From assembly GCA_017504205.1 (NCBI GenBank), contig JAFVRO010000019.1, forward strand, positions 62,001-126,000: a stretch of DNA of 64,000 bases. Reading direction: 5' to 3'. The notes under the pieces were generated by a model, which saw nothing but the letters and a program-made list of their open reading frames with translations, ran no database searches and was not told the DNA's origin. The DNA comes from Clostridia bacterium (GTDB taxonomy: Bacteria > Bacillota > Clostridia > Oscillospirales > CAG-272). Below, in pieces: positions 1-64,000 of the stretch (its first letter is position 1; each line of letters starts with the position of its first letter). Made by a program: the position numbers and the translations under genes.

Positions 1-1394
1 CTTTGGCTGAGAGAATACTTGATGACGATCACTACGGACTTGAGAAGGTCAAGGAAAGAATATTGGAGTTTTTGGCTGTCAGAAAGAATAGTGATACGCT
101 CAAGGGGCAGATAATTTGTCTTGTAGGGCCTCCCGGCACGGGAAAGACTTCTATTGCGTCATCGGTTGCAAGAGCAGTGAAGCGTGAGTTCGTAAGAGTT
201 TCGCTTGGAGGAATCCGCGACGAGGCGGAGATAAGAGGACACAGAAAGACCTACATAGGGGCGATGCCGGGAAGAATAATCACTGCGCTTCAAAAGGCAG
301 GCGTGAGCAATCCCGTAATGCTACTTGATGAGATAGACAAGATGTCAAGTGACGTTCACGGAGATCCGACGGCGGCAATGCTTGAGGTATTGGATCCCGA
401 GCAGAATGTAGCGTTCAGGGATCATTTTGTAGAGTATCCCTTCGATCTTTCAGACGTATTCTTCATAGCAACGGCGAACTCTCTCAAGAGGATACCGCGT
501 CCGCTCATTGACAGAATGGAAATTATTGAGCTTGGTATTTACACGCGTCTTGAAAAGCTGATGATAGCGAAGAGGCATCTTATACCGAAGCAGCTTAAGC
601 GTCACGGTGTCAACGGAAACTTTCTGCGCTTTACCGATGCGGCGATATACGAGCTTATAGACGGATACACGCGAGAGGCGGGAGTAAGGCGGCTTGAGCA
701 GATGATCGCAGAGGTCATACGCAAGTGTATCAGACGTGCGGAGCGCGGAGACGCCAAGAGCAAGCGCACAACTGTAACCGAGACAAATCTTGCGGGTATT
801 ATCGGTGCGCGCAAAGCGATACCGCCGCACGTTTCAGATGAAGATGAGATAGGAGCAGTCACGGGACTTGCATATACCGAAGTCGGTGGGGATGCACTCG
901 AAATAGAGGCGGTAGTTACTGACGGAAGTGGCAAGCTTGAGCTTACGGGATCTCTCGGAGACGTAATGAAGGAAAGTGCAAGGATCGCAGTTACCTGTGC
1001 CAGAACGGTAGCGGATGAGTACGGATACAAGGCAGATTTTGTCAAGAGTAAGGATGTGCACATTCACGTTCCCGACGGAGCAGTACCGAAGGATGGGCCG
1101 TCTGCGGGAATCACGCTCTGCACGGCGCTTGTAAGTGCGCTTAGTGGATTTAAGGTGCGTCACGATATTGCTATGACGGGAGAGCTTTCGCTCAGAGGGA
1201 AGGTGCTTGCCATCGGCGGCCTCAAGGAAAAGACTATGGCGGCGTATCAACTTGGCATCAGGACGATAATAATCCCGAAGGACAACGTACCGTCTCTTGA
1301 AGAGATAGACCGACAGATAGTTGATGAGATCGAATTTATTCCCTGCTCAAGCATACGGGAGGTTTTAGATGTAGCGGTTATCAGACCGCAATAA
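1..1394 (+). CDS. lon: ATP-dependent protease Lon, C-terminal part (cut by window edge)
   Basis: This is the C-terminal 463 residues of Lon, the cytoplasmic AAA+ serine protease that unfolds and degrades damaged and regulatory proteins. The AAA+ module is visible: Walker A GPPGTGKTS, Walker B MLLDEIDK and a sensor region near FIATANS. The protease domain follows, with the catalytic serine in KDGPSAGIT and the catalytic lysine in GGLKEKTMAAY, so the Ser-Lys dyad is intact. The reading frame is open to the first base and about 300 N-terminal residues are missing, so the true start lies upstream. ysxC follows 21 bp later, the usual lon-ysxC order of Firmicutes. Confidence 0.97.
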   Translation, partial: LAERILDDDHYGLEKVKERILEFLAVRKNSDTLKGQIICLVGPPGTGKTSIASSVARAVKREFVRVSLGGIRDEAEIRGHRKTYIGAMPGRIITALQKAGVSNPVMLLDEIDKMSSDVHGDPTAAMLEVLDPEQNVAFRDHFVEYPFDLSDVFFIATANSLKRIPRPLIDRMEIIELGIYTRLEKLMIAKRHLIPKQLKRHGVNGNFLRFTDAAIYELIDGYTREAGVRRLEQMIAEVIRKCIRRAERGDAKSKRTTVTETNLAGIIGARKAIPPHVSDEDEIGAVTGLAYTEVGGDALEIEAVVTDGSGKLELTGSLGDVMKESARIAVTCARTVADEYGYKADFVKSKDVHIHVPDGAVPKDGPSAGITLCTALVSALSGFKVRHDIAMTGELSLRGKVLAIGGLKEKTMAAYQLGIRTIIIPKDNVPSLEEIDRQIVDEIEFIPCSSIREVLDVAVIRPQ

Positions 1395-1415
1395 CGTACA
1401 ACGAAAGGATACGGT

Positions 1416-2018
1416 ATGGCAGACATTAATATACAGAACGCGACGCTCAGGATCACCGCAGGGCTTCCGTCGCAGTTTCCGACGCAGGCAGTACCGCAGG
1501 TGGCATTATCGGGGCGTTCCAACGTGGGAAAAAGCTCACTTATCAACACACTTCTTAACCGAAAGTCATTGGCGCGTGTCAGCTCGTCGCCCGGAAAGAC
1601 TATAACTATAAATTTTTACGATATTGACCGCAAGCTATTTCTCGTTGATATGCCGGGATACGGCTATGCGAAGCGCACTCCTCAGGAAAAGGAGCGTTGG
1701 TCAAGGTTGACGGACGGTTATTTTACCGATAATAAAAATATTGATCTTCTGAAGCTTGTTGTGCAGCTCATTGACAGCCGTGTAGGGCCTACGAAAGATG
1801 ACGAGATGATGTTGAATTATCTCATTTCCATGGGCATTCCTTACATCGTGGTTGCGACGAAGATCGACAAGCTCAACAAGACGGAGAGAGCAAAATCTCT
1901 TGCGTCTCTTGCAGCGCATCCGCTTATAGGGGCGGAAACCCTGATCATTCCCTTCTCCGCGTTGAAAAATGAGGGGCGTCAGGAGCTTTGGCGTGCGATA
2001 CTTTCGCACGTTCAATAA
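1416..2018 (+). CDS. ysxC: Ribosome biogenesis GTP-binding protein YsxC/EngB
   Basis: A 200-residue TRAFAC-class GTPase needed for late assembly of the 50S ribosomal subunit. The G1 P-loop GRSNVGKS is at residues 33-40, the switch II motif DMPG at 78-81 followed by YGYAK, and the guanine-specificity motif TKIDK lies in the C-terminal third. Length and motif order match the family (about 195-210 residues). The start has an AAAGGA site about 8 bp upstream. The gene sits directly after lon, probably co-transcribed. Confidence 0.96.
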   Translation: MADINIQNATLRITAGLPSQFPTQAVPQVALSGRSNVGKSSLINTLLNRKSLARVSSSPGKTITINFYDIDRKLFLVDMPGYGYAKRTPQEKERWSRLTDGYFTDNKNIDLLKLVVQLIDSRVGPTKDDEMMLNYLISMGIPYIVVATKIDKLNKTERAKSLASLAAHPLIGAETLIIPFSALKNEGRQELWRAILSHVQ

Positions 2019-2053
2019 AACCGTAAACGGTTAACTATGGAAAGGGTGGTAGT

Positions 2054-2818
2054 ATGAATATTCTTTCAAATTTAAGATCCGAGCTTCCTTTTTTGCTTAT
2101 GAGCATACCGGTTTTGCTCTTTTCGTTTGCATTTCACGAAGCGGCGCATGCGTTTGCGGCGTACAAGCTTGGTGATCACACTGCAAGAAATTTCGGCAGA
2201 CTTACACTTAATCCGTTGAAGCATTTAGATCCCATCGGCACGGTCTCGATGCTGCTCTTCCGCGTTGGATGGGCAAAGCCCGTGCCGATCAATTCCAGAA
2301 ACTTCAACAATCCAAAGCGCGACATGGCACTTTCGGCTCTTGCAGGTCCTGTGTCGAATGCTTTGCTTGCGGTTGTGTGTGCGTTGCTTTTAAAGCTTTT
2401 GATGTGGCTATATCCGATAATGTTTGGGGAGAGCGTATTTTATGAAATCCTTAGGGGCATCGAATTCGGAACAAGACTTGATTGGACGATAACGCTTGCC
2501 TCCATACTCGTATATATGATCTATTCGGGTATGATGGTCAACATCAGTCTTGCGGTATTCAATCTTATCCCGATAGCGCCGCTTGACGGCTCGAGAGTGC
2601 TTCATCTCATACTGCCCACCAAGATTTATTTCGGGCTTATGAAGTATGAAAGATACATTGGAATTGCCTTTCTTGTTATCGTTGCTTTAGGTATTCTTAG
2701 TGGGCCGATAAACTTTATAATTAATGGGATCACAACCGGACTGTTCTCACTTTTAAAAATTTCCTATAATGAAATATCATACATCTACTATTATCTTTTT
2801 AGTGGCTTTGGAGGTTAG
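2054..2818 (+). CDS. Site-2 protease family (M50) membrane metalloprotease
   Basis: A 254-residue integral membrane protein of the compact M50 family. The zinc site is visible as HEAAH near residues 28-32, inside the first membrane segment, and the third ligand region as NLIPIAPLDGSR near residues 173-184. Several further hydrophobic segments are present. Such proteases cut substrates within the membrane; the small SpoIVFB/YwhC-type homologues next to scpA in Clostridia have no firmly assigned substrate. The stop lies 12 bp before scpA and a GGGTGG-type site precedes the start, so it belongs to the scp operon. Confidence 0.9.
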   Translation: MNILSNLRSELPFLLMSIPVLLFSFAFHEAAHAFAAYKLGDHTARNFGRLTLNPLKHLDPIGTVSMLLFRVGWAKPVPINSRNFNNPKRDMALSALAGPVSNALLAVVCALLLKLLMWLYPIMFGESVFYEILRGIEFGTRLDWTITLASILVYMIYSGMMVNISLAVFNLIPIAPLDGSRVLHLILPTKIYFGLMKYERYIGIAFLVIVALGILSGPINFIINGITTGLFSLLKISYNEISYIYYYLFSGFGG

Positions 2819-2830
2819 ACCGAGGGCAGA

Positions 2831-3670
2831 ATGGAAAACACAGTAAATTATCATATCGGGCAGTTTGACGGGCCGCTTGATCTGCTTCTGAGCCTTATAT
2901 CCAAGAACAAGATAGATATTTTTGACATCCCGATCTCACTTGTATGCGATCAGTACATGCAATTTCTGCAGGAGAGTGAGCTTGACGAGATGGAGCTTGC
3001 AGGTGAGTTTCTGCCGATGGCGTGCGAGCTGATGCTTATAAAGAGCAAGATGCTTCTGCCGCGTCCCGAGGCTGAAACGGAGGATCCGAGGGCGATGCTT
3101 ACGGATGCGCTTCTGAGGTTTCAACAGGCGAAGGCGGTGGCATCCAAGCTTTCGGCGTTATATGCGGTATTCAGTGGCAGATGCGTAAAGGAGACGGATG
3201 AGATCAGCATTGACAAAACCTTTGTGCTTGAGCAGTCACCCGAGGCACTCGTATCCGCGATACACAAGGTCAATGTGCGTGCATCCTTGGACGTTCGCAA
3301 CAACACGGAGGTATTCACTCCGATGATACGCAAGCCTGTGATACCGATCGACCGTAAGATACGCGTAATAGTAAAAAGTCTTACGAAAAGGAAGCGTTCT
3401 ACGATACGCGATCTGCTTGCGGACGTGGAGTCTGTGTCTGATGCGGTGGCTACGTTCCTCGGCATTCTTGAGCTTATCAAGACGAAAACGCTTATAATAC
3501 AAGAGCCCGACGAGCTTGGTGAGTACGGCATTGCGGACACGCACGGCATAGACACGGTGCTTGTATATAATCCCGAGGCGGAGATACCCGTTATCGGTGA
3601 CATAAGGGACGGAGACGAGCTTCCCGTAGGACAGCTTTCGACGGACAACATTACTTATGACGTTGAATAA
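2831..3670 (+). CDS. scpA: Segregation and condensation protein A
   Basis: Kleisin subunit of the SMC-ScpAB condensin that compacts and segregates the chromosome. The N-terminal signature is clear (FDGPLDLLLSLI, residues 13-24), followed by the acidic helical region that binds the SMC neck, a flexible middle, and a C-terminal winged helix (about 190-260) that binds the SMC head. At 279 residues it is slightly longer than usual (240-260) because of a short polar C-terminal tail. scpB follows after 35 bp, as in most Firmicutes. Confidence 0.96.
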   Translation: MENTVNYHIGQFDGPLDLLLSLISKNKIDIFDIPISLVCDQYMQFLQESELDEMELAGEFLPMACELMLIKSKMLLPRPEAETEDPRAMLTDALLRFQQAKAVASKLSALYAVFSGRCVKETDEISIDKTFVLEQSPEALVSAIHKVNVRASLDVRNNTEVFTPMIRKPVIPIDRKIRVIVKSLTKRKRSTIRDLLADVESVSDAVATFLGILELIKTKTLIIQEPDELGEYGIADTHGIDTVLVYNPEAEIPVIGDIRDGDELPVGQLSTDNITYDVE

Positions 3671-3705
3671 AAGTATAAATTTATTATCTGGAGAAGAATA
3701 ACGCG

Positions 3706-4332
3706 ATGGAAGAACAAGGCATCAGCATTGTTAACAATTTAAAGGCGGCTATTGAGGCGATACTTTTTGCCGCGGGACATCCCGTAAAATACGAGCGTAT
3801 TGCGGACGTACTTGGAATTTCGGTCAAGGACGTAAAGGCGTTGACCGAGCATCTTGCGGAGGTATATGCCGACGAGGAGAACGGAAGCGGTCTTATGCTT
3901 CTCAACTATGAGGAGAGCGGAACCTGTCAGCTCTGCACGAAGGAGCAATACGCGCCATACATACGCGAAGCACTTGGAATACGCAAAGGTGGCAATCTCT
4001 CGCCGTCCTCGCTTGAGGTGCTTGCGATAGTGGCATACAATCAACCTGTTACAAGATCGTTTATAGATCAGGTCAGAGGCACAGACAGTTCGTACGCTAC
4101 TACGTCGTTGATAGACAAGGAATTGATAGAGGCGTGCGGTACCTTGGATGCGCCCGGCAGACCTAAGCTTTACCGCACTACGGAAAAATTCCTGAGAGTT
4201 TTCGGGTTAACCTCTTTGGAGGAGCTTCCCGTGGCGGAGCATCTTGTTATGCCGGAGGATGCAAAGGAGCTTACAGAGGAGCAGATCGCAGAGGCGGCAG
4301 AGAATGCGGCCGAAAAGCCGACTGAAGAATAA
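3706..4332 (+). CDS. scpB: Segregation and condensation protein B
   Basis: A 208-residue ScpB, which dimerises and binds the ScpA kleisin in the SMC condensin. Two winged-helix domains are recognisable: residues about 8-80 (AIEAILFAAGHPV is the typical opening) and about 90-170 (SLEVLAIVAYNQPVTR followed by LIDKELIEACG). The last 35 residues are Glu/Ala-rich and probably disordered. The start follows a GGAGAA site. It lies between scpA and the DUF2953 gene in an unbroken plus-strand run. Confidence 0.96.
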   Translation: MEEQGISIVNNLKAAIEAILFAAGHPVKYERIADVLGISVKDVKALTEHLAEVYADEENGSGLMLLNYEESGTCQLCTKEQYAPYIREALGIRKGGNLSPSSLEVLAIVAYNQPVTRSFIDQVRGTDSSYATTSLIDKELIEACGTLDAPGRPKLYRTTEKFLRVFGLTSLEELPVAEHLVMPEDAKELTEEQIAEAAENAAEKPTEE

Positions 4333-4383
4333 GCTTCACGGAGCAAATAATCCTTAAAAATTGCACGAATGGAGGATGGGCGC

Positions 4384-5148
4384 ATGGTAGCGTTGATAAT
4401 TTTGCTTTGCATTGCTTTATTTATAGCGCTATTACTGTCCTTCAAGGCGTGTGTGACGGTTGAATATTCCGACGAGGTGAGGCTCAGCGTAACCGTACTT
4501 GGATTTATGAAGATCAATCTTTTGCCGAGGCGCAAAAAGAAGGTACGACTGAGCAAATACTCCAGGAGAGCGGTAGAGCGCCGTCGGCGCAAGGAAGCAA
4601 AGAAGGCGGCGGAAAAGCAGGCTAAGAAGCGTCAGAAGAAGCAACAGAAGGCGGAGAAGAAAAAGCTCAGTCCCGAGGAAAAACGTGCTCTCAAGGAGGG
4701 CAAGCCGACGCTTATTGACAACGTGGACATGGTGGTAAGCATAGTGAAAATGTTTTTCACCAAGTTCTTCAGGCATTTAAAGATCAAGGTTGCAAGACTT
4801 CACATAGTGATAGGCACCGGAGATGCCGCCGAGACTGCAGTGATATACGGTGCGGTATGTCAGGCGGTAAATCCGCTTGTATATCTGCTTGAAAAGTACA
4901 CAAACATCAACAAGCTTGAGGATGCGGACATTGCCATATATCCCGATTTTCTTGCCGAGAGTACGAAGGTCGACGTTAAGATATCCTTTTCGTTAAGGGT
5001 ATGGCATTTGTTTGACATCGGTTTGGGAGCTCTCAAGAGATTTATTGGAACGAGAATAAAGGCATCACGCCGAGCTGCGAAGAAGCGTGCTCTGGAGGAG
5101 CTTGAGGCGGAGCGTCGGGCACAAAGGACGAGCACAAAGAATAAATAG
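4384..5148 (+). CDS. DUF2953 domain-containing membrane-anchored protein
   Basis: A 254-residue protein with an N-terminal membrane helix (ALIILLCIALFIALLLSF), a very basic Lys/Arg/Gln-rich stretch (about 55-115) that probably forms a charged helix, and a DUF2953 domain toward the C-terminus (VIGTGDAAETAVIYG region). The family is widespread in sporulating Firmicutes beside ytfJ and its role is not established. I chose the ATG at 4384 over the one at 4369 because GGAGG at 4370-4374 lies 9 bp before it, whereas the upstream ATG overlaps that site. ytfJ follows after 91 bp. Confidence 0.85.
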   Translation: MVALIILLCIALFIALLLSFKACVTVEYSDEVRLSVTVLGFMKINLLPRRKKKVRLSKYSRRAVERRRRKEAKKAAEKQAKKRQKKQQKAEKKKLSPEEKRALKEGKPTLIDNVDMVVSIVKMFFTKFFRHLKIKVARLHIVIGTGDAAETAVIYGAVCQAVNPLVYLLEKYTNINKLEDADIAIYPDFLAESTKVDVKISFSLRVWHLFDIGLGALKRFIGTRIKASRRAAKKRALEELEAERRAQRTSTKNK

Positions 5149-5239
5149 CACTCGGTTACACCAAGTATTTATACAAAGCAAATATACAAAACAATTTATT
5201 GAATAATCAGCTACGGCTGTTATATGAAAGGAAACGATC

Positions 5240-5671
5240 ATGGGAAACGAAAACAAGCTTCAGGACATCATCAAAACATCACTTGAAAACATACGCGGAC
5301 TTGTCGATGCAAACACGATAATCGGCAATCCTTACGTTACGAACACCGGAGTAACAATTATTCCCGTATCCAAGATCTCCGTCGGATTTGCGACGGGCGG
5401 ACTTGATTACAACGGCAAGGGAGATGCTCCTCAGCCGTCCAAGCTTCAGAATTTCGGCGGTGCCGGAGGCACGGGAGTGTCCGTTGTTCCCGTTGGTTTT
5501 ATCGTTATTTCCGCTACCGGCAACGTAGATTTCATCAACGTTGGCATGAAAGCACCGAGTGATCCCATTGAGCAGATCGCGGGAATTATTGAGCGCTCAC
5601 CTGAGATAATTGAACGTATCAAAAGCACATTTGAAAAGAAGTCCGATGCAGAAGAAGCAACGGGAAACTGA
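5240..5671 (+). CDS. ytfJ: Sporulation protein YtfJ (GerW family)
   Basis: A 143-residue GerW/YtfJ-family protein. In Bacillus the homologue is made in the forespore and is needed for normal germination. The conserved core is present: DANTIIGNPYVT, VSKISVGFATGG, a Gly-rich GGAGGTGVSVVPVGF and the downstream hydrophobic strand. The start is preceded by GAAAGGA. It lies between DUF2953 and a DacF-like carboxypeptidase, a pairing typical of spore formers, which with spo0A downstream supports a sporulating lifestyle. No clear forespore sigma-factor promoter could be picked out by eye. Confidence 0.93.
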   Translation: MGNENKLQDIIKTSLENIRGLVDANTIIGNPYVTNTGVTIIPVSKISVGFATGGLDYNGKGDAPQPSKLQNFGGAGGTGVSVVPVGFIVISATGNVDFINVGMKAPSDPIEQIAGIIERSPEIIERIKSTFEKKSDAEEATGN

Positions 5672-5753
5672 TGCAGAGATCGTATAATTAACGTTCATAC
5701 GCCCGGCGCGACTTTAATATAATTATACAGTTATTATATTGGAGGAGCGCATT

Positions 5754-6962
5754 ATGAAAAAAAGAGCTTTAATACTTATATTGACCGTTATACTTGTGGT
5801 GGTATCGCTTCCCTTTTCGGTCTTTGCGTTTGGCGAAAGAGTAAATGAAAAGGAGCTTGCTTTGGCAGAGTATGAAACTCAAGCCGTTACAGTTTCAAGC
5901 ACACAGGTTGGAGAGATATCTGCACGCGGCGCGGTGCTTATCAATGCAGATACAGGAGACATTCTGTACGACAAAAATGCTGATGAGCGGCTTCCCATGG
6001 CAAGCACGACGAAGATAATGACTGCGCTTGTTGCCGTTGAATCCATGCCTCTTGACTCGCTTATAACGGTAACTCGGGAGTCGGTGGGCGTTGAAGGATC
6101 AAGTATATACCTATGCGAGGGTGAGCGACTTACGCTTGAGGATCTGCTTTATGCCTTGTTGCTTGAATCTGCAAACGATGCTGCAAATGCAATAGCGATA
6201 GGAGTTTCGAGAAGTGTTGAAGCCTTCGCGGAGCTTATGAACGAGCGCGCGAGCAGTTTGGGTTTGAAGGATACGCATTTTGAAAATCCGCACGGTCTTG
6301 ATGGGCAGACGCACTACACGACCGCGCGGGAGCTTGCCAGAATCACCCAAGCGGCGCTTGCGAACGAAGCACTTGCTACAATTGTCGGAACTGTACGAAA
6401 AACCATTGCGTTTGACCTTGACGGTCAGAAAAATGAACGGTTACTTATCAACCACAACAGACTTTTGCGGCTTTATGAGGGAACTGTCGGAGTCAAGACG
6501 GGATTCACGAAGAAGAGTGGCAGATGTCTTGTTTCGTGCGCATTACGCGACGGTGTAAGGCTTATTGCTGTCACACTTAACGCACCTGACGATTGGGATG
6601 ATCACGCGCGTATGCTGGACTTTGGATTTGAAGTCTACGAAAAGGTAACACTATGCGAGCCACTTGATTTTTCCGTAATGCTTCCGCTTATCAACGGCAT
6701 TGAGGAGCATATTACTGTATGCAACCCCAATGGCGCGTACGCGGTTTTGCCAAGGGTGCGCGAGGATATAACCTACACGGTTGAGCTATCACGGTTTGAA
6801 TTTGCACCAATCGAAAAGGGAGAGGTCTTGGGACGTCTCGTTTTCAGGTGTGGAGACTCTGTAGTTGGTGAATGCCAATTGGTTGCGGCGTACGGTGTAA
6901 GCGCCAGCGTTGAAGGTGAAAAAGGCTCGTTGGCGAATTGGTTAAGAAGATTGTTTAATTAA
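5754..6962 (+). CDS. dacF: D-alanyl-D-alanine carboxypeptidase (DacF-like PBP5 family, S11)
   Basis: A 402-residue secreted low-molecular-weight penicillin-binding protein that trims the terminal D-Ala of peptidoglycan stem peptides. An N-terminal signal peptide or anchor (residues about 4-26) precedes the S11 catalytic domain: SxxK at S84-K87 (STTK), SxN at 139-141 (SAN) and KTG at 248-250. A PBP5-type beta domain follows (about 305-380). The start at 5754 is supported by GGAGG at 5741-5745. Its position after ytfJ suggests the spore-cortex paralogue DacF, but sequence alone cannot separate it from vegetative DacA. Confidence 0.9.
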   Translation: MKKRALILILTVILVVVSLPFSVFAFGERVNEKELALAEYETQAVTVSSTQVGEISARGAVLINADTGDILYDKNADERLPMASTTKIMTALVAVESMPLDSLITVTRESVGVEGSSIYLCEGERLTLEDLLYALLLESANDAANAIAIGVSRSVEAFAELMNERASSLGLKDTHFENPHGLDGQTHYTTARELARITQAALANEALATIVGTVRKTIAFDLDGQKNERLLINHNRLLRLYEGTVGVKTGFTKKSGRCLVSCALRDGVRLIAVTLNAPDDWDDHARMLDFGFEVYEKVTLCEPLDFSVMLPLINGIEEHITVCNPNGAYAVLPRVREDITYTVELSRFEFAPIEKGEVLGRLVFRCGDSVVGECQLVAAYGVSASVEGEKGSLANWLRRLFN

Positions 6963-6989
6963 AATTCACTATTAATATAAGGAAGTAAA

Positions 6990-7733
6990 ATGGAAAAGCA
7001 GACTCCTATGGAGATAAGATTACAAAAATACTTTACGGACTGCGGTATAATGTCACGCAGGGCGGCTGAAAAGGTTATAGAAGAGGGCTTAGTCAAGGTC
7101 AACGGAAAAACGGCGCATTTAGGTCAGAAGATTATTCCCGGAAAGGATCGGGTAGAATACAACGGTGAGCTTATCGTAATGCAGAAGACGGCAGAAAAGC
7201 TTTACATCATGCTCAACAAGCCCCGTGGGGTTATCACTTCCCTTTCGGATGAAAAGGGGCGCAGATGTATTGCTGATCTGATAAAGGATATCCCGGGACG
7301 TGTATACCCTGTCGGAAGGCTTGATTACAATTCAGACGGGCTTTTACTTTTGTCGAATGACGGCGAGTTTACGAACAGGCTGACGCATCCGAAGCACAGT
7401 ATACCGAAGATTTATTTCGTCAAGGTTTCGGGAAAGATCACATCGGAGCAGATGCACAAGCTTACCTCGGATATGGTTATAGACGGATACAAGATCGAGC
7501 CGGTTCAGGTGGATATATACGATATTACCGACACATCATCAATTTTGCAGTTCACGTTATTTGAGGGACGCAACCGGCAGATTCGCAAAATGTGCGAACA
7601 GGCAGGTCTTCGGGTATTAAGACTCAAAAGGATCGCTATCGGCACGGTGCAGCTTGGTGATCTTCCGGCGGGAAAATGGCGTCATCTTACCGCCAAGGAG
7701 GTAAGATATCTTATGGGCAAAAATAAGGATTAA
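6990..7733 (+). CDS. rluB: rRNA pseudouridine synthase, RluB/RsuA family
   Basis: A 247-residue pseudouridine synthase. An N-terminal S4 RNA-binding domain (about 9-60, containing GIMSRRAAEKVIEEGLVKVNG) precedes the catalytic domain. The catalytic aspartate sits in GRLDYNSDGLLLLSNDG and the second family motif is EGRNRQIRKMC. These enzymes modify helix 89/93 positions of 23S rRNA (RluB) or 16S rRNA (RsuA); in Firmicutes this gene beside scpB/ytfJ is usually called RluB. The start has AAGGAAG about 7 bp upstream. It is likely co-transcribed with the dac gene 27 bp upstream. Confidence 0.93.
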   Translation: MEKQTPMEIRLQKYFTDCGIMSRRAAEKVIEEGLVKVNGKTAHLGQKIIPGKDRVEYNGELIVMQKTAEKLYIMLNKPRGVITSLSDEKGRRCIADLIKDIPGRVYPVGRLDYNSDGLLLLSNDGEFTNRLTHPKHSIPKIYFVKVSGKITSEQMHKLTSDMVIDGYKIEPVQVDIYDITDTSSILQFTLFEGRNRQIRKMCEQAGLRVLRLKRIAIGTVQLGDLPAGKWRHLTAKEVRYLMGKNKD

Positions 7734-7751
7734 TTTTTAACGGAGGACAAT

Positions 7752-8156
7752 ATGCTTAAAGCTTTACCAATCAAGAGCAAGGAAGAACAGGAATTGATAT
7801 GTAACAGGTGTGGAGTTGAATTTGATGCGGACTATCTGGCGTATTCTGTTACGGTAGACGGATTACTTGTGGGCATTTGCCAATTCAAGTTTTCATCAGA
7901 TGGCGGAATTGTGCGCGATATAGGTATCGTTCAGGGATCTGACGATTACGAGGCATTATTTGTACTTGGACGCGCAGTGCTCAACATCATTGATCTTTGC
8001 GGCACTCACTACGCATATTACACAGGCGACGTTGAGGAAAAGGGTGAGAAATTCAAACGTCTCATTACAATGATAGGCTTTTTAAAAAATGCGGATAACG
8101 GTCGATACGAGGTCGATCTTAACGGATTTTTCGATCATCCGTGTCAGCATCACTGA
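7752..8156 (+). CDS. Small protein, possible degenerate GNAT fold, unknown function
   Basis: A 134-residue soluble protein that I do not recognise with certainty. The pattern of strands (YLAYSVTVDGLLVGICQFKF, then GGIVRDIGIVQG) followed by a helix (EALFVLGRAVLNIIDLCG) resembles the core of an acetyltransferase-like (GNAT) fold, but the acetyl-CoA-binding R/Q-x-x-G-x-G/A loop is not evident. The C-terminus ends with several histidines and a cysteine. It starts 18 bp after rluB with a GGAGGA site and is the last gene before a strong terminator, so it is probably the tail of the scp/ytfJ/rluB run. Confidence 0.7.
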   Translation: MLKALPIKSKEEQELICNRCGVEFDADYLAYSVTVDGLLVGICQFKFSSDGGIVRDIGIVQGSDDYEALFVLGRAVLNIIDLCGTHYAYYTGDVEEKGEKFKRLITMIGFLKNADNGRYEVDLNGFFDHPCQHH

Positions 8157-8174
8157 GTTTTCGGGGTTTTTTTC

Positions 8175-8205
8175 AGCAGGGTTTTGCCCTGCTTTTTGTT
8201 TTTTG
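8175..8205 (+). terminator. Rho-independent terminator after the scp-rluB run
   Basis: AGCAGGG (8175-8181) pairs with CCCTGCT (8187-8193) across a five-base loop, followed by a T-rich tract. It closes the plus-strand cluster before spo0A. Confidence 0.85.
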
Positions 8206-8303
8206 TTGTGTTCGTATGAAAAATTGGAATTCATTGGTAATAATTGACAAAAATTGGTATTAAAGTTTGGTTATCTTTGTGTTTGGAATTTTTTAGAAAA
8301 GTA

Positions 8304-8332
8304 TTGCTATATTTTCCATTTTATGGTAAAAT
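8304..8332 (+). promoter_or_regulatory. Predicted sigma-A promoter of spo0A
   Basis: TTGCTA (8304-8309), a 17-bp spacer and TAAAAT (8327-8332) stand 35 bp before the spo0A start, with GGAGG at 8356-8360. A TGTCAAA word at 8339-8345 resembles the 0A box (TGTCGAA) at six of seven positions. A second such word on the opposite strand lies within TTGACAA at 8244-8250. Autoregulation is therefore possible but unproven. Confidence 0.6.
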
Positions 8333-8366
8333 AATATTGTCAAAATAATTCATTTGGAGGTATAAA

Positions 8367-9170
8367 ATGGAATACAGTGCAAAAATCCTTATAGCGGACG
8401 AGAGCGCGGCACAAAGGCAGATGCTGAAGGAGAGTCTTGGTCGGGCGGGATTTCGATACATCGAAGAAGCAGTAAACGGAGAGGATGCGCTAATAAAGAC
8501 GGGGCGCATTCATCCCGACATTGTGATAGTTGATATATGGTTGTCAAAGATCGACGGTATAGGGGTAATACGCAGATGCAAGACCTTGAACTATGCACCC
8601 GGAAAGGTTCCCTGCTTTATAGTTACATCAGCGGTATCTAATCAAAACGTATTTATTGAGGCAACGTCGGCGGGGGCTGATCTTTGCTTGCTCAAGCCAT
8701 TGAACGCAAGCAGCTTATGTGAGCATATCAATGGGCTTATGAAAAACAGAATTGGAAATCAGAATCAGGGCTTGATCCAGCAGATGGCTCAGGGTGCTGA
8801 GGGTCACCAAGCACCGCCTGACATCGAGGCTCAGGTTACACAGATAATCCATCAGATCGGAGTACCTGCGCACATCAAGGGGTATCAATATTTACGCACG
8901 GCAATTCTTCTGACCATCAACGACAGTGATATAATCAATTCTGTAACGAAGGTATTATATCCGTCGGTAGCGAAGAAATATTCGACCACGACCTCAAGGG
9001 TGGAGCGAGCTATAAGGCACGCGATCGAGGTTGCGTGGGACAGAGGTGATATAGAGACCCTCAATTCTTATTTTGGTTATACGGTACAGAACAGTCGCGG
9101 AAAGCCGACGAATTCTGAATTTATTGCGATGATAGCTGATAATCTGAGATTAAAGTATAAGCTTTATTGA
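8367..9170 (+). CDS. spo0A: Sporulation master response regulator Spo0A
   Basis: A 267-residue two-domain response regulator that commits the cell to sporulation when phosphorylated. The receiver domain (about 5-130) has the acidic pair D11/E12, phospho-acceptor D56 (VIVDIWL), the conserved Thr in IVTS and K110 (LLKPL). The Spo0A-specific C-terminal DNA-binding domain starts near residue 155 ([21 protein letters not shown]) and contains the recognition helix region [18 protein letters not shown]. Length matches the family. It is transcribed alone, with its own promoter and a perfect terminator downstream. spoIVB and recN, common neighbours elsewhere, are not adjacent here. Confidence 0.97.
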
Positions 9171-9240
9171 CGTGACTTGTTGGGGTGAATTTGCAAGGCG
9201 CACGGATGTGTTTTTTGATAGTGCAGTAAGTTCAGCTATC

Positions 9241-9276
9241 GGGGCAGTCTCACGCAAGTGAGACTGCCCCTTTTTT
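9241..9276 (+). terminator. Strong rho-independent terminator after spo0A
   Basis: A perfect 13-bp stem, GGGGCAGTCTCAC (9241-9253) with GTGAGACTGCCCC (9258-9270), has a GCAA loop and is followed by six T. It ends the monocistronic spo0A unit. Confidence 0.93.
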
Positions 9277-9317
9277 ATCACACGTTGAACAAATATTTCA
9301 TTTTTTTCATCACAGTA

Positions 9318-9346
9318 TTGATTTTTTGTTGGAAATATGTTACAAT
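9318..9346 (+). promoter_or_regulatory. Predicted sigma-A promoter of the HAD-ybaK unit
   Basis: TTGATT (9318-9323), a 17-bp spacer and TACAAT (9341-9346) lie 52 bp before the gene start at 9399. The spacing is ideal and nothing else in the gap looks like a promoter. Confidence 0.65.
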
Positions 9347-9398
9347 AAATTGAGTTGATGTCCGATATAAATAATTAGCTATGAAGGAGGCAGATACA

Positions 9399-10259
9399 AT
9401 GTCCAAAATTACGATTGGTATTTTGTATGATTTTGACAAGACGCTTTGTACTACCGACATGCAGGAATATGACTTTATCAGAAATCTGGGTGTAAACTCT
9501 GAAGAATTCTGGGGGGCGGCTGCAGATATTACCAACAAGCACGAGGTGGAAAAAATTCTTGCCTACATGTTTATTATGATCAAAAAATGTAAGGAAAAAG
9601 GGATCAAGCTTACTGAAGAATATCTGAACAGTTGCGGCAAGAATGTAGTTTTATTTAACGGTGTACTTACCTGGTTTGACCGCATCAATGCGTTTGGTGA
9701 GTCCTTAGGGATAAACATTGAGCATTATATAATTTCTTCGGGAACATACGAGATCATTCAGGGTACGCCGATTGCAAAGTACTTCAAGAGGATATATGCG
9801 TGCAGATATATGTACGATGAAAACGGTGAGGCGCTCTGGCCGGCTCTTGCCATCAATTACACGCTTAAGACGCAGTACATTTACCGTATTTCAAAGGGTA
9901 TACTTGACGTAACGGACGATTACAATCTCAACCGTCTTCAGGATGAGAGGCTTCGCCGCATTGCGTATCGCAATATGATATACATTGGTGACGGAATGAC
10001 GGATATACCGTGTATGAAGATGGTTAAAGAAAAGGGCGGAAAATCAATAGCGCTCTTCCCTGCAGGACACAGCGAGCATGTTCGTCCGTTGGTTGAGGAT
10101 GACCGTATCAATTATGTTTGTGCGGCAGATTATTCCGAGGATTCGCAGCTTGATCAGATAGTCAAGCTGATGATTCAGAACATGGCAACTCTTGAAAAAC
10201 TCAAGCTTCAGGAAAAGGAGCAGCTTGAAAGTTTTAAGGAGTATTACGAGACATTATAA
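9399..10259 (+). CDS. HAD-superfamily phosphatase (phosphoserine-phosphatase-like)
   Basis: A 286-residue cytoplasmic HAD hydrolase. Motif I DFDKTL has the nucleophile D11 and acid/base D13; motif II is the serine in ISSGTYE; a lysine lies in the middle region; motif IV is GDGMTDIPC. The large helical insert after motif I places it near the SerB-like subgroup, but the substrate cannot be assigned. The start at 9399 is chosen because AAGGAGG (9384-9390) lies 8 bp before it and overlaps the alternative ATG at 9381. It is followed 14 bp later by a YbaK-type deacylase, suggesting one transcript. Confidence 0.85.
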   Translation: MSKITIGILYDFDKTLCTTDMQEYDFIRNLGVNSEEFWGAAADITNKHEVEKILAYMFIMIKKCKEKGIKLTEEYLNSCGKNVVLFNGVLTWFDRINAFGESLGINIEHYIISSGTYEIIQGTPIAKYFKRIYACRYMYDENGEALWPALAINYTLKTQYIYRISKGILDVTDDYNLNRLQDERLRRIAYRNMIYIGDGMTDIPCMKMVKEKGGKSIALFPAGHSEHVRPLVEDDRINYVCAADYSEDSQLDQIVKLMIQNMATLEKLKLQEKEQLESFKEYYETL

Positions 10260-10273
10260 AGTGAGGCGCAGAT

Positions 10274-10744
10274 ATGCAAAAGACCAATGCGATGAGGCTG
10301 CTTGAGGCGGCGGGCATCGAATTTGAAACGGCGGAATATACTTGGGACGAATCCGATCTTTCGGGTCAGCACATTGTAAGTGAGCTTGGCGTTGATGCGG
10401 ACTGCGTTTTCAAGACTTTAGTTGCAAAGGGAGAGCGATGCGGTTATCTTGTATTCTGCATTCCCGTTTCCTGTGAGCTTGATCTGAAAAAATGCGCGGT
10501 AGCGGCAAGGGACAAGCGAGTTGAGATGATACATCTGAAGGAGCTTTTACCTCTTACCGGATATTTGCGTGGCGGTTGCTCACCGGTTGGAATGAAAAAG
10601 AAGTTCCCGACGTTTATTGACGAGACTGCGATACTTTACGACCGTATTTACGTCAGTGCCGGAGTACGCGGCGCGCAGTTGATCATATCTCCCGACGAGC
10701 TTTGCGAGTTCGTTGGTGCTGAATACGCCGATCTTGTGAAATAA
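10274..10744 (+). CDS. ybaK: Cys-tRNA(Pro)/Cys-tRNA(Cys) deacylase, YbaK/EbsC family
   Basis: A 156-residue aminoacyl-tRNA editing protein of the YbaK/ProX fold, which hydrolyses mischarged Cys-tRNA(Pro) in trans. The family pattern is present: VFKTLVAKG with the catalytic lysine (about K55), a middle strand VFCIPVSCELDLKK, and the glycine-rich loop LRGGCSPVGMKKKFPTFID. Length matches the family. It lies 14 bp after the HAD gene and ends at a terminator. Confidence 0.92.
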   Translation: MQKTNAMRLLEAAGIEFETAEYTWDESDLSGQHIVSELGVDADCVFKTLVAKGERCGYLVFCIPVSCELDLKKCAVAARDKRVEMIHLKELLPLTGYLRGGCSPVGMKKKFPTFIDETAILYDRIYVSAGVRGAQLIISPDELCEFVGAEYADLVK

Positions 10745-10751
10745 TTCAATT

Positions 10752-10789
10752 AAGGATCCGAAAAATTATTAACGGATCCTTATTTTTTT
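10752..10789 (+). terminator. Rho-independent terminator after ybaK
   Basis: AAGGATCCG (10752-10760) pairs perfectly with CGGATCCTT (10773-10781), followed by T-rich sequence. Confidence 0.9.
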
Positions 10790-10799
10790 GCAAAAGCTA

Positions 10800-10828
10800 T
10801 TGACAAAGATGTGAAAATGTTGTATTAT
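10800..10828 (+). promoter_or_regulatory. Predicted sigma-A promoter of the ytrA-like operon
   Basis: Consensus TTGACA (10800-10805), a 17-bp spacer and TATTAT (10823-10828) lie 40 bp before the regulator gene. The -10 hexamer lies inside the left arm of the inverted repeat annotated next. Confidence 0.8.
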
Positions 10829-10848
10829 TGTATTAAGACAATAATACA
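10821..10848 (+). promoter_or_regulatory. Predicted operator of the GntR/YtrA-type regulator
   Basis: TGTATTATTGT (10821-10831) and ACAATAATACA (10838-10848) are perfect reverse complements separated by 6 bp. Position over the -10 and transcription start, directly before a GntR gene, implies autorepression. The TGTATTA...TAATACA half-sites are of the kind I associate with YtrA-type operators. Confidence 0.75.
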
Positions 10849-10868
10849 GCCTTGAAAGGAGTGATGAA

Positions 10869-11237
10869 ATGGCTTGGAGCTTTACGGCGGACAGGCCGGT
10901 ATATATTCAAGTGGCGGAGCGAATACGCAGACGCGTTATAACGGGTGAATACAAGGCCGGGGCGCAGATACCGAGTGTCAGGCAGATAGCCATGGAGGCT
11001 ACGGTAAATCCCAATACTGTCCAGAGGGCTTTAGTTGAGCTTGAGACGGAGGGGCTATTGGAGGCTCGCGGTACGCTTGGCAGATTTGTCACCGAAGACG
11101 AAAGCGTGATTGAGCGCGGAAAGCAGAGCTTGATCCGCTCGCTTGTAAAATCATTTATAACAGACGCGATGAGACTTGGCCTTACCAAGGAACAGATCGA
11201 GGCGGCAGTAAAGGAGGGCACGGATGAACGTACTTGA
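10869..11237 (+). CDS. GntR-family transcriptional regulator, YtrA subfamily
   Basis: A 122-residue regulator with an N-terminal GntR winged helix (about 10-75: PVYIQVAERIRRRVITGEY, then PSVRQIAMEATVNPNTVQRALVE split over the recognition helix) and only a short helical C-terminal region, which defines the YtrA subfamily. Such proteins repress the ABC transporter operon in which they are encoded, commonly in response to cell-envelope antibiotics. The gene overlaps the downstream ATPase gene by 14 bp and sits behind a perfect operator, so autoregulation of the whole operon is likely. Confidence 0.9.
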   Translation: MAWSFTADRPVYIQVAERIRRRVITGEYKAGAQIPSVRQIAMEATVNPNTVQRALVELETEGLLEARGTLGRFVTEDESVIERGKQSLIRSLVKSFITDAMRLGLTKEQIEAAVKEGTDERT

Positions 11238-11928
11238 ATGTAAAGGTGTGAAAAAATCCTACAAGCGTGGGGTTTTAGTACTGAATAATTTTAATCTTTC
11301 CCTACCTGCGGGGAAAATCGTGGGCTTGTTAGGGCCTAACGGTTGTGGAAAATCGACACTTATCAAGCTGATTGCAGGAATACTTCAACCTAATGAGGGT
11401 GAGATCCGCGTTTGCGGTGAACCGATAGGAGAGGCTACGCGGGCCATAGTATCGTATCTGCCTGAGCGAACCTATTTTAACTCGTGGATGAGGGTTGACG
11501 AGCTTGTCAGTTATTTTGCAGAATTTTATCGGGATTTTGACAGTGCGCGTGCGTACAGTCTTTTATCCACTCTCGGTATCAATCCGAGTGACAGGCTAAA
11601 AACGCTATCCAAGGGCACGAAGGAAAAGGTACAGTTGATATTGGTTATGTCGCGGCGTGCAAGGCTATATTTGCTTGACGAGCCGATAGCGGGAGTTGAT
11701 CCTGCGGCAAGAGAGTATATTTTGAGTACTATCGTAAGCAACTATGACCCGAACGCGACTGTGGTTATTACCACGCATCTTATCACGGATGTTGAGCCGG
11801 TGCTTGACGATTTTGTTTTTCTTTCAAGAGACGGAAAAATATTTGCTCAGGGCTCTGTTGAGGTAGCGCGGATGGAAACCGGAAAATCTCTTGACGAGTT
11901 ATTCAGGGAGGTGTTCAAGCATGTTTAA
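11224..11928 (+). CDS. ABC transporter ATP-binding protein (YtrB-like)
   Basis: A 234-residue ABC ATPase with Walker A GPNGCGKST (about 37-45), signature LSKGTKEKVQL (a divergent LSGGQ, typical of the YtrB/BcrA group), Walker B LYLLDEPIAGVDP and the switch histidine in ITTHL. It overlaps the GntR gene by 14 bp and the permease gene by 8 bp, so the three are translationally coupled. The substrate is unknown; relatives take part in resistance to envelope-active compounds. Confidence 0.9.
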   Translation: MNVLECKGVKKSYKRGVLVLNNFNLSLPAGKIVGLLGPNGCGKSTLIKLIAGILQPNEGEIRVCGEPIGEATRAIVSYLPERTYFNSWMRVDELVSYFAEFYRDFDSARAYSLLSTLGINPSDRLKTLSKGTKEKVQLILVMSRRARLYLLDEPIAGVDPAAREYILSTIVSNYDPNATVVITTHLITDVEPVLDDFVFLSRDGKIFAQGSVEVARMETGKSLDELFREVFKHV

Positions 11929-12739
11929 AAAGCTATTGAAATACGATATGCGGTCGATATTCAAATATTGGTGGATACTTGCGGTAACAAGTCTTGGGAT
12001 GTCGGTGGTAGGCGGTATCGCGATACACATTCTTGAGGCGGATTATCGGTATCCGGCTATCATAATGATATTCGCGGGACTTGCGGCTATGGTGTCAATC
12101 TTTGCAATATTTGCTCTGCTTTTAGTGTCTGCTATATGGATGTACGTCAGGTTTTATCAGAATCTGTTTACGGACGAGGGGTATCTGACATTCACGCTTC
12201 CCGTCAAGAGAGAGCAGATACTGCTTTCCAAGATACTGACGGGTGCCGTACTCAGCTTTTCAACGATGATAGTTGCGGTAATTGACATACTGATTCTGAT
12301 GTCTATTGCGCGCGGAAGTCTTTACGGAGTTTTGAAAGATGTTTTTGATGAGATCTATTTATTCTTCTCCGGCGGTGGATTCTTTGCGATTGTATTTGTT
12401 ATCGAGATAATCATTATTGCCATCATCCTTTCGTTGCTTTCCTCGCTCGCGGTATTCATCTGCATTACGCTTGGAGCGACGGTCGCAAAGAAGCACAAGC
12501 TATTTGCGGCGATAGGTGTGTATTATCTTTACAACATGGTGATGTCATTTGTCGGGCAGTTCGTGATGACACTCGGTGTGATCAACGTTATAGGCATTCT
12601 TACAAGTCTTGCCGAGGCTGCGACCACGGCGGCGGTTTTGCTGATACTTCTGATCGCGATACTGATATTGGCGGTGCTTTATATCCTGCTATACACACTT
12701 GAGCTGTGGATGCTGGACAGAAAGCTCAATCTGGCGTAA
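11921..12739 (+). CDS. ABC transporter permease (ABC-2 type)
   Basis: A 272-residue membrane protein with about six hydrophobic segments and the paired-segment layout of ABC-2 permeases encoded next to YtrB-like ATPases. The region NLFTDEGYLTFTLPVKREQIL between segments 2 and 3 is characteristic of such permeases in Clostridia. The start at 11921 is supported by GGAGG (11907-11911) 9 bp upstream. It overlaps the ATPase gene by 8 bp. It probably forms an exporter with that ATPase. Confidence 0.85.
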   Translation: MFKKLLKYDMRSIFKYWWILAVTSLGMSVVGGIAIHILEADYRYPAIIMIFAGLAAMVSIFAIFALLLVSAIWMYVRFYQNLFTDEGYLTFTLPVKREQILLSKILTGAVLSFSTMIVAVIDILILMSIARGSLYGVLKDVFDEIYLFFSGGGFFAIVFVIEIIIIAIILSLLSSLAVFICITLGATVAKKHKLFAAIGVYYLYNMVMSFVGQFVMTLGVINVIGILTSLAEAATTAAVLLILLIAILILAVLYILLYTLELWMLDRKLNLA

Positions 12740-12751
12740 GGAGGTAGCGTT

Positions 12752-13690
12752 ATGAAGAAAAGAATATTTGCATTAGCTTTAGCCGTTCTTATGGCGGTAT
12801 CCCTCTTATGTCTTGGCGTTATGGCTAAAAAGATGGAGGTTGTTACGTTAAAGGATGATCTTAAAGAGGCATATTATCAGGGCAACACATACGTCCGTAT
12901 AAATGCATCGGTCATAACCGAATTCAACGGTTTATCGGAGGGTCTGCACTTTGAACTGAGTGACGGGCAGAGTGCTGACATTATCAACGTTTCCGGCGAG
13001 AGATACGGTGACATATTGGTGATCAACTTAGAGTATACGCTTGGCGGCTTTTCAACGTTTTATTATCACAGGGAAAGCACGCTTGACGCTTACAACGCTT
13101 TCATAAACGGTGGCGGTGAGGTTTACATCTTTGATATGAGCGTTTTTTATCCGTTTATTCCCACTGACACACGGGAGGTGGCGGCAAAGGACGTTTTCGT
13201 CAACAAGCTGGAAATTCCCGGTCACAAGGTAGAATACTACTCAGAGGTTTGTAAGGTCACGGCACAGAGTGACGACGGTGTATACAGTATAACCACGGGA
13301 TATTTGCTCAACGACGACGGCGGTAGTTACTACTATCTTGACGTCCGTCAGTTCGGTGCGACAAGGGCGGAGGATTTTAATCCTCACGACCACGATACGG
13401 TTGTAATATGGGACGTAACAGAGGCCGAGTGGCTTAAGGAAGCCATTGGTGACGAGGACGACATTGAGTTTCCCCTCGGTGGCAGTGTGGACAGCTTTAT
13501 TGGTACATTGTCGATAATCGTTTTCGCGTTTGGACTTGGCGTTGTTCCGCTTGTTGGGATGATCCTTTGCCTTACGCTTACCGCGAAGGCGGCAAATCCG
13601 TACAAAAGGTATATCAGGATTGTTGCGTTGTTGCTCGGAATTGAGCTTCTGGCGTTTTGTGCAATTATAATTATGTTGATAATTGTGTAA
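12752..13690 (+). CDS. Secreted/membrane protein of unknown function, last gene of the ytrA-like operon
   Basis: A 312-residue protein with a clear signal peptide (about 1-24, basic start then ALALAVLMAVSLLCLG). A largely beta extracellular region (about 30-235) follows, and two C-terminal membrane segments (about 247-272 and 288-311). I recognise no family. It begins 12 bp after the permease with an AAGGAGG site, so it belongs to the transporter operon and may be an accessory surface component. A broken gene fragment follows in the same frame right after its stop. Confidence 0.75.
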   Translation: MKKRIFALALAVLMAVSLLCLGVMAKKMEVVTLKDDLKEAYYQGNTYVRINASVITEFNGLSEGLHFELSDGQSADIINVSGERYGDILVINLEYTLGGFSTFYYHRESTLDAYNAFINGGGEVYIFDMSVFYPFIPTDTREVAAKDVFVNKLEIPGHKVEYYSEVCKVTAQSDDGVYSITTGYLLNDDGGSYYYLDVRQFGATRAEDFNPHDHDTVVIWDVTEAEWLKEAIGDEDDIEFPLGGSVDSFIGTLSIIVFAFGLGVVPLVGMILCLTLTAKAANPYKRYIRIVALLLGIELLAFCAIIIMLIIV

Positions 13691-14002
13691 CATCAGGAAA
13701 ATCCTTCTTTTTCGTATCAAGAAGAAATGCTTGCTTATTCTGAGGACTTGCCGAATGTTAAGCGAGATGGATTTGTCAATACGGAAGAGCTTGAACGTGC
13801 GATAGATAACGATCTTGATGCAGTGGATCAGGCCATCATAGAATATACGTTTGAACAATCAAGTCCTTATTATAGAGTATTCTTTGATCCCGAATCCAAT
13901 GTATGGAAGGTTGTGTTCAACTATTTTGACAATTACAAAGATAAGCAAGTTGTTTACATGAATGAAAAAGGAAAAACATTATTGATCGTATATATCGAAT
14001 AA
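13691..14002 (+). pseudogene. Gene remnant: C-terminal piece resembling a PepSY-like domain
   Basis: The frame of the preceding gene stays open for 103 further codons after its TAA at 13688-13690. The sequence has protein-like composition: a helix (TEELERAIDNDLDAVDQAI) then strands with SPYYRVFFDPESNVWKVVF and a final KGKTLLIVY. This helix-strand pattern resembles small domains found at C-termini of clostridial secreted proteins. The first ATG is at 13727 but no ribosome-binding site precedes it and no signal peptide is present. I therefore read it as the tail of a lost gene, though a short real gene from 13727 cannot be excluded. Confidence 0.5.
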
Positions 14003-14031
14003 ATTGGAATATGACAAGGAGAAGTGCAGAT

Positions 14032-14439
14032 ATGAAAAAAGTCGGTTTTGTGTTGTTGCTGGTGCTTGCAATCGCTTTGCTCTGTAGTTGTGGTGGATAT
14101 GTCAAGAATTATTCTGCAACTATTTTGATTACTTCATGTCAGGGTGATGATGCAAGTATGGAATTTGATACCTTTAAGGGCACGTATAATTTCAAATTAA
14201 AAGGAGATAGTGCAGCTAAGCATACGCTTGATCTTGAAGCAAGCCTTGCCGAAGGAGAGATGAACGTTTATATCGGTGTTGACGGTGAAAAAGTATTGCT
14301 CCGTACAGTCAAGGGAGGAGAATCCTACGATGAAACGATTACACTTAATGATAAATACGATAATGAAAAAACAATTTACATTATTCTCGAATCGACAGGC
14401 AAATGCGTGGACGGTGATTTTGAGTTTGAGTACAATTGA
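14032..14439 (+). CDS. Small predicted lipoprotein, unknown function
   Basis: A 135-residue protein whose N-terminus (basic residues, VLLLVLAIALL, then CSC followed by GG) is a lipoprotein signal with the modified cysteine near residue 20-22. The mature part is short and rich in beta-strand pattern and charged residues; I recognise no family. The ATG at 14032 is chosen because AAGGAG at 14015-14020 lies 11 bp before it; the ATG at 14011 overlaps that site. It follows a gene remnant and precedes a palindromic repeat, so the area looks rearranged. Confidence 0.7.
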   Translation: MKKVGFVLLLVLAIALLCSCGGYVKNYSATILITSCQGDDASMEFDTFKGTYNFKLKGDSAAKHTLDLEASLAEGEMNVYIGVDGEKVLLRTVKGGESYDETITLNDKYDNEKTIYIILESTGKCVDGDFEFEYN

Positions 14440-14551
14440 TTTAAGCGTAGCGTACAAACAAAATCCAATAGGTCGAGTAGAGGGGATATAACGTTCTCCT
14501 CTGCAAAAAGTGTTAAAAATCAGTCATATTAAGTGACAGAGCTAAAGTTAA

Positions 14552-14703
14552 AAGGGCTCCCCAACGGCGTGCACAGTTAGCGGTAAATTGAAAGTCAATT
14601 TACGCCGTTCCGAAATATTCCTTGTTGCTTGAATAGCAACATTCCGCAAGCGGAAACGGAATATTTCCAAAACGAAGTGTAGACCGAATAATGGGGAGTC
14701 CTT
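14552..14703. repeat. 152-bp extragenic palindromic element with nested hairpins
   Basis: The ends are near-perfect inverted repeats: AAGGGCTCCCCA (14552-14563) and TGGGGAGTCCTT (14692-14703), one mismatch. Inside lie GTAAATTG/CAATTTAC, GAAATATTCC/GGAATATTTC, GTTGCT/AGCAAC and TTCCG/CGGAA, so one strand folds into a multibranched structure. It carries no open reading frame and touches the 3' end of the aldo/keto reductase gene. It may act as a bidirectional terminator or be a MITE-like insertion; no second copy was seen in the window. Confidence 0.65.
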
Positions 14704-14707
14704 GATT

Positions 14708-15847
14708 TTAGCCTGTGAAATCGTTATGGGCGTTTTTGAGCATCTGAATTATGCTTATGTTTTGAGGGCACACGCTCTCGCAGGCGGCACATTCGATGCA
14801 TTTGGTGGCATCGTTGCCTGAGGATACAAGGCGTTTATATCTTGCGTTATCCTTATATGTTCCGTTGAATTTGCAGATATCGTTCCAGATACTGAATATA
14901 CGGGGGATCTCAACGCCGTTGGGACAAGGCATACAGTATTTGCATCCGGTACATCCGACCTTGGTGCGGCTTTCGTATGCCTCTCTGACCTTATCTATCA
15001 GTTCAAGCTCTTCGGATGACATTAATCCGCTTTCTACGGTATCGAAGATGCGGAGATTATCTTCAAGCTGTTCCATTGAGGTTACGCCCGAAAGGACGGT
15101 GCCGACCTCGGTGTGATTACAGAGCCAACGGAATGCCCATTCGACGGGTGAGCGTTTGATCGGGAAGGCATCGAACAGCTCCTGAACATTGTCGGGGGCG
15201 TTGGCAAGCTTTCCGCCGAGCAGACCCTCCATAATGACTACGGGTATTCCCTTTTTGCCTGCAAGCTCAAGTCCCTTGGTGCCTGCCTGATTATTTATGT
15301 CCATATAGTTATACTGGATCTGGCACATATCCCAATCGTAGTCGTTCAGAATCCGCTCGAAGGCATCGTATCCGTCGTGGAAGGAGAAGCAGGCGTATTT
15401 AATTCTTCCGCTTGCCTTCAGGGAGTCGAGGAACTCCTTGATGCCGAGGGAGCACATTTTATCCCAGGATTCGCCGTTCAAGGCGTGGACGAGGTAGAAG
15501 TCTATGTAACTTGTGCCGAGTGCGCGACATTGCTCCTCAAAAAGTCTGGGAAGATCCTCGGGGGTCTTACAGTTCCAGGTTGGGAGTTTGGTTGCGACGG
15601 CGGTTCTTTCGCGGTAGCCGTCGGCAAGAGCTTTGCCCACCACGGTCTCGTTCTTTCCCTCGGAATAAACGTAGGCGGTGTCTATATAGTTTACACCTTT
15701 ATCGATTGCGGTTCTGATTATTCGGATCGCAAGCTCCTCGTCGACTACCTTTTCGCCATTTTCGTTAGTTATCATGGGAAAGCGCATACATCCTATACCG
15801 AATGCGGAGCGGGTGATGCCGAGCTTGCCAAAAGATCTGTATTTCAT
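14708..15847 (-). CDS. Aldo/keto reductase with C-terminal 4Fe-4S ferredoxin domain
   Basis: A 379-residue enzyme. The N-terminal TIM barrel has the AKR pattern GIGCMRFP, the catalytic D/Y region DTAYVYSEGKNE with Tyr near 63, a lysine in ATKLP, and a histidine in YLVHAL. The last 90 residues carry a ferredoxin-like domain: CTGCKYCMPCPNG and CIECAACESVCPQ, enough cysteines for two clusters. Such fusions are common in anaerobic Clostridia and probably couple reduction to ferredoxin, but the substrate is unknown. AAGGAG lies 9 bp before the start. It is transcribed divergently from deoC. Confidence 0.9.
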   Translation of the reverse strand: MKYRSFGKLGITRSAFGIGCMRFPMITNENGEKVVDEELAIRIIRTAIDKGVNYIDTAYVYSEGKNETVVGKALADGYRERTAVATKLPTWNCKTPEDLPRLFEEQCRALGTSYIDFYLVHALNGESWDKMCSLGIKEFLDSLKASGRIKYACFSFHDGYDAFERILNDYDWDMCQIQYNYMDINNQAGTKGLELAGKKGIPVVIMEGLLGGKLANAPDNVQELFDAFPIKRSPVEWAFRWLCNHTEVGTVLSGVTSMEQLEDNLRIFDTVESGLMSSEELELIDKVREAYESRTKVGCTGCKYCMPCPNGVEIPRIFSIWNDICKFNGTYKDNARYKRLVSSGNDATKCIECAACESVCPQNISIIQMLKNAHNDFTG

Positions 15848-15922
15848 GTGTGTACTCCTTAATGCTAAATTATTATTTATATTTTAGCATAAGTGCTTTT
15901 TGATGTCAAGTGAAAATAGGGG

Positions 15923-15951
15923 TTGCCAATTACTTTTTTTTGTGGTATAAT
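15923..15951 (+). promoter_or_regulatory. Predicted sigma-A promoter at the head of the deoC repeat region
   Basis: TTGCCA (15923-15928), a 17-bp spacer and TATAAT (15946-15951), preceded by TGTGG as an extended -10. Its -10 and downstream 12 bases are the same sequence that starts each 97-bp repeat. Transcription from here would run through the whole repeat into deoC. Confidence 0.6.
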
Positions 15952-16342
15952 AAACGCATGATGTCGATTGCACCCTTCGGGCGCACGACTTCCTAAGGTA
16001 GCGTTTATTGACAAAATTTCTCCCTTCGGAAGAAATTTATGGTATAATAAACGCATGATGTCGATTGCACCCTTAGGGCGCACGACTTTCTAAGGTAGCG
16101 TTTATTGACAAAATTTCTCCCTTCGGAAGAAATTTATGGTATAATAAACGCATGATGTCGATTGCACCCTTCGGGTGCACGAATTTCTAAGGTAGCGTTT
16201 ATTGACAAAATTTCTCCCTTCGGAAGAAATTTATGGTATAATAAACGCATGATGTCGATTGCACCCTTCGGGTGCACGACTTTCTAAGGTAGCGTTTATT
16301 GACAAAATTTCTTCCTTCGGAAGAAATTTATGGTATAATAAA
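15943..16342 (+). repeat. Four tandem 97-bp units of nested hairpins before deoC
   Basis: Units start at 15943, 16040, 16137 and 16234, with a 12-bp partial fifth copy at 16331; the period is exactly 97 each time. Each unit holds TGGTATAAT, AATAAACGC and its reverse complement GCGTTTATT, one ATGATG word, a GCACCC-TTC-GGGTGC hairpin and an AAATTTC...GAAATTT hairpin. Copies differ by only a few bases, mainly in hairpin arms. The region fills the 526-bp gap between the divergent aldo/keto reductase gene and deoC and has no credible coding sequence. Confidence 0.95.
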
Positions 16343-16373
16343 TCAAAGAACATTTTTCAATCAGGAGGACGAT

Positions 16374-17039
16374 ATGGAAAAAATTGAAATACTCAAAATG
16401 GTAGACCACACCTTGCTTGCCCCCGTAGCGACACCCGACGAGATCATACAGGTGGTTGAGGACGGTATAAAATACAACGTAGCGACGATATGTATCAGCA
16501 ACTGCTACGTTAAGCTTGCGGCGGAGCATGCAAAGGGCAGATTGAAGATAGCGGCTCTTGCGGGCTTCCCTCTTGGCAGTGCGACCACTGCGACCAAGTG
16601 CTTTGAGGCGGCGAAGGCGTTTGAGGACGGTGCCTGTGAGATCGACATGGTGGCAAATCTTGGACTTCTGCGTGCAGGACGTTACGGTGAGGTGCTTGAG
16701 GACATCAAGGCGGTCAAAAGAGTTTGCGGTGACAGAATTCTCAAGGTAATTATTGAGACCTGTCTGCTTACCGAGGAGGAGAAGATCAGGATGTGTGAGA
16801 TAGTATCCGAATCGGGGGCTGATTTTATAAAAACGTCGACGGGATTCTCTACCGGAGGGGCAACGAGAGAGGATATTGCTCTTTTCAAGGCTCACTGCAG
16901 ACCGGGACTTGGCATCAAGGCGGCGGGCGGTATCCGTTCCTTCAAGGATGCGGAGGACATGATCGCACTTGGCGCGACGAGGCTTGGCACGAGTGCGCTG
17001 GTTAAGATACTAAAGAACGAGGAGCTTTTGAGTTACTGA
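16374..17039 (+). CDS. deoC: Deoxyribose-phosphate aldolase
   Basis: A 221-residue class I aldolase that splits 2-deoxyribose 5-phosphate into glyceraldehyde 3-phosphate and acetaldehyde in deoxynucleoside catabolism. The Schiff-base lysine is K153 in FIKTSTGF, the assisting lysine is K182 in GIKAAGGIR, and the catalytic aspartate is D91 in CEIDMV. Length matches the bacterial enzyme. The start at 16374 follows AGGAGG (16363-16368) by 5 bp. Other deo genes are not adjacent. The leader contains four 97-bp hairpin repeats, and an extended -10 (TGG-TATAAT, 16331-16339) lies 34 bp before the start without a good -35. Confidence 0.96.
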   Translation: MEKIEILKMVDHTLLAPVATPDEIIQVVEDGIKYNVATICISNCYVKLAAEHAKGRLKIAALAGFPLGSATTATKCFEAAKAFEDGACEIDMVANLGLLRAGRYGEVLEDIKAVKRVCGDRILKVIIETCLLTEEEKIRMCEIVSESGADFIKTSTGFSTGGATREDIALFKAHCRPGLGIKAAGGIRSFKDAEDMIALGATRLGTSALVKILKNEELLSY

Positions 17040-17056
17040 TCGGGCGTTAAAAAATG

Positions 17057-17087
17057 GACGGAAGGGATTAACCTTCCGTCTTTTTTG
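17057..17087 (+). terminator. Rho-independent terminator after deoC
   Basis: GACGGAAGG (17057-17065) pairs with CCTTCCGTC (17072-17080), followed by TTTTTTG. It separates deoC from the convergent M23-like gene. Confidence 0.88.
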
Positions 17088-17096
17088 TTATGAGTT

Positions 17097-18719
17097 TTAC
17101 TGAACGGTTGCGGTATTTTTGTTACCGAAGAAGCCGTTTTCGATGATGAGATAGGGGGAGACGTGGACGTTATAGACGGTACACATCAGGTAGACTCCGT
17201 TGGTGGTTGTAAATCCGCTTTTGCCGGAGATGCCCACGGTATCCCCTGCTCCGACGAGGCTTCCCGGCTCTACCGAAATTTTGGAAAGGCGTGCGTACCA
17301 GGTACGCATACCTGCACCGTGGTCGAGGATGACGTAATAGCCGAGATACTGTGAGTATCCGCAGTGAAGCACTCTTCCGTCTGCGACGGCTATCGCGGCA
17401 TCGCCGTTATCGAGCTTATAGTCGACACCGTCCATCTGATATTTTGTGCCGTTTGAGAGTATGCGGTTATGACCGAAGCCGAGGTAGATGTTGGCATCGT
17501 TATATACCGTATGCGTATAGTCATTGAGGGTTTCAATTGCGGTATATGGCTCGGTGGTCATTGAAAAGACTGCCTCTTTGACGGATTCGTACTCTTTAAG
17601 AGAGGCTTCGCTTCTTGAGATTGAAATAAGCGCCTGTGATGCTTCATAGTCGCGGTCCTTTACGGTGCGTGACACTGTTTTTAGTGTGACGCTTTGCGAT
17701 TTACCGTCTGCCGTGACCGTCACGGTATAGGTGGCAGGGGTAGAGTCAAGCGGAAATGCTATCAGTGCAAAAAGCTCCTCGGCATTAAGGCTATGCAAGG
17801 TCAGCGGATAGGAGAGGGTTGGGGTTATCTGTGCGGTCGCGCTTTGGGCGTCACTGAAGTTCTTTACGCGCAGGACAGTATATTCGCCAAGCGTCACGGT
17901 ATCGGTATCAACGGACACCTCAAGCGTTTTTTCGGGTGGGGTAGGCTCTGTGCCGGAATTGCCCGTAAGCACCTCGAAGCAATATGTTGCCTTACCGACG
18001 ATGCCTTCGCCGTCCGTATACCATTCTGCATCAAGTCGGCAGGTGAGCTTGGAATATACTGATATATCCACTTCTGCAAGGGCGGAAAGTGAGCCGCCGA
18101 ACACTGCGTTATCGCCGTCGTAGAGAAAGACCGTACAGGTTGTGGGGGCATGGTTGAAAGCGAGGGGGAGCTTGGGGGATGTATTTGTAATACTTTCGGT
18201 TGGCACGGATGTGCTTGGCAGAGCCAACGTGCTTCCATCCTCCGAGCGATATGAAAGTTCTCGGGTCAGCGGATAGATTGGGGTGCTACCGCAGTTGAGG
18301 GTAGGGATCATCTGCAAGATGGGGGAGGAGTTAAGGCTTGCAAGAAAAGCATCCAGTGCGTGCTCGGTGACCTTATAGAACTTCTCGGAATTCACCGTGA
18401 AAGCGGCTTCCGTTTTGTCCTCTGAAAGATAGAAGCGATAGGTGTTTTCAGCCACGGTGCATTCAGCGTATTCCGAGTCCGACAGTGAGTCGGGAATGGC
18501 GGCAATGGGTGTGGCGTTCTCCGTGAGCAGAAGATACTGCTCGGCAGTTATCTCTGACGGTAGGCTTTGTTGGTTATCTGCGGGGGTGGAATCCTGCGGA
18601 TCCTTGGCTTGTCCGTTTGAGGTAAGGAGCATTATTATCACTATTGCGACGGTGGGTGCAAACACGAGGATTGAAAATACGGTATAGATTATTGCGGTTC
18701 TTTTCTTATGGGTTCCCAT
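17097..18719 (-). CDS. Membrane-anchored protein with degenerate M23 (LytM) domain
   Basis: A 540-residue protein with one N-terminal membrane helix (about 9-32), a long extracellular region rich in Thr/Ser/Pro and beta strands, and a C-terminal LytM-like domain (about 425-530). The LytM landmarks are readable (GRVLHCGYSQYLGYYVILDHG, GDTVGISGKSG). However, the zinc ligands look lost: the HxxxD segment is not seen, the usual YAHLS reads YARLS, and the HxH near the end reads YLM. It is thus probably non-catalytic, as in some SpoIIQ-type anchors. The start codon lies 8 bp after AAAGGAA. The LRR lipoprotein gene lies 19 bp upstream on the same strand. Confidence 0.8.
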   Translation of the reverse strand: MGTHKKRTAIIYTVFSILVFAPTVAIVIIMLLTSNGQAKDPQDSTPADNQQSLPSEITAEQYLLLTENATPIAAIPDSLSDSEYAECTVAENTYRFYLSEDKTEAAFTVNSEKFYKVTEHALDAFLASLNSSPILQMIPTLNCGSTPIYPLTRELSYRSEDGSTLALPSTSVPTESITNTSPKLPLAFNHAPTTCTVFLYDGDNAVFGGSLSALAEVDISVYSKLTCRLDAEWYTDGEGIVGKATYCFEVLTGNSGTEPTPPEKTLEVSVDTDTVTLGEYTVLRVKNFSDAQSATAQITPTLSYPLTLHSLNAEELFALIAFPLDSTPATYTVTVTADGKSQSVTLKTVSRTVKDRDYEASQALISISRSEASLKEYESVKEAVFSMTTEPYTAIETLNDYTHTVYNDANIYLGFGHNRILSNGTKYQMDGVDYKLDNGDAAIAVADGRVLHCGYSQYLGYYVILDHGAGMRTWYARLSKISVEPGSLVGAGDTVGISGKSGFTTTNGVYLMCTVYNVHVSPYLIIENGFFGNKNTATVQ

Positions 18720-18738
18720 TTTTTAATTCCTTTCTTTT

Positions 18739-19458
18739 TTACTGAGTTTTTGTCTGTATGCCGTAGCTTTTGGCGTAGGCGGATATGTAAGAGCCGTCGG
18801 GACATATAATGCAGAGCTTGCCCGAGCAATTTTCAAACACGCCGTAGCCGGCTTTGGTCACGGATTCGGGGACGGTGATCTCTTTGAGCGCAAATCCTTC
18901 CGAAAAGGCAAACCATCCAAGCTCCGTGACGGTGTTGGGGACAGTTACTGAGACAAAGGGTGATCTTGAAAAGGCGTTATCTGCAATTCCCGTTACAGTA
19001 TAACCGTCAAGGGTGGCGGGAATGTTGAGCGTTTGCGCGTTTCCGATGTATCCCGTTATGATCGCGCAGTTATTTTTCAGTGCGTACGTCAGGGTAACGC
19101 CGTCATTTGCAGGGGCGTCCTCTGTCGGTGGTGTAGCTCCGACATTTGAATCGGGTGGGGTGGTTTCGGTTGACGGTGGTGCGGTCAATGAGTCCTCAAT
19201 AATAGCACCGAGGTGCTTGATCTGAGATTTAAGCTCTTCTATCTCTGTTTTATATGTCACCTCATTCATATAGGCAATGCTTTTCTGTGCTGTCAACTCG
19301 TCCTGAAGGAGTGTGATCTGATCCGTAAGGTACTGAACTCTTTGATTGGCGCGTTCAAGCTCTGCGGAGTTCCCTTCACCGCTTGTGTTACAGGCTACAA
19401 GGCACAAAAGTGAAATCAACAGAGCTATAAAAAACGGCAAGATATACTTCTTTTGCAT
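18739..19458 (-). CDS. Lipoprotein with coiled coil and BspA-type leucine-rich repeats
   Basis: A 239-residue surface protein. A lipoprotein signal (about 1-22, lipobox LVAC) precedes a coiled coil (about 30-80, ELERANQRVQYLTDQITLL onward). A Thr/Pro-rich linker follows, then two or three BspA/LRR5 repeats (VTGIADNAFSRSP, VTELGWFAFSEGF, VTKAGYGVFENC). I use the ATG at 19458 because GGAGG lies about 8 bp upstream and a signal peptide follows directly; a longer reading from 19560 has neither. BspA repeats usually mediate surface adhesion. It is probably co-transcribed with the M23-like gene. Confidence 0.85.
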   Translation of the reverse strand: MQKKYILPFFIALLISLLCLVACNTSGEGNSAELERANQRVQYLTDQITLLQDELTAQKSIAYMNEVTYKTEIEELKSQIKHLGAIIEDSLTAPPSTETTPPDSNVGATPPTEDAPANDGVTLTYALKNNCAIITGYIGNAQTLNIPATLDGYTVTGIADNAFSRSPFVSVTVPNTVTELGWFAFSEGFALKEITVPESVTKAGYGVFENCSGKLCIICPDGSYISAYAKSYGIQTKTQ

Positions 19459-19577
19459 TTGTTTACCTCCTTTCTTTTTTATTAAGTATATCATCAAGGG
19501 ATTGAAAAAATGGGGGAATGGTGTCGTGCAAGAGGCGGTGGGAGCATTTTTGGATGTCACGCTTCTACATCAATCAA

Positions 19578-19608
19578 CAAAAAAGCCCACCTCACAAATG
19601 AGGTGGGA
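19578..19608 (-). terminator. Rho-independent terminator after the PHP/lamin-tail gene
   Basis: Read on the minus strand, CCCACCTCA and TGAGGTGGG (plus 19586-19594 and 19599-19607) form a 9-bp stem followed by a T run. It lies 6 bp past the stop. Confidence 0.85.
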
Positions 19609-19613
19609 AGAAT

Positions 19614-22600
19614 TTAAATATTTGTGGGAGTTGTGGGGGTCTTAGGGGTCGGTTGAAGCACTCCCGTCTTTTTGGATGTCTTGATGACCTGCTTTGCGCT
19701 CAGTGGCTTTTTTACTTTGCGCTTTTTAGTATCAGCAGTTTTCGGCTTTTTTATTTTGACCGACGCTTTGACCTTCGGGGGCTTCGGCGGTTTCGGGGGC
19801 TTTGCCTTGAGTGTGACCTTGGTTGACTCCTTGGTAGTGGTTTTTTTACCTTTTTCGCGTGATACGGTAGTAGTTACGGAGAGGGCGGTTGCGGTCGCTT
19901 TAGTAAGTTTCAGTGCGTCATCAAGCGGTGTGCTTTCAGCCTTTTGCGGTGCTTTGAGCTTACGGCATAGGAGTGCAGCTGCTCCTGCCGATGCGGCAAT
20001 AGCTGCGCCGCCGAGAGCGAGCGCGCCGAGAGCTTTTGCAAATCCGCGCTTTTTCTTCTGTCCTGACGGCAGATTTGATGCGATTCTTTCAGCTCTCTTT
20101 TCGTGCGCATTTGAAAGTCCCTTTGAGGTGGTCGTTGTTCTTGCGGTGACGATCCGTGGCTTTTGCTCGTCATATACTGTTCCCGGAATGACATCTACGC
20201 CCTGAGCGTAATACGGTGAGGTAACGGTCATTGAGGGCAAAAATCTGTACAATTTTTCCTCGTCGGGGACAAGCTCTGCGGTACGGATATCAAGTCCGAG
20301 ATTATAGGCTACTCTGCTGAAAACACCAAAATCATTGAAAAGCTCGATCCTTACGCCTTCAATCTCTGTTGTATGGATAATCTTCTTCTCTGTTCTGACT
20401 ATGCTTATATTTTCCTCGAGTTCACTTCCACGATTTGCGTTAAAGTCAGCTACCGTAAGCGGATTTTTTGAACCCGTGCACCAGACGACAAGAGACTTGA
20501 AGGGCTCGAGTGTAATATCGGGAAGTTGGAACGTAGCGCCCTCTCCCGGCTCCTTTCCTACGCCTAAATATCCTCTGAGAGAATACGCGGAAAGAGATAC
20601 GGGGTTACAGGTCGTATTATACAATGTCAGATATGGGAATGGATTTTTGACCGTGGTTCCGTCATCAAGAGTTACATCGCTGCTGAGTGGCATAACGGAG
20701 GTAATGATGAGGGGGCTGAGCATAACGAAGCGTGAATCTGCCTTAACGATTTTTTTGCCTTTTGAGCGCGCGACGGCGTGGGCAACAACTGTAAGTTTAT
20801 ACTTTCCGCCGAAGGTCGGAACATTTACTCTGATGTCTGCCGTGCTTCCTGCGGTAATTTTTGAAACGTACGCCGAGGCATATGGGCACAAGGTCTCACA
20901 GTTAAATCCGTGCGCTTCCGTAATATAAAAATCGAGACGCGCGCTTGAAATGGCGCAGGAGGTATTATTTTTGAGTCCTACGTGAATATTATATGGCTTT
21001 GTAACGTCAAGGGATGAGGATACGTCGAGCTCGGAGATTTCGATGCTTTCGTCCTCTTCTATCCAGACGGGGGCTGAAACCGTATTGCCTGCGGCATTTG
21101 TTATAAGGACGTAATAATAATCGTATTCAACAGGGAGAGTCGGACACCACACGAGTGACTGCTTGATGCCGGCATTGACTGTGGCTACCTTAATTCCGTT
21201 TTCGGCAACTATTGATACTTCACCCAAGCCACATGCGTTTTCAGTAGTAACACTTATTTCAAAGTTAAGGGATTCAGGGTTGACGATGGTTGATCCAAGC
21301 CATTCACCGTTTACTTTATAGATAAGTCTAATAGATTTGTCCGATGCGGAGTAGCTACGGCGCTTACGCATAGCCTCGACGATATTTTCGCGTGTAAGTG
21401 CGGGAGCAAGCAAGAATGTGGTATTAGGAACGTTAAGAGTCCAATTATTGTTATGATCGTCTCCGTTAAATGCAGGGGATACCTTCCAGCCTTTCTTCAG
21501 CGCGAGCGCATATTCGCAGATCTGAGCATCATTTTTTATCTCGACAAGGCACATTTGTTCCCTGATCGCATCATTGATATGAGAGAATTCACAGAAATTT
21601 CCCCATCTGTATCCGGGGTGATTGAACATTGCTACGGCATTGGGATCTGCTTCTATATCGGCAAAAAGATCAGGCATTGAGCAACCTGTTGGATATCGCT
21701 GAATCCATTCCGTATTGAGAACGTTCATATGTCCCCAGGCGCCGTTACGGCCTCCCCAAGTCATTTCCCAGCCGTAGAGTGCTGCGAATTTACCCGGATC
21801 GTCAAGCTCTTTTGCAACGCACAGCTGCTCGGGGTACTCTGTCGCGCCCATATCGTTGGAGTGGTCTGTTACGGCGAAGAAATCTACTCCGCCGACGTCG
21901 CGGGCAAATTCGATTGCGTGGCGCTGAGTTGCCACTCCGTCGGAATTGATTGAATGGGAGTGGAACTCACCAAAATACAGATTGAGTTCTTTCCCGTCAC
22001 TGACGGAGAAATTATATGCGATATAGTTATGATTACCGAGATTATCGAAAAGTGCGAGTTCGAACTTATGTTCTCCCTTTTTCAGATTTTTCACTTTGCA
22101 GGAAAAACCGTTTTCCGTCCATTTTACGGCGTGAGATATATTCTTTTTATCGATACAAAGTATACATTTTGAGGCGTTGATTCCGGAAATATCGAAATAC
22201 TTGCCCTTGATCTCAATGACTGAATCATCATCTGTCTCAAAGCAGTAGCCCTTTGATGGGATAGCAGACAGCAATTCGGGGCCTTCGTTATCGTAGATGC
22301 TTACTGTGAATGTACTATCACTGCTTCCAAGCTGAGATTCACGGATACTATCAAAAGCAAAGTAATAGAAGCTGAGTTTTTTCAACCGTTTTATTACATA
22401 TGCGGGGACTGTGACACTATAGACGTTGTTCTTTTCGGTGCGTGTTGCACAAAGCTTTGTGGGAACGGAATTTGAATCAAGATAATAAATACCTGTATCT
22501 GTTACCTTTTTATCTATCACGGCATAGGTAAGTGTGAGCGCTCCATCCTTGTGATAAATATGTGTGGTGTCTGTATCCGGAATTATTACCGGAGGAAGAA

Positions 22601-23585
22601 TATCTGTAAAATCGGGGATTGCTTGCGACACATCGAGATATCCCGGAGTAGGTGCGACGTGTCGGCGGATATTTTTCATTTTAGTTGGGTTACTTAAATC
22701 TATACCCCAAAGAGCGGAATGATTGACTCTTATGTCATATTCCATTGGTACCTCGTTAAGATACACTGAGCAGACGGAATTTTCAAGCGCGGAGTCCTTT
22801 TTCAGCACTGACACCGTATACGGAATCATTCTGATCGGAAGACGGTCGCACCTCGGCTTTAAGCGATATTCACCGTTCGGAAGTAGCGTGCATATCTCGG
22901 GGAAAACTACATTGATTTTTTCAGGCGAGATGGGCTCATATCCGACACAGTAACGGTAGTCCTCGTTACACGCGTTGCAGAATCCCTCTTGGGAAAGATA
23001 TTGCTCGCGGATCGGTATTTTTTGTTTTGGTGTATTGAATACTACTGCGGCGGTGCTTTTGGGCGGAAGAAGACACTCCCCTTCTGTCTCACAAAGCGGA
23101 TTAATTACCAAATTCTGAGGCGCAAGAGGATCAAATCCGCCATAGATGGCAACCTGATAATTATAAAGGTCTATGGGCTCTGAGGTAGTATTGGTAAGCT
23201 CAAGAAATGCACTGCAGGTAGTTCCCTTCGGACGTGCTGACATTTCCGAGATATACAGCTCGGGTATATTTGGTATAGCTACCGCGTTGCACCGACAGGA
23301 GATAATGTTCTCTCCCTCAAAGGATATGGAATATGAGAGCGTTCCTGTTTCCTTTATAAAAGTTGACGGTATAATGGAGCTGAATATGTTATATACCTTT
23401 CCGTTGAGTTCAATGCTTCCCTTGTTTGCCATCGGGAGCTCGATACTTACGTCTGCCAAGGTGGCGTTAAGCTTCAGCGCGTCATCACTAACGGAGAGAT
23501 CTGACAGTGCGCAGATCGCTATCTGCAGGCTTTTGCCAAGAAAAGCTATTTTGGTTGGGGAATGGAATAATTGCTTACTGATCAT
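19614..23585 (-). CDS. Large CehA/McbA-type PHP hydrolase with lamin-tail domains and basic tail
   Basis: A 1323-residue protein. A lamin-tail (LTD) domain lies at about 110-230 (SAFLELTNTTSEPIDLYNYQ). A PHP metallohydrolase of the CehA/McbA type spans about 535-760: YFGEFHSHSINSDG and FFAVTDHSND carry metal ligands and FNGDDH is near its end. Ig-like domains and a second LTD (about 955-1075) follow. The end has one hydrophobic stretch (about 1195-1220) and then about 100 Lys/Pro/Thr-rich residues. No signal peptide is seen at the chosen start, which has an AAAGGA site, so location is unclear. The PHP activity is likely phosphoesterase-type; the substrate is unknown. Confidence 0.85.
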   Translation of the reverse strand: MISKQLFHSPTKIAFLGKSLQIAICALSDLSVSDDALKLNATLADVSIELPMANKGSIELNGKVYNIFSSIIPSTFIKETGTLSYSISFEGENIISCRCNAVAIPNIPELYISEMSARPKGTTCSAFLELTNTTSEPIDLYNYQVAIYGGFDPLAPQNLVINPLCETEGECLLPPKSTAAVVFNTPKQKIPIREQYLSQEGFCNACNEDYRYCVGYEPISPEKINVVFPEICTLLPNGEYRLKPRCDRLPIRMIPYTVSVLKKDSALENSVCSVYLNEVPMEYDIRVNHSALWGIDLSNPTKMKNIRRHVAPTPGYLDVSQAIPDFTDILPPVIIPDTDTTHIYHKDGALTLTYAVIDKKVTDTGIYYLDSNSVPTKLCATRTEKNNVYSVTVPAYVIKRLKKLSFYYFAFDSIRESQLGSSDSTFTVSIYDNEGPELLSAIPSKGYCFETDDDSVIEIKGKYFDISGINASKCILCIDKKNISHAVKWTENGFSCKVKNLKKGEHKFELALFDNLGNHNYIAYNFSVSDGKELNLYFGEFHSHSINSDGVATQRHAIEFARDVGGVDFFAVTDHSNDMGATEYPEQLCVAKELDDPGKFAALYGWEMTWGGRNGAWGHMNVLNTEWIQRYPTGCSMPDLFADIEADPNAVAMFNHPGYRWGNFCEFSHINDAIREQMCLVEIKNDAQICEYALALKKGWKVSPAFNGDDHNNNWTLNVPNTTFLLAPALTRENIVEAMRKRRSYSASDKSIRLIYKVNGEWLGSTIVNPESLNFEISVTTENACGLGEVSIVAENGIKVATVNAGIKQSLVWCPTLPVEYDYYYVLITNAAGNTVSAPVWIEEDESIEISELDVSSSLDVTKPYNIHVGLKNNTSCAISSARLDFYITEAHGFNCETLCPYASAYVSKITAGSTADIRVNVPTFGGKYKLTVVAHAVARSKGKKIVKADSRFVMLSPLIITSVMPLSSDVTLDDGTTVKNPFPYLTLYNTTCNPVSLSAYSLRGYLGVGKEPGEGATFQLPDITLEPFKSLVVWCTGSKNPLTVADFNANRGSELEENISIVRTEKKIIHTTEIEGVRIELFNDFGVFSRVAYNLGLDIRTAELVPDEEKLYRFLPSMTVTSPYYAQGVDVIPGTVYDEQKPRIVTARTTTTSKGLSNAHEKRAERIASNLPSGQKKKRGFAKALGALALGGAAIAASAGAAALLCRKLKAPQKAESTPLDDALKLTKATATALSVTTTVSREKGKKTTTKESTKVTLKAKPPKPPKPPKVKASVKIKKPKTADTKKRKVKKPLSAKQVIKTSKKTGVLQPTPKTPTTPTNI

Positions 23586-23853
23586 TCTTTGTTCCTTTCT
23601 TGATTATGATAGGCTAAAATCTTAAGTGCTTTTAAATCGGGACTTTACTTATTGCTTTTATTATGTGATCTGTTCTTTGAAAGTTTTTCGCCGGAGTTTA
23701 ATAGCCTGTGAGGCATATAATTTGGCTTGTGCGTTGAGTGGTCGCGGTCACCGTTGGCTTTTGCCGATAAAAGAAGTTTTACAGACAGAATGGTATATTT
23801 GATTTGCATTCATAGCTTACTCTATTCAAAAGTGGGTTCGGATTGGACAGTGG

Positions 23854-24585
23854 TTACATAATCATACAAAGCAGGATAGGTATAAACATTGCAGGAAGGT
23901 AGTTCATTATCTTTATTTTTGACACGCCGAGCAAATTAAATGCAAGACCGATGATGAGTACAGAGCCTGCAGCGGTCATTTCGGTAATAACTGCGGCACT
24001 GAGCAGGGGGGCAAGCAAGCCTGCCAGAAGCGTAATGGTACCTTGAAAAACGAATACAAATACAGCAGACAAAAGAACGCCAAAGCCGAGAGATGCGGCA
24101 AGCACGGTTGATGATATCAGGTCGAGTATGGATTTAGTATATAGCATCTGATGATCTGAACTGATGCCGCTATTAAGTGCGCCAATTATAGTCATTGCTC
24201 CCACGCAGAACAGAAGGCTTGCACTGACAAATCCCTGCGAAACGCTCCCGTCCTTCCCTTTCGTTCTGGCTTCGATCTTAGCGCCGAGCAGATTCAGGAG
24301 CTTGTCAAGATCAAGCAACGTGCCTATAATACCGCCTATTGTTATAGACAATATCAGTATAAGGTGGTTTTCGGTCTTTATTGCGCCTGCAGCTCCTATA
24401 GCCAGAGTGCAAAGCGCCAAGCCCTTCATAAGAGTATCGGAAAGTGCGGCACCAAACGCCTTTCCTTTTTCCTTGAATCCGCCTGAGACGCGGCTGAGCA
24501 GAAATTTTATAAGCAATCCAAACGACGAGCCGAGAATTACTGTAGCAGTATTAACAATGGTACCCCAGAGCTTTAGTGATGACAT
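23854..24585 (-). CDS. DUF554 family membrane protein
   Basis: A 243-residue integral membrane protein with about seven hydrophobic segments. The family opening is present (GTIVNTATVILGSSFGLLIK) along with LALCTLAIGAAGAI, GGIIGTLLDLD and a C-terminal GLAFNLLGVSKIKIMNYLPA typical of DUF554 (YdfK/YqgA type). Function is unknown; a transporter role has been suggested for the family but not shown. It is transcribed alone on the minus strand, divergent from the GH20 gene. The 268 bp between it and the PHP gene hold nothing I can identify. Confidence 0.9.
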   Translation of the reverse strand: MSSLKLWGTIVNTATVILGSSFGLLIKFLLSRVSGGFKEKGKAFGAALSDTLMKGLALCTLAIGAAGAIKTENHLILILSITIGGIIGTLLDLDKLLNLLGAKIEARTKGKDGSVSQGFVSASLLFCVGAMTIIGALNSGISSDHQMLYTKSILDLISSTVLAASLGFGVLLSAVFVFVFQGTITLLAGLLAPLLSAAVITEMTAAGSVLIIGLAFNLLGVSKIKIMNYLPAMFIPILLCMIM

Positions 24586-24621
24586 AGTACTTCCTTCATT
24601 TCTACATTTGTATACAGTTTA

Positions 24622-24650
24622 ATTAAAGCACAAAGTGATATTTTTTTCAA
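24622..24650 (-). promoter_or_regulatory. Possible promoter of the DUF554 gene
   Basis: On the minus strand TTGAAA (plus 24645-24650), a 17-bp spacer and TTTAAT (24622-24627) lie 37 bp before the start. The -10 is weak. Confidence 0.4.
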
Positions 24651-24716
24651 CGTAATATTGTTAATATTATACTAATTTTTATTTAAAATGAGTGCGCATA
24701 TATTTTCGAAAACCTA

Positions 24717-24745
24717 TTGCAAAACAGGAAATATTTTGATATAAT
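24717..24745 (+). promoter_or_regulatory. Predicted promoter of the glycosidase genes
   Basis: TTGCAA (24717-24722), a 17-bp spacer and TATAAT (24740-24745) lie 52 bp before the GH20-like gene. Confidence 0.7.
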
Positions 24746-24797
24746 AGAATTCAAGGTAATTTATACCGTAATGCTTGGAATAAGAAAGGATATCGAT

Positions 24798-26714
24798 ATG
24801 GCATTTAATAAAAAGTCTGAAATCAAGCGCGTATATTTCACTTTTATTGACGATGAGCTTCTTGATGGATTCAGGGAGATATGCGAGCAGGCATCGCTTG
24901 AGCTTGCAGGTGAGAATGAGCGCGAAGGAGCTTTCGGCATTGCTGTAATAAAGGGAGATAAGTTCTCTATAGAACGTGTTAAATGTACTAAATGCGGAGC
25001 AACGGCTAAGATTACATACACGCAAAAGGCAGAATTCTTCCGTGCGTGCTCTATGCTTGCAGCTTTTATTGACAGTGACGAGGCAGATATCAAGCAGATC
25101 CCGAATGATTCCATGCTTTGTCTTATGGCAGATATGTCGAGAAATGCGGTTTATAATATTCCATCTGCAAAGCGCATGATCAGATATCTTGCGCTTATGG
25201 GATTCAATTCTCTTATGCTTTACACGGAAGATACCTACGAGCTTCCGGGATACCCGTATTTCGGTCATATGAGAGGACGTTTCACGAAACAGGAGCTCAA
25301 GGAGATCGACGATTACGCTTACATGCTGGGTATTGAGGTTATCCCATGCGTTCAGGCACTTGCACATCTTTCCACGGCTCTTCGTTGGCCCGATTTTCAC
25401 GGATATAAGGACACGAATGACATACTTTTAGTAGGACACGAAAAAACGTATAACTATATCAAGGCAGTTCTTGACTTATGCAGCGAATGTTTCCGTTCAC
25501 GCAGAATAAATCTCGGTATGGACGAGGCATTTCAGTTAGGCCGCGGACAATATCTCACTAAGAACGGATATCGGACTTCCAGTGAAATTATGCTTGAGCA
25601 CCTTGACAGGGTCATTAATTTATGCAGTGAAGCAGGATTAGCACCTATGATCTGGTCTGATATGTTTTTCAGAATTGAGTTCAATGGACAGTACAGAGTG
25701 GCTGAGGGGGAAATTTCGAAAGAGGTTATAGACTTAATTCCAGACAGTCTGACTCCTATATATTGGGATTACAACTCACTTTCTAAGGAAATTTTCTCGC
25801 ATATGATTGATTGCCATCTCAAGTTCAAAACACCGGTAATTTTTGCGGGTGGAGCTTGGAAATGGTCAGGATTTGCACCGCACAACCGCCGTTCTTTGGA
25901 ATCTACCAAAATGCAACTTGACGTATGTGAGAGCAAGGGAGTCAAGAATATTATCGTCACTGCATGGGGTGACAATGGCGGAGAGGCATCTCAATTTGCA
26001 CCGCTTCCCGTTCTTCTTTACTTTGCTGAACGAGTATATTGCAAAAACGATGACACTGAGCACCTTGAAGTAAGATCCAAAGAGTGCTTTAACATTGGAT
26101 ATGAGGCATTATTAACACTTGACGCGCCAAATGAGCTTCCCGGAGCCGTTGAGATAGTTGGCCGTCATCCTAATCCTTCAAGATATTTGCTTTACAACGA
26201 TCCGCTTGAAGGCTTATTTGACAGGCATCTTATTCCTGAAACGGTAGCTAACGGTTTCAAAGAGGCGGCGCGTCGACTTGAGGCTTACTGTGACAACGAA
26301 AACTTTGGTTACATATATCAGACACTTGCATCCCTTTGCAGACTGTTAGCGGTTAAAGCTGATCTTTCAGAAAGAATGCGTACTGCATACTGCGCAGGGG
26401 ACAGGCAGGCACTCACAGAGATTAAAAACACAATTCCTGAGATTATTGCGTTGCTTGAGGATTTCATAAATAAGTTCCGTACACAATGGTATCTTGAGAA
26501 TAAGACTTTTGGCCTTACCAACTCCGAGTTACGTTTGGGCGGACTCAAGGAAAGGCTATATTCCACAAAAATGCGTCTTGAGTCTTATCTTGACGGTAAG
26601 ATAGAGCGCATTGAGGAGCTTGAGCAGCCTTCTTTGCCTATTAAGGAAAATTCTGACAGGCAGTATGTCAATTTCCAAAATTGGACCGCAACCGCAACAG
26701 TCGGCGTAATGTAA
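24798..26714 (+). CDS. GH20-like beta-N-acetylhexosaminidase
   Basis: A 638-residue cytoplasmic protein (no signal peptide). After a small N-terminal domain, a TIM barrel starts near residue 110 (MADMSRNAVYN, MIRYLALMGFNSLMLYTEDTY is its first strand/helix). The GH20 acid pair lies in RRINLGMDEAF, aligned with the family's Asp-Glu. A helical C-terminal region (about 480-620) follows. GH20 enzymes remove terminal GlcNAc or GalNAc from glycans. The start at 24798 is supported by GAAAGGA 7 bp upstream. A second, frameshifted glycosidase-like gene follows after 62 bp, suggesting a small intracellular glycan-utilisation unit without its transporter. Confidence 0.8.
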   Translation: MAFNKKSEIKRVYFTFIDDELLDGFREICEQASLELAGENEREGAFGIAVIKGDKFSIERVKCTKCGATAKITYTQKAEFFRACSMLAAFIDSDEADIKQIPNDSMLCLMADMSRNAVYNIPSAKRMIRYLALMGFNSLMLYTEDTYELPGYPYFGHMRGRFTKQELKEIDDYAYMLGIEVIPCVQALAHLSTALRWPDFHGYKDTNDILLVGHEKTYNYIKAVLDLCSECFRSRRINLGMDEAFQLGRGQYLTKNGYRTSSEIMLEHLDRVINLCSEAGLAPMIWSDMFFRIEFNGQYRVAEGEISKEVIDLIPDSLTPIYWDYNSLSKEIFSHMIDCHLKFKTPVIFAGGAWKWSGFAPHNRRSLESTKMQLDVCESKGVKNIIVTAWGDNGGEASQFAPLPVLLYFAERVYCKNDDTEHLEVRSKECFNIGYEALLTLDAPNELPGAVEIVGRHPNPSRYLLYNDPLEGLFDRHLIPETVANGFKEAARRLEAYCDNENFGYIYQTLASLCRLLAVKADLSERMRTAYCAGDRQALTEIKNTIPEIIALLEDFINKFRTQWYLENKTFGLTNSELRLGGLKERLYSTKMRLESYLDGKIERIEELEQPSLPIKENSDRQYVNFQNWTATATVGVM

Positions 26715-26776
26715 CTTCAGAAAACTACCCGTCTGTTACATACGGGATGTTATAAAAAATACAAAGGAGAATTTCA

Positions 26777-28781
26777 ATGTACATTTTAAAAAGTGACTTA
26801 ATGACTTACGCAATGAACTCAAAAGGCGAAGTTTGCTCCATTATCAACGGTTATAATGGACACGAATATTGCGTAAAGCCGGGAGAGACATTTAAGCTTA
26901 TCTACAGAGAAGGTGAGCAGGAAGAGCGTCCCGTTTTCGGATCTCTTCAAACTCCCGAGATCACGGCTGATGGTAACAAGCTGACGGTTGTATACTCTAA
27001 GCTCATCAGCGACAACAGAGAACTCGATATCAAGCTTATCTTCAATTATGAGCTTTCGGGTGACACGCTTACCACCTCTTACAAGGTTGAGAACAACTCG
27101 GATGTTCTTGTGGCAGAGGTACAGTTTACGCCTCTTTCCGGTATTCATTCCCTTAATGGAAATCCAAAGGCTGACTATATTATGTGGCCCAAGACACAGG
27201 GATTAAAGGTTGCAGCACCTGCGCTTTCCGATCTTTCGACCTATGCAGGATACAGAAAATATGAGCGTCACGATTTCTTACATACTGATCTTGACTGCCT
27301 CTATCCCGGTGGTGCTTCAATGCAGTACTACGTGCTTTGCAATGATGACGAGGGCATTTACGTTGGATGTCACGACAAGACGCATCAGACCATTTGTATG
27401 CACGTTGAGAGAAACGTCAAGGACAACACACTAAGGATTGGTATCAACAAATATCCTTTTGCAGAACAGGGTGAGACGTATGTTTCAGAGCCTATCGTTT
27501 ACACGATGCTGAACGGTGACTGGCATCTTGGTGCAAAGATCTACAGAAAGTGGAGTGAGTCGATCGGTTGGAAAGCTCCGGACAGTCCCGAATGGGCAAA
27601 GCAGTTCCAGGGATGGCTACGCTGCATTTTCAGAACACATCACGGTGAGTACAACTGGAAGTACAAGGATATTCCAAGACTCTTTGACCAGGCTCAGGAG
27701 TACGGACTCAACACCATTTTCGTACTTGAAAAGACGAATAAACAAATTTGCAAGAAGATGGCCCGACTATGTTGTTGACCCCGAACAGGGTGGAGCTGAG
27801 GAGCTTAAGAAGGCGATCGATTACGTTCACTCAAAGGGCGGTAAGCTCCTTATGTTCTTAAGTTATTTCCTTATTGACAGAAAGAGCGATTTCTATACTA
27901 AGGAGGGTGGAGACTCTGCCACCATCAAGGATATCTGGGGTGAGGAGATCCCCTTCAGAGAGACCTACTGCGGTGAGGCGACGTACAGAAAGCTTCCCAA
28001 CCAGCCCATGCCTATGTTCGGTTCATGTCCCGGCTCTGATCTTTGGGAAGAAAAGATGAAGAAGAGTGCGAACTATTGTCTTGAGCTTGGTGCAGACGGT
28101 GTACTTTACGATCTTGGCGGTATGCTTCCCTACTTCTGTTTCTCCAAGGAGCACGATCACGAGAAGCCCAATTTCTCATACGCTACGAAAGACAAGAGAT
28201 TTGCGGCACTTCGTGCAAACGTAAGAAGTCACGGCACGGAAAGAATTATTTCCCAGGAGCACTGTGTTGATATTTTCGCACAAAGCATGGACATCATTCA
28301 TTCGACGGGCTTCCATGCAAGCGGTGTTCCAAGAAACAAGAAGCAGATGTTGGAATACTTCCGCTACACGTTCCCTGAGATCATGCTTACCAACAGAAGC
28401 ATGGGCATGGATGAGGACAACTACGTTGAGAACATCAACTACACCTTTATATACGGTCTGGCGTACGATATGACCATTTACCGTTGCTGCGGAGATCTCA
28501 ACGATATTCCCAATTATGCAGCGTACATGAGTCAGGCAATCAAGCTCAGAGAAAAGTATTCCAAATACTTCTATGGCGGTAAATTCATTGATACTGACGG
28601 AGTCAGCGTTGATTCGTCCGCGTTCAGATTCAAGACTTATCTCTCGGCTGAGGGTGAGCTTGGTGCGGCTGTATGGAACTGGAGTGACGATGAGGCAACC
28701 GTTATATTTACGAACGATAAGACGGGTAACAGCATTCCCGTAACGCTTAAGAAGAACGAGATCACCTTTGTTGAGCTCTGA
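26777..28781 (+). pseudogene. TIM-barrel glycosidase-like protein (DUF6259-like), frameshifted
   Basis: Two overlapping frames make one protein: 26777-about 27730 encodes an N-terminal beta-sandwich and the barrel start (ending near GLNTIFVLE), and about 27733-28781 continues with INKFARRWPDYVVDPEQGG to the end. Removing one A from the AAAA run at 27729-27732 restores a single frame of about 667 residues. The barrel carries GADGVLYDLGG and an acidic/aromatic C-terminal half, like DUF6259 proteins, which are predicted glycoside hydrolases. An AAAGGAG site precedes the start. The single-base change may be a recent mutation or a sequencing error; the rest of both halves looks under normal selection. 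Confidence 0.75.
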
Positions 28782-28802
28782 TATCTGAGTTAATAACATA
28801 AT

Positions 28803-28838
28803 GGGGCGAGTCAGCGCATTGGCTCGCCCTTATTTTTA
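28803..28838 (+). terminator. Terminator after the glycosidase genes
   Basis: GGGCGAG (28804-28810) and CTCGCCC (28823-28829) form the stem core, extended inward by TCA/TGG with one wobble, and are followed by TTATTTTT. Confidence 0.8.
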
Positions 28839-28886
28839 CTTTGCGTTGAAGTTCTTTATGGGAGTAAAAATGAAAATCCCGCGTGT

Positions 28887-28921
28887 AAAAAAGCTCCCAA
28901 TCAGGTATACCTGATTGGGAG
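28887..28921 (-). terminator. Terminator after tsf
   Basis: A perfect 28-bp palindrome with CTCCCAATCAGGT as its left arm (28894-28906) faces a T run on the minus strand (28887-28892), 20 bp beyond the tsf stop. It sits tail to tail with the plus-strand terminator. Confidence 0.9.
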
Positions 28922-28940
28922 TGAATAATACTTATAGATA

Positions 28941-29870
28941 TTAGCCCTGGCCGGTGAGCTTTGCAACCTCTGCTGCGAGATCGTCATCTCTCTTCTCGAT
29001 TCCCTCGCCCTTTTCGAAGCGGAAGAATGCGGTTACGGCGATGTCAGCGCCAAGCTCCTTAGCGGTCTTAGCGATATACTGGCTAACCTTGAGATCATCG
29101 TCCTTGAAGTACTCCTGATCGTAGAGGCAGTTAGCTTCGTAGAACTTACCAAGACGTCCGGTAGCCATCTTCTCGATGATGTTAGCGGGCTTCTTTGCGT
29201 TTGCGGGGTCACCCTGGATCTGAGCCATAAGAATTGCGGTCTCTTCCTCGATAACCTTAGCGGGAACGCTTTCTCTGTTTACATAGTATACGTTGTAAGC
29301 TGCAACCTGGAGAGCGATGTTCTTAGCGAATGCTGCGAACTCTTCCTTTGCGGCGGTTGCTGCATCGGTATCAAACACAACTACAACACCGATTCCACCG
29401 TTACCGTGGATGTAGGTGCTGACTGTGCCCTCTACTACTGCAAAGCGGCGGATGCTGATCTTTTCACCGATAGTGAAACGCATCTCGTTCTGCTTCTCCT
29501 CAACAGTGAGGTCGGTATCTGCGAACTTGCAAGCGAAGAGCTCGTCTACGTTTGCGGGCTTGCAGGTGTGGATGGTCTCAAGAATACCTTTAACGAATGC
29601 CTTGAAGCTGTCGTTCTTTGCAACAAAGTCCGTCTCGGAGTTAACCTCTACCATAACGGTTACATTATCCTTGGTCATGATATCAACAAGACCGTCTGCA
29701 GCGATTCTGCTCTCCTTACCCTTACCCTTGAGCATACCCTTCTCACGAAGGATCTTTATTGCCTCGTCTACATTGCCCTCGGACTCAACGAGCGCCTTTT
29801 TGCACTCCATCATAGGAAGACCTGTTCTCTCACGAAGCTCTTTAACCTGTGCGGCTGTAATGTTTGCCAT
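28941..29870 (-). CDS. tsf: Translation elongation factor Ts
   Basis: A 309-residue EF-Ts, the nucleotide exchange factor of EF-Tu. The N-terminal UBA-like domain (ITAAQVKELRERTGLPMMEC) and the core motif EVNSETDFVAKN are unmistakable, followed by the two exchange subdomains. I use the ATG at 29870 rather than an upstream in-frame start at 29912: MANITA is the family N-terminus and AAAGGA lies 8 bp before it. It follows rpsB by 64 bp in the classic rpsB-tsf operon. Confidence 0.98.
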   Translation of the reverse strand: MANITAAQVKELRERTGLPMMECKKALVESEGNVDEAIKILREKGMLKGKGKESRIAADGLVDIMTKDNVTVMVEVNSETDFVAKNDSFKAFVKGILETIHTCKPANVDELFACKFADTDLTVEEKQNEMRFTIGEKISIRRFAVVEGTVSTYIHGNGGIGVVVVFDTDAATAAKEEFAAFAKNIALQVAAYNVYYVNRESVPAKVIEEETAILMAQIQGDPANAKKPANIIEKMATGRLGKFYEANCLYDQEYFKDDDLKVSQYIAKTAKELGADIAVTAFFRFEKGEGIEKRDDDLAAEVAKLTGQG

Positions 29871-29934
29871 TTTTATCATCCTTTCCCAGACACATTCAGT
29901 GTCTCGTTCCAATTTAGAATTTTGTGTTCGAAAA

Positions 29935-30675
29935 TTACTCTGCTACTACTTCAGTTTCAGCGGTCTCTTCAGCGGGCTCCTCTGCGGTCTGCTCGCCCTG
30001 TCTGCCTTCGATAACTGCATCAGCGATTACGGAGGTGATGAGCTTGATTGCGCGGATAGCGTCGTCGTTACCGGGGATAACGTAGTCAGCGTCGTCGGGG
30101 TCACAGTTGGTATCAACGATAGCAATTACCGGAATGCCGAGTTTCTTTGCCTCGAGAACTGCGATTCTTTCCTTCTTGGGGTCAACTATGAACACTGCAT
30201 CGGGAAGTTTTTCCATGGTCTTGATACCGCCGAGGTTTCTCTCGAGGTCGAACATTTCCTTCTGGAAAGCTGCAACTTCCTTCTTAGTGAGCATATCGAA
30301 GGTTCCGTCCTCCTGCATTTTGCCGAGGCTGTGGAGACGTCCGATGGAACGGGTGATGGTCTTGAAGTTAGTCATCATACCGCCGGGCCAACGTACATTT
30401 ACATAGTACATTCCGCAACGAACTGCTTCTTCCTTGATTGCTTCAGCAGCCTGCTTCTTTGTACCTACGAAGAGGATGGTGCCACCCTGTGCGGAGAGGT
30501 CGCGTACGAAAGCGTAAGCCTCTTCGAACTTCTTAACGGTCTTCTGAAGGTCGATGATATAGATTCCGTTTCTTTCGGTGAAGATGTACTCAGCCATTTT
30601 GGGGTTCCATCTTCTGGTGTGGTGTCCGAAGTGAACACCTGCTTCAAGCAGCTGCTTGATGGTGATGATTGACAT
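29935..30675 (-). CDS. rpsB: 30S ribosomal protein S2
   Basis: A 246-residue S2 with the family hallmarks [36 protein letters not shown] and [13 protein letters not shown]. The C-terminal 25 residues are a Glu/Ala-rich tail ([15 protein letters not shown]), common in Firmicutes. S2 binds late at the 30S head-body junction. AAGGAGG lies about 8 bp before the start. First gene of the rpsB-tsf operon, behind a 140-nt leader. Confidence 0.98.
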
Positions 30676-30820
30676 TTTAATGTCCTCCTTGTCGGTTTTT
30701 CCACCATACGTTCCACGCCGTATATAAATCGCGCGCTTTCATTGCTGTGCGACACCGAAATACGCCAAAACGTATGTGTGTGATTTTATTATTGTGCGGA
30801 TCTTGTCCTGCAACCTTGAT

Positions 30821-30849
30821 ATTATAACATAGATTATTAGATAATGCAA
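30821..30849 (-). promoter_or_regulatory. Promoter of the rpsB-tsf operon and its leader
   Basis: On the minus strand TTGCAT (plus 30844-30849), a 17-bp spacer and a consensus TATAAT (30821-30826). The transcript would carry a leader of about 140 nt (30676-30815) containing an ATACG...CGTAT stem. Some bacteria repress rpsB-tsf through an S2-binding leader; whether this leader does so cannot be judged by eye. Confidence 0.8.
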
Positions 30850-30898
30850 TCTTTGGCAGGGATGTTTACAGAAAATTTACAAACAAACTATCGGTCGG

Positions 30899-30932
30899 AT
30901 AAAAGAAAGCTGTCTCGCTTGTGCAAGACAGC
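30899..30932 (-). terminator. Terminator after the Clp ATPase gene
   Basis: On the minus strand GCTGTCTTGC and GCGAGACAGC (30909-30932) form a 10-bp stem with one mismatch, then a T-rich run. It closes the long ruvC-to-clp operon. Confidence 0.8.
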
Positions 30933-30941
30933 CCGGTGGTA

Positions 30942-33029
30942 TTATTGACAATCAAGATATAACTTTTCGTCCTTAACTATCAGGTCGACCTTGGTGAAGG
31001 ATCTGTTATAATCCGCAAGCATTTTCTCTGCCAGCTCATCCTCGACGTTCTTCTGGATGTATCTGCGCATATTTCTTGCGCCGTACACGGGTGAATAGGA
31101 TTCTTTGGAGATCAGGCTTGCTGCCTCGTCCGAGAAGGCAAATTCAATTTGTCTTTCCGCGAGTGACTTTTTCAGGTCATTGAGCATAAGTCTTGCGATT
31201 CCGTCGAAATCCTGCTCATTAAGTGAATTGAAGACGATGATCTCATCCACGCGGTTAATGAACTCAGGACGCAAGAACTGTTCGAGTGCTTTTCGGGTCT
31301 TTGCCTCGGAATTCATATTTGACGAGCCTGCAAATCCCACGCTTGCGGCCACCTTTTCGGATGAGCCTGCGTTAGTGGTCATAACTATAACGGTATTTTC
31401 GAAGTTTACGGTCACGCCTGTTGCATCAGTAATTCTGCCGTCATCGAGGATTTGGAGCAGGACGTTCATAACGTCGGGGTGAGCCTTTTCGATCTCGTCG
31501 AAAAGTACGACGGAATACGGGCGGCGGCGCACCTTTTCGGTAAGCTGTCCCGAATCATCGTGTCCGACGTATCCGGGGGGAGCACCGATAATTCTTGAGA
31601 CGGCGAACTTTTCCATATATTCCGACATATCCACTCTGATGAGGGCATCGGGTGTATCGAAGAGATCCTGTGCCAGAGTTTTGACGAGCTCAGTTTTACC
31701 TACGCCCGTAGGGCCTGCGAAGATGAATGATACGGGTTTACGTTTAGGTGAAATTCTCACGCGGCTTCTTTTTATCGCCTTTGCAACTGCCTTAACGGCG
31801 GTCTGCTGACCGATAACGCGAGAGGAAAGGCGGTTTTCAAGTCCGTTTATGCGTTCAAACTCGTTTTTGGAGATATTTCTTGCGGGAATACCGGTCCATA
31901 TTTCAACAACAGAAGCAAGGTCATCGCTTTGAAGAGTTACCTGTGCGCTAAGCTCACCAAGCTCCTCTGCCCTTTTTGCCAGTGCTTCTGATCTGCTTTT
32001 AAGAGCGGCAAGTCTGTCGTAGTATTTGCTTTCGGGCTTTTCTTTCAGGGAGACTATCTCCTCATATTTTTCTCTTTCGCTTTCAAGATCGCTGATTGCG
32101 GACTGAACGTCTCCCGTTCCTATGAGGACGGGGTTGGTTATTGCGACGTGTGCCGCCGCCTCGTCGATGAGGTCGATGGCTTTATCGGGGAGAAATCTTT
32201 CGGTGATATATCTTTCGGAAAGCTCTACAGCGTATTTGACCATATTGTCGGGGATACGAACGCCGTGGAACATTTCATAATAGCCTTTGATACCGCAAAT
32301 AATATCGGTTGCTTCTGCTATGGACGGTTCCTCTATCATAACGGGCTGGAAGCGGCGTTCAAGAGCGGCGTCCTTTTCTATGTATTTGCGATAATCTTTA
32401 AGGGTTGTCGTACCGATGATCTGTATTTCGCCTCTTGCAAGTGCAGGTTTGAGAATTGTGGCGGCATCGAGGCTTCCGTCAGCGTCACCGGCACCTACCA
32501 TACTGTGAATTTCGTCTATCAGGAGTATGACGTTTCCGACTGCCTTTACCTCTTCTACAAGGTTTTTAATTCTTTCCTCAAACTGTCCTCTGAACTGAGT
32601 ACCTGCGACAAGTCCTGCCATATCAAGCTGGTAGATCTCTTTATCGCGCATACGCTGAGGTACTTTACCTTCAACTATGCGCAGAGCCAGGGCTTCTGCG
32701 ACTGCGCTTTTACCGACGCCGGGCTCACCGATGAGGCAAGGATTGTTTTTCTGTCTGCGGCAGAGGATCTGAATAATTCTTTCGACCTCGCGCTCGCGTC
32801 CTATTACCTTATCGGTCTCACCGCGAGCTGCCTTTGCGGTTATTGAGACGCAGAATTTCTTCAGCGTATCGGTTTTGACCTCGCCTTCCTTTCCGTCTCC
32901 TTTGGTATCGGCATCGTTGCTTCCGCCTGCCTTTCCTGCGGCGGCGTATACGGGAATGGGAGTATAGAAAAACTCCGCGGTACTATCCATTTCGCCCTTT
33001 GACGGACGGTTATTTGTATTAGTTTTCAT
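30942..33029 (-). CDS. Clp/Hsp100 ATPase of the ClpC/ClpE type without the N-domain
   Basis: A 695-residue double AAA+ unfoldase. D1 has Walker [10 protein letters not shown] and Walker [10 protein letters not shown]; a short coiled-coil middle segment follows (about 305-365, [12 protein letters not shown] onward). D2 has [20 protein letters not shown] and the family C-terminal domain. A VGF tripeptide after TTNAG sits where ClpC carries its ClpP-docking loop, so it may feed ClpP. The Clp-N repeats are absent: only about 60 low-complexity residues precede D1. Neither the ATG at 33029 nor a TTG at 33053 has a good ribosome-binding site, so the start is uncertain. Last gene of a long operon. 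Confidence 0.88.
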
Positions 33030-33124
33030 ATTACCAAGTCTGCCCCGGAACAAACCGAGGGGGTTATCCTTTCTATAGAGCCACGGCTACAACCGCAGTC
33101 TATTGATTATATGCGATGCGGTCT

Positions 33125-33694
33125 CTATTTATCTGTTTTTGAGACCATTCTGCTGAGTTGATTTTTATATTTTAAGAAATATGAGAGCATTGCTATCTCT
33201 GATGAAAGCGCCATAATGATGCAAAGCACTAAAAACACCGTGCTTGTGCGTGCAAATCGTGTAAAGGCGAGTGCTGATGATATAACGACATAGAAAAGCA
33301 CTGTAGAGGCTTTGCCGAACACGTTACTGCACACAACCGTGTTTCCTTTTCTTACCAGGAGTACGCTCGAAACGACGAGCGTTATCTCTTTGATAAGATA
33401 CACTGCGGTAAGCCAGATTGGAACCACATTATCTGCTGAAAGGCAGACGAGTACGGTACACTGGGTGAGCTTATCTGCAAATGGATCTGCAAGTTTACCG
33501 AAGCTACTGATACACCCAAGCCTTCTTGCAAGGAATCCATCCAAAATATCCGTCAGTGAGGATAGCGTAAATACGCCGAGTGCCAATATGCGTGAATCCG
33601 ACGCAGCTTGCCTGAAGTAAGCAAATACGAACAGAAACGCGAGTGGCACCCGCATCAGAGTAAGTATATTTGGGATATGCTTAGTCAACCTCAT
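33125..33694 (-). CDS. pgsA: CDP-diacylglycerol-glycerol-3-phosphate phosphatidyltransferase family
   Basis: A 189-residue membrane enzyme of the CDP-alcohol phosphotransferase family, which makes phosphatidylglycerol phosphate. The full active-site motif is present: D-I-L-DG-FLAR-R...G-KLAD-PFAD-K (about residues 59-86). Four to six hydrophobic segments follow. The start at 33694 is supported by GAGGAG 8 bp upstream. The family also contains cardiolipin synthases of eukaryotic type, so PgsA is the most likely but not the only reading. It lies between cvpA and the Clp gene. Confidence 0.87.
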   Translation of the reverse strand: MRLTKHIPNILTLMRVPLAFLFVFAYFRQAASDSRILALGVFTLSSLTDILDGFLARRLGCISSFGKLADPFADKLTQCTVLVCLSADNVVPIWLTAVYLIKEITLVVSSVLLVRKGNTVVCSNVFGKASTVLFYVVISSALAFTRFARTSTVFLVLCIIMALSSEIAMLSYFLKYKNQLSRMVSKTDK

Positions 33695-33761
33695 ACGCCA
33701 CACTCCTCGGGAAGTACTTTACCTATATAAGTATTCCCGGGTGGCGGGCGCATTATTCAGG

Positions 33762-34490
33762 TTATCTGTTTTTCAAATATTGGATAAGGTTGAGTTCCCT
33801 GAGCCAATTAAAGAGCTTTGCGTTTTCAAGCAAGGCGGGATAGTCAAAGTTTTCGTTAACTGCGCTTATATACTGCATAGCGACATCTGCAACGTACACG
33901 CCGATAACAACTACAACAACGCCGGTCACAACGCCGAGAGCAAGGCCGAGCCAATGGTTTACCTTGCCTGCAACGGGGATCTTATCGAGAATTTCGGTAA
34001 CGCCCTTAACAACGAATGTAAGGATGATGCAGAGCACGAAAGAGATGAGGAACACGCCGACGTACGCCATTACATTAGAAACGGCGGTGATAACGGGGCT
34101 TGCTATGTTCTGAGCAAAAGCAAACAGTTCCTCATTTGTGACACCGGTAAGTTCTCCGTACTTTGCCTCAAGTCCTGAGATATCGGCGCCGAAGGCTTTG
34201 ATCCAGGCGAAGTCTGTATTGATCTTTTCAAACACTGAAGAGAGGTCAAATACCTCGACTGCTCCGCCATACAGTGCAACGATCTTTTCATACACGAAAT
34301 TTGTTATTCCCTTGCCCACGAAGCCGTTTGCAAGCAGGGTAGCAACAAGTGGACCTAAGAGATAAGCAAGAAGTGCCGATATCAAGGTCTTACCGAAACT
34401 GAGCAGTGATCTCAGAAAGCCTCTGATTGCAAAGAGCGCTGAGAAAAACAGCAGAATGACTATCGGTGCAAAATTAAGTATCATTTCCAT
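33762..34490 (-). CDS. cvpA: CvpA family membrane protein
   Basis: A 242-residue protein with four hydrophobic segments: one at the N-terminus (FAPIVILLFFSALFAIRGFLR), one near 33-55, and a pair near 125-190. The long polar loop between the second and third is unusual for small CvpA proteins but common in Clostridia. CvpA-family proteins are linked to envelope stress tolerance and colicin V secretion in Enterobacteria; the Firmicutes role is not established. It follows the DUF5711 gene by 31 bp. Confidence 0.82.
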   Translation of the reverse strand: MEMILNFAPIVILLFFSALFAIRGFLRSLLSFGKTLISALLAYLLGPLVATLLANGFVGKGITNFVYEKIVALYGGAVEVFDLSSVFEKINTDFAWIKAFGADISGLEAKYGELTGVTNEELFAFAQNIASPVITAVSNVMAYVGVFLISFVLCIILTFVVKGVTEILDKIPVAGKVNHWLGLALGVVTGVVVVVIGVYVADVAMQYISAVNENFDYPALLENAKLFNWLRELNLIQYLKNR

Positions 34491-34521
34491 AACATTTACC
34501 TCACTTTTTATTGTATTTCAG

Positions 34522-35775
34522 TTATTTTATTTCAAATTTTTGTGCTTCCGAGCCACCGCACAATGCGAATACACTTCCGTTGTCGCTGAGCACGGTAAGC
34601 ATATATTCATCCTTTGAGAAGGTGCAATTTATGCGGATCGCTTCACCGTTCTCAATATTGATGACCGTCACTCCCTCGTCATCGCCGCAAAGAACTCTGC
34701 CGTTATCTATGGCGTAGGTATGATATGCAAGCTCCGTGGCGGTATCCTCGGACACATTATACACCATATTGCCTGTTTTGTCAAATACTTTTACGCTGAA
34801 TTTGTCGCGGTCGGTCGAGGAGGCAAAATATGCCACGCAACCGTGTTCGCTTACATCAATTTTTAAGAGCGGAGCATCCGTATTAAATGCGGTGCGGGAA
34901 AATGCGGCGGATTCAATGTTGAAGGACACTATCGAATCTGTAAGGGCGCAGATATAATTGGAGTTATCGTTGAAGGCAGCAGATACCGGTGTTGCGGCAA
35001 TATAGTTTTCTGTTGCCACGGGGGTACGCTCATCCGTACGGTAAATAACGATTTCCGTCACCGGCTCACCCATATGCGGCTTTATGTCTACCGATGCAAG
35101 AGCAATCATAGTGGCATCTTTATTCAAGGAGGCGTCTATTACAAGTCGTGGGAGGCTATATTCAGCCAGAAGGTTTCCCTTTTGACTGAAGAGAAGAACA
35201 ACCGTGTGTGTTGCTCCGGTATTCAGTGCAACGGCAAAGTTACCGTTATCTGCAAGACTTACATCGACTATCTTATAGTCCTTGGCAAGTCTTGAAAGCC
35301 CGAGGTCTGCATCTGTAAAGAGACAGGTAAAGGAATTATAGATATACAACGCCTTACCTCCCTTTTCGTATGCGACAACGTACGCCTCAGAAGTACACAA
35401 AGTTGGGCTTGTAAGAGTTATTCTTTCATAGAGTGTGCGTTTTCCTTTTGAGGAGAAGCAGGTCAGGGTATTTTCGTTTAAGATAACAAGACCGTCGCGG
35501 TAAGCGCCGAACACCTGATTTTCGCCGAAGCTATAGCCGTATTGGAGTGATGTATAGTCTTCTCCAACGGATAATGCGGCTATATTAAAATCGTTTATCA
35601 TATAGTAGATGCTTTCATAGCTTATCATATCGGGATTACCGAGTATTGAAACGCCGACATAGAGCACAAGAGCAAGGCTTACTACCAGGGTAATTACAAG
35701 GAATGCCCTGTAAAGTCTTCGGTTATATGCGGCATCGGACAAAATCTCTGCTGTTTTTCGAGGTTTCGTGAGCAT
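34522..35775 (-). CDS. DUF5711-like membrane-anchored beta-propeller protein
   Basis: A 417-residue protein with a short cytoplasmic N-terminus, one membrane helix (about 25-47, AFLVITLVVSLALVLYVGV) and a large extracellular region of repeated four-strand blocks such as GLVILNENTLTCFSSKGKRT. This is the pattern of a WD40/PQQ-like beta-propeller. It matches the clostridial DUF5711 type in layout. Function is unknown; such propellers usually bind partners at the cell surface. It lies between truA and cvpA in the operon. Confidence 0.75.
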   Translation of the reverse strand: MLTKPRKTAEILSDAAYNRRLYRAFLVITLVVSLALVLYVGVSILGNPDMISYESIYYMINDFNIAALSVGEDYTSLQYGYSFGENQVFGAYRDGLVILNENTLTCFSSKGKRTLYERITLTSPTLCTSEAYVVAYEKGGKALYIYNSFTCLFTDADLGLSRLAKDYKIVDVSLADNGNFAVALNTGATHTVVLLFSQKGNLLAEYSLPRLVIDASLNKDATMIALASVDIKPHMGEPVTEIVIYRTDERTPVATENYIAATPVSAAFNDNSNYICALTDSIVSFNIESAAFSRTAFNTDAPLLKIDVSEHGCVAYFASSTDRDKFSVKVFDKTGNMVYNVSEDTATELAYHTYAIDNGRVLCGDDEGVTVINIENGEAIRINCTFSKDEYMLTVLSDNGSVFALCGGSEAQKFEIK

Positions 35776-35808
35776 TCGCTTGTCTCCTTTCGGAAATATT
35801 TTGAATTA

Positions 35809-36588
35809 TCAGATATTATCGGGATAATTGACGCATTCAAGATAAAGTCCGTGCGGTGGCACGGTTCTTCCGGCTTTTTTTCGGTCTTTAGCGGCAATTA
35901 TACCGTCTATTCCGTCCGTGGAGAGTTTTCCCTCTGCGACCTCGAGCAGAGTTCCCACCATTATTCTGACCATATTGTAAAGAAAGCCGTCAGCCTCAAC
36001 CTCGAAAAGCAGTATATCGGGATCGTTTGGCGAGACTGTAACGGAAGCGTTCAGCACGGTTCGGGTGGCATCCTCGATTTTTGAGCCTTGTGCCATAAAC
36101 GAAGTGAAGTCGTGAGTTCCCACGAAGTGCGCGGCGGCATCATTCATACGGTCAAGATAATCCTCGACAAATTTTGAAGTGATATGGAGTGCGCCGTGAC
36201 GGTCAAACGGAGAGCGTTCGCATCCGATGTGCATCTTATAGATGTACTTTTTACTTACCACACTATACCGTGCGTGGAACTCGTCGCTTACATACCTTGC
36301 GCCAAGCACGGCGATATCATCGGGCAGATGCGCGTTGAAGGCTTTTGGCAGCTTTTCGAGTGGAATTGAGCATTCGATATTATCCTTACCCTTTTGGGTA
36401 ACAGTTGCATGAAAGCCTTTTGCATGAACGCCGCTATCGGTGCGACTGCATCCGGTAACGTCGCAATCGAATCCGAATATTTTTTTGGCGGCGGCGGTCA
36501 CCTGAGCTTGTACGGTTCTTACGTTGGGCTGAAACTGCCAGCCGCAGTAGTCTGTTCCGTCATATGCGATTTTAATTAACAGCTTCAT
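35809..36588 (-). CDS. truA: tRNA pseudouridine synthase A
   Basis: A 259-residue TruA that converts U38-U40 of tRNA anticodon stems to pseudouridine. The opening IAYDGTDYCGWQFQPN and the catalytic aspartate in GCSRTDSGVHA are diagnostic; FLYNMVRIMVGTL is the C-terminal family motif. In Firmicutes truA commonly follows the ecfA1-ecfA2-ecfT genes, as it does here with 12 bp between ecfT and truA. Confidence 0.97.
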   Translation of the reverse strand: MKLLIKIAYDGTDYCGWQFQPNVRTVQAQVTAAAKKIFGFDCDVTGCSRTDSGVHAKGFHATVTQKGKDNIECSIPLEKLPKAFNAHLPDDIAVLGARYVSDEFHARYSVVSKKYIYKMHIGCERSPFDRHGALHITSKFVEDYLDRMNDAAAHFVGTHDFTSFMAQGSKIEDATRTVLNASVTVSPNDPDILLFEVEADGFLYNMVRIMVGTLLEVAEGKLSTDGIDGIIAAKDRKKAGRTVPPHGLYLECVNYPDNI

Positions 36589-36600
36589 ACGGTTGCCTCA

Positions 36601-37428
36601 CTACATAACGTAAAGGAATGGAACGCGATTGAGCAGCACGACACCGACGCCGAGCAGAAGCATAAAGAGAAACGCTACAAAGTCACGCGGCTTCAATTTC
36701 AGCACTGTCATTCTTGTTCTTCCGTCACCTCCGCGGTAGCAACGGCATTCCATAGCGGTTGCAAGGTCGATTGCTTTGTGGTACGCTGATGCGAACAGGG
36801 GAATTAGCACGGGGACAAACGCCTTGGCGCGTTTTATAAGTCCGCCAGAATTGAAATCCATACCTCTTGACTTCTGTGCGGAAATAATTTTATCTGCCTC
36901 GTCCACAAAGGTGGGAATAAATCTCAATGCGATCGTCATCATCATCGCAAATTCGTGTACTTTGAGTTTGAAGAGCTTATGGAGAGGTGAAAGAAGACGT
37001 TCTATTGCGTCGGTCAGCATAATAGGCGTAGTGGTATATGTCAGGAACATACTTGATCCAATAACCAGGGCAAATATTCTGACCACTATGAATATAGCAT
37101 TAAAGACACCCTCGGTGTAGATATTTATAAAATTCCAGCTGACAAGGAGGTTTTCGGGCTCGCCCTTGACCATAAAGACATTGATCAGAGACGTTATCAT
37201 TATGATAATCAGGATCGGTCTTACCGAGCGCAGGACTATTTTTGCGGGGATATTGCTTAAAAGTATTATCAGGACAGATGATACGAGCAGAGCTATAAAC
37301 GCTGCGGTGCTCTGGCACAGAAAGGAGCAGACGATATAAAGTATCGCCAGAATCACCTTCATACGCGGATCAAGTCTGTGCATCGGGGAGCTTGACGGGT
37401 AAAACTGTCCGAACGTGATTGATTTCAT
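36601..37428 (-). CDS. ecfT: Energy-coupling factor transporter transmembrane protein EcfT
   Basis: A 275-residue membrane scaffold of group II ECF vitamin transporters. It opens with SSPMHRLDPRMK, typical for EcfT/CbiQ, has about five or six membrane segments, and carries the two coupling-helix motifs SRG (in AQKSRGMDF) and YRGG that contact the ATPases. The shared module works with separately encoded S components (for example for riboflavin, biotin or folate), none of which is in this window. It starts 5 bp after ecfA2. Confidence 0.95.
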   Translation of the reverse strand: MKSITFGQFYPSSSPMHRLDPRMKVILAILYIVCSFLCQSTAAFIALLVSSVLIILLSNIPAKIVLRSVRPILIIIMITSLINVFMVKGEPENLLVSWNFINIYTEGVFNAIFIVVRIFALVIGSSMFLTYTTTPIMLTDAIERLLSPLHKLFKLKVHEFAMMMTIALRFIPTFVDEADKIISAQKSRGMDFNSGGLIKRAKAFVPVLIPLFASAYHKAIDLATAMECRCYRGGDGRTRMTVLKLKPRDFVAFLFMLLLGVGVVLLNRVPFLYVM

Positions 37429-37433
37429 TTCGT

Positions 37434-38318
37434 TTAATTATTTCCTTTGCGTTTCTTTTGCTTCAACAGCTCGTGGAGTGCGTTAATTGCCTGATCGACC
37501 GTATACACGCCGTATGGGATATCGAAGCCGTTTTCTCTGAGGGATTTGAGTAATGCAGTTACCTCGGGGACATCGAGTCCTGCGTTCACTATTCTTTCCT
37601 CTTGTGTAAAAATTTCACGACTTGTACCGTGCATTATGGGCTTTGAATTTTCCATCACGATTATGTCGTCACAGTAAAGGGCCATATCCTCCATACTGTG
37701 GCTGACGATAACGACTGCACAGTGGGTCATTCGCTGATAGCGGACGAGTCCGCCAAGTATCAGCTTTCGTCCTGCCGGGTCAAGTCCTGCTGCGGGCTCA
37801 TCGAGAACAAGCACGTCCGGGTGCATCGCCATAATACCTGCTATTGCAACACGGCGCTTTTGTCCGCCTGAGAGTTCAAACGGAGATTTCTCCATAATAT
37901 CCTGCGTAATACCTGCGAATGCGGCTGCAGACTTCACTCTCTCTGCGACCTCTTCTTTGGAGAGTCCGAGATTTTTAGGGCCGTAGGCTATATCCTCTTT
38001 TACAGTTGCTTCAAAAAGCTGATATTCGGGATATTGCATTACAAGTCCGACCTTGAATCTGACCTTGGTTATTTCCTTTGGCTTTGCCCACACGTCCTCA
38101 CCGTCAATCAGGACTCTGCCCGATTCGGGCTTTATGAGGCCGTTAAGCATCTGGACGAGGGTTGATTTACCGGAGCCCGTATGTCCGATTATTCCCGTGA
38201 CGGTATCGGCGTAAATATCAAGGCTTACGTTATCAAGAGCCTTCATTTCGTGCGGAGTTCCCTTTGCATAAGTAAATGAAACGTCCTGAAGGCTTAATTT
38301 TACGTTTTTTTCTGTCAT
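37434..38318 (-). CDS. ecfA2: Energy-coupling factor ATPase EcfA2
   Basis: A 294-residue ABC ATPase, the second of the pair. Walker A GHTGSGKST, the Q-loop in VMQYPEYQLF, signature LSGGQKRRVAIAG, Walker B VLVLDEPAAGLDP and the switch histidine IVSHSMED are intact. The opening VSFTYAKGTP and its position after EcfA1 identify it as EcfA2. It lies 11 bp after ecfA1 and 5 bp before ecfT. Confidence 0.96.
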   Translation of the reverse strand: MTEKNVKLSLQDVSFTYAKGTPHEMKALDNVSLDIYADTVTGIIGHTGSGKSTLVQMLNGLIKPESGRVLIDGEDVWAKPKEITKVRFKVGLVMQYPEYQLFEATVKEDIAYGPKNLGLSKEEVAERVKSAAAFAGITQDIMEKSPFELSGGQKRRVAIAGIMAMHPDVLVLDEPAAGLDPAGRKLILGGLVRYQRMTHCAVVIVSHSMEDMALYCDDIIVMENSKPIMHGTSREIFTQEERIVNAGLDVPEVTALLKSLRENGFDIPYGVYTVDQAINALHELLKQKKRKGNN

Positions 38319-38329
38319 AATAATACCTT

Positions 38330-39208
38330 TCAGTTAGTGTCCGCGAGCAGCTTACCGATGGCTTCGGTGCAGGATGGGATATCGTATATATCACCATTTA
38401 AGTTATATCCGAGCTTTTTAAGCCCGAGTGCTACGGCGGTGCATTGCGGAACATCGAGTGAGCAAGCATTCAAAAGCCTTTCGTTCTCAAATATCTGAGC
38501 CGGCGTTCCCTGTGCGACGACCTGTCCGTTATCAAGGACGATAATGCGGTCTGCCATAGCCGCCTCGTTCATATAGTGAGTAACGGTTATAACGGTTATT
38601 CCCTTTTCCTCGTTGAGCTGCTTTACGGTTTTGAGAACGTCCTTGCGGCCTTTGGGGTCGAGCATTGCGGTGGATTCGTCGAAAATTATGCATTCGGGAA
38701 GCATTGCGAGCACGCCTGCAATCGCGATACGCTGCTTCTGACCGCCTGAAAGTCTATGCGGCTCATAGCGCGCGTACTGAGTCATACCGACTATTTCGAG
38801 CGCTTTATCCACGCGCTCGCGTATTTCAGCGGACGGTATGCCAAGATTTTCGGGGCCAAAGGCTACATCCTCCTCCACGATAGTTGCGACTATCTGATTG
38901 TCGGGATTCTGTTGGACAAGCCCTATACGGCGTCTTACGTCGAACATCTCGTCCTCGGTCAGATTTTCGTCGGTGATATCCTTACCGTCGACGAAGATTT
39001 TGCCGGAATCCGGCTCGAGTATCATATTGAGCAATCTTGCAAGGGTAGATTTTCCGGAGCCATTATGTCCGATTATGGCGACGTATTCGCCTTTATATAT
39101 TTCTATATTGACTTTTTTCAACACCTCGATGCTTTTACCGTTATCCTCGTAGGAAAAGCACAGATCCTGTGTTTTTATAAATGGGATTTTGTTTTCTTCG
39201 TTATTCAA
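38330..39208 (-). CDS. ecfA1: Energy-coupling factor ATPase EcfA1
   Basis: A 292-residue ABC ATPase of the ECF module. Walker A GHNGSGKST, Q-loop VQQNPDNQIV, signature LSGGQKQRIAIAG, Walker B CIIFDESTAMLDP and ITVTHYMNEA are all present; the DNQIV sequence and the Ser in FDEST are typical of EcfA1. AAGGAA precedes the start. It forms the heterodimeric motor with EcfA2 that drives vitamin uptake through EcfT. Confidence 0.96.
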   Translation of the reverse strand: MNNEENKIPFIKTQDLCFSYEDNGKSIEVLKKVNIEIYKGEYVAIIGHNGSGKSTLARLLNMILEPDSGKIFVDGKDITDENLTEDEMFDVRRRIGLVQQNPDNQIVATIVEEDVAFGPENLGIPSAEIRERVDKALEIVGMTQYARYEPHRLSGGQKQRIAIAGVLAMLPECIIFDESTAMLDPKGRKDVLKTVKQLNEEKGITVITVTHYMNEAAMADRIIVLDNGQVVAQGTPAQIFENERLLNACSLDVPQCTAVALGLKKLGYNLNGDIYDIPSCTEAIGKLLADTN

Positions 39209-39228
39209 GACTTATTTCCTTTATGTTA

Positions 39229-40089
39229 TCAATATTTTGCCGTCCATCTGACGGATGCGCCGCAGGGGAGGAAGCCACCTGTTGTGATCGGGAGCGCTAT
39301 TTCCTGAGCATCTGAGACGCCCATTTTTCCCCTGAGCTTTTGATCAAGGACGTATTTCATAGCAAGTGGGGAGAGTCCCGTGGTATAGGAATTTATCAGG
39401 AAGAACAGCGGGTCATCAGAAAGAACCTGAGCACTGAGCGCCACGAAGTCGTCGATAGCGCTTTCAAGCTGCCATACCTCGCCCGAAGGTCCTCTGCCGT
39501 AGGACGGTGGATCCATAATTATTCCGTCATATTTATTGCCGCGTCTTATTTCTCTTTCGATAAATTTCTTACAATCGTCAACTATATAGCGGATCGGAGC
39601 ATCGGCAAGTCCCGAAAGGGCGCAGTTCTCTTTTGCCTGAGCGACCATTCCTTTTGAGGCATCGACGTGAACGACGGATGCGCCAGCTTTTGCCGCTGCA
39701 ACGGTTGCGCCGCCGGTATATGCGAAGAGATTAAGCACCTTGATCGGTCTTCCCGCGTTTTTAATAAGAGTTGAGAACCAATCCCAATTCGCCGCTTGCT
39801 CGGGAAAGAGCCCTGTATGTTTGAAGCCCATCGGCTTCAAAGTAAAGGTATACTCGCCGTAACCGATCTTCCAGCTTTCGGGGACGTCATTTTTTACCCA
39901 CGCGCCGCCGCCTTTTGATGAGCGTCTGTATATACCGTGTGCTTTTTTCCACATCGGGTGCTTTTTATCGCCGTGCCAGATTATCTGAGGGTCGGGTCTT
40001 ATGAGGATGAAGCTCCCCCATCTTTCGAGTCTTTCACCGTCGCAAGCGTCTATAAGCTCATAGTCCTGCCATTTATCTGAATACCACAT
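39229..40089 (-). CDS. Class I SAM-dependent RNA methyltransferase (RlmI/RlmL-like)
   Basis: A 286-residue methyltransferase. A small N-terminal domain precedes the Rossmann fold: SAM-binding motif I VLNLFAYTGGATVAAAKAGA, the acidic VVHVDASKGM, and the motif IV MDPPSYGRG, typical of enzymes that methylate bases. It matches the SAM-dependent family related to 23S rRNA methyltransferases RlmI/RlmK but lacks their PUA domain. I use the ATG at 40089 because AAAGGAA lies before it. It lies between ruvC and ecfA1 with gaps near 20 bp, so it is operon-encoded. Confidence 0.87.
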   Translation of the reverse strand: MWYSDKWQDYELIDACDGERLERWGSFILIRPDPQIIWHGDKKHPMWKKAHGIYRRSSKGGGAWVKNDVPESWKIGYGEYTFTLKPMGFKHTGLFPEQAANWDWFSTLIKNAGRPIKVLNLFAYTGGATVAAAKAGASVVHVDASKGMVAQAKENCALSGLADAPIRYIVDDCKKFIEREIRRGNKYDGIIMDPPSYGRGPSGEVWQLESAIDDFVALSAQVLSDDPLFFLINSYTTGLSPLAMKYVLDQKLRGKMGVSDAQEIALPITTGGFLPCGASVRWTAKY

Positions 40090-40111
40090 AGTAATTCCTT
40101 TCAAAGTTTAG

Positions 40112-40600
40112 TTAAACGCCAAGCAATCTTGAGCCACTGCTATGGGCGTGACATATAGCGATAGCAAGTGCGTCTGCCGTATCGTCGGGCTTTGGAGGCT
40201 TTTTCAATGCAAGCATCATAGTGACCATAGTGATGACCTGTTTTTTATCGGCGCGCCCGTAGCCAACCACCGCCTGCTTTACCTGCAGGGGGGTATATTC
40301 AAATATCTTCAGTCCGTGCTTTACTGCGCATAGCAATATAACACCTCTTGCCTCGGCAACCGAAATACCTGTCTTCTGGTTCGTATTCCAGAATAGCTCC
40401 TCAATCGCTACGCATTCAGGCTTGTACGCCTCGATTATCTGAGACAGCTGATCGTAGATGGAAGCTATGCGAAGCTCGGTAGGAGTACCTGCAGGGGTGG
40501 TGATGGAGCCATAATCGATCGTTCTGAAGCTTGATCCTTTATATTCCAGCACGCCCCAACCGACTATTGCAAGTCCCGGGTCAATTCCAAGAATTATCAT
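40112..40600 (-). CDS. ruvC: Holliday junction resolvase RuvC
   Basis: A 162-residue RNase H-fold endonuclease that cuts Holliday junctions. Catalytic acids are visible: D7 in GIDPGLAIVGWG, a Glu in VAIEELFW, and the Asp pair in PPKPDDTADALAIAICH. Length matches the family. It is the first gene of the minus-strand run, with its own promoter. ruvA and ruvB lie 3.5 kb away on the opposite strand, beyond DUF951 and yfhO, rather than next to it. Confidence 0.96.
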   Translation of the reverse strand: MIILGIDPGLAIVGWGVLEYKGSSFRTIDYGSITTPAGTPTELRIASIYDQLSQIIEAYKPECVAIEELFWNTNQKTGISVAEARGVILLCAVKHGLKIFEYTPLQVKQAVVGYGRADKKQVITMVTMMLALKKPPKPDDTADALAIAICHAHSSGSRLLGV

Positions 40601-40647
40601 TTTATACCTTTTAAACCTTACTGTTATAGATATCTATCCAATATAAT

Positions 40648-40676
40648 ATCATACCACATTTTGCCGTCAAAGTCAA
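40648..40676 (-). promoter_or_regulatory. Predicted promoter of the ruvC-clp operon
   Basis: On the minus strand TTGACT (plus 40671-40676), a 17-bp spacer ending in TGTGG and TATGAT (40648-40653), 48 bp before ruvC. Confidence 0.7.
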
Positions 40677-40766
40677 TTACCTTTTGGCAGTAAGCAAAAA
40701 AATTCTCATGCTTCAGGCAAGAAAGGAGTTTTTAATAAAAGTTATATATATATTAATGTTTTATTG

Positions 40767-40795
40767 TTTACAAAAATACAAATATGTGGTATAAT
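40767..40795 (+). promoter_or_regulatory. Predicted promoter of DUF951-yfhO-ruvAB
   Basis: TTTACA (40767-40772), a 17-bp spacer ending in TGTGG (extended -10) and TATAAT (40790-40795), 33 bp before the DUF951 gene. It is divergent from the ruvC promoter about 90 bp away. Confidence 0.75.
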
Positions 40796-40827
40796 AGAAG
40801 TTAAGCAATTATTTGGAGTGATATACT

Positions 40828-41031
40828 ATGCAAATACTGAAACTTGATGCAGGAGATACGGTGGAAATGAAAAAGCCGCATCCTTGCGGAAGCAGGTTAT
40901 TTAAGATATTACGCGCGGGAAGTGACGTCAGGTTAGAGTGTACGGGATGCGGACATGAGATAGTTTTAGAACGTCTCAAAATGGAACGTTCCGTAAAAAA
41001 ACTAATTAAGAATCCCGCAGAAAGCAAATAG
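40828..41031 (+). CDS. DUF951 family small protein
   Basis: A 67-residue protein matching DUF951: a beta-rich start (GDTVEMKKPHPCG), then LECTGCGHEIVLERLKMERSVKKL. Three cysteines (KPHPCG and CTGC) could bind zinc. The family is found in nearly all Firmicutes, often next to ychF or rpsF; its role is unknown. It has a TTTGGAG site about 8 bp before the start and is the first gene of the unit leading to yfhO. Confidence 0.9.
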   Translation: MQILKLDAGDTVEMKKPHPCGSRLFKILRAGSDVRLECTGCGHEIVLERLKMERSVKKLIKNPAESK

Positions 41032-41087
41032 AACGGCGGCAGTAATGAACGCAAACGTTTAAGCAATTTTGAAAGAGAGGAATATTA

Positions 41088-44018
41088 ATGAATTCACACA
41101 CCGTTCCTGAGGTTGCCGCGCTTGAGACGGCAGGGCAGGATAAAAACAAATTCGGACGTCTTTGGCAAACATTCAGAACAAGGTCAAAACTTCTTCGTGT
41201 AGAGTACGGTTATCTCTGCATCGGGGCATTAATTGCTGCGATGATAATGTATTTTATTTATCTTTCGCAGGGTATACACCCATTCGGGGACGGCTCGGTT
41301 CTGGTGCTTGACCTTAACGGACAGTACGTTTACTTCTATGAGGCAATAAGAAACTGGGTATACGGAGACACCTCCCTGCTCTATTCGTTCTCAAGAGCGC
41401 TTGGCGGAGAGTTTATGGGAATACTTGCGTATTACGTTGCATCTCCATTCACATATATTGTCTGTCTGTTTCCCCAAGCTCGTATACTTGAGGCGTTGCT
41501 CACGATATTTCTGCTCAAGACGGCGTTGCTTGCGTTCACGTTTGGACTTTATTTGCATAGAACCGTACCGAAGCTGAAGAAGATACCGACTATTGCCTTC
41601 AGTATACTTTATGCGCTCACGTCTTATGCGATAGTTCAGCAACACAATTCTATGTGGATCGACGCGGTAATATGGTTGCCTGTTCTCACGATGTGCATTG
41701 AGGATCTGATAAAGCGCGGAAAATTCAAGGGATACATTTTCTTCCTTGCTTTGACACTTATAAGCAATTACTACATCGGCTACATGGTGTGCATTTACAC
41801 GCTTGCGTATTTCTTTGCGTATTATTTTGGAAACGATGAAAATGGCAGAAACAATCCGTACGGAGAAAAACGTCATTTTATCAAAAGCTTTTTGCGTATC
41901 GGCGCTTATACAGTGGTAGCTGTTGGAATTTCAGCCATTATCATATTTACTGCGTATTATTCGCTTCAGTTCGGTAAAAACACCTTTTCAAATCCCAACT
42001 GGACACCGAGCATTAAGTTTGATTTCATTGATCTGTTTGCAAAATTCCTGCCGGGATCCTACGACACAGTCAGACCTGCGGGACTTCCGTTCGTTTATTG
42101 CGGTATGCTCACGCTGATACTTGCGCCGCTCTACTTCATTTCGAGAAAGTACAGTGCGCGTGAGAAGATTGTAGCGGGGGCTATGATAGCGTTATTTGTT
42201 ATAAGCTTTTCCGTAAGCACGGTTGACCTTGTATGGCACGGTTTTCAGCGTCCGAACTGGTTGAACTACCGTTATAGCTTTATGCTTTGCTTTATACTCT
42301 TGGTATTGGCAGCCAAGGCGTTTGCTGACATCCGTGAGATAGGTGCGCGTCCCGTCTTTCTTTCGTCTTGCATACTCGGAGCTATGATCATAGTACTTCA
42401 GGCTCTTGATATCGAATTTGTTGATGATATGAAGACTATCTGGTTTGCACTTATATGTCTTGGACTTTATCTGATATTCGTTTCGGTTTATACGAAAACG
42501 AAATATACCGACAACGTTGCGATAATGCTGACGGTTGTTATTGCTATTGAGACCTTTGCAAACGGAGTTCTTAACGTAATCGCGCTTGACGATGACGTGG
42601 TTTACTCGGGATATGCGGGATACAACAACTATATGAAAGAGATCCGTCCGATAGTTGAGATGGTTCAGGAAAATGACACTTCATTTTACCGTATGGAAAA
42701 GACAACCTTTAAAAAGACCAATGACAATATGGCGCTTAATCTGAGGGGTCTTTCCTGCTCAACGTCGACGCTCAACAAGGAAACAATAGCATTTCTGAAT
42801 GCTATGGGTTATGCTTCACAATCGCATTGGGCTAAGTATCTTGGAGGAACTCCTATTACGGATTCCCTTATGGGTATCAAGTATATTCTTTCCAAAACTG
42901 ATCTTTCGGAGTTTTATGAGGCGGCATATGAGGCAAACGGCTACACAGCTTACCTTAATCCTTACGCTCTTTCCATAGCCTTTGGCGTTGACGCAGACGT
43001 TCAGGAGCTTGGAAATATTGCGGTCAAGGAAAAGGAAAGCACTGAGTCCGGAAAGACGTATCTCTCTCCTTTCCAGAGCATCAACGCATTCGTAACCGCT
43101 TTGATGGGATCGGACGAGCCTATCAACGTATTTATACCCGTTGAAATCGCAGAGGAAACTTATAGGAACATTTCAAAGAGTCCCGTAGCGGGATACAGCA
43201 AGTATATGAAGGAAGATACATCTGCATCGGCAGTGGTGACCTACATTTATGAGCTTCCCGATTACAGTGGAGAGTATTACTTCTATCTGCCGGGAACATA
43301 TCCGCGAGAGGTTTCACTAAATGTAAACGGCATCAGTAAGGGTAGCTTTTATGCCAAGGAGACCACGAGAATCGTGTCTCTGGGGAAATACCAGGCCGGT
43401 GAGCAACTCAAGCTTAACATGACGCTTAACAACGATCAGAACAATCTGTTTGTCAAGACCGGTATTCCCACGCTATACTATCTTGACCGCAGTGTTTTTG
43501 AAAACGTAATGACGAAGCTTGCACAGATGCAGTTAATTATTGACGAAAACTACGAAGAGGATCATATCAGCGGAACCTTCACATCTTTAAGCAACAATCA
43601 GACCGTGCTTACCACCATTCCGTACGACGAGGGGTGGAAGGTAAAGGTTGACGGTCAGGAGGTCGAGATATACAAGACAGTGGATGCTCTCATAACCTTT
43701 GATATTGAAGAAGCGGGGGAGCATCGCATTGAGCTTATATACCGTCCGACGGCGTACGTTCTCGGTCTGCTCGTGACGCTTGTATCATTTGCGATATATG
43801 TACTTTTATGGATATTCGAGAAGAAGCTTTACAAGGTGCCGTTGATCGGCGCACTCATTGAATGCCGCGCGGGCGACTCTGCTTTGGGTGGCGATGATGC
43901 TGCGTTTATCCCGATTGAAAAGAAGAAATCAGACGCGGAGACAACGGAGGTTAACACGCCCGAAAATATTGATGAAGAGGAATCGGAGTCGGAGAACAAC
44001 GGCAAAAAGTCGGAGTAA
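41088..44018 (+). CDS. YfhO family membrane protein (GT-C-like glycosyltransferase)
   Basis: A 976-residue polytopic membrane protein. Segment 1 (about 40-62) is followed by the family motif GDGSVLVLDLNGQYVYFYEA, with the acidic residues expected at a GT-C active site. About a dozen further helices reach residue 480. A long extracellular domain (about 500-890), one more membrane helix (about 893-915) and an acidic cytoplasmic tail follow. YfhO proteins in Bacillus and Listeria take part in adding sugars to teichoic acids or lipids; the acceptor here is unknown. It starts 56 bp after DUF951 and ends 43 bp before ruvA. Confidence 0.9.
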   Translation: MNSHTVPEVAALETAGQDKNKFGRLWQTFRTRSKLLRVEYGYLCIGALIAAMIMYFIYLSQGIHPFGDGSVLVLDLNGQYVYFYEAIRNWVYGDTSLLYSFSRALGGEFMGILAYYVASPFTYIVCLFPQARILEALLTIFLLKTALLAFTFGLYLHRTVPKLKKIPTIAFSILYALTSYAIVQQHNSMWIDAVIWLPVLTMCIEDLIKRGKFKGYIFFLALTLISNYYIGYMVCIYTLAYFFAYYFGNDENGRNNPYGEKRHFIKSFLRIGAYTVVAVGISAIIIFTAYYSLQFGKNTFSNPNWTPSIKFDFIDLFAKFLPGSYDTVRPAGLPFVYCGMLTLILAPLYFISRKYSAREKIVAGAMIALFVISFSVSTVDLVWHGFQRPNWLNYRYSFMLCFILLVLAAKAFADIREIGARPVFLSSCILGAMIIVLQALDIEFVDDMKTIWFALICLGLYLIFVSVYTKTKYTDNVAIMLTVVIAIETFANGVLNVIALDDDVVYSGYAGYNNYMKEIRPIVEMVQENDTSFYRMEKTTFKKTNDNMALNLRGLSCSTSTLNKETIAFLNAMGYASQSHWAKYLGGTPITDSLMGIKYILSKTDLSEFYEAAYEANGYTAYLNPYALSIAFGVDADVQELGNIAVKEKESTESGKTYLSPFQSINAFVTALMGSDEPINVFIPVEIAEETYRNISKSPVAGYSKYMKEDTSASAVVTYIYELPDYSGEYYFYLPGTYPREVSLNVNGISKGSFYAKETTRIVSLGKYQAGEQLKLNMTLNNDQNNLFVKTGIPTLYYLDRSVFENVMTKLAQMQLIIDENYEEDHISGTFTSLSNNQTVLTTIPYDEGWKVKVDGQEVEIYKTVDALITFDIEEAGEHRIELIYRPTAYVLGLLVTLVSFAIYVLLWIFEKKLYKVPLIGALIECRAGDSALGGDDAAFIPIEKKKSDAETTEVNTPENIDEEESESENNGKKSE

Positions 44019-44061
44019 CGTGAGATACTGACGGCAAAAGAATAAAAAATGCGAGGAATTT

Positions 44062-44685
44062 ATGTTTTACTATATTTGCGGCAAGCCCGCACATCTTGAT
44101 CTGAATTTTGCGGTAATTGACGTTGGCGGAGTTGGCTATAAGCTGACTGTAAGTGCCACCACCCATCAGGCGATAGCGGCGCAGAGAGGTAACGCATCCG
44201 CCACGGTGAAGCTTTACACGCATATGGCGGTACGTGAGGATGACGTTGAGCTTTTCGGATTTGCAACGGAGACCGAGCTTGCTTCCTTCAAGATGCTCAT
44301 TTCCGTTTCGGGTGTAGGCCCGAAGGCGGCTATGGCGATACTGTCTATCCTTACGCCTGAAAAGTTTGCGGTCGCGGTATGCACAGAGGACACCAAGGCT
44401 ATATCAAAGGCAAGCGGCGTAGGAGCAAAAACCGCTGCTCGGATCGTGCTTGAGCTTCGGGACAAGCTCAAGAAGGAAAATCCGGGATTTGCCACGGCTG
44501 ATGTTTCCCGGGAAATAGTTGGCGGTACAACAGGCGGACGTTCAAATCTTGGTGAGGCGCAGGATGCGCTTATAGTACTTGGTTACACCAGAGGTGAAGC
44601 GCAGTCCGCGCTGAAGAGCGCAGACCCGACGCTTGACGTTGAAGCTCTTATCAAGCACGCGCTGAAGCAGCTTATGAAAATATAA
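44062..44685 (+). CDS. ruvA: Holliday junction branch migration protein RuvA
   Basis: A 207-residue RuvA. Domain I is an OB fold (about 1-65, ending TVKLYTHMAVREDDVELFGF). Domain II has two helix-hairpin-helix motifs (VSGVGPKAAMAIL and ASGVGAKTAARIVLELRDK). Domain III is the C-terminal three-helix bundle that binds RuvB (about 150-207). RuvA tetramers hold the Holliday junction. The start has GAGGAA about 7 bp upstream; ruvB follows after 43 bp. Confidence 0.97.
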   Translation: MFYYICGKPAHLDLNFAVIDVGGVGYKLTVSATTHQAIAAQRGNASATVKLYTHMAVREDDVELFGFATETELASFKMLISVSGVGPKAAMAILSILTPEKFAVAVCTEDTKAISKASGVGAKTAARIVLELRDKLKKENPGFATADVSREIVGGTTGGRSNLGEAQDALIVLGYTRGEAQSALKSADPTLDVEALIKHALKQLMKI

Positions 44686-44728
44686 GAGGCGCATGCGCAG
44701 AGAGATCTGAGAAAGGAGACATTCGGAA

Positions 44729-45817
44729 ATGCAAAACTTTGACTATGACGAATCGGATTATGAAAACCGAATAGTCAGTTCAACGTATACTCAATCGGAT
44801 TCCGATACTGAGACATCTCTACGTCCCAAAAGACTCGAGGACTACATCGGTCAGGAGAAGGCGAAGGAAAATCTCAGAATATATATTGAAGCGGCACTTC
44901 AGCGAAAGGAGACGCTTGACCACGTTTTACTTTACGGTCCTCCCGGTCTTGGTAAGACGACGCTTTCCAACATTATAGCAACGGAGCTTGGCGTAAACAT
45001 CAGGATCACGTCGGGTCCGGCTATTGAGCGTCAGGGGGATCTGGCGGCACTTCTCACCAATCTCTCGGACGGAGACGTACTGTTTATTGATGAGATACAC
45101 AGGCTTTCAAGGACAGTCGAGGAGATACTTTATCCTGCGATGGAGGACTATGCGCTCGACATTATCGTTGGCAAGGGGCCGTCTGCAAGAAGTATACGGA
45201 TCGATCTACCGAAATTCACGTTGATCGGTGCTACAACGCGCGCAGGACAGCTCACCACACCGCTTCGTGACCGTTTTGGAGTATTGTTACGGCTTGAGCT
45301 TTACACGCCCGAGGAGTTGATGAAAATAGTTACGCGAAGTGCGTCCATACTTGATTATCCAATTACTGAGGACGGTGCATATGAGATCGCGTCGCGCTCG
45401 AGAGGAACGCCGCGAATTGCGAACAGGCTTTTGAAGCGTGTGCGTGATTTTGCACAGGTTCAAGGCAGTGGAACTATAGATTCCTGCATTGCAAATTTTG
45501 CATTATCCAGGCTTGAAATAGACAAGCTCGGTCTAGACAACACGGACAGGCGCATGATGGAGACGATAATTAAGTTTTACGACGGAGGTCCCGTCGGTCT
45601 TGAGACGCTTGCGGCAACCGTTGGTGAGGAGGCAGTGACGCTTGAGGACGTATACGAGCCTTATCTGCTTCAGATAGGTTTCCTGAGCCGCACTCCACGT
45701 GGACGGTGTGTAACGCGCCAGGGCTACGAGCATCTCGGTATTCCCTTCCGTCAACAAAAGAATATGACAAGCAACACGGTTTCGGACCAGCTTGACATTT
45801 TTGAGGAAGGAAAATAA
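44729..45817 (+). CDS. ruvB: Holliday junction DNA helicase RuvB
   Basis: A 362-residue AAA+ motor that drives branch migration. [18 protein letters not shown] is the family opening; Walker [10 protein letters not shown], Walker [11 protein letters not shown], sensor 1 LIGATTRAG and the arginine finger region TPLRDRFG are intact. The C-terminal winged helix (about 270-345) ends with GYLSR-type sequence [10 protein letters not shown]. It has an N-terminal extension of about 30 acidic residues. AAAGGAG lies upstream. It forms an operon with ruvA. Confidence 0.97.
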
Positions 45818-45881
45818 AGGCTATTTCACGGTGACTAATGCCGTGTAAGCATATAAACAAATAAAATTTAAGGAGTCTGTC

Positions 45882-46388
45882 ATGGCAAAGCAGCAGAGCA
45901 AAAAGAAGCAATCCAAAAGCACATTTATTCCCTCTATGGTAGCCGCGGCGATCGGACTTATTCTCGGTCTGGTTATTGCGATATTCAGTGAGGCTATCAT
46001 CAACGTTCTATTCGTTATTCTCGGTGTAGTTATCATCATAGCAAGCATTCCCAACGTAGTTGATGCGTTATCCGATTCGCACAAACAGGGGCTTATTCCC
46101 GTAATCCTTTCCGCGATCCCCGCGATCATCGGTCTTGTGCTTATTTTCTGGCACAACAGTGTTGTTATGGTTATAGTTGGAATATACATGTTGATATTCC
46201 CTATCGTGCGTATACTTATGTCATACGATCCGAAGGCGCAGTTCTCACTTGAGCTTCGCAATCTCATTCTCGGACTTGTACTTATCCTCGTTGGCCCCGG
46301 GAAGATCATATCCTGGGCAGGATGGGGACTTGTTATACTGTCCGTGGGATATGCGGTTTATGCGTTGATTAAGGAGACGAGGTTCTGA
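45882..46388 (+). CDS. DUF308-like small membrane protein
   Basis: A 168-residue protein with a basic, Gln/Lys-rich N-terminus (about 1-14) and six hydrophobic segments arranged in pairs (AAIGLILGLVIAIFSEAII, INVLFVILGVVIIIAS, and so on). The layout matches the HdeD/DUF308 family. Function in Firmicutes is unknown. It starts 64 bp after ruvB and may be the last gene of that unit, since a terminator follows. Confidence 0.8.
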   Translation: MAKQQSKKKQSKSTFIPSMVAAAIGLILGLVIAIFSEAIINVLFVILGVVIIIASIPNVVDALSDSHKQGLIPVILSAIPAIIGLVLIFWHNSVVMVIVGIYMLIFPIVRILMSYDPKAQFSLELRNLILGLVLILVGPGKIISWAGWGLVILSVGYAVYALIKETRF

Positions 46389-46448
46389 TATAGTAGCCCC
46401 TATATTATAGTACCGGAACAAATCATTACATAGAATACATAGAATACG

Positions 46449-46480
46449 AAAAAGCACTTACTGCGGAAGTAAGTGCTTTT
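46449..46480. terminator. Bidirectional terminator between DUF308 and the sigma-factor remnant
   Basis: AAAAGCACTTACT and AGTAAGTGCTTTT arms (about 46450-46480) give a 13-bp stem with A and T runs on both sides, so it works on either strand. Confidence 0.9.
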
Positions 46481-46506
46481 AATTATAGTCAACGCGTTAT
46501 GGCGTT

Positions 46507-46815
46507 TTATTTGAAGGGGTTTTCACAAGGAAGGTATTTAACCGAGGACAAGCCTGTATCATTTTGCGAAAAGGAAATATTGACGCTGTGGTAGTTATGA
46601 TAGCCTCGGATATCCGGGTCTGCAGGCGGAATAGAGTTCCAGACTGCAAGCATAGTGTCATTCAAGCATTCCTCCACATCACCGGGGTTCGAGAGAACAC
46701 CGCGCATTATTCCTGAACACAGTTGAGCATACTGTATCTCCAACAGCGCAAGCGCGCCCTCGTCCCTTGCAACAAGCATAGCTTTTATCCTGGTTTCAAT
46801 TGTCAAATCTGACAT
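46507..46815 (-). pseudogene. Truncated sigma-70 family (ECF) factor, N-terminal region 2 only
   Basis: Residues 1-70 follow the start of clostridial ECF-like sigma factors: ALALLEIQYAQLCSGIMRGVLSNPGDVEECLNDTMLAVWNSIPP is region 2, split here over several helices. After IPPADPDIRGY the sequence changes to an unrelated 30-residue tail; the rest of region 2 and the whole DNA-binding region 4 are missing. A full family member needs about 160-180 residues. The start has a GGAGG-like site, so a short product could be made, but a working sigma factor is unlikely. Confidence 0.7.
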
Positions 46816-46911
46816 GCTTTCACCTCCGTTGAATATATTAATGGTCTCCTCACTTATTCAGTCGACATTTTTTTGGTATTTTTTCTTGGATACGAAAAAT
46901 TTTAATATGTA

Positions 46912-46954
46912 ATTATAAAGCGCCCCTACAAAAACAGCGTAATGTAAGGGGCGC
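46912..46954 (-). terminator. Terminator after the GDPD gene
   Basis: GCGCCCCTACA (46920-46930) pairs with TGTAAGGGGCGC (46943-46954) with one bulge, about 60 bp past the stop. The T run on the minus strand is short. Confidence 0.6.
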
Positions 46955-47015
46955 AGATTATTTATTAAAAGTTTAAAATTGCGGTAAAAGGCTACGGTTT
47001 ATAATTACCGCTATA

Positions 47016-50000
47016 TTACTGTTCTTCTCTTCTCTTTTTCAGCAGAAGTGAGCCGGAGGCTATGAGCATGATTATCATGATAGACGAGGGGGCATTGACA
47101 AGTGAGGAGCAACCGCGATTATCGCCTTTATCGGTCTCGGGAGTTGTATCGCTTGCAAGCGGCGCGGTCTCACTGTATCCGCATTCGCAGCTCCGTTTTT
47201 GAACTTCATCTGTTATTATCCATTCGCCAAAGGTATGCTCAGTCTTAGATTCTTCGTTTGTAATATCGCAGTTGGAGCAGTTAAGCCAGTGATGGGTTTC
47301 ATCGTACTCGTACTCAGTAAATGAGTGGTCTACACATCCAAACGTCAAGGTAACGGGCTCGCTATAAACGCGGTATTTACTTCCGCCGCTTGCGGTGCGG
47401 TCGGCATAGTAAACTACAGTCACGATTCCGCTTTCGGTGAGGGTATATCCTCCATCGACGGATTCAAGCTCCGGACCCGAAAGTTGAAGTATTCCGCATT
47501 TGATATTCTTCGTGCCAAAAATCAGCTTCAGGGTCTTGTTAAGATCGATAAGTTCAGAGGTATTGAGCGCAGTTTTTTCATTACTCAAATCAATCGCATA
47601 GTGGTAATCGTCACACAGATGAGGATTATCAGTAAGCCATCCTACGCAACCAAGACCGGTAAGTGCAGTACTATCCATCAGTTTTTGACCGTCTGTAACG
47701 GAGTGTGTGTTGACAAATCCACGGGCTGACAACTGATAATAGAAGGATTCGCTACTCCACAGTGCACCTTGTTCGCTATATGGGTAGAAGAGGGGCTGAT
47801 AGTTATATGCCGTGAGATTTGAACGCATAGCGACCACGCCGTCGAGGTGTGATGTTTTCAGGATAGTTTTATTTCCTGCAGTCAATATTAACCCGTCGGC
47901 TATAACTTTCTTTCTGGTGAACTGATAAGCTGAGCTTGCAGAAATCCGTTCGGTTTGTGAGTTATAAACTTCCAAATTACTTGTAAACAGTATCACGTTA
48001 TCTTTACAGTCGTGTTTTTCAACGAGATAGCTGAATGATGCAAGGTTAATATCAGTTTGGGTTTTTACATGGCAATAGAGGACGATATCGAGTTCCTTTG
48101 CGAGAAGAAGCGCCTCCTCGAAGGTTGGAACAGTTGTAGTCTTTCCTGAAACGTAATCGACCTTAAGCTCCTGTATCTGTTTTAGTGTCATAGCGGAGAA
48201 TTTTCCGCTTCCGTTAGTTGTCCTATCTACTGTGCTATCATGCATCAGTATCACATAGCCGTCTGAAGTAAGACCGAAATCTATCTCAACAGCATCTGCT
48301 CCGAATACTTCCTTTGCTGCGCGTATACCCATCAGCGTGTTTTCCGGATATTTCGGAACTGCGGCTGCATTAGCGCCACGGTGTGCTATGACAACGGGCT
48401 TACCGCTTACGGTTATTTCGGTAATACTTTCATAAACGTCGTATACCATTGAAGGTTCTTGGCTGATAATTCCGTGGTAACCGTTTGCTATACCTTTATG
48501 TACCTCTGCAGCGTTGCTTGCAAAGCTCCATACGGCTATCTGTCTCAACGTAAAGAAATATGCTGATTCTTCATTTAGCGGTTCACGGGAAATAGCAACA
48601 TAGCTCATATTGTCAGCAACAAGTGCTCTTGCATTGCTACGCGCCTTGGCGTCATTCAGATCGTCAAATATCAATGCGCCGGTAATACATGCGGTAGTTT
48701 TATTTTTCAAGCGCACATCACGAACGAGCGCGGCATTTTCTGCCGTTGCGACCACATAGCAGTCCTGCAGATTCTTTTGATGAATAAGCTCTGCCAGCGC
48801 ATTAGCCTCAGTTACATCATTTACAATAAATGCAGGGATAAGAACCTTGCGGTAGGTATCGATAAAATCGGATACTGTTGCAAGTGCATTACCGTCCTTA
48901 CCAAGCACATTCAGCTTATCATCAATCTCGAGCATTACTACGGCGGGACGTTCACCTTTCGACGCAGGCAGCGCATTACCAATTTCCTGGACGACAACGG
49001 GAGGATTAACTATACCGCTATCGGGAACGTAAATATCGGCTGCATTTACGCCTTGCTGAACTCTGTCTGCGCCTTCGATACGACTTACCGTAATATTATC
49101 CACACAGATATGCTTTTCCTTGGAGTCATTACTTCCGCCTACGATGATACCAATAGTTCCCGTCATATGTACGCCAGCAAAGAAGCTTTCGCCGTCGGCT
49201 TTCGTAGCAAGTTTCCATTCTCCGAGGGTGTCTCCGATGTAGTGAGCGACGTAAAGAGATGCAGAGGCTTCGTTTACGATAATTCGCATACGAATCTTTT
49301 CGCCGTAGTCTAGCTTACCGCCAACGTAGGGAACTATTCTTCCATCATTATTAAACCAACTTCCGGAGCTCTGGCAGTTCAGTACTGCGGTTTCCGCTTC
49401 AGCACCGCTTGCGCTGATAGCACCTTTATAGAAGTTATCTATATCGGTACTTCTGAACATAAGACCTGCCCAACCATTGTTATTCGCATCCTGAATGTAA
49501 GTAAAGTCGGACTCGACGACGTAGTTCGTCCAATTATAACCCATTGTAAAGAATACGGCATTAAAATTCTTTCCACCACCGCTCAGATGGAGTGCGCCGT
49601 CTTTGATTTCTGCACCACCGTTCTGAAGCGTACTGCTTTTTGCAAAGTACGCACCGAGGGCGGTATCCTCGGCATTTGCGCTGAGAGTGCGGTCACCGTA
49701 TGAGTCAAAGTTTTCGGAATAGCTGACAAGTGTATTTGAATAGCATCGGATATTATCTACCCAAAAGCTTCCGAAATCAGTACCATTAGGAAGCATAAAA
49801 CCAATAGATCCGGTCTGAGCATCAGCGGCAATATTATCTATGGTAATAAGCTTGATAAAATTTGTTTTCAGTGTACCGTCGGCGTTAAGCATTGCGTAAT
49901 ATGCAGATGCAGTTTTATTGAAGACCTCGATCTTCATTCTGAAAGGCTCTCCCTTTTGGGGGATATTCTCGGTTATGGTAGTTTTATTCAGCGTTGATGA

Positions 50001-50471
50001 ATTGTTTGTCCATCCGCCATTGTAGCCATTAAGGGCGATACTTCCTTCCGTGGTTATACTGAACTTTTGAAATTTAGTTGCAGATTGGACGTTATAAAGC
50101 AGACCGCCCCAATCCTTATTATCATTGGCGTAGCAGAAATCCGCTTCAAGCGTATAATTTCCCCAGGTTTGTCCGCCGTCACGGTAAAGGACATCGTAGG
50201 ATCCGCCTGATACATAGAGTTTTCCGTTTTGAATACGGGCAGATCCTGTGCTTGAGTTTTTGGAATATATCCATCCCTCAGCATCTCCTGTTAAATTGTT
50301 ACCCGGTTGTATGTTAACTGTTCCTTGTACATAGTCAAAATTCTCCTCATATAAAACATACTCGGGGTTTTCCTGTGCTTTAACATCTGCCCATACGGTC
50401 AGTACAAGAATCTGTAATAGCGTAGAAAGCATCAAAATCACAGAAACTAATGTTAAAAATCTTTTTTTCAT
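47016..50471 (-). CDS. Large secreted glycerophosphodiester phosphodiesterase with two sugar-binding-like domains
   Basis: A 1151-residue surface protein. A signal peptide (about 1-29) precedes two similar jelly-roll (LamG/DUF1080-like) domains, about 35-245 and 250-460, each beginning with a YxENFDxY segment. A linker region and a GDPD domain (about 690-940) follow: IAHRGANAAAVPKYPENT, AVEIDFGLTSDG and LMHDSTVDRTTNGSG hold the catalytic His pair and metal-binding Glu/Asp. A small beta domain, a zinc-ribbon-like CxxC segment, and a C-terminal GCSS motif, membrane helix and KKRREE tail end it. It probably cleaves glycerophosphodiesters or teichoic-acid-like polymers. GGAGG-type site at the start. 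Confidence 0.87.
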   Translation of the reverse strand: MKKRFLTLVSVILMLSTLLQILVLTVWADVKAQENPEYVLYEENFDYVQGTVNIQPGNNLTGDAEGWIYSKNSSTGSARIQNGKLYVSGGSYDVLYRDGGQTWGNYTLEADFCYANDNKDWGGLLYNVQSATKFQKFSITTEGSIALNGYNGGWTNNSSTLNKTTITENIPQKGEPFRMKIEVFNKTASAYYAMLNADGTLKTNFIKLITIDNIAADAQTGSIGFMLPNGTDFGSFWVDNIRCYSNTLVSYSENFDSYGDRTLSANAEDTALGAYFAKSSTLQNGGAEIKDGALHLSGGGKNFNAVFFTMGYNWTNYVVESDFTYIQDANNNGWAGLMFRSTDIDNFYKGAISASGAEAETAVLNCQSSGSWFNNDGRIVPYVGGKLDYGEKIRMRIIVNEASASLYVAHYIGDTLGEWKLATKADGESFFAGVHMTGTIGIIVGGSNDSKEKHICVDNITVSRIEGADRVQQGVNAADIYVPDSGIVNPPVVVQEIGNALPASKGERPAVVMLEIDDKLNVLGKDGNALATVSDFIDTYRKVLIPAFIVNDVTEANALAELIHQKNLQDCYVVATAENAALVRDVRLKNKTTACITGALIFDDLNDAKARSNARALVADNMSYVAISREPLNEESAYFFTLRQIAVWSFASNAAEVHKGIANGYHGIISQEPSMVYDVYESITEITVSGKPVVIAHRGANAAAVPKYPENTLMGIRAAKEVFGADAVEIDFGLTSDGYVILMHDSTVDRTTNGSGKFSAMTLKQIQELKVDYVSGKTTTVPTFEEALLLAKELDIVLYCHVKTQTDINLASFSYLVEKHDCKDNVILFTSNLEVYNSQTERISASSAYQFTRKKVIADGLILTAGNKTILKTSHLDGVVAMRSNLTAYNYQPLFYPYSEQGALWSSESFYYQLSARGFVNTHSVTDGQKLMDSTALTGLGCVGWLTDNPHLCDDYHYAIDLSNEKTALNTSELIDLNKTLKLIFGTKNIKCGILQLSGPELESVDGGYTLTESGIVTVVYYADRTASGGSKYRVYSEPVTLTFGCVDHSFTEYEYDETHHWLNCSNCDITNEESKTEHTFGEWIITDEVQKRSCECGYSETAPLASDTTPETDKGDNRGCSSLVNAPSSIMIIMLIASGSLLLKKRREEQ

Positions 50472-50501
50472 AAGATCCTCCTTATATAATAAAAAATTTT
50501 G

Positions 50502-51218
50502 TTAATCATTAGTCACATTTCCGTCGGCGGTACTACTAATAGGTATCGTATCACCTTTGAATTTGGCTGTAATGCCAAGATAGGTATAGGCAAAGTCTTT
50601 AGCGCGTGCGGCAAGCTCGCGGATATTGCGTGCAGGCTGACCTGAGTAGGTATTGAGGGAGGCACTTACACCAACGGCTTTGATGTTTAACTGCTCGGCG
50701 ATATAGATGGCACGTGGGAGATGGTATTCCTGAGTGACTATAACGATTGAATCAACGCAAAAGATGTTCTTTGCGCGCCAGATGCTATCGTAGGTAGATA
50801 TACCCGCGTGATCCATAAATACATCTTTCGATGGGACTCCCTGCTCAGTAGCAAAGCTTTTCATGGCATTCACCTCGTCGTATCCGCCGTGCATATGGTC
50901 TCCGCTCATAAGTATCTTTTTTGCCACTCCTGCTTTATAGAGAGCTACCCCGACGGTAAGGCGGTCGCGGAGCATATCGCTTGGTGAGCCGTCGCTACGG
51001 ACACCGGCGCCGAGGACGAGTATACAATCCGCGTCAGTTATGGAAGCTGCCTGCTCCTCGGTCACGATTTTTTGTGATCCGCGAGTATTGACTGCAGCGG
51101 AAATGATCAGCACGCCCAAGACAGCAAGAATCGCAATTTCGAGCAGGATGGCTACTGAAGCGATTATGATACGTTTATGCTTTGAGATCCGGTCGGATGT
51201 GTTTTTCAAGAATTTCAT
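50502..51218 (-). CDS. YdcF/SanA family (DUF218) membrane-anchored protein
   Basis: A 238-residue protein with one N-terminal membrane helix (about 16-42) and a DUF218 domain: ADCILVLGAGVRSDGSPSDMLRDRL, KKILMSGDH and VTQEYHLPRAIYIAEQL are typical. The SanA branch has been linked to vancomycin sensitivity and envelope barrier function in Enterobacteria; the biochemical role is unknown. I use the ATG at 51218, directly before the basic residues and helix. No clear ribosome-binding site is present there, and a longer reading to 51350 would overlap the Mrp gene, so the start is uncertain. Confidence 0.82.
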   Translation of the reverse strand: MKFLKNTSDRISKHKRIIIASVAILLEIAILAVLGVLIISAAVNTRGSQKIVTEEQAASITDADCILVLGAGVRSDGSPSDMLRDRLTVGVALYKAGVAKKILMSGDHMHGGYDEVNAMKSFATEQGVPSKDVFMDHAGISTYDSIWRAKNIFCVDSIVIVTQEYHLPRAIYIAEQLNIKAVGVSASLNTYSGQPARNIRELAARAKDFAYTYLGITAKFKGDTIPISSTADGNVTND

Positions 51219-51282
51219 ATCAGCTACATTTAGTACAAAGAACCACTTATCAAATTGTTGGTGAGTGGCTCTTTTTGGGGAA

Positions 51283-52116
51283 TTATATTGGAAGCTTATT
51301 AACGATATATTCTGCTGCGGTGTCGAGGTAGTCATTATCCATAAGCTCAATCATACCTCTGTCGCAAAGTGCGGTAAGTCTGGAATCGAAGGGGATCTTA
51401 CCGAGGACCTCGTAGCCAAAGTCCTTTGCGACCTCATCGACGTGGCTTTTACCGTAGAGCTCGTGACGCTTGCCGCAATCGGGACATACGAAGTAGCTCA
51501 TATTTTCAACAAGTCCGAGGACGGGGATATTCATCATATTAGCCATATTTGCCGCTTTGGAAACGATCATTGAGACGAGCTCCTGGGGGCTGCTTACGAT
51601 GACGATGCCGTCAACGGGAAGGCTCTGGAAGATGGTAAGCGGAACGTCGCCCGTTCCGGGAGGGCAGTCTACGATCATATAGTCGACGTCGTCCCAGATG
51701 ACATCGGTCCAGAACTGCTTTACGGTTCCTGAGATGATAGAGCCTCTCCAGACGACGGGAGTGGTTTCACTATCAACAAGAAGGTTGAGAGACATAGTTT
51801 CGATGCCCGTTTTGGTTTTACACGGGATCATACCGTTTTCATCACCGTAGATGCTTCCGGGCTTAAGACCGAAAGCCTTGGGGATGGAAGGACCGGTAAT
51901 ATCGGCGTCGAGTATTGCTACCTTGTGTCCCATTCTTGAGAGGAGGACTGCGAGCATGGAGCTTACGAGAGATTTACCTACGCCGCCCTTTCCGCTCACA
52001 ACGCCGATAACGTGTTTTATGTGGCTGAGTGCGTGAGACGCCTCGCGCAGATCAGTTTTCTTTTTTGAGGGGCAATCTGCTCCGCAGGTGGAGCAATCAT
52101 GAGTACATTCTGACAT
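51283..52116 (-). CDS. Mrp/NBP35 family iron-sulfur carrier ATPase
   Basis: A 277-residue P-loop ATPase of the Mrp (ApbC/Nbp35) family, which assembles and transfers 4Fe-4S clusters. The N-terminus has a cysteine-rich segment (CTHDCSTCGADC). The deviant Walker A GKGGVGKS follows; DADITGPSIP, GTGDVPLT and a CPDCGKRH motif near residue 210 complete the family pattern, the last containing the CxxC that binds the bridging cluster. The start at 52116 has AAAGGA about 9 bp upstream. It has its own promoter, divergent from gpmI. Confidence 0.92.
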   Translation of the reverse strand: MSECTHDCSTCGADCPSKKKTDLREASHALSHIKHVIGVVSGKGGVGKSLVSSMLAVLLSRMGHKVAILDADITGPSIPKAFGLKPGSIYGDENGMIPCKTKTGIETMSLNLLVDSETTPVVWRGSIISGTVKQFWTDVIWDDVDYMIVDCPPGTGDVPLTIFQSLPVDGIVIVSSPQELVSMIVSKAANMANMMNIPVLGLVENMSYFVCPDCGKRHELYGKSHVDEVAKDFGYEVLGKIPFDSRLTALCDRGMIELMDNDYLDTAAEYIVNKLPI

Positions 52117-52166
52117 TTTTTTATCCTTTCGCATTGTCGTGGGGTATACCCTTGTTTTATAATTAT

Positions 52167-52195
52167 ATTATAACCGATTACTGCGATTTTTTCAA
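52167..52195 (-). promoter_or_regulatory. Predicted promoter of the Mrp gene
   Basis: On the minus strand TTGAAA (plus 52190-52195), a 17-bp spacer and TATAAT (52167-52172), 51 bp before the start. Confidence 0.75.
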
Positions 52196-52274
52196 GTCTT
52201 TTTAGTGGTTCTCTTGAAAATTTACAAAAAGTGCAAAAAAAACGTATTGTTCAAATAAATTTACAATATTATAC

Positions 52275-52303
52275 TTGAAGAATCTGCAAAAAAGGGGTAT
52301 ACT
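52275..52303 (+). promoter_or_regulatory. Predicted promoter of gpmI
   Basis: TTGAAG (52275-52280), a 17-bp spacer and TATACT (52298-52303), 35 bp before the start. A second match (TTGTTC, 17 bp, TATACT) lies just upstream. Confidence 0.7.
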
Positions 52304-52338
52304 ATTAGGTAATTACGTATTCTTTGGAGGAATTAGAT

Positions 52339-53994
52339 ATGTCTGAAAAGCTTATGAAAAGCACACGCTTTGACGGAGTCAAGGGACCGGTGCTTACAAT
52401 TGTAATGGACGGTGTCGGCATTGCCGACGATATTGCGACCAATGCGGTTGCCAGAGCGAACACGCCCACGCTTGACGCCATTATGGCAAAGTACCCGATG
52501 GTAACTCTCCGCGCTCACGGAACTGCGGTTGGTCTACCGTCTGATGACGATATGGGAAACTCTGAGGTTGGTCATAACGCGCTTGGATCGGGACAGGTAT
52601 TTGCACAGGGTGCGAAGTTGGTTTCTCAATCCATTGAGTCAGGTAAGATGTTTGCATCAGAAACATGGAAGAAGTTGATTTCAAACGTCAAGGAGAACGG
52701 CTCTGTGCTTCATTTTCTCGGTTTGTTTTCTGACGGTAATGTTCACTCGCACATTGACCATCTCAAGGCTATGATCGAGAGAGCAAAGGCTGAAGGTGTT
52801 TCCAAGGTGAGAATTCACATTCTTCTTGACGGACGCGACGTTGGAGAGACCTCAGCGCTTGATTATGTCGAGCCGTTTGAGGCGTTCATCGGTACGCTCC
52901 GTGACGGTAGCTTCGACATAAAGATTGCAAGCGGTGGCGGAAGAATGAAGATCACGATGGACAGATATGAGGCTGACTGGCGCATGGTAGAGCTTGGTTG
53001 GCAGACTCACGTTCTCGGTCAGGGCAGACAGTTTGCATCTGCTGCTGAGGCGATCAAGGCGTACAGAGAGGAGTATCACGTTATCGACCAGGATCTTCCT
53101 CCCTTTGTTATTGCAGAGAACGGTACACCTGTTGGTACGGTTGAGGATGGCGACAGCTTCATATTCTACAATTTCAGAGGTGACCGCTCTATTGAGATTT
53201 CAAAGGCGTTTGACAGTGTTGAATTTGACAAATTCGACAGAGTTCGCTTCCCGAAGGTGATCTATGCGGGAATGCTCGAATACGACGGTGACCTGCACAT
53301 TCCCTCTAACTATCTTGTCAATCCGCCTGAGATTACAAACACGATGGGTGAGTATCTGGCTCTCACAGGCATTTCACAGCTTGCTATATCTGAGACGCAG
53401 AAATACGGACACGTTACCTACTTCTGGAACGGAAACAGATCCGGCAAGTTCTCAGACGAGCTTGAAACTTACATTGAGATTCCGTCCGACGTTATTCCTT
53501 TTGAGCAGCGTCCGTGGATGAAGTGTGCGGAAATTACGGATGCACTTATAGAGGCACTTGAATCGGGCAAGTATCAGTATCTCAGAGTAAACTTCCCGAA
53601 CGGAGACATGGTTGGACACACGGGTAATCTTGATGCGACCATTTGCTCAATGGAGGCACTTGACCTTCAGCTTGCAAGAATTCTTGCGGTAGTTGACAGG
53701 CTTGGCGGTGTTGCGCTGATCACGGCAGACCACGGAAACGCGGACGAGATGGCAGAGCTTGACAAGAAGACCAAGCAGCCCAAGGTCGGCAAGGACGGCA
53801 AATACAAGTCCAAGACCTCTCACACGCTCAACAGAGTTCCCTGCATTATTTACGACAACTTCTACTCCGAGAGCTACACGGTCAAGGAGGACGACGGAAG
53901 ATTTGGTCTTTCCAACGTGGCTGCTACCATGGTAAATCTCATGGGTTATGAAGCTCCTGCGGTCTGGGATGAGTCGATTATTGAGATCAAGTAA
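52339..53994 (+). CDS. gpmI: 2,3-bisphosphoglycerate-independent phosphoglycerate mutase
   Basis: A 551-residue metal-dependent mutase of glycolysis that interconverts 3- and 2-phosphoglycerate. The phosphatase domain opens with TIVMDGVG (metal-binding Asp) and has the catalytic serine S75 in MGNSEVGH. The phosphotransferase insert carries HIDHL and ILLDGRD. The C-terminal part has the metal-binding FPNGDMVGHTG and TADHGNAD motifs. A KTKQPKVGKDGKYKSKTSHT segment is slightly longer than in Bacillus. The start at 52339 follows GGAGG (52326-52330) by 8 bp. Confidence 0.96.
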   Translation: MSEKLMKSTRFDGVKGPVLTIVMDGVGIADDIATNAVARANTPTLDAIMAKYPMVTLRAHGTAVGLPSDDDMGNSEVGHNALGSGQVFAQGAKLVSQSIESGKMFASETWKKLISNVKENGSVLHFLGLFSDGNVHSHIDHLKAMIERAKAEGVSKVRIHILLDGRDVGETSALDYVEPFEAFIGTLRDGSFDIKIASGGGRMKITMDRYEADWRMVELGWQTHVLGQGRQFASAAEAIKAYREEYHVIDQDLPPFVIAENGTPVGTVEDGDSFIFYNFRGDRSIEISKAFDSVEFDKFDRVRFPKVIYAGMLEYDGDLHIPSNYLVNPPEITNTMGEYLALTGISQLAISETQKYGHVTYFWNGNRSGKFSDELETYIEIPSDVIPFEQRPWMKCAEITDALIEALESGKYQYLRVNFPNGDMVGHTGNLDATICSMEALDLQLARILAVVDRLGGVALITADHGNADEMAELDKKTKQPKVGKDGKYKSKTSHTLNRVPCIIYDNFYSESYTVKEDDGRFGLSNVAATMVNLMGYEAPAVWDESIIEIK

Positions 53995-54009
53995 TTGGCT
54001 TCAAATAAA

Positions 54010-54205
54010 AAGAAACGTGACATGATCAAGATCTGTACTCTGCAAGACGGGTTTGAGAGCGCGTTACCCACCGACAGGCAAATAATAAAATTCTCTTTTC
54101 GGGGGAGCGTGCCGCTTGCAAATAGCAGACGAGCAGATCTTTAAAGTTCAATATGTAAAAAAATAGGGCGGTTTGAGTGAAAGTTCAAGCCGTTCTATTT
54201 ACTTT
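54010..54205 (+). ncRNA. Candidate structured small RNA downstream of gpmI
   Basis: The 272-bp gap after gpmI folds as a long rod. AAGATCTG (54028-54035) pairs with CAGATCTT (54134-54141), TGCAAG (54041-54046) with CTTGCA, and GGCA with TGCC around an inner stem; a large 5'-side bulge of about 30 nt remains between the stems. A weak promoter (TTGAGA, 17 bp, AATAAA, 53981-54009) and a hairpin at 54161-54200 bracket it. The closing-stem, bulge, terminal-stem layout recalls 6S RNA, but no diagnostic sequence was recognised. Confidence 0.4.
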
Positions 54206-54226
54206 CAGGCAGTTTTATGTTACAAT
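54198..54226 (+). promoter_or_regulatory. Predicted promoter of the TPR-like gene
   Basis: TTTACT (54198-54203), a 17-bp spacer and TACAAT (54221-54226), 40 bp before the start. Confidence 0.6.
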
Positions 54227-54266
54227 AGTTATATCATAAAAATAAGATATTTCAGGAGGTAGCGTT

Positions 54267-55634
54267 ATGCAAAACAATCCCGAATTTATTAGAAAAGCGA
54301 AGCAATATGCAAAGAGATATAAAATTTCGTATACTCTCTTTGTGCTTTGCGTTTACTTGATATTTTGCGCTGTTTTAGTGTTCGGTGACACACTTGCTAT
54401 GTTCGTGGCGTTAATTGCTTGCTTTTTCATATACCGTATCGGTAGCAGGATCATATTCGACAAATGCATACAGTCAATATTGGTTAATAAGCTGGACGCC
54501 GAGATGTATCTTGCCACAGTATATCAAGGGAAATTTGATACATCTGCGGCTTTATGGCAATTATATGGCGAGTATTTTTGCGGGCACTATCAAAATGTAA
54601 TAAGTATCTGCAAAATGAAATTAGATGATCCTAAAATGGCTACCCGTTATAAGTATCACTACCTTACATATCTCGCAAACGTATATTTCGAGCTTGGCGA
54701 TAACGAAAATCTACGGAAGATCTGCGAGCAGTTTGAAGCTGCAATTTCAAAGGAAAAAACGAATAAACAGGCAAAATTGCGTTCGTTTTTTTCCCGTATT
54801 GAGTTTTTTGATCATTATTTAAATCGAAACATAGATGCTTGTATGAATTGGCTTGATACGCCTGTAAACATGCCTGTATCTGCAATAATGCTTACCCAAT
54901 ACCATCGCAATTTTTGCAAAGCAAGACTTGCTCTTGTACAAGGCAATGTAGAACAAGCGGACAAATATTACGAGGTATTATCAAAAGAAGCATCTCAACT
55001 GAATTACGGTAAATTGGCGAAAAAATATTTGGAAGAGAAAAAGGAGCAGGCTCCTGATGATTCCTTGCAAACGTTAAATATTTCCGACGAAACGTCAACG
55101 GTAACCTTATGTCATCCCAGCAGTCGCAAGCGTTGGATCAGATTCGGAATTTATTTCCTTGTGGTTATCTTGCTTTCCGGTGCAGTAGCGGTCTTAAAAT
55201 ACGAACGAGAGATGGAAGCATATCGCGAGAGTATCCAAGTATTAGTCGAACAAGATTATGACGGCGTAGAGGTGCTTGACACGTTTACACTGAAAAATGG
55301 CATAAGTGTTGTCGATACAATGTTTATTTGTAAAACAGACAAAGACATTATCGTCGGATGTACATACATTTACGAAGATGGCCCTGAACAATATTATGAA
55401 AAGCTGACCGATATATCCATTGCATCGCTTTCGGAGGATCGTTCTCCTCTTTGGTATTGTTCCTTCCCGTCAATAACTTCTCACAATCAGATAGAAAGCT
55501 ATTTCTATACAGTTGAAGCGGACGTTCCTGCAGATTATGTACACTTATCCACTTTTGAAATAAACGGTCAAAAGGTATATTATGTGATAACAGAAATAGT
55601 TCCCGGAATTGTAATAACAATGCCGGCAGAATAA
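54267..55634 (+). CDS. Membrane protein with TPR-like helical domain, unknown function
   Basis: A 455-residue protein that I cannot assign. Two N-terminal membrane helices (about 20-60) are followed by a helical region (about 75-265) with TPR-like spacing (YLTYLANVYFELGDNENLRKI; ARLALVQGNVEQADKYYEVL). A third membrane helix lies at about 293-312 and an extracellular beta-rich C-terminal domain of 140 residues ends it. AGGAGG precedes the start. Base composition is more A+T-rich than its neighbours, which suggests later acquisition. It is transcribed alone and ends at a terminator. Confidence 0.75.
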   Translation: MQNNPEFIRKAKQYAKRYKISYTLFVLCVYLIFCAVLVFGDTLAMFVALIACFFIYRIGSRIIFDKCIQSILVNKLDAEMYLATVYQGKFDTSAALWQLYGEYFCGHYQNVISICKMKLDDPKMATRYKYHYLTYLANVYFELGDNENLRKICEQFEAAISKEKTNKQAKLRSFFSRIEFFDHYLNRNIDACMNWLDTPVNMPVSAIMLTQYHRNFCKARLALVQGNVEQADKYYEVLSKEASQLNYGKLAKKYLEEKKEQAPDDSLQTLNISDETSTVTLCHPSSRKRWIRFGIYFLVVILLSGAVAVLKYEREMEAYRESIQVLVEQDYDGVEVLDTFTLKNGISVVDTMFICKTDKDIIVGCTYIYEDGPEQYYEKLTDISIASLSEDRSPLWYCSFPSITSHNQIESYFYTVEADVPADYVHLSTFEINGQKVYYVITEIVPGIVITMPAE

Positions 55635-55646
55635 CAATTGTTGATT

Positions 55647-55676
55647 AACCACGGTTCGATCGATCCGTGGTTTTTT
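55647..55676 (+). terminator. Terminator after the TPR-like gene
   Basis: AACCACGG and CCGTGGTT arms (55647-55672) flank a short loop and are followed by TTTTTT. Confidence 0.85.
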
Positions 55677-55828
55677 CTCGCCATACATATTACAGTGCAG
55701 ATTTTCTTTATATCAGAATGAAACGGCGAACGAAGCCCTATGCTCCGAAAAGGTGGTTTCAGTACAAAATACAGCAATTATATTCCTTTCAAATTTCTTG
55801 GCAAGCAATGTGTTTGTGAACATGAACG

Positions 55829-55864
55829 CAAAATACGGCATACCTCTTGGAGATATACCGTATT
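55829..55864 (-). terminator. Possible terminator after carD
   Basis: AATACGGCATA (55832-55842) pairs with TATACCGTATT (55854-55864) with one mismatch; on the minus strand a short TTTT follows. It lies about 60 bp past the stop. Confidence 0.45.
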
Positions 55865-55924
55865 CTTGTAAAACTTTCCTTTAGAGCAACACTCTCAAGG
55901 CAGTCAATTTTATTTCAGAAAGCA

Positions 55925-56458
55925 TCAGCGTTCCGGCAAGAACACTCTTTCCAACGCCTCGGCCACGGTTTCTTCGATCTCACCGTATGTAACGTTCAGT
56001 ACGACGGAAAGCTCGCAGTAAAGGCAGTTTTTTGCCATTCTTTCGTAATCTCCGTCGGTCTCGGAAAATCTTCTGCCGTTTTTCTTATACTCTATGCGGC
56101 GGCGGTATATTTCCTTTATCACTGAAACGTACGCCTCGGGCGAGCAGCTTGCAAGCGCGGCTTTATAGGATTCCTTACGTCCCTTTTCTGCATCAATTAT
56201 GAGCGGACTGATATATGCTATCGACTCAAGCAGAATTTTTGCCTGAGTTACTGACATAAGATGTCTCATATTCACTTTTAGGTTGTCAACGGGAGAATAG
56301 ACCATTGAGCTATCGTTATTTCTTATAGGCTTGAGTACATAATACAATCGGTTAATATCCAAGGTATCGAATGGGGCGTGGCATATATCCACTATTTCGC
56401 ATACGCCTGTAGATCCGTATACGATAGTCTCGCCTACGCTGAAGCGTAAATTATTCAT
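55925..56458 (-). CDS. CarD family transcriptional regulator
   Basis: A 177-residue protein with an N-terminal CarD/TRCF-like RNA-polymerase-binding domain (about 5-65: FSVGETIVYGSTGVCEIVDI, then YYVLKPIRNNDSSMVYSPVD) and a helical DNA-binding C-terminal region (about 75-170). CarD proteins bind the polymerase beta subunit and stabilise open promoter complexes. Length is close to the bacterial family (about 160-170). The gene has an AGGAGCC site and is transcribed away from valS. Confidence 0.9.
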   Translation of the reverse strand: MNNLRFSVGETIVYGSTGVCEIVDICHAPFDTLDINRLYYVLKPIRNNDSSMVYSPVDNLKVNMRHLMSVTQAKILLESIAYISPLIIDAEKGRKESYKAALASCSPEAYVSVIKEIYRRRIEYKKNGRRFSETDGDYERMAKNCLYCELSVVLNVTYGEIEETVAEALERVFLPER

Positions 56459-56697
56459 AGAAGGCTCCTTTTCTTAAATCGACAATCATTTTACGCAGAA
56501 ACGCCAATAAATAATAGATCAATTACGGGCATCCGGCATCTCACGTCTTATTGCCGTATGTCAACAAAGTTTATAACTATTACATATTAATTATACCTTT
56601 TAATTTCCGGTTTGTCAACCGAAAATTTCATTCTGTGGCGGATTACTTTTTTCTTTTTTCTGTGAATGTTTTAATCATCTTTTTTTGCGTTTTGCAC

Positions 56698-56726
56698 TTG
56701 ACAAAACAGTGGGTATATGGTATACT
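56698..56726 (+). promoter_or_regulatory. Promoter of valS and its T-box leader
   Basis: Consensus TTGACA (56698-56703), a 17-bp spacer and TATACT (56721-56726). The transcript would start near 56733, just before the T-box. Confidence 0.85.
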
Positions 56727-56744
56727 TACTGTGTATGAATAATC

Positions 56745-56975
56745 AAACGCAATGATGGGGAGTAGTACGGCAAGTTGAGCCTGCAGAGAGCGGACGGGTG
56801 GTGTGAGTCCGCGGTGATATTGTCCGAAGTCGTCCCGGAGCGGTGGGAGTGAAGCCGAGTAGCTTTCAACGGTTCTCCACGTTACGGAGTCAGAGTGTGC
56901 AAGTCTTGTCTTGCAAAATCAGGTGGTACCGCGTTTTTTCGTCCTGTTGTTGCAGGGCGTTTTATTTTTTCAGAG
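56745..56975 (+). promoter_or_regulatory. T-box riboswitch controlling valS
   Basis: The 550-bp gap before valS holds a T-box leader. Stem I elements include ATGGGGAGTAG near the base and AGAGAG (56785-56790) distally, followed by GGTG and the return strand GAGTCCGC. The invariant T-box sequence AGGTGGTACCGCG is at 56921-56933. A terminator hairpin (GTCCTG...CAGGGC with a T run, about 56941-56970) overlaps it. GTC at 56822-56824 fits a valine specifier codon, though its place in the loop was judged by eye. Uncharged tRNA-Val would stabilise the antiterminator and switch on valS. Confidence 0.92.
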
Positions 56976-57011
56976 TAAAATTTGTTTATATAAAAAGAAA
57001 GGATTGCAATT

Positions 57012-59660
57012 ATGATTAACGGTCACGAATTGCCAAAAACATATTCTCCCTCCGAATTTGAGGACAGAATATATCAGTTCTGGTGTGATAACGGTTATTT
57101 CACGCCCGATAAGGAAGATACAAGGCCTACCTTCTCTATCGTTATTCCACCTCCCAATGTAACGGGACAGCTTCATATGGGTCACGCGCTTGACCAGACG
57201 CTTCAGGACATACTTGTCAGATACAAGAGGATGCAGGGCTTCAACACGTTGTGGGTTCCCGGCACTGACCATGCAGGAATTGCTACGCAGATAAAGGTTG
57301 AGGAGAACCTCAGAGTGAACGAAGGTCTTACAAGATACGATCTCGGACGTGAGGCGTTTCTTGAGAGGGTATGGGATTGGAAGCACAAATACGGAAGCCG
57401 TATTATAAGTCAGCTCAAAAAGCTCGGATCGTCATGTGACTGGACGAGAGAGAGATTTACTATGGACGAGGGCTGCTCCAAGGCGGTTCGTGAGGTTTTC
57501 GTAAATCTTTACAACAAGGGACTTATTTACAGAGGTCACAGAATAATCAACTGGTGTCCTAACTGTACGACGGCGCTTTCTGATGCCGAGGTTGAATACA
57601 AGGATATGCCCGGTCATTTCTGGCACATACGCTATCCTGTAAAAGGCAGTGACGAGTACGTTGAGGTTGCTACGACGCGACCTGAGACGATGTTCGGAGA
57701 TACGGCGGTTGCGGTCAACCCCGAGGACGAGAGCAAGAAGCATCTTATAGGCAAGACGCTCATTCTTCCGATGGTCGGCAGAGAAATTCCCGTAATTGCA
57801 GACGAGTATGTTGAGATAGGATTTGGTACGGGATGCGTTAAGATAACTCCCGCGCATGACCCCAACGACTTTTTAGTAGGTCAGAGACACGGACTTGAGC
57901 AGATCAAGGTAATGAATGACGATGCCACGATGAACGCTTACGCGGGAAAATACGAGGGTATGGACAGATACGAATGCCGTAAGGCGTTGGTAGCGGATCT
58001 TGAGGCTGAGGGGTATCTCGTCAAGACAGTTGCTCACGATCACAACGTCGGAGTTTGCTACAGATGCGGCACGACCGTTGAGCCTATTACAAGCGACCAG
58101 TGGTTTGTTAAGATGAAGCCCCTGGCGGCACCTGCTATTGATGCGGTACGCGACGGCTCTATTAAGTTTGTTCCCGAAAGATTTAGCAAAAACTATTTCA
58201 ACTGGATGGAAAACATTCTTGATTGGTGCATTTCACGTCAGCTTTGGTGGGGACACAGAATACCTGCGTTTTACTGTGATGCTTGCGGCAAGATGACGGT
58301 TTCCAAAGAAGACATTACGGTATGTCCCGATTGCGGTGCGCCCGTTCACCAGGACAGTGACGTGCTTGACACCTGGTTCTCATCGGCACTCTGGCCCTTC
58401 TCTACTCTCGGTTGGCCTGAGAGCACGGAGGATCTCAAGAAATACTATCCTACGAGCGTACTTGTAACGGGTTACGATATAATCACCTTCTGGGTATCGA
58501 GAATGATATTCTCAGGACTTGAGCATATGGGTGAGAAGCCCTTCTCTACCGTTTTCATTCACGGACTTGTACGCGATGCTCAGGGCAGAAAGATGTCCAA
58601 GTCGCTTGGAAACGGAATTGATCCGCTTGAGATCATTGAAAAATACGGTGCGGACGCGCTCAGATATGCGCTTGCAACAGGCAACTCCCCCGGAAACGAT
58701 ATGCGTTTCTCGGATGAGAAGATCGAGGCGGCAAGAAACTTTGCAAACAAGCTCTGGAATGCGTCAAGATTTGTTCGTATGAACCTTACGATAGACACAG
58801 TTACGCTTCCCGAGGCTGACAAGCTGGCTCTTGAGGACAAGTGGATACTTTCAAGGCTCAACGCTTTGACGGCGTCCGTTGTTTCGTCACTTGACCGTTT
58901 TGAGGTCGGAGTTGCTCTGTCTGCAATCTATGACTTCACCTGGGATATTTTCTGTGACTGGTACATTGAGCTTGCAAAGACGAGACTCAACGAAAAGGAC
59001 ACGGAGGCAAACCTTATTTGCCAGAATGTAATTTCTTACGTTCTTGACAGCATTCTGAAGCTTCTCCATCCGTTTATGCCGTTCATTACCGAAGAGATAT
59101 ATCAGTCCCTGCCCCACACCTGTGAGAGCATTATGATCACTGAATATCCGAAGTATGATTCTTCAATGGACTTCGAGGCAGAGGCAACCGAGATGGGACG
59201 TATCATTGACGCTATCAAGGCGATCAGAGCGTGCAGAAGTGAGATGAACGTAGTTCCCTCACGAAAGGCGAAGGTATACGTTGCGACCAAGCACACGGGT
59301 GCGTTCAACGAGCAGACGGCGGTATTCTTCCTGCGTCTTGCATCGGCATCCGAGGTGATCGTTGCCGAGAGCTTTGACGAGAGTGAGGTCAGCGCGGACA
59401 ATTCGCTTCAGATCATTACGGATTCCGCTACGATATTCCTTCCTTTGTCAGATATAATCGATTATGAGAAGGAAAGAGCCCGTCTGACGGCAGAAAAGAA
59501 GAAGCTTGAGGGCGAGATCGAGCGTCTTGAGAAAAAGCTTTCAAACGCAGGATTCGTTGCGAAGGCGCCCGAGGCGGTTGTAAACGGTGAAAAGCAGAAG
59601 CTTGCAAAATACCGTGAAAACCTTGCGGGTGTTGAGGCGGCTCTTGCAAAGCTTGGTTAA
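57012..59660 (+). CDS. valS: Valine-tRNA ligase
   Basis: An 882-residue class I synthetase that charges tRNA-Val. The HIGH motif reads HMGH (55-58, in [15 protein letters not shown]), the editing (CP1) domain has [20 protein letters not shown], and the KMSKS motif is in [15 protein letters not shown] zinc-binding pair of CxxC segments ([18 protein letters not shown]) lies in the middle, and the typical valyl C-terminal coiled coil (about 810-880) is present. Start supported by GAAAGGA. It is controlled by the upstream T-box. Confidence 0.97.
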
Positions 59661-59716
59661 AAACAAGGTAAGCGGCTGATGCCGTTTGAGGCTCGATTTA
59701 TAAGAGTCATAAATCA

Positions 59717-59743
59717 AGGGGGGCCGCATGAGCCCCCTTTTGA
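59717..59743 (+). terminator. Terminator after valS
   Basis: GGGGGC and GCCCCC arms with a seven-base loop, followed by TTTTG. It lies between valS and the DUF362 gene and may only attenuate, since the next gene starts 17 bp later. Confidence 0.75.
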
Positions 59744-59759
59744 ATACGGAGGAATGCGT

Positions 59760-60953
59760 ATGGCACGGGTAGCAATAAGAGGGTGCGAGGATTACGAATA
59801 CGGTGCGGTCAAGGAGGCACTGGGCGGTGCGTTGGCGGCGATCGGTGGGCTTGAGCAGATAAAGGACGGTTCAAAAGTTATTATCAAGGCAAATCTTGTC
59901 AGTATGGCAAAGCCTGATGATGCGGTCACGACGCACCCTGCCCTGCTCTGCGCTCTCGTGGAGCTTCTGAAAGAAAAGCACTGTACGGTCATTATTGGTG
60001 ATTCACCGGGTGGACTTTACAATGCCGCGCATCTTGATCGCGTTTATTCTGCCACGGGGATGAAGGACGCAGTTGCAAAGGGTGCTGAGCTTAACCGTGA
60101 TTTTTCGCACGCTGAGACAAGGTTTGACGGTGCGGCGGTGGCGAAGGTATTTGAATACACCTCGTATCTTGACGGGGCTGATCACATAATCAATTTCTGC
60201 AAGCTCAAGACTCACGGAATGATGGCGATGTCCTGTGCGGTGAAGAATATGTTTGGAGTTGTTCCGGGGGTATTCAAGCCTGAGTATCATTACAAGTACC
60301 CGAATTATGAGGATTTTGCCAATATGCTCATAGACCTTAACGAGTATTTCAAGCCGTCGCTTTGCATAGTTGATGCGGTGGTTGGAATGGAAGGCAACGG
60401 TCCGACGATGGGAGAGCCGCGAAGGATCGGTGCTCTTCTTGCGTCGCGCGACCCGTACGCGCTTGACGTTTGCTGCGCGCATCTTATAGGTCTTAAGAGC
60501 GAGGACGTTCCCACCGTGGTGGAGTCGCACAGGCGCGGTCTTACCCCGATGAACGTTTCTGAAATCGACGTAGACGGAGACGTTGAGAGGTTTGTAGTTC
60601 CGGACTACAAGATACTTCCCACCAAGAGCAGTCTGCAGTTTGGTAAGGGGAGCAACAAGTTTCTGAATTTTATCTCTCCCATTGCAGACAGGTGCTTGCG
60701 GTCGCGTCCGATACTCAAGGAGGACGTTTGTATTGGGTGCGGAAAATGTGCGTCCATTTGTCCTGCGAAGGCTATTACGATGAAGTCCTCCAAGGCAAAC
60801 CAAAAGGGGCTTGCTCCGCGTATTAAGAAAAGTGTTTGTATTTCCTGCTTTTGCTGTCAGGAATTTTGTCCTGTGGGAGCATTAAAGGTACACAGACCGA
60901 TAATTGCGCGGATAATAAATCGCACGAGCCGAGCCAAAAAAAGCAAGGAATAG
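59760..60953 (+). CDS. DUF362 domain protein with two C-terminal 4Fe-4S clusters
   Basis: A 397-residue protein. The DUF362 domain (about 1-270) has KVIIKANLVSMAKPDDAVTTHP, VIIGDSPGG and CAVKNMFGVVPG as family landmarks. The C-terminal ferredoxin domain has CIGCGKCASICPAKAI and CISCFCCQEFCPVGAL, enough for two 4Fe-4S clusters. Such proteins are common in anaerobes and probably carry electrons, but no reaction is assigned. The start at 59760 follows GGAGG (59748-59752) by 7 bp; a nearer ATG at 59754 is too close to that site. Confidence 0.9.
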   Translation: MARVAIRGCEDYEYGAVKEALGGALAAIGGLEQIKDGSKVIIKANLVSMAKPDDAVTTHPALLCALVELLKEKHCTVIIGDSPGGLYNAAHLDRVYSATGMKDAVAKGAELNRDFSHAETRFDGAAVAKVFEYTSYLDGADHIINFCKLKTHGMMAMSCAVKNMFGVVPGVFKPEYHYKYPNYEDFANMLIDLNEYFKPSLCIVDAVVGMEGNGPTMGEPRRIGALLASRDPYALDVCCAHLIGLKSEDVPTVVESHRRGLTPMNVSEIDVDGDVERFVVPDYKILPTKSSLQFGKGSNKFLNFISPIADRCLRSRPILKEDVCIGCGKCASICPAKAITMKSSKANQKGLAPRIKKSVCISCFCCQEFCPVGALKVHRPIIARIINRTSRAKKSKE

Positions 60954-60996
60954 GTGTATTTTGTATGATACGGTCATTTTATGCGGACTTTTATGC

Positions 60997-61025
60997 TTGA
61001 CAAAATTGAAGATGTATGATATAAT
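60997..61025 (+). promoter_or_regulatory. Promoter of smpB (and probably ssrA)
   Basis: Consensus TTGACA (60997-61002), a 17-bp spacer and consensus TATAAT (61020-61025), 32 bp before smpB. No second promoter is evident before tmRNA, whose 5' end is 9 bp after the smpB stop. Confidence 0.88.
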
Positions 61026-61057
61026 TTACTCTGCATCTTAAAGAAAGGAGAATTCTT

Positions 61058-61516
61058 ATGGCTCAGAAGACGGGCGGCAAGATAATTGCGCAGAACCGAA
61101 AGGCATATCACGAATATTTTGTGCTTGAAAAGTTTGAGGCGGGAATTGCTCTTTTCGGCACGGAGGTCAAGAGTCTGAGAGGCGGTGCAGTCAATCTGAA
61201 GGATGCGTACTGCTCCATCAAGAACGGTGAGCTTTTCGTGATAGGAATGCATGTAAGTCCCTATGAAAAGGGCAACATTTTCAACCGTGATCCATTGAGG
61301 GTGCGCAAGTTGCTTATGCACAAAAAGGAGATCGTACGGCTTCACGCGAAGGTAAGTCAGGAGGGGCTTACGCTCATCCCTCTTTCGCTTTACTTCTCCG
61401 GCTCACACGTCAAGGTGGAGCTTGGACTTTGCCGAGGCAAGAAGCTTTATGACAAGCGTGACAGTGATGCAAAGCGGAGTGCCGAGCGTGAAATGGATCG
61501 ACACCGCAAGGATTAA
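61058..61516 (+). CDS. smpB: SsrA-binding protein SmpB
   Basis: A 152-residue SmpB, the partner that brings tmRNA to stalled ribosomes. Family segments are clear: [49 protein letters not shown], and the basic C-terminal tail [20 protein letters not shown] that senses the empty mRNA channel. AAAGGAG lies 8 bp before the start. It is directly upstream of its RNA partner. Confidence 0.97.
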
Positions 61517-61525
61517 AGCCTTTAC

Positions 61526-61887
61526 GGGGGCGTAAAGGTTTCGACGGGGATTCTGAGGTATGGTAAGCGAGTAAAGCTGAGTAATCTTTTCAACTGCTCA
61601 CCTTAAAATTTAAATGCAGACAACAATGTTGCAATTGCCGCGTAAGCGGTGACGTTGCCATAAGGCAACCCGTTCCTCCGGGGAGTATCGCGGCCCCGGA
61701 CTGAGCGTCACACAGCGATGCACGTGCATGGGTGGTTATCCTTTGAGCCCATCACGCAGAAAAAGGATACTCAAGTCCTGAGCCTGACCTTCGGCGCGGG
61801 ACGAGGGGAATTTTAAATGAAGGTCTACACTCGTAGAAAGCTATATCAAGGGGTTTTCGGACAGGGGTTCGACTCCCCTCGCCTCCA
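61526..61887 (+). ncRNA. ssrA: Transfer-messenger RNA (tmRNA), tag ADNNVAIAA
   Basis: The 5' end GGGGGCGTAAAGGTTTCGAC (61526-61545) and the 3' end TTCGACTCCCCTCGCCTCCA (61868-61887) are the tRNA-like parts; the acceptor arms pair with one G-T wobble and a T-arm is visible. The tag frame runs from 61616 to 61645: GCA GAC AAC AAT GTT GCA ATT GCC GCG then TAA, giving ADNNVAIAA. Pseudoknot-rich sequence fills the rest. CCA is not fully encoded after the discriminator base. It is probably co-transcribed with smpB and processed. Confidence 0.96.
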
Positions 61888-61891
61888 TCTG

Positions 61892-61926
61892 AAAAAAGCG
61901 CATCTGCGTTGCAGATGCGCTTTTTT
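61892..61926 (+). terminator. Strong terminator after tmRNA
   Basis: AAAAAAGCGCATCTGC and its perfect complement GCAGATGCGCTTTTTT flank a GTT loop. The symmetric A/T runs make it bidirectional. Confidence 0.95.
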
Positions 61927-61930
61927 CAAC

Positions 61931-62109
61931 GAAATAAATCCCTTGCGGGATTTGTGAAATGCACTGCGTGCGTGAAATACGCTCCGCGTGTGAAATGCGC
62001 TGCGGCGCGTTAGGGGATTTATTTCATTTCACATTGCGACCGAAGGGAGCAATATTTCACAATTCACGAAGTGAATTATTTCACATTCGGCGTGAGCCGA
62101 ATATTTCAC
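61931..62109. repeat. Hairpin array B: short hairpins separated by GTGAAAT, then ATTTCAC
   Basis: Unlike hairpins alternate with one constant 7-mer. GTGAAAT is at 61954, 61972 and 61990; its reverse complement ATTTCAC is at 62026, 62054, 62078 and 62103. Between them lie AAATCCC-TTGC-GGGATTT, GCAC-TGC-GTGC, ACGC-TCC-GCGT, GCGC-TGCG-GCGC, ATTGC...GCAAT, AATTCAC-GAA-GTGAATT and ATTCGGC-GTGA-GCCGAAT. GAAATAAATCCC (61931-61942) recurs inverted at 62013-62025. No gene is present. The last ATTTCAC touches the -35 of the next promoter. Confidence 0.9.
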
Positions 62110-62138
62110 TTGAAACACTATCGCTTTTATGATATAAT
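62110..62138 (+). promoter_or_regulatory. Promoter of the GNAT gene, abutting array B
   Basis: TTGAAA (62110-62115), a 17-bp spacer and consensus TATAAT (62133-62138) with an upstream TGA (TG-extended). It begins on the base after the last array word. Confidence 0.8.
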
Positions 62139-62176
62139 AAACTCATCGATAAATAAGAATTTGACGAGGTACTTGT

Positions 62177-62584
62177 ATGAATACAACGCCGAAAGAAAAC
62201 GAAATTAAATATATACGCGAAGCCCTTAATCAGTTCAACAAAGAAATCGTTGGAGATGACGGTCACACACCTCTCAATATTATTGAGTATGACGAAAACG
62301 GCAATATTATAGGCGGTATTCTCGGCGGTACTTATTGGGGTTGGATGTATGTGGATATTTTATGGGTACACGAAAACCACCGCAAAAAAGGCGTTGGATC
62401 TAATCTCTTACATAAAGCCGAGGAAGAAGCTCTTCGTAGAGGGTGTCACCATGCCCACCTTGACACAATGAGTTGGCAAGCTCCCGATTTTTATAAGAAA
62501 CACGGTTATTCGGTGATTGGTATTCTTCCCGACATTCCAAGTGGAAATTTAAAATATCTGCTTATGAAAGCATTACAAGACTGA
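62177..62584 (+). CDS. GNAT family N-acetyltransferase
   Basis: A 135-residue acetyltransferase. The acetyl-CoA-binding motif A is in VHENHRKKGVGSNLLHKAEEEA (R/K-x-x-G-x-G), with the strand ILWV before it and YKKHGYSVIGIL as the final motif B. The substrate is unknown. The start has GAGGT about 9 bp upstream. The gene is more A+T-rich than the tmRNA/valS side and is flanked by two hairpin arrays, which suggests it is an acquired single-gene unit. Confidence 0.9.
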   Translation: MNTTPKENEIKYIREALNQFNKEIVGDDGHTPLNIIEYDENGNIIGGILGGTYWGWMYVDILWVHENHRKKGVGSNLLHKAEEEALRRGCHHAHLDTMSWQAPDFYKKHGYSVIGILPDIPSGNLKYLLMKALQD

Positions 62585-62681
62585 CAAATTTCAATTTGTC
62601 GAGTAGTTAATAGAGCAAAATCACACACCTTTTTACTGTTCTTACCTACATTTACACACCTTTTTATTACTATTTCGCAAC

Positions 62682-62721
62682 AAAAAACGCACTTTTGTCT
62701 TGCGACAAAGGTGCGTTTTTT
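62682..62721. terminator. Bidirectional terminator after the GNAT gene
   Basis: AAAAAACGCACTTTTGTC (62682-62699) pairs with GACAAAGGTGCGTTTTTT (62704-62721) apart from one T-G wobble, with a TTGC loop. It directly precedes hairpin array C. Confidence 0.9.
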
Positions 62722-62723
62722 GA

Positions 62724-63004
62724 ATGATGTTTGCAAAAGTTCGCAAAGCGAACTTTATGGCAAATGATGCAGGGCGTTGCCCTATGATGAAAGGCGCGCA
62801 AGCGCGCCTAATGATGTTTGCCTTCGGCAAATGGTGATTTCGCCGAAGGCGAAATCCGGCTTCGCCCAATGATGACGGCTACGCCTAATGATGCGTGGCT
62901 TCGCCACATTTTATGGCAAACATCGCATCATTGCGGAACGACGTGGAGCAACATCATTTTGAGCGAAGCGAAAAACATCATATCGCCGCAAGGCGATGCA
63001 TCAT
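62724..63004. repeat. Hairpin array C: hairpins separated by ATGATG, then CATCAT
   Basis: ATGATG occurs at 62724, 62764, 62784, 62811, 62869 and 62888 (and ATGGTG at 62831); its reverse complement CATCAT occurs at 62926, 62952, 62976 and 62999. Between the words lie unlike hairpins: AAAGTTCGC-AAA-GCGAACTTT, GGGC-GTT-GCCC, GGCGCGC-AA-GCGCGCC, TTTGCC-TTC-GGCAAA, GATTTCGCC-GAA-GGCGAAATC, GGC-TAC-GCC, TGGC-TTC-GCCA and CGCC-GCAA-GGCG. No credible gene lies in this 500-bp gap. Confidence 0.92.
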
Positions 63005-63028
63005 TTGAAGACATACAAGGCTTACGCC

Positions 63029-63057
63029 TTGATTTATTTGCGATTGTGTGGTATAAT
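63029..63057 (+). promoter_or_regulatory. Promoter after array C
   Basis: TTGATT (63029-63034), a 17-bp spacer ending in TGTGG (extended -10) and TATAAT (63052-63057). It follows array C by 24 bp. Confidence 0.8.
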
Positions 63058-63082
63058 AAACCAAAGACGGGAGGTGGCGATA

Positions 63083-63622
63083 TTGAAACGTGAAGATGCC
63101 TTTTATTATATGAATTTGATATTGCTTGGCTTTTCTGACGGCTATGACGATTGGTTGAATTATTATTTAGAAATAGAATCTCCATTGAGTGATATTGTAT
63201 TAGAACTTTCTCTGTGTGGCTCTGATGTAAACAAAACAATTTCCTTATTACACAACTACTGCGCCGAACAGAATTTTGACAAGGCGGTTTCACACGATAA
63301 ATTAAGATTGTTCTTCAAAAATGCCTATTACTCAAATCGGATGAGTAAAGATGAAGTGTTATCCACTATGTACCGTTTGTCTCTCAACGTTGGAGATCCC
63401 GGTGATTTTGACATTAAATTATGGGGAAGCATGTACTATCTCGATTATTACTACGGCTTGGCTTTAGATGGTATAATCCCGATGGAAAATTTTGATTTTG
63501 CATTTTTCTCATACCTTGATAATGGAACGCCGCTCGATTCGGATCTTATTTGGAGGAAGAGCACGAAAAAGAAGCCGTCATTGTTTGATAAAATCAAAAG
63601 CATTTTAAAAAGGCAGTCATAA
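63083..63622 (+). CDS. Protein of unknown function behind hairpin array C
   Basis: A 179-residue soluble protein, acidic and aromatic-rich (MNLILLGFSDGYDDWLNYYLE; GSMYYLDYYYGLALDG), with a basic C-terminal tail (KKKPSLFDKIKSILKRQS). I recognise no family; its helical pattern may suit a small immunity or regulatory protein but this is only a guess. I choose the TTG at 63083 because GGGAGG (63069-63074) lies 8 bp upstream; an ATG at 62996 lies inside the array and before the promoter. It is A+T-rich compared with the core genes. Confidence 0.7.
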   Translation: MKREDAFYYMNLILLGFSDGYDDWLNYYLEIESPLSDIVLELSLCGSDVNKTISLLHNYCAEQNFDKAVSHDKLRLFFKNAYYSNRMSKDEVLSTMYRLSLNVGDPGDFDIKLWGSMYYLDYYYGLALDGIIPMENFDFAFFSYLDNGTPLDSDLIWRKSTKKKPSLFDKIKSILKRQS

Positions 63623-63692
63623 GCGGGCGACTTTTGTTCGATTTTATCTTATTTTTGACCTTTACGCTTGATTATTCGTATTGAAATTCTTC

Positions 63693-63727
63693 GCCGAGAG
63701 CGACCAAACGGTTACTCTCGGCATTAT
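63693..63727. terminator. Terminator between the two last genes
   Basis: GCCGAGAG (63693-63700) and CTCTCGGC (63715-63722) form an 8-bp stem followed by ATTATTTATT. Both converging genes could use it. Confidence 0.7.
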
Positions 63728-64000
63728 TTATTCATTCTTAATAAACGGCGTTTTTCTAATATGTGATTGCAAACTATAAGCTCCCTTATAGCCAATCTCT
63801 CTTGTCATCAACAGTACGGCAAGCAATTTGTGGCTCGGTCGAGAATAATACAGAACACGTTTTTCACCGTTAATTGTAAGCTCCTGTTTCCTTATTAGCT
63901 TTAGCGTCAACAGATCATCTATTACCGCATTGATCTGATCACTTGCAATCTCGCAATCTCGCTGGAGTACTGCGCTTTCAAAAACATAATTCTCCGTTTT
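63728..64000 (-). CDS. Winged-helix regulator-like protein, C-terminal part (cut by window edge)
   Basis: The minus-strand frame is open from the last base of the window to a stop at 63728, giving at least 90 residues; the start lies beyond the window. The sequence reads like a winged helix: a helix (VLQRDCEIASDQINAVIDDL), then a wing (LIRKQELTINGEKRVLYYS) and a basic C-terminal end. The KRVLYYS wing resembles ArsR- or MarR-like regulators. Family assignment is tentative. It converges on the unknown gene at 63083. Confidence 0.6.
   Translation of the reverse strand, partial: KTENYVFESAVLQRDCEIASDQINAVIDDLLTLKLIRKQELTINGEKRVLYYSRPSHKLLAVLLMTREIGYKGAYSLQSHIRKTPFIKNE

Follow-up and report, generated by a model that had tools for sequence, protein, structure and literature searches.

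Hairpin arrays with an inverting word: a probable gene-less copy of a repeated DNA element linked to PF05635 four-helix-bundle genes in gut Clostridia

The window analysed here, a 64,000-nucleotide stretch of a Clostridia bacterium contig (JAFVRO010000019.1), carries an array of short hairpins strung on a fixed six-base word, which we read, with somewhat more confidence than doubt, as a copy, without its gene, from a family of DNA elements composed of a terminator, a word/hairpin array and a promoter, to which the full-length form adds a gene for a PF05635 four-helix-bundle (4HB) protein, a homologue of Avd, the accessory protein of diversity-generating retroelements. Such arrays are a widespread repeated element of uncultured gut Clostridia. 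From sequence comparison we lean towards the view that the element is a mobile DNA module whose word would be read by a cognate 4HB protein, the window copy being one without the gene.

Results

Layout of the array in the window

Six ATGATG words (at 62724, 62764, 62784, 62811, 62869 and 62888) are followed by four CATCAT words (62926, 62952, 62976 and 62999) with a single switch of orientation, and between them lie perfect hairpins with stems of 5–9 bp and loops of 3–4 nt, together with shorter or imperfect ones. The flip from ATGATG to CATCAT noticed in the preliminary description is real, as the word-array detector scored 9 for 62677–63060 against a maximum of 5 in 1000 dinucleotide shuffles. 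The same interval contains 59 stem base pairs vs. 9.4 ± 6.6 (maximum 35) in 1000 such shuffles, and the array folded as single-stranded DNA gave z = −7.0 on the + strand and z = −8.0 on the − strand. Hairpin density across the 64-kb window is highest at 62676–62926, the runner-up being a sister array at 61.9–62.1 kb, 0.6 kb upstream, which has the same layout with the word GTGAAAT flipping to ATTTCAC. The originally delimited extent, 62724–63004, captured the word/hairpin array but missed the terminator and promoter flanks and the linkage to 4HB genes: the repeated unit also takes in a terminator at 62678–62723 and a conserved, promoter-bearing right flank to about 63058. The features are as follows.

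61890–61928, + strand: terminator of the sister element, directly 3' of tmRNA (61526–61890)
61929–62110, + strand: sister array, word GTGAAAT/ATTTCAC, closing arms GAAATAAATCCC and GGGGATTTATTTC
62177–62584, + strand: GNAT acetyltransferase gene (Pfam PF00583) between the two arrays
62678–62723, + strand: terminator-like hairpin moving with the element, AACAAAAAACGCAC TTTTGTC-TTGC-GACAAAG GTGCGTTTTTTGA
62724–62893, + strand: left half-array, six hairpin-separated ATGATG words
62736–62756, 62771–62783, 62792–62809, 62817–62831, 62836–62856, 62895–62907 and 62982–62997: perfect hairpins of the window array
62736–62756: extra hairpin AAAGTTCGC-AAA-GCGAACTTT inside the first left hairpin (TTTGC...GCAA) and shared by the copies at C11 and C12
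62813–62822, + strand: closing arm GATGTTTGCC (word plus hairpin arm), inverted repeat with 62915–62924
62836–62870: exchanged module GATTTCGCC-GAA-GGCGAAATC plus CCGGCTTCGCCC, recurring in a GTGAAAT-word array at C18:9829–9884
62894–62925: central hairpin GTGGC-TTC-GCCAC and centre tail GGCAAACATC, pairing with the closing arm
62926–63004, + strand: right half-array, four CATCAT words and three hairpins, the best-conserved part of the ATGATG family
63005–63058, + strand: right flank with hairpin CAAGGCTTACGCCTTG and promoter TTGATT-17-TATAAT, as read from the sequence
63083–63622, + strand: 179-aa ORF with a TTG start after GGGAGGTGG, driven from the element

The terminator inverted repeat (62681–62699/62704–62722) is 95% complementary, and the same hairpin stands at C11:18450 and C16:55681 before arrays whose words are different; likewise, the right flank is common to elements with other words (C11:18670–18724). 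The 179-aa ORF, which has no Pfam or NCBIfam match, occupies the place held by the 4HB gene in other copies.

Two further observations were made in the window. Just before the terminator, at 62623–62676, there are two copies of ACACACCTTTTTA 31 bp apart, and the same motif (ACACCTTTT..TTTTTACC..ACACCTTTT), always with the 31-bp spacing, stands before terminators in several genomes, whether or not an array follows; this is perhaps a separate 3'-UTR element. A T-box leader is located at 56743–56949, upstream of a valyl-tRNA-synthetase-like gene (57012–59660).

A family of elements with different words and a common plan

In the source genome (947 kb in 25 contigs, 52% complete), ATGATG arrays also occur on C11, C12 and C22; arrays with the GTGAAAT word are found on C11 and C18, and those with GTGAAG on C11 and C16. 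Parts of the window array recur at C11 and C12 with 85–92% identity over 160–236 bp, and a three-word CATCAT pattern with few control matches was found in 99 of the 246 genomes of the same taxonomic family, so that the initial judgement that this is not a copied unit does not hold. What was correctly perceived is the conservation of word and hairpin shape in spite of variable arms, of which 303 distinct ones were counted among 768 hairpins.

Each array uses one word, and at least ten variants occur in the element family (ATGATG, GTGAAAT, GTGAAG, GTGATG, ATGAAG, TGATAT, GTGATAT, GTTATAT, GCTAAAT and others). About 20 aligned ATGATG elements, together with the post-tmRNA arrays of relatives, yielded the plan: terminator hairpin, w1-hairpin-w2-hairpin-w3-hairpin-w4, central hairpin and tail, w4'-hairpin-w3'-hairpin-w2'-hairpin-w1', promoter of the next gene. 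Most ATGATG arrays have exactly 4+4 words flanked by terminator and promoter, the window copy differing by extra hairpin units in its left half (six words instead of the usual four), and in many copies the −35 box abuts the last word (CATCATTTGACA). The flip noticed for ATGATG is thus not peculiar to this word, the symmetric 4+4 plan being common to at least ten word families.

The tail is complementary to w1 plus the first hairpin arm, and the resulting closing helix is retained with differing sequence (GATGTTTGCC, TAAGTGTTCCGC, ATATCCGTTCCTT, TAAATCCACCC and others), the counterpart of the closing arm being kept across word families as its sequence changes. The mean run of this helix is 9.9 bp, compared with 5.9 bp in mispaired arrays (p 1.6e-35) and 9.1 bp when the mispaired arrays share their word (p 0.003).

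Hairpins are partly common to and partly different between copies within one genome, and units have been gained, lost and exchanged between arrays, as had been anticipated for single hairpin-word units. The window block 62817–62872 matches C18:9829–9884, inside an array with the GTGAAAT word; hairpin modules therefore pass between word families. Terminators with the core TTTGTC-NNNN-GACAAA precede arrays of several word families and hence appear to be part of the module, with the proviso that the search covered loci gathered for arrays, in which solo terminator copies may be under-sampled.

Hairpins are maintained at the level of DNA

The GTGAAAT and TGATAT word families are identified by covariance model as Gut-1 (Rfam RF01706), which corresponds to one half of such arrays. 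The sister array is matched twice at 61927–62111, once per strand (64.7 and 55.9 bits), and matches above the cut-off were also obtained in TGATAT-type arrays, whereas the ATGATG array of the window, at 21.2 bits, stays below the 50-bit cut-off. Gut-1 is present in 67 of 98 genomes of the same taxonomic family, and it has been ranked as certainly RNA (PMC2864571). A structured non-coding RNA, that is, Gut-1 sRNA and its relatives as catalogued in Rfam, therefore had to be weighed as an explanation of the arrays as a whole.

In 531 hairpins from 124 oriented arrays, scored in a manner blind to the kind of mismatch, the stems contain 2790 Watson-Crick, 9 G-T and 13 A-C pairs, and Gut-1-type arrays alone gave 838, 2 and 2, respectively. 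By contrast, the tRNA acceptor stems of the same loci, used as a control, show an excess of wobble pairs (1127 Watson-Crick, 79 G-T and 4 A-C). The loops point in the same direction. Read on the outward strand, GNA (151) and GNNA (55) make up 66% of the 314 loops of left halves, and GNA (120) and GNNA (49) 54% of the 315 loops of right halves, TNC accounting for 7 loops (~2%) in either case; the closing base pair is C-G in ~83–84% of outward-strand loops. Outward on either strand, each unit reads as a DNA mini-hairpin, for the most part C(GNA)G or C(GNNA)G, and then the word. With GNA and GNNA loops on G-C stems, DNA mini-hairpins are extraordinarily stable and resist nucleases (PMC4686876).

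As the favoured strand switches along with the word, no single transcript can bear GNA loops in both halves. Moreover, both strands of one array are matched by Gut-1, and each array occupies the stretch from a terminator to the next promoter, which leaves no promoter positioned to transcribe it. The absence of a wobble asymmetry and the swap of loop polarity together argue for selection on folded DNA of both strands, as a cruciform or as transient single strands. Hence, we take the data to favour maintenance of hairpin structure at the DNA level over an RNA, and on pair statistics and loop polarity the RNA reading was rejected as very improbable. Of the early suggestion that folding in RNA or single-stranded DNA is under selection, the selection on folding stands and the RNA does not.

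Arrays are linked to one clade of four-helix-bundle genes

Some arrays precede a short gene whose product matches Pfam PF05635 (97.9 bits) and TIGR02436 (108 bits) over the cut-off and has 2rld and 2gsc as relatives in the PDB. The 108 PF05635 genes sampled came from 12 genomes with arrays, from a search across the family and from a scan of public genomes made without selection for arrays; 84 of them have a word array, found de novo, directly upstream, as opposed to 0 of 300 shuffles. The tight linkage is to one 4HB clade; a basal clade is without arrays, and so are most 4HBs from other families in a sample taken across the phylum, and in some genomes arrays occur with no PF05635 gene detected in the draft assemblies (e.g. 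G071, G076 and G093).

The protein changes together with the word. The pairs are ENKLVELSMDF with ATGATG, ESKLRELSMEF with GTGATG, ESKLRxQSMDF with GTGAAG, DKLSxQSMDF with ATGAAG, ENKLLDLSFEF with TGATAT, SILRDKSKEFAK with GTGATAT, SIIREKAKEFAK with GTTATAT, ESIMLEKAKDF with GCTAAAT, and a TEFAIKI-type protein with GTGAAAT. On a tree of 101 4HB proteins the nine word states require 12 changes (minimum 8), and all label groups require 31 changes vs. 68.3 after shuffling, with none of 200 shuffles that low. At the genome level, CATCAT arrays (at least three matches) occur in 11 of 14 genomes with a near-identical ATGATG-clade 4HB vs. 38 of 232 others (p 1.6e-6), an association confounded by shared ancestry. 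Part of the co-divergence is accounted for by linkage in inheritance and by common ancestry, and the pattern could even be mere co-inheritance of linked DNA. Recognition in trans is suggested because all eight words of an array change in concert, although this homogeneity could stem from local duplication or conversion instead of protein recognition.

Three groups of loci depart from the usual layout. A separate 4HB clade (SPLLEKSMDFA, SPLQDKSKAFALE, SPLITKSKAFALE) lies behind a tRNA/tmRNA terminator at L248, L423 and L450, and the array before it is hairpin-free, with 7-bp tandem TTCACT words flipping to AGTGAA (AGAGAA in L248). A Lentisphaerae contig (L314, 3948–4065) has the reversed order, CTTCAC then GTGAAG, upstream of a possible second 4HB gene, and may possibly represent transfer to another phylum. 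An Acholeplasmataceae-labelled contig (L316, 2500–3000) carries GTGCAG and GTGAAG words between hairpins, with no flip, upstream of a 4HB gene.

In an all-against-all comparison of 563 neighbour ORFs, the 4HB was the sole recurrent neighbour in 86 loci and no other recurrent partner was found. Two explanations call for a different enzyme. One is that the arrays are REP/BIME elements mobilised by a RAYT (Y1 transposase), a reading suggested by the tag beside a palindrome, the opposed unit orientation and the ssDNA-type hairpins (PMC3733652). Yet PF01797 was not found in 7 of the 12 array-bearing genomes (G000, G063, G080, G088, G056, G109 and G111), most of them at least 90% complete and array-rich; in addition, the tags differ from GTAG/CGTC, the words are element-specific, and the linkage is to 4HB. 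On the absence of PF01797 from array-rich genomes it was rejected as the least probable of all readings considered.

The other is that the arrays are targets or passengers of a retroelement, in which a diversity-generating retroelement (DGR) or group IIC-like reverse transcriptase would act in trans on post-terminator hairpins and the 4HB would serve as a cofactor in the manner of Avd. A DGR target requires a hairpin or cruciform of DNA in which the stem structure, not the sequence, matters and which has a GRNA loop, and group IIC introns insert 3' of terminators (PMC3240598); furthermore, Avd resembles PF05635 proteins (PMC10053308). Nevertheless, RVT_1 was present in only 3 of 14 array-bearing genomes and no reverse transcriptase is recurrent near 4HB genes. 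With RVT_1 absent from the other 11, the DGR/group II reading was set aside as highly improbable.

Placement and spread

Arrays lie less than 140 bp after a tRNA or tmRNA in 45 of 72 4HB-linked cases and in 17 of 72 other oriented arrays. Near-identical modules of terminator, array and promoter are found behind different tRNAs within one genome, and at the post-tmRNA site of relatives there is an array with different words in some and none in others. Comparison with the available relatives, which are too diverged for the purpose, yielded neither a base-exact empty site nor a target duplication. The arrays had no match in phages or plasmids, the exceptions being one IMG/VR contig for one exact pattern and two for another, and a phage or plasmid origin was rejected. 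As a separate observation, repeated tmRNA 3' ends, as from site-specific island integration, are present downstream of tmRNA in L201, L214, L223 and L228.

The position between terminator and promoter is also what would be seen if the array were a non-mobile operator or topological insulator, used by the 4HB or a nucleoid protein to control the downstream gene, with copies spreading passively by duplication and homologous recombination. The variety of downstream genes (GNAT, ADP-ribosylglycohydrolase, NUDIX, hydrolase and ORFs without annotated function) and the clustering of arrays in the source genome, often with one gene between neighbours (C1, C11, C12, C18), are in keeping with such a role. 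However, relatives differ in whether the same tmRNA site is occupied, and there are dozens of copies per genome, each bringing its own terminator; this looks more like a spreading element than like a regulatory site fixed in place, and we regard this explanation as unlikely, if worth keeping in mind.

The runs of alternating arrays and genes (the window; C11:18.4–23.5 kb; C18; G063:C27) with small accessory genes as cargo recall integrons, which use recombination sites of folded DNA, and arrays might by analogy be sites at which one-gene cassettes are shuffled downstream of tRNA/tmRNA. Against this, no integrase recurs beside arrays in the neighbour comparison and the cargo genes are singletons; full modules and arrays also occur singly, and no excision or cassette circle was seen. 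On the neighbours compared, the integron reading was judged quite improbable.

Discussion

The data support the architecture of the element, the upkeep of its hairpins at the DNA level, the linkage of arrays to a 4HB clade, the co-divergence of word and clade, the dispersal of copies, and the location after terminators and often after tRNA or tmRNA. For the mobile module that we prefer, a mechanism may be envisaged in which negative supercoiling or single-stranding would fold the outward strands into mini-hairpins, as hairpin or cruciform, leaving the words exposed in register. An oligomeric cognate 4HB might then bind the repeated words of both half-arrays, and the complex could promote copying or recombination of the module to new terminator-proximal sites, which would include gene-less arrays carrying the same word. 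PF05635 relatives crystallise as pentamers, and we know of no DNA-binding or catalytic activity of these proteins. A bolder and distinctly tentative proposal is that PF05635 4HBs are sequence- and structure-specific DNA binders and that a gut-Clostridia clade drives a transposase-free mobile element, each protein clade reading its own word, present on both halves of the mini-hairpin array, and spreading array, terminator and promoter to tRNA ends.

Many bacteria encode 4HB proteins of the 23S-intervening-sequence/Avd type, for which no function is known. An array placed directly upstream of the 4HB gene, its word diverging along with the protein, would provide a concrete candidate ligand and a protein-word code, and this joint change points to a previously undescribed protein-DNA partnership. 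In addition, a candidate RNA of Rfam, Gut-1, is recast as a DNA element, and the arrays show the C(GNA)G mini-hairpin of DNA, a motif familiar chiefly from chemical and aptamer studies, to be under natural selection. Should the modules prove mobile, they would exemplify transposase-less insertion of terminator-promoter units behind tRNA genes.

Several known systems invite comparison with the element. MITEs are defined by terminal inverted repeats, target-site duplication and a cognate transposase; here there are opposed half-arrays and dispersed copies, but comparison with diverged relatives gave no target duplication or empty site, and no transposase was identified among recurrent neighbours. 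Integron attC sites fold as single strands with structure taking precedence over sequence, and a gene-array-gene layout is likewise shared, while no integrase was found near arrays and the architecture is unrelated. The 23S rRNA intervening sequences that encode IVP (PF05635) have the same protein family carried by inserted DNA, whereas the present element sits after tRNA/tmRNA and other genes rather than within rRNA and has a word/hairpin array attached. GTAG/CGTC-tagged REPs, BIMEs and RAYT systems resemble it in the short tag beside a DNA palindrome, the opposed orientations, the intergenic position and the many copies per genome, and tagged REPs are the nearest in shape to the word arrays (PMC3733652). 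The tags differ, however, and the element has a fixed 4+4 plan, an element-specific word, free stem sequence and a 4HB partner instead of a Y1 transposase. In the DGR target with Avd, a distant four-helix bundle of PF05635 type, we find a DNA hairpin whose stem sequence is free and whose loop is of G..A type, and thus a precedent for a mechanism involving folded DNA and a 4HB (PMC3240598, PMC10053308); the element differs in having no reverse transcriptase and no template or variable repeats, in its many worded hairpins, and in loops that are mainly GNA/GNNA and not strictly GRNA.

The closest catalogued entry is Gut-1, which equals one half of the GTGAAAT and TGATAT arrays. Its model is a 77-nt RNA, whereas the full element has a pair of opposed halves with a terminator and a promoter, comes in at least ten word families, often includes a 4HB gene and has stems unlike those of RNA. 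In the open-access literature searched, we found no description of 4HB-linked arrays. The initial impression that no named family has this layout is accurate for the layout as a whole and has to be amended for the GTGAAAT word family, already in Rfam as Gut-1. Judged against the open papers compared, we rate the element family as lying outside the known kinds, with a subset of it already catalogued under that name.
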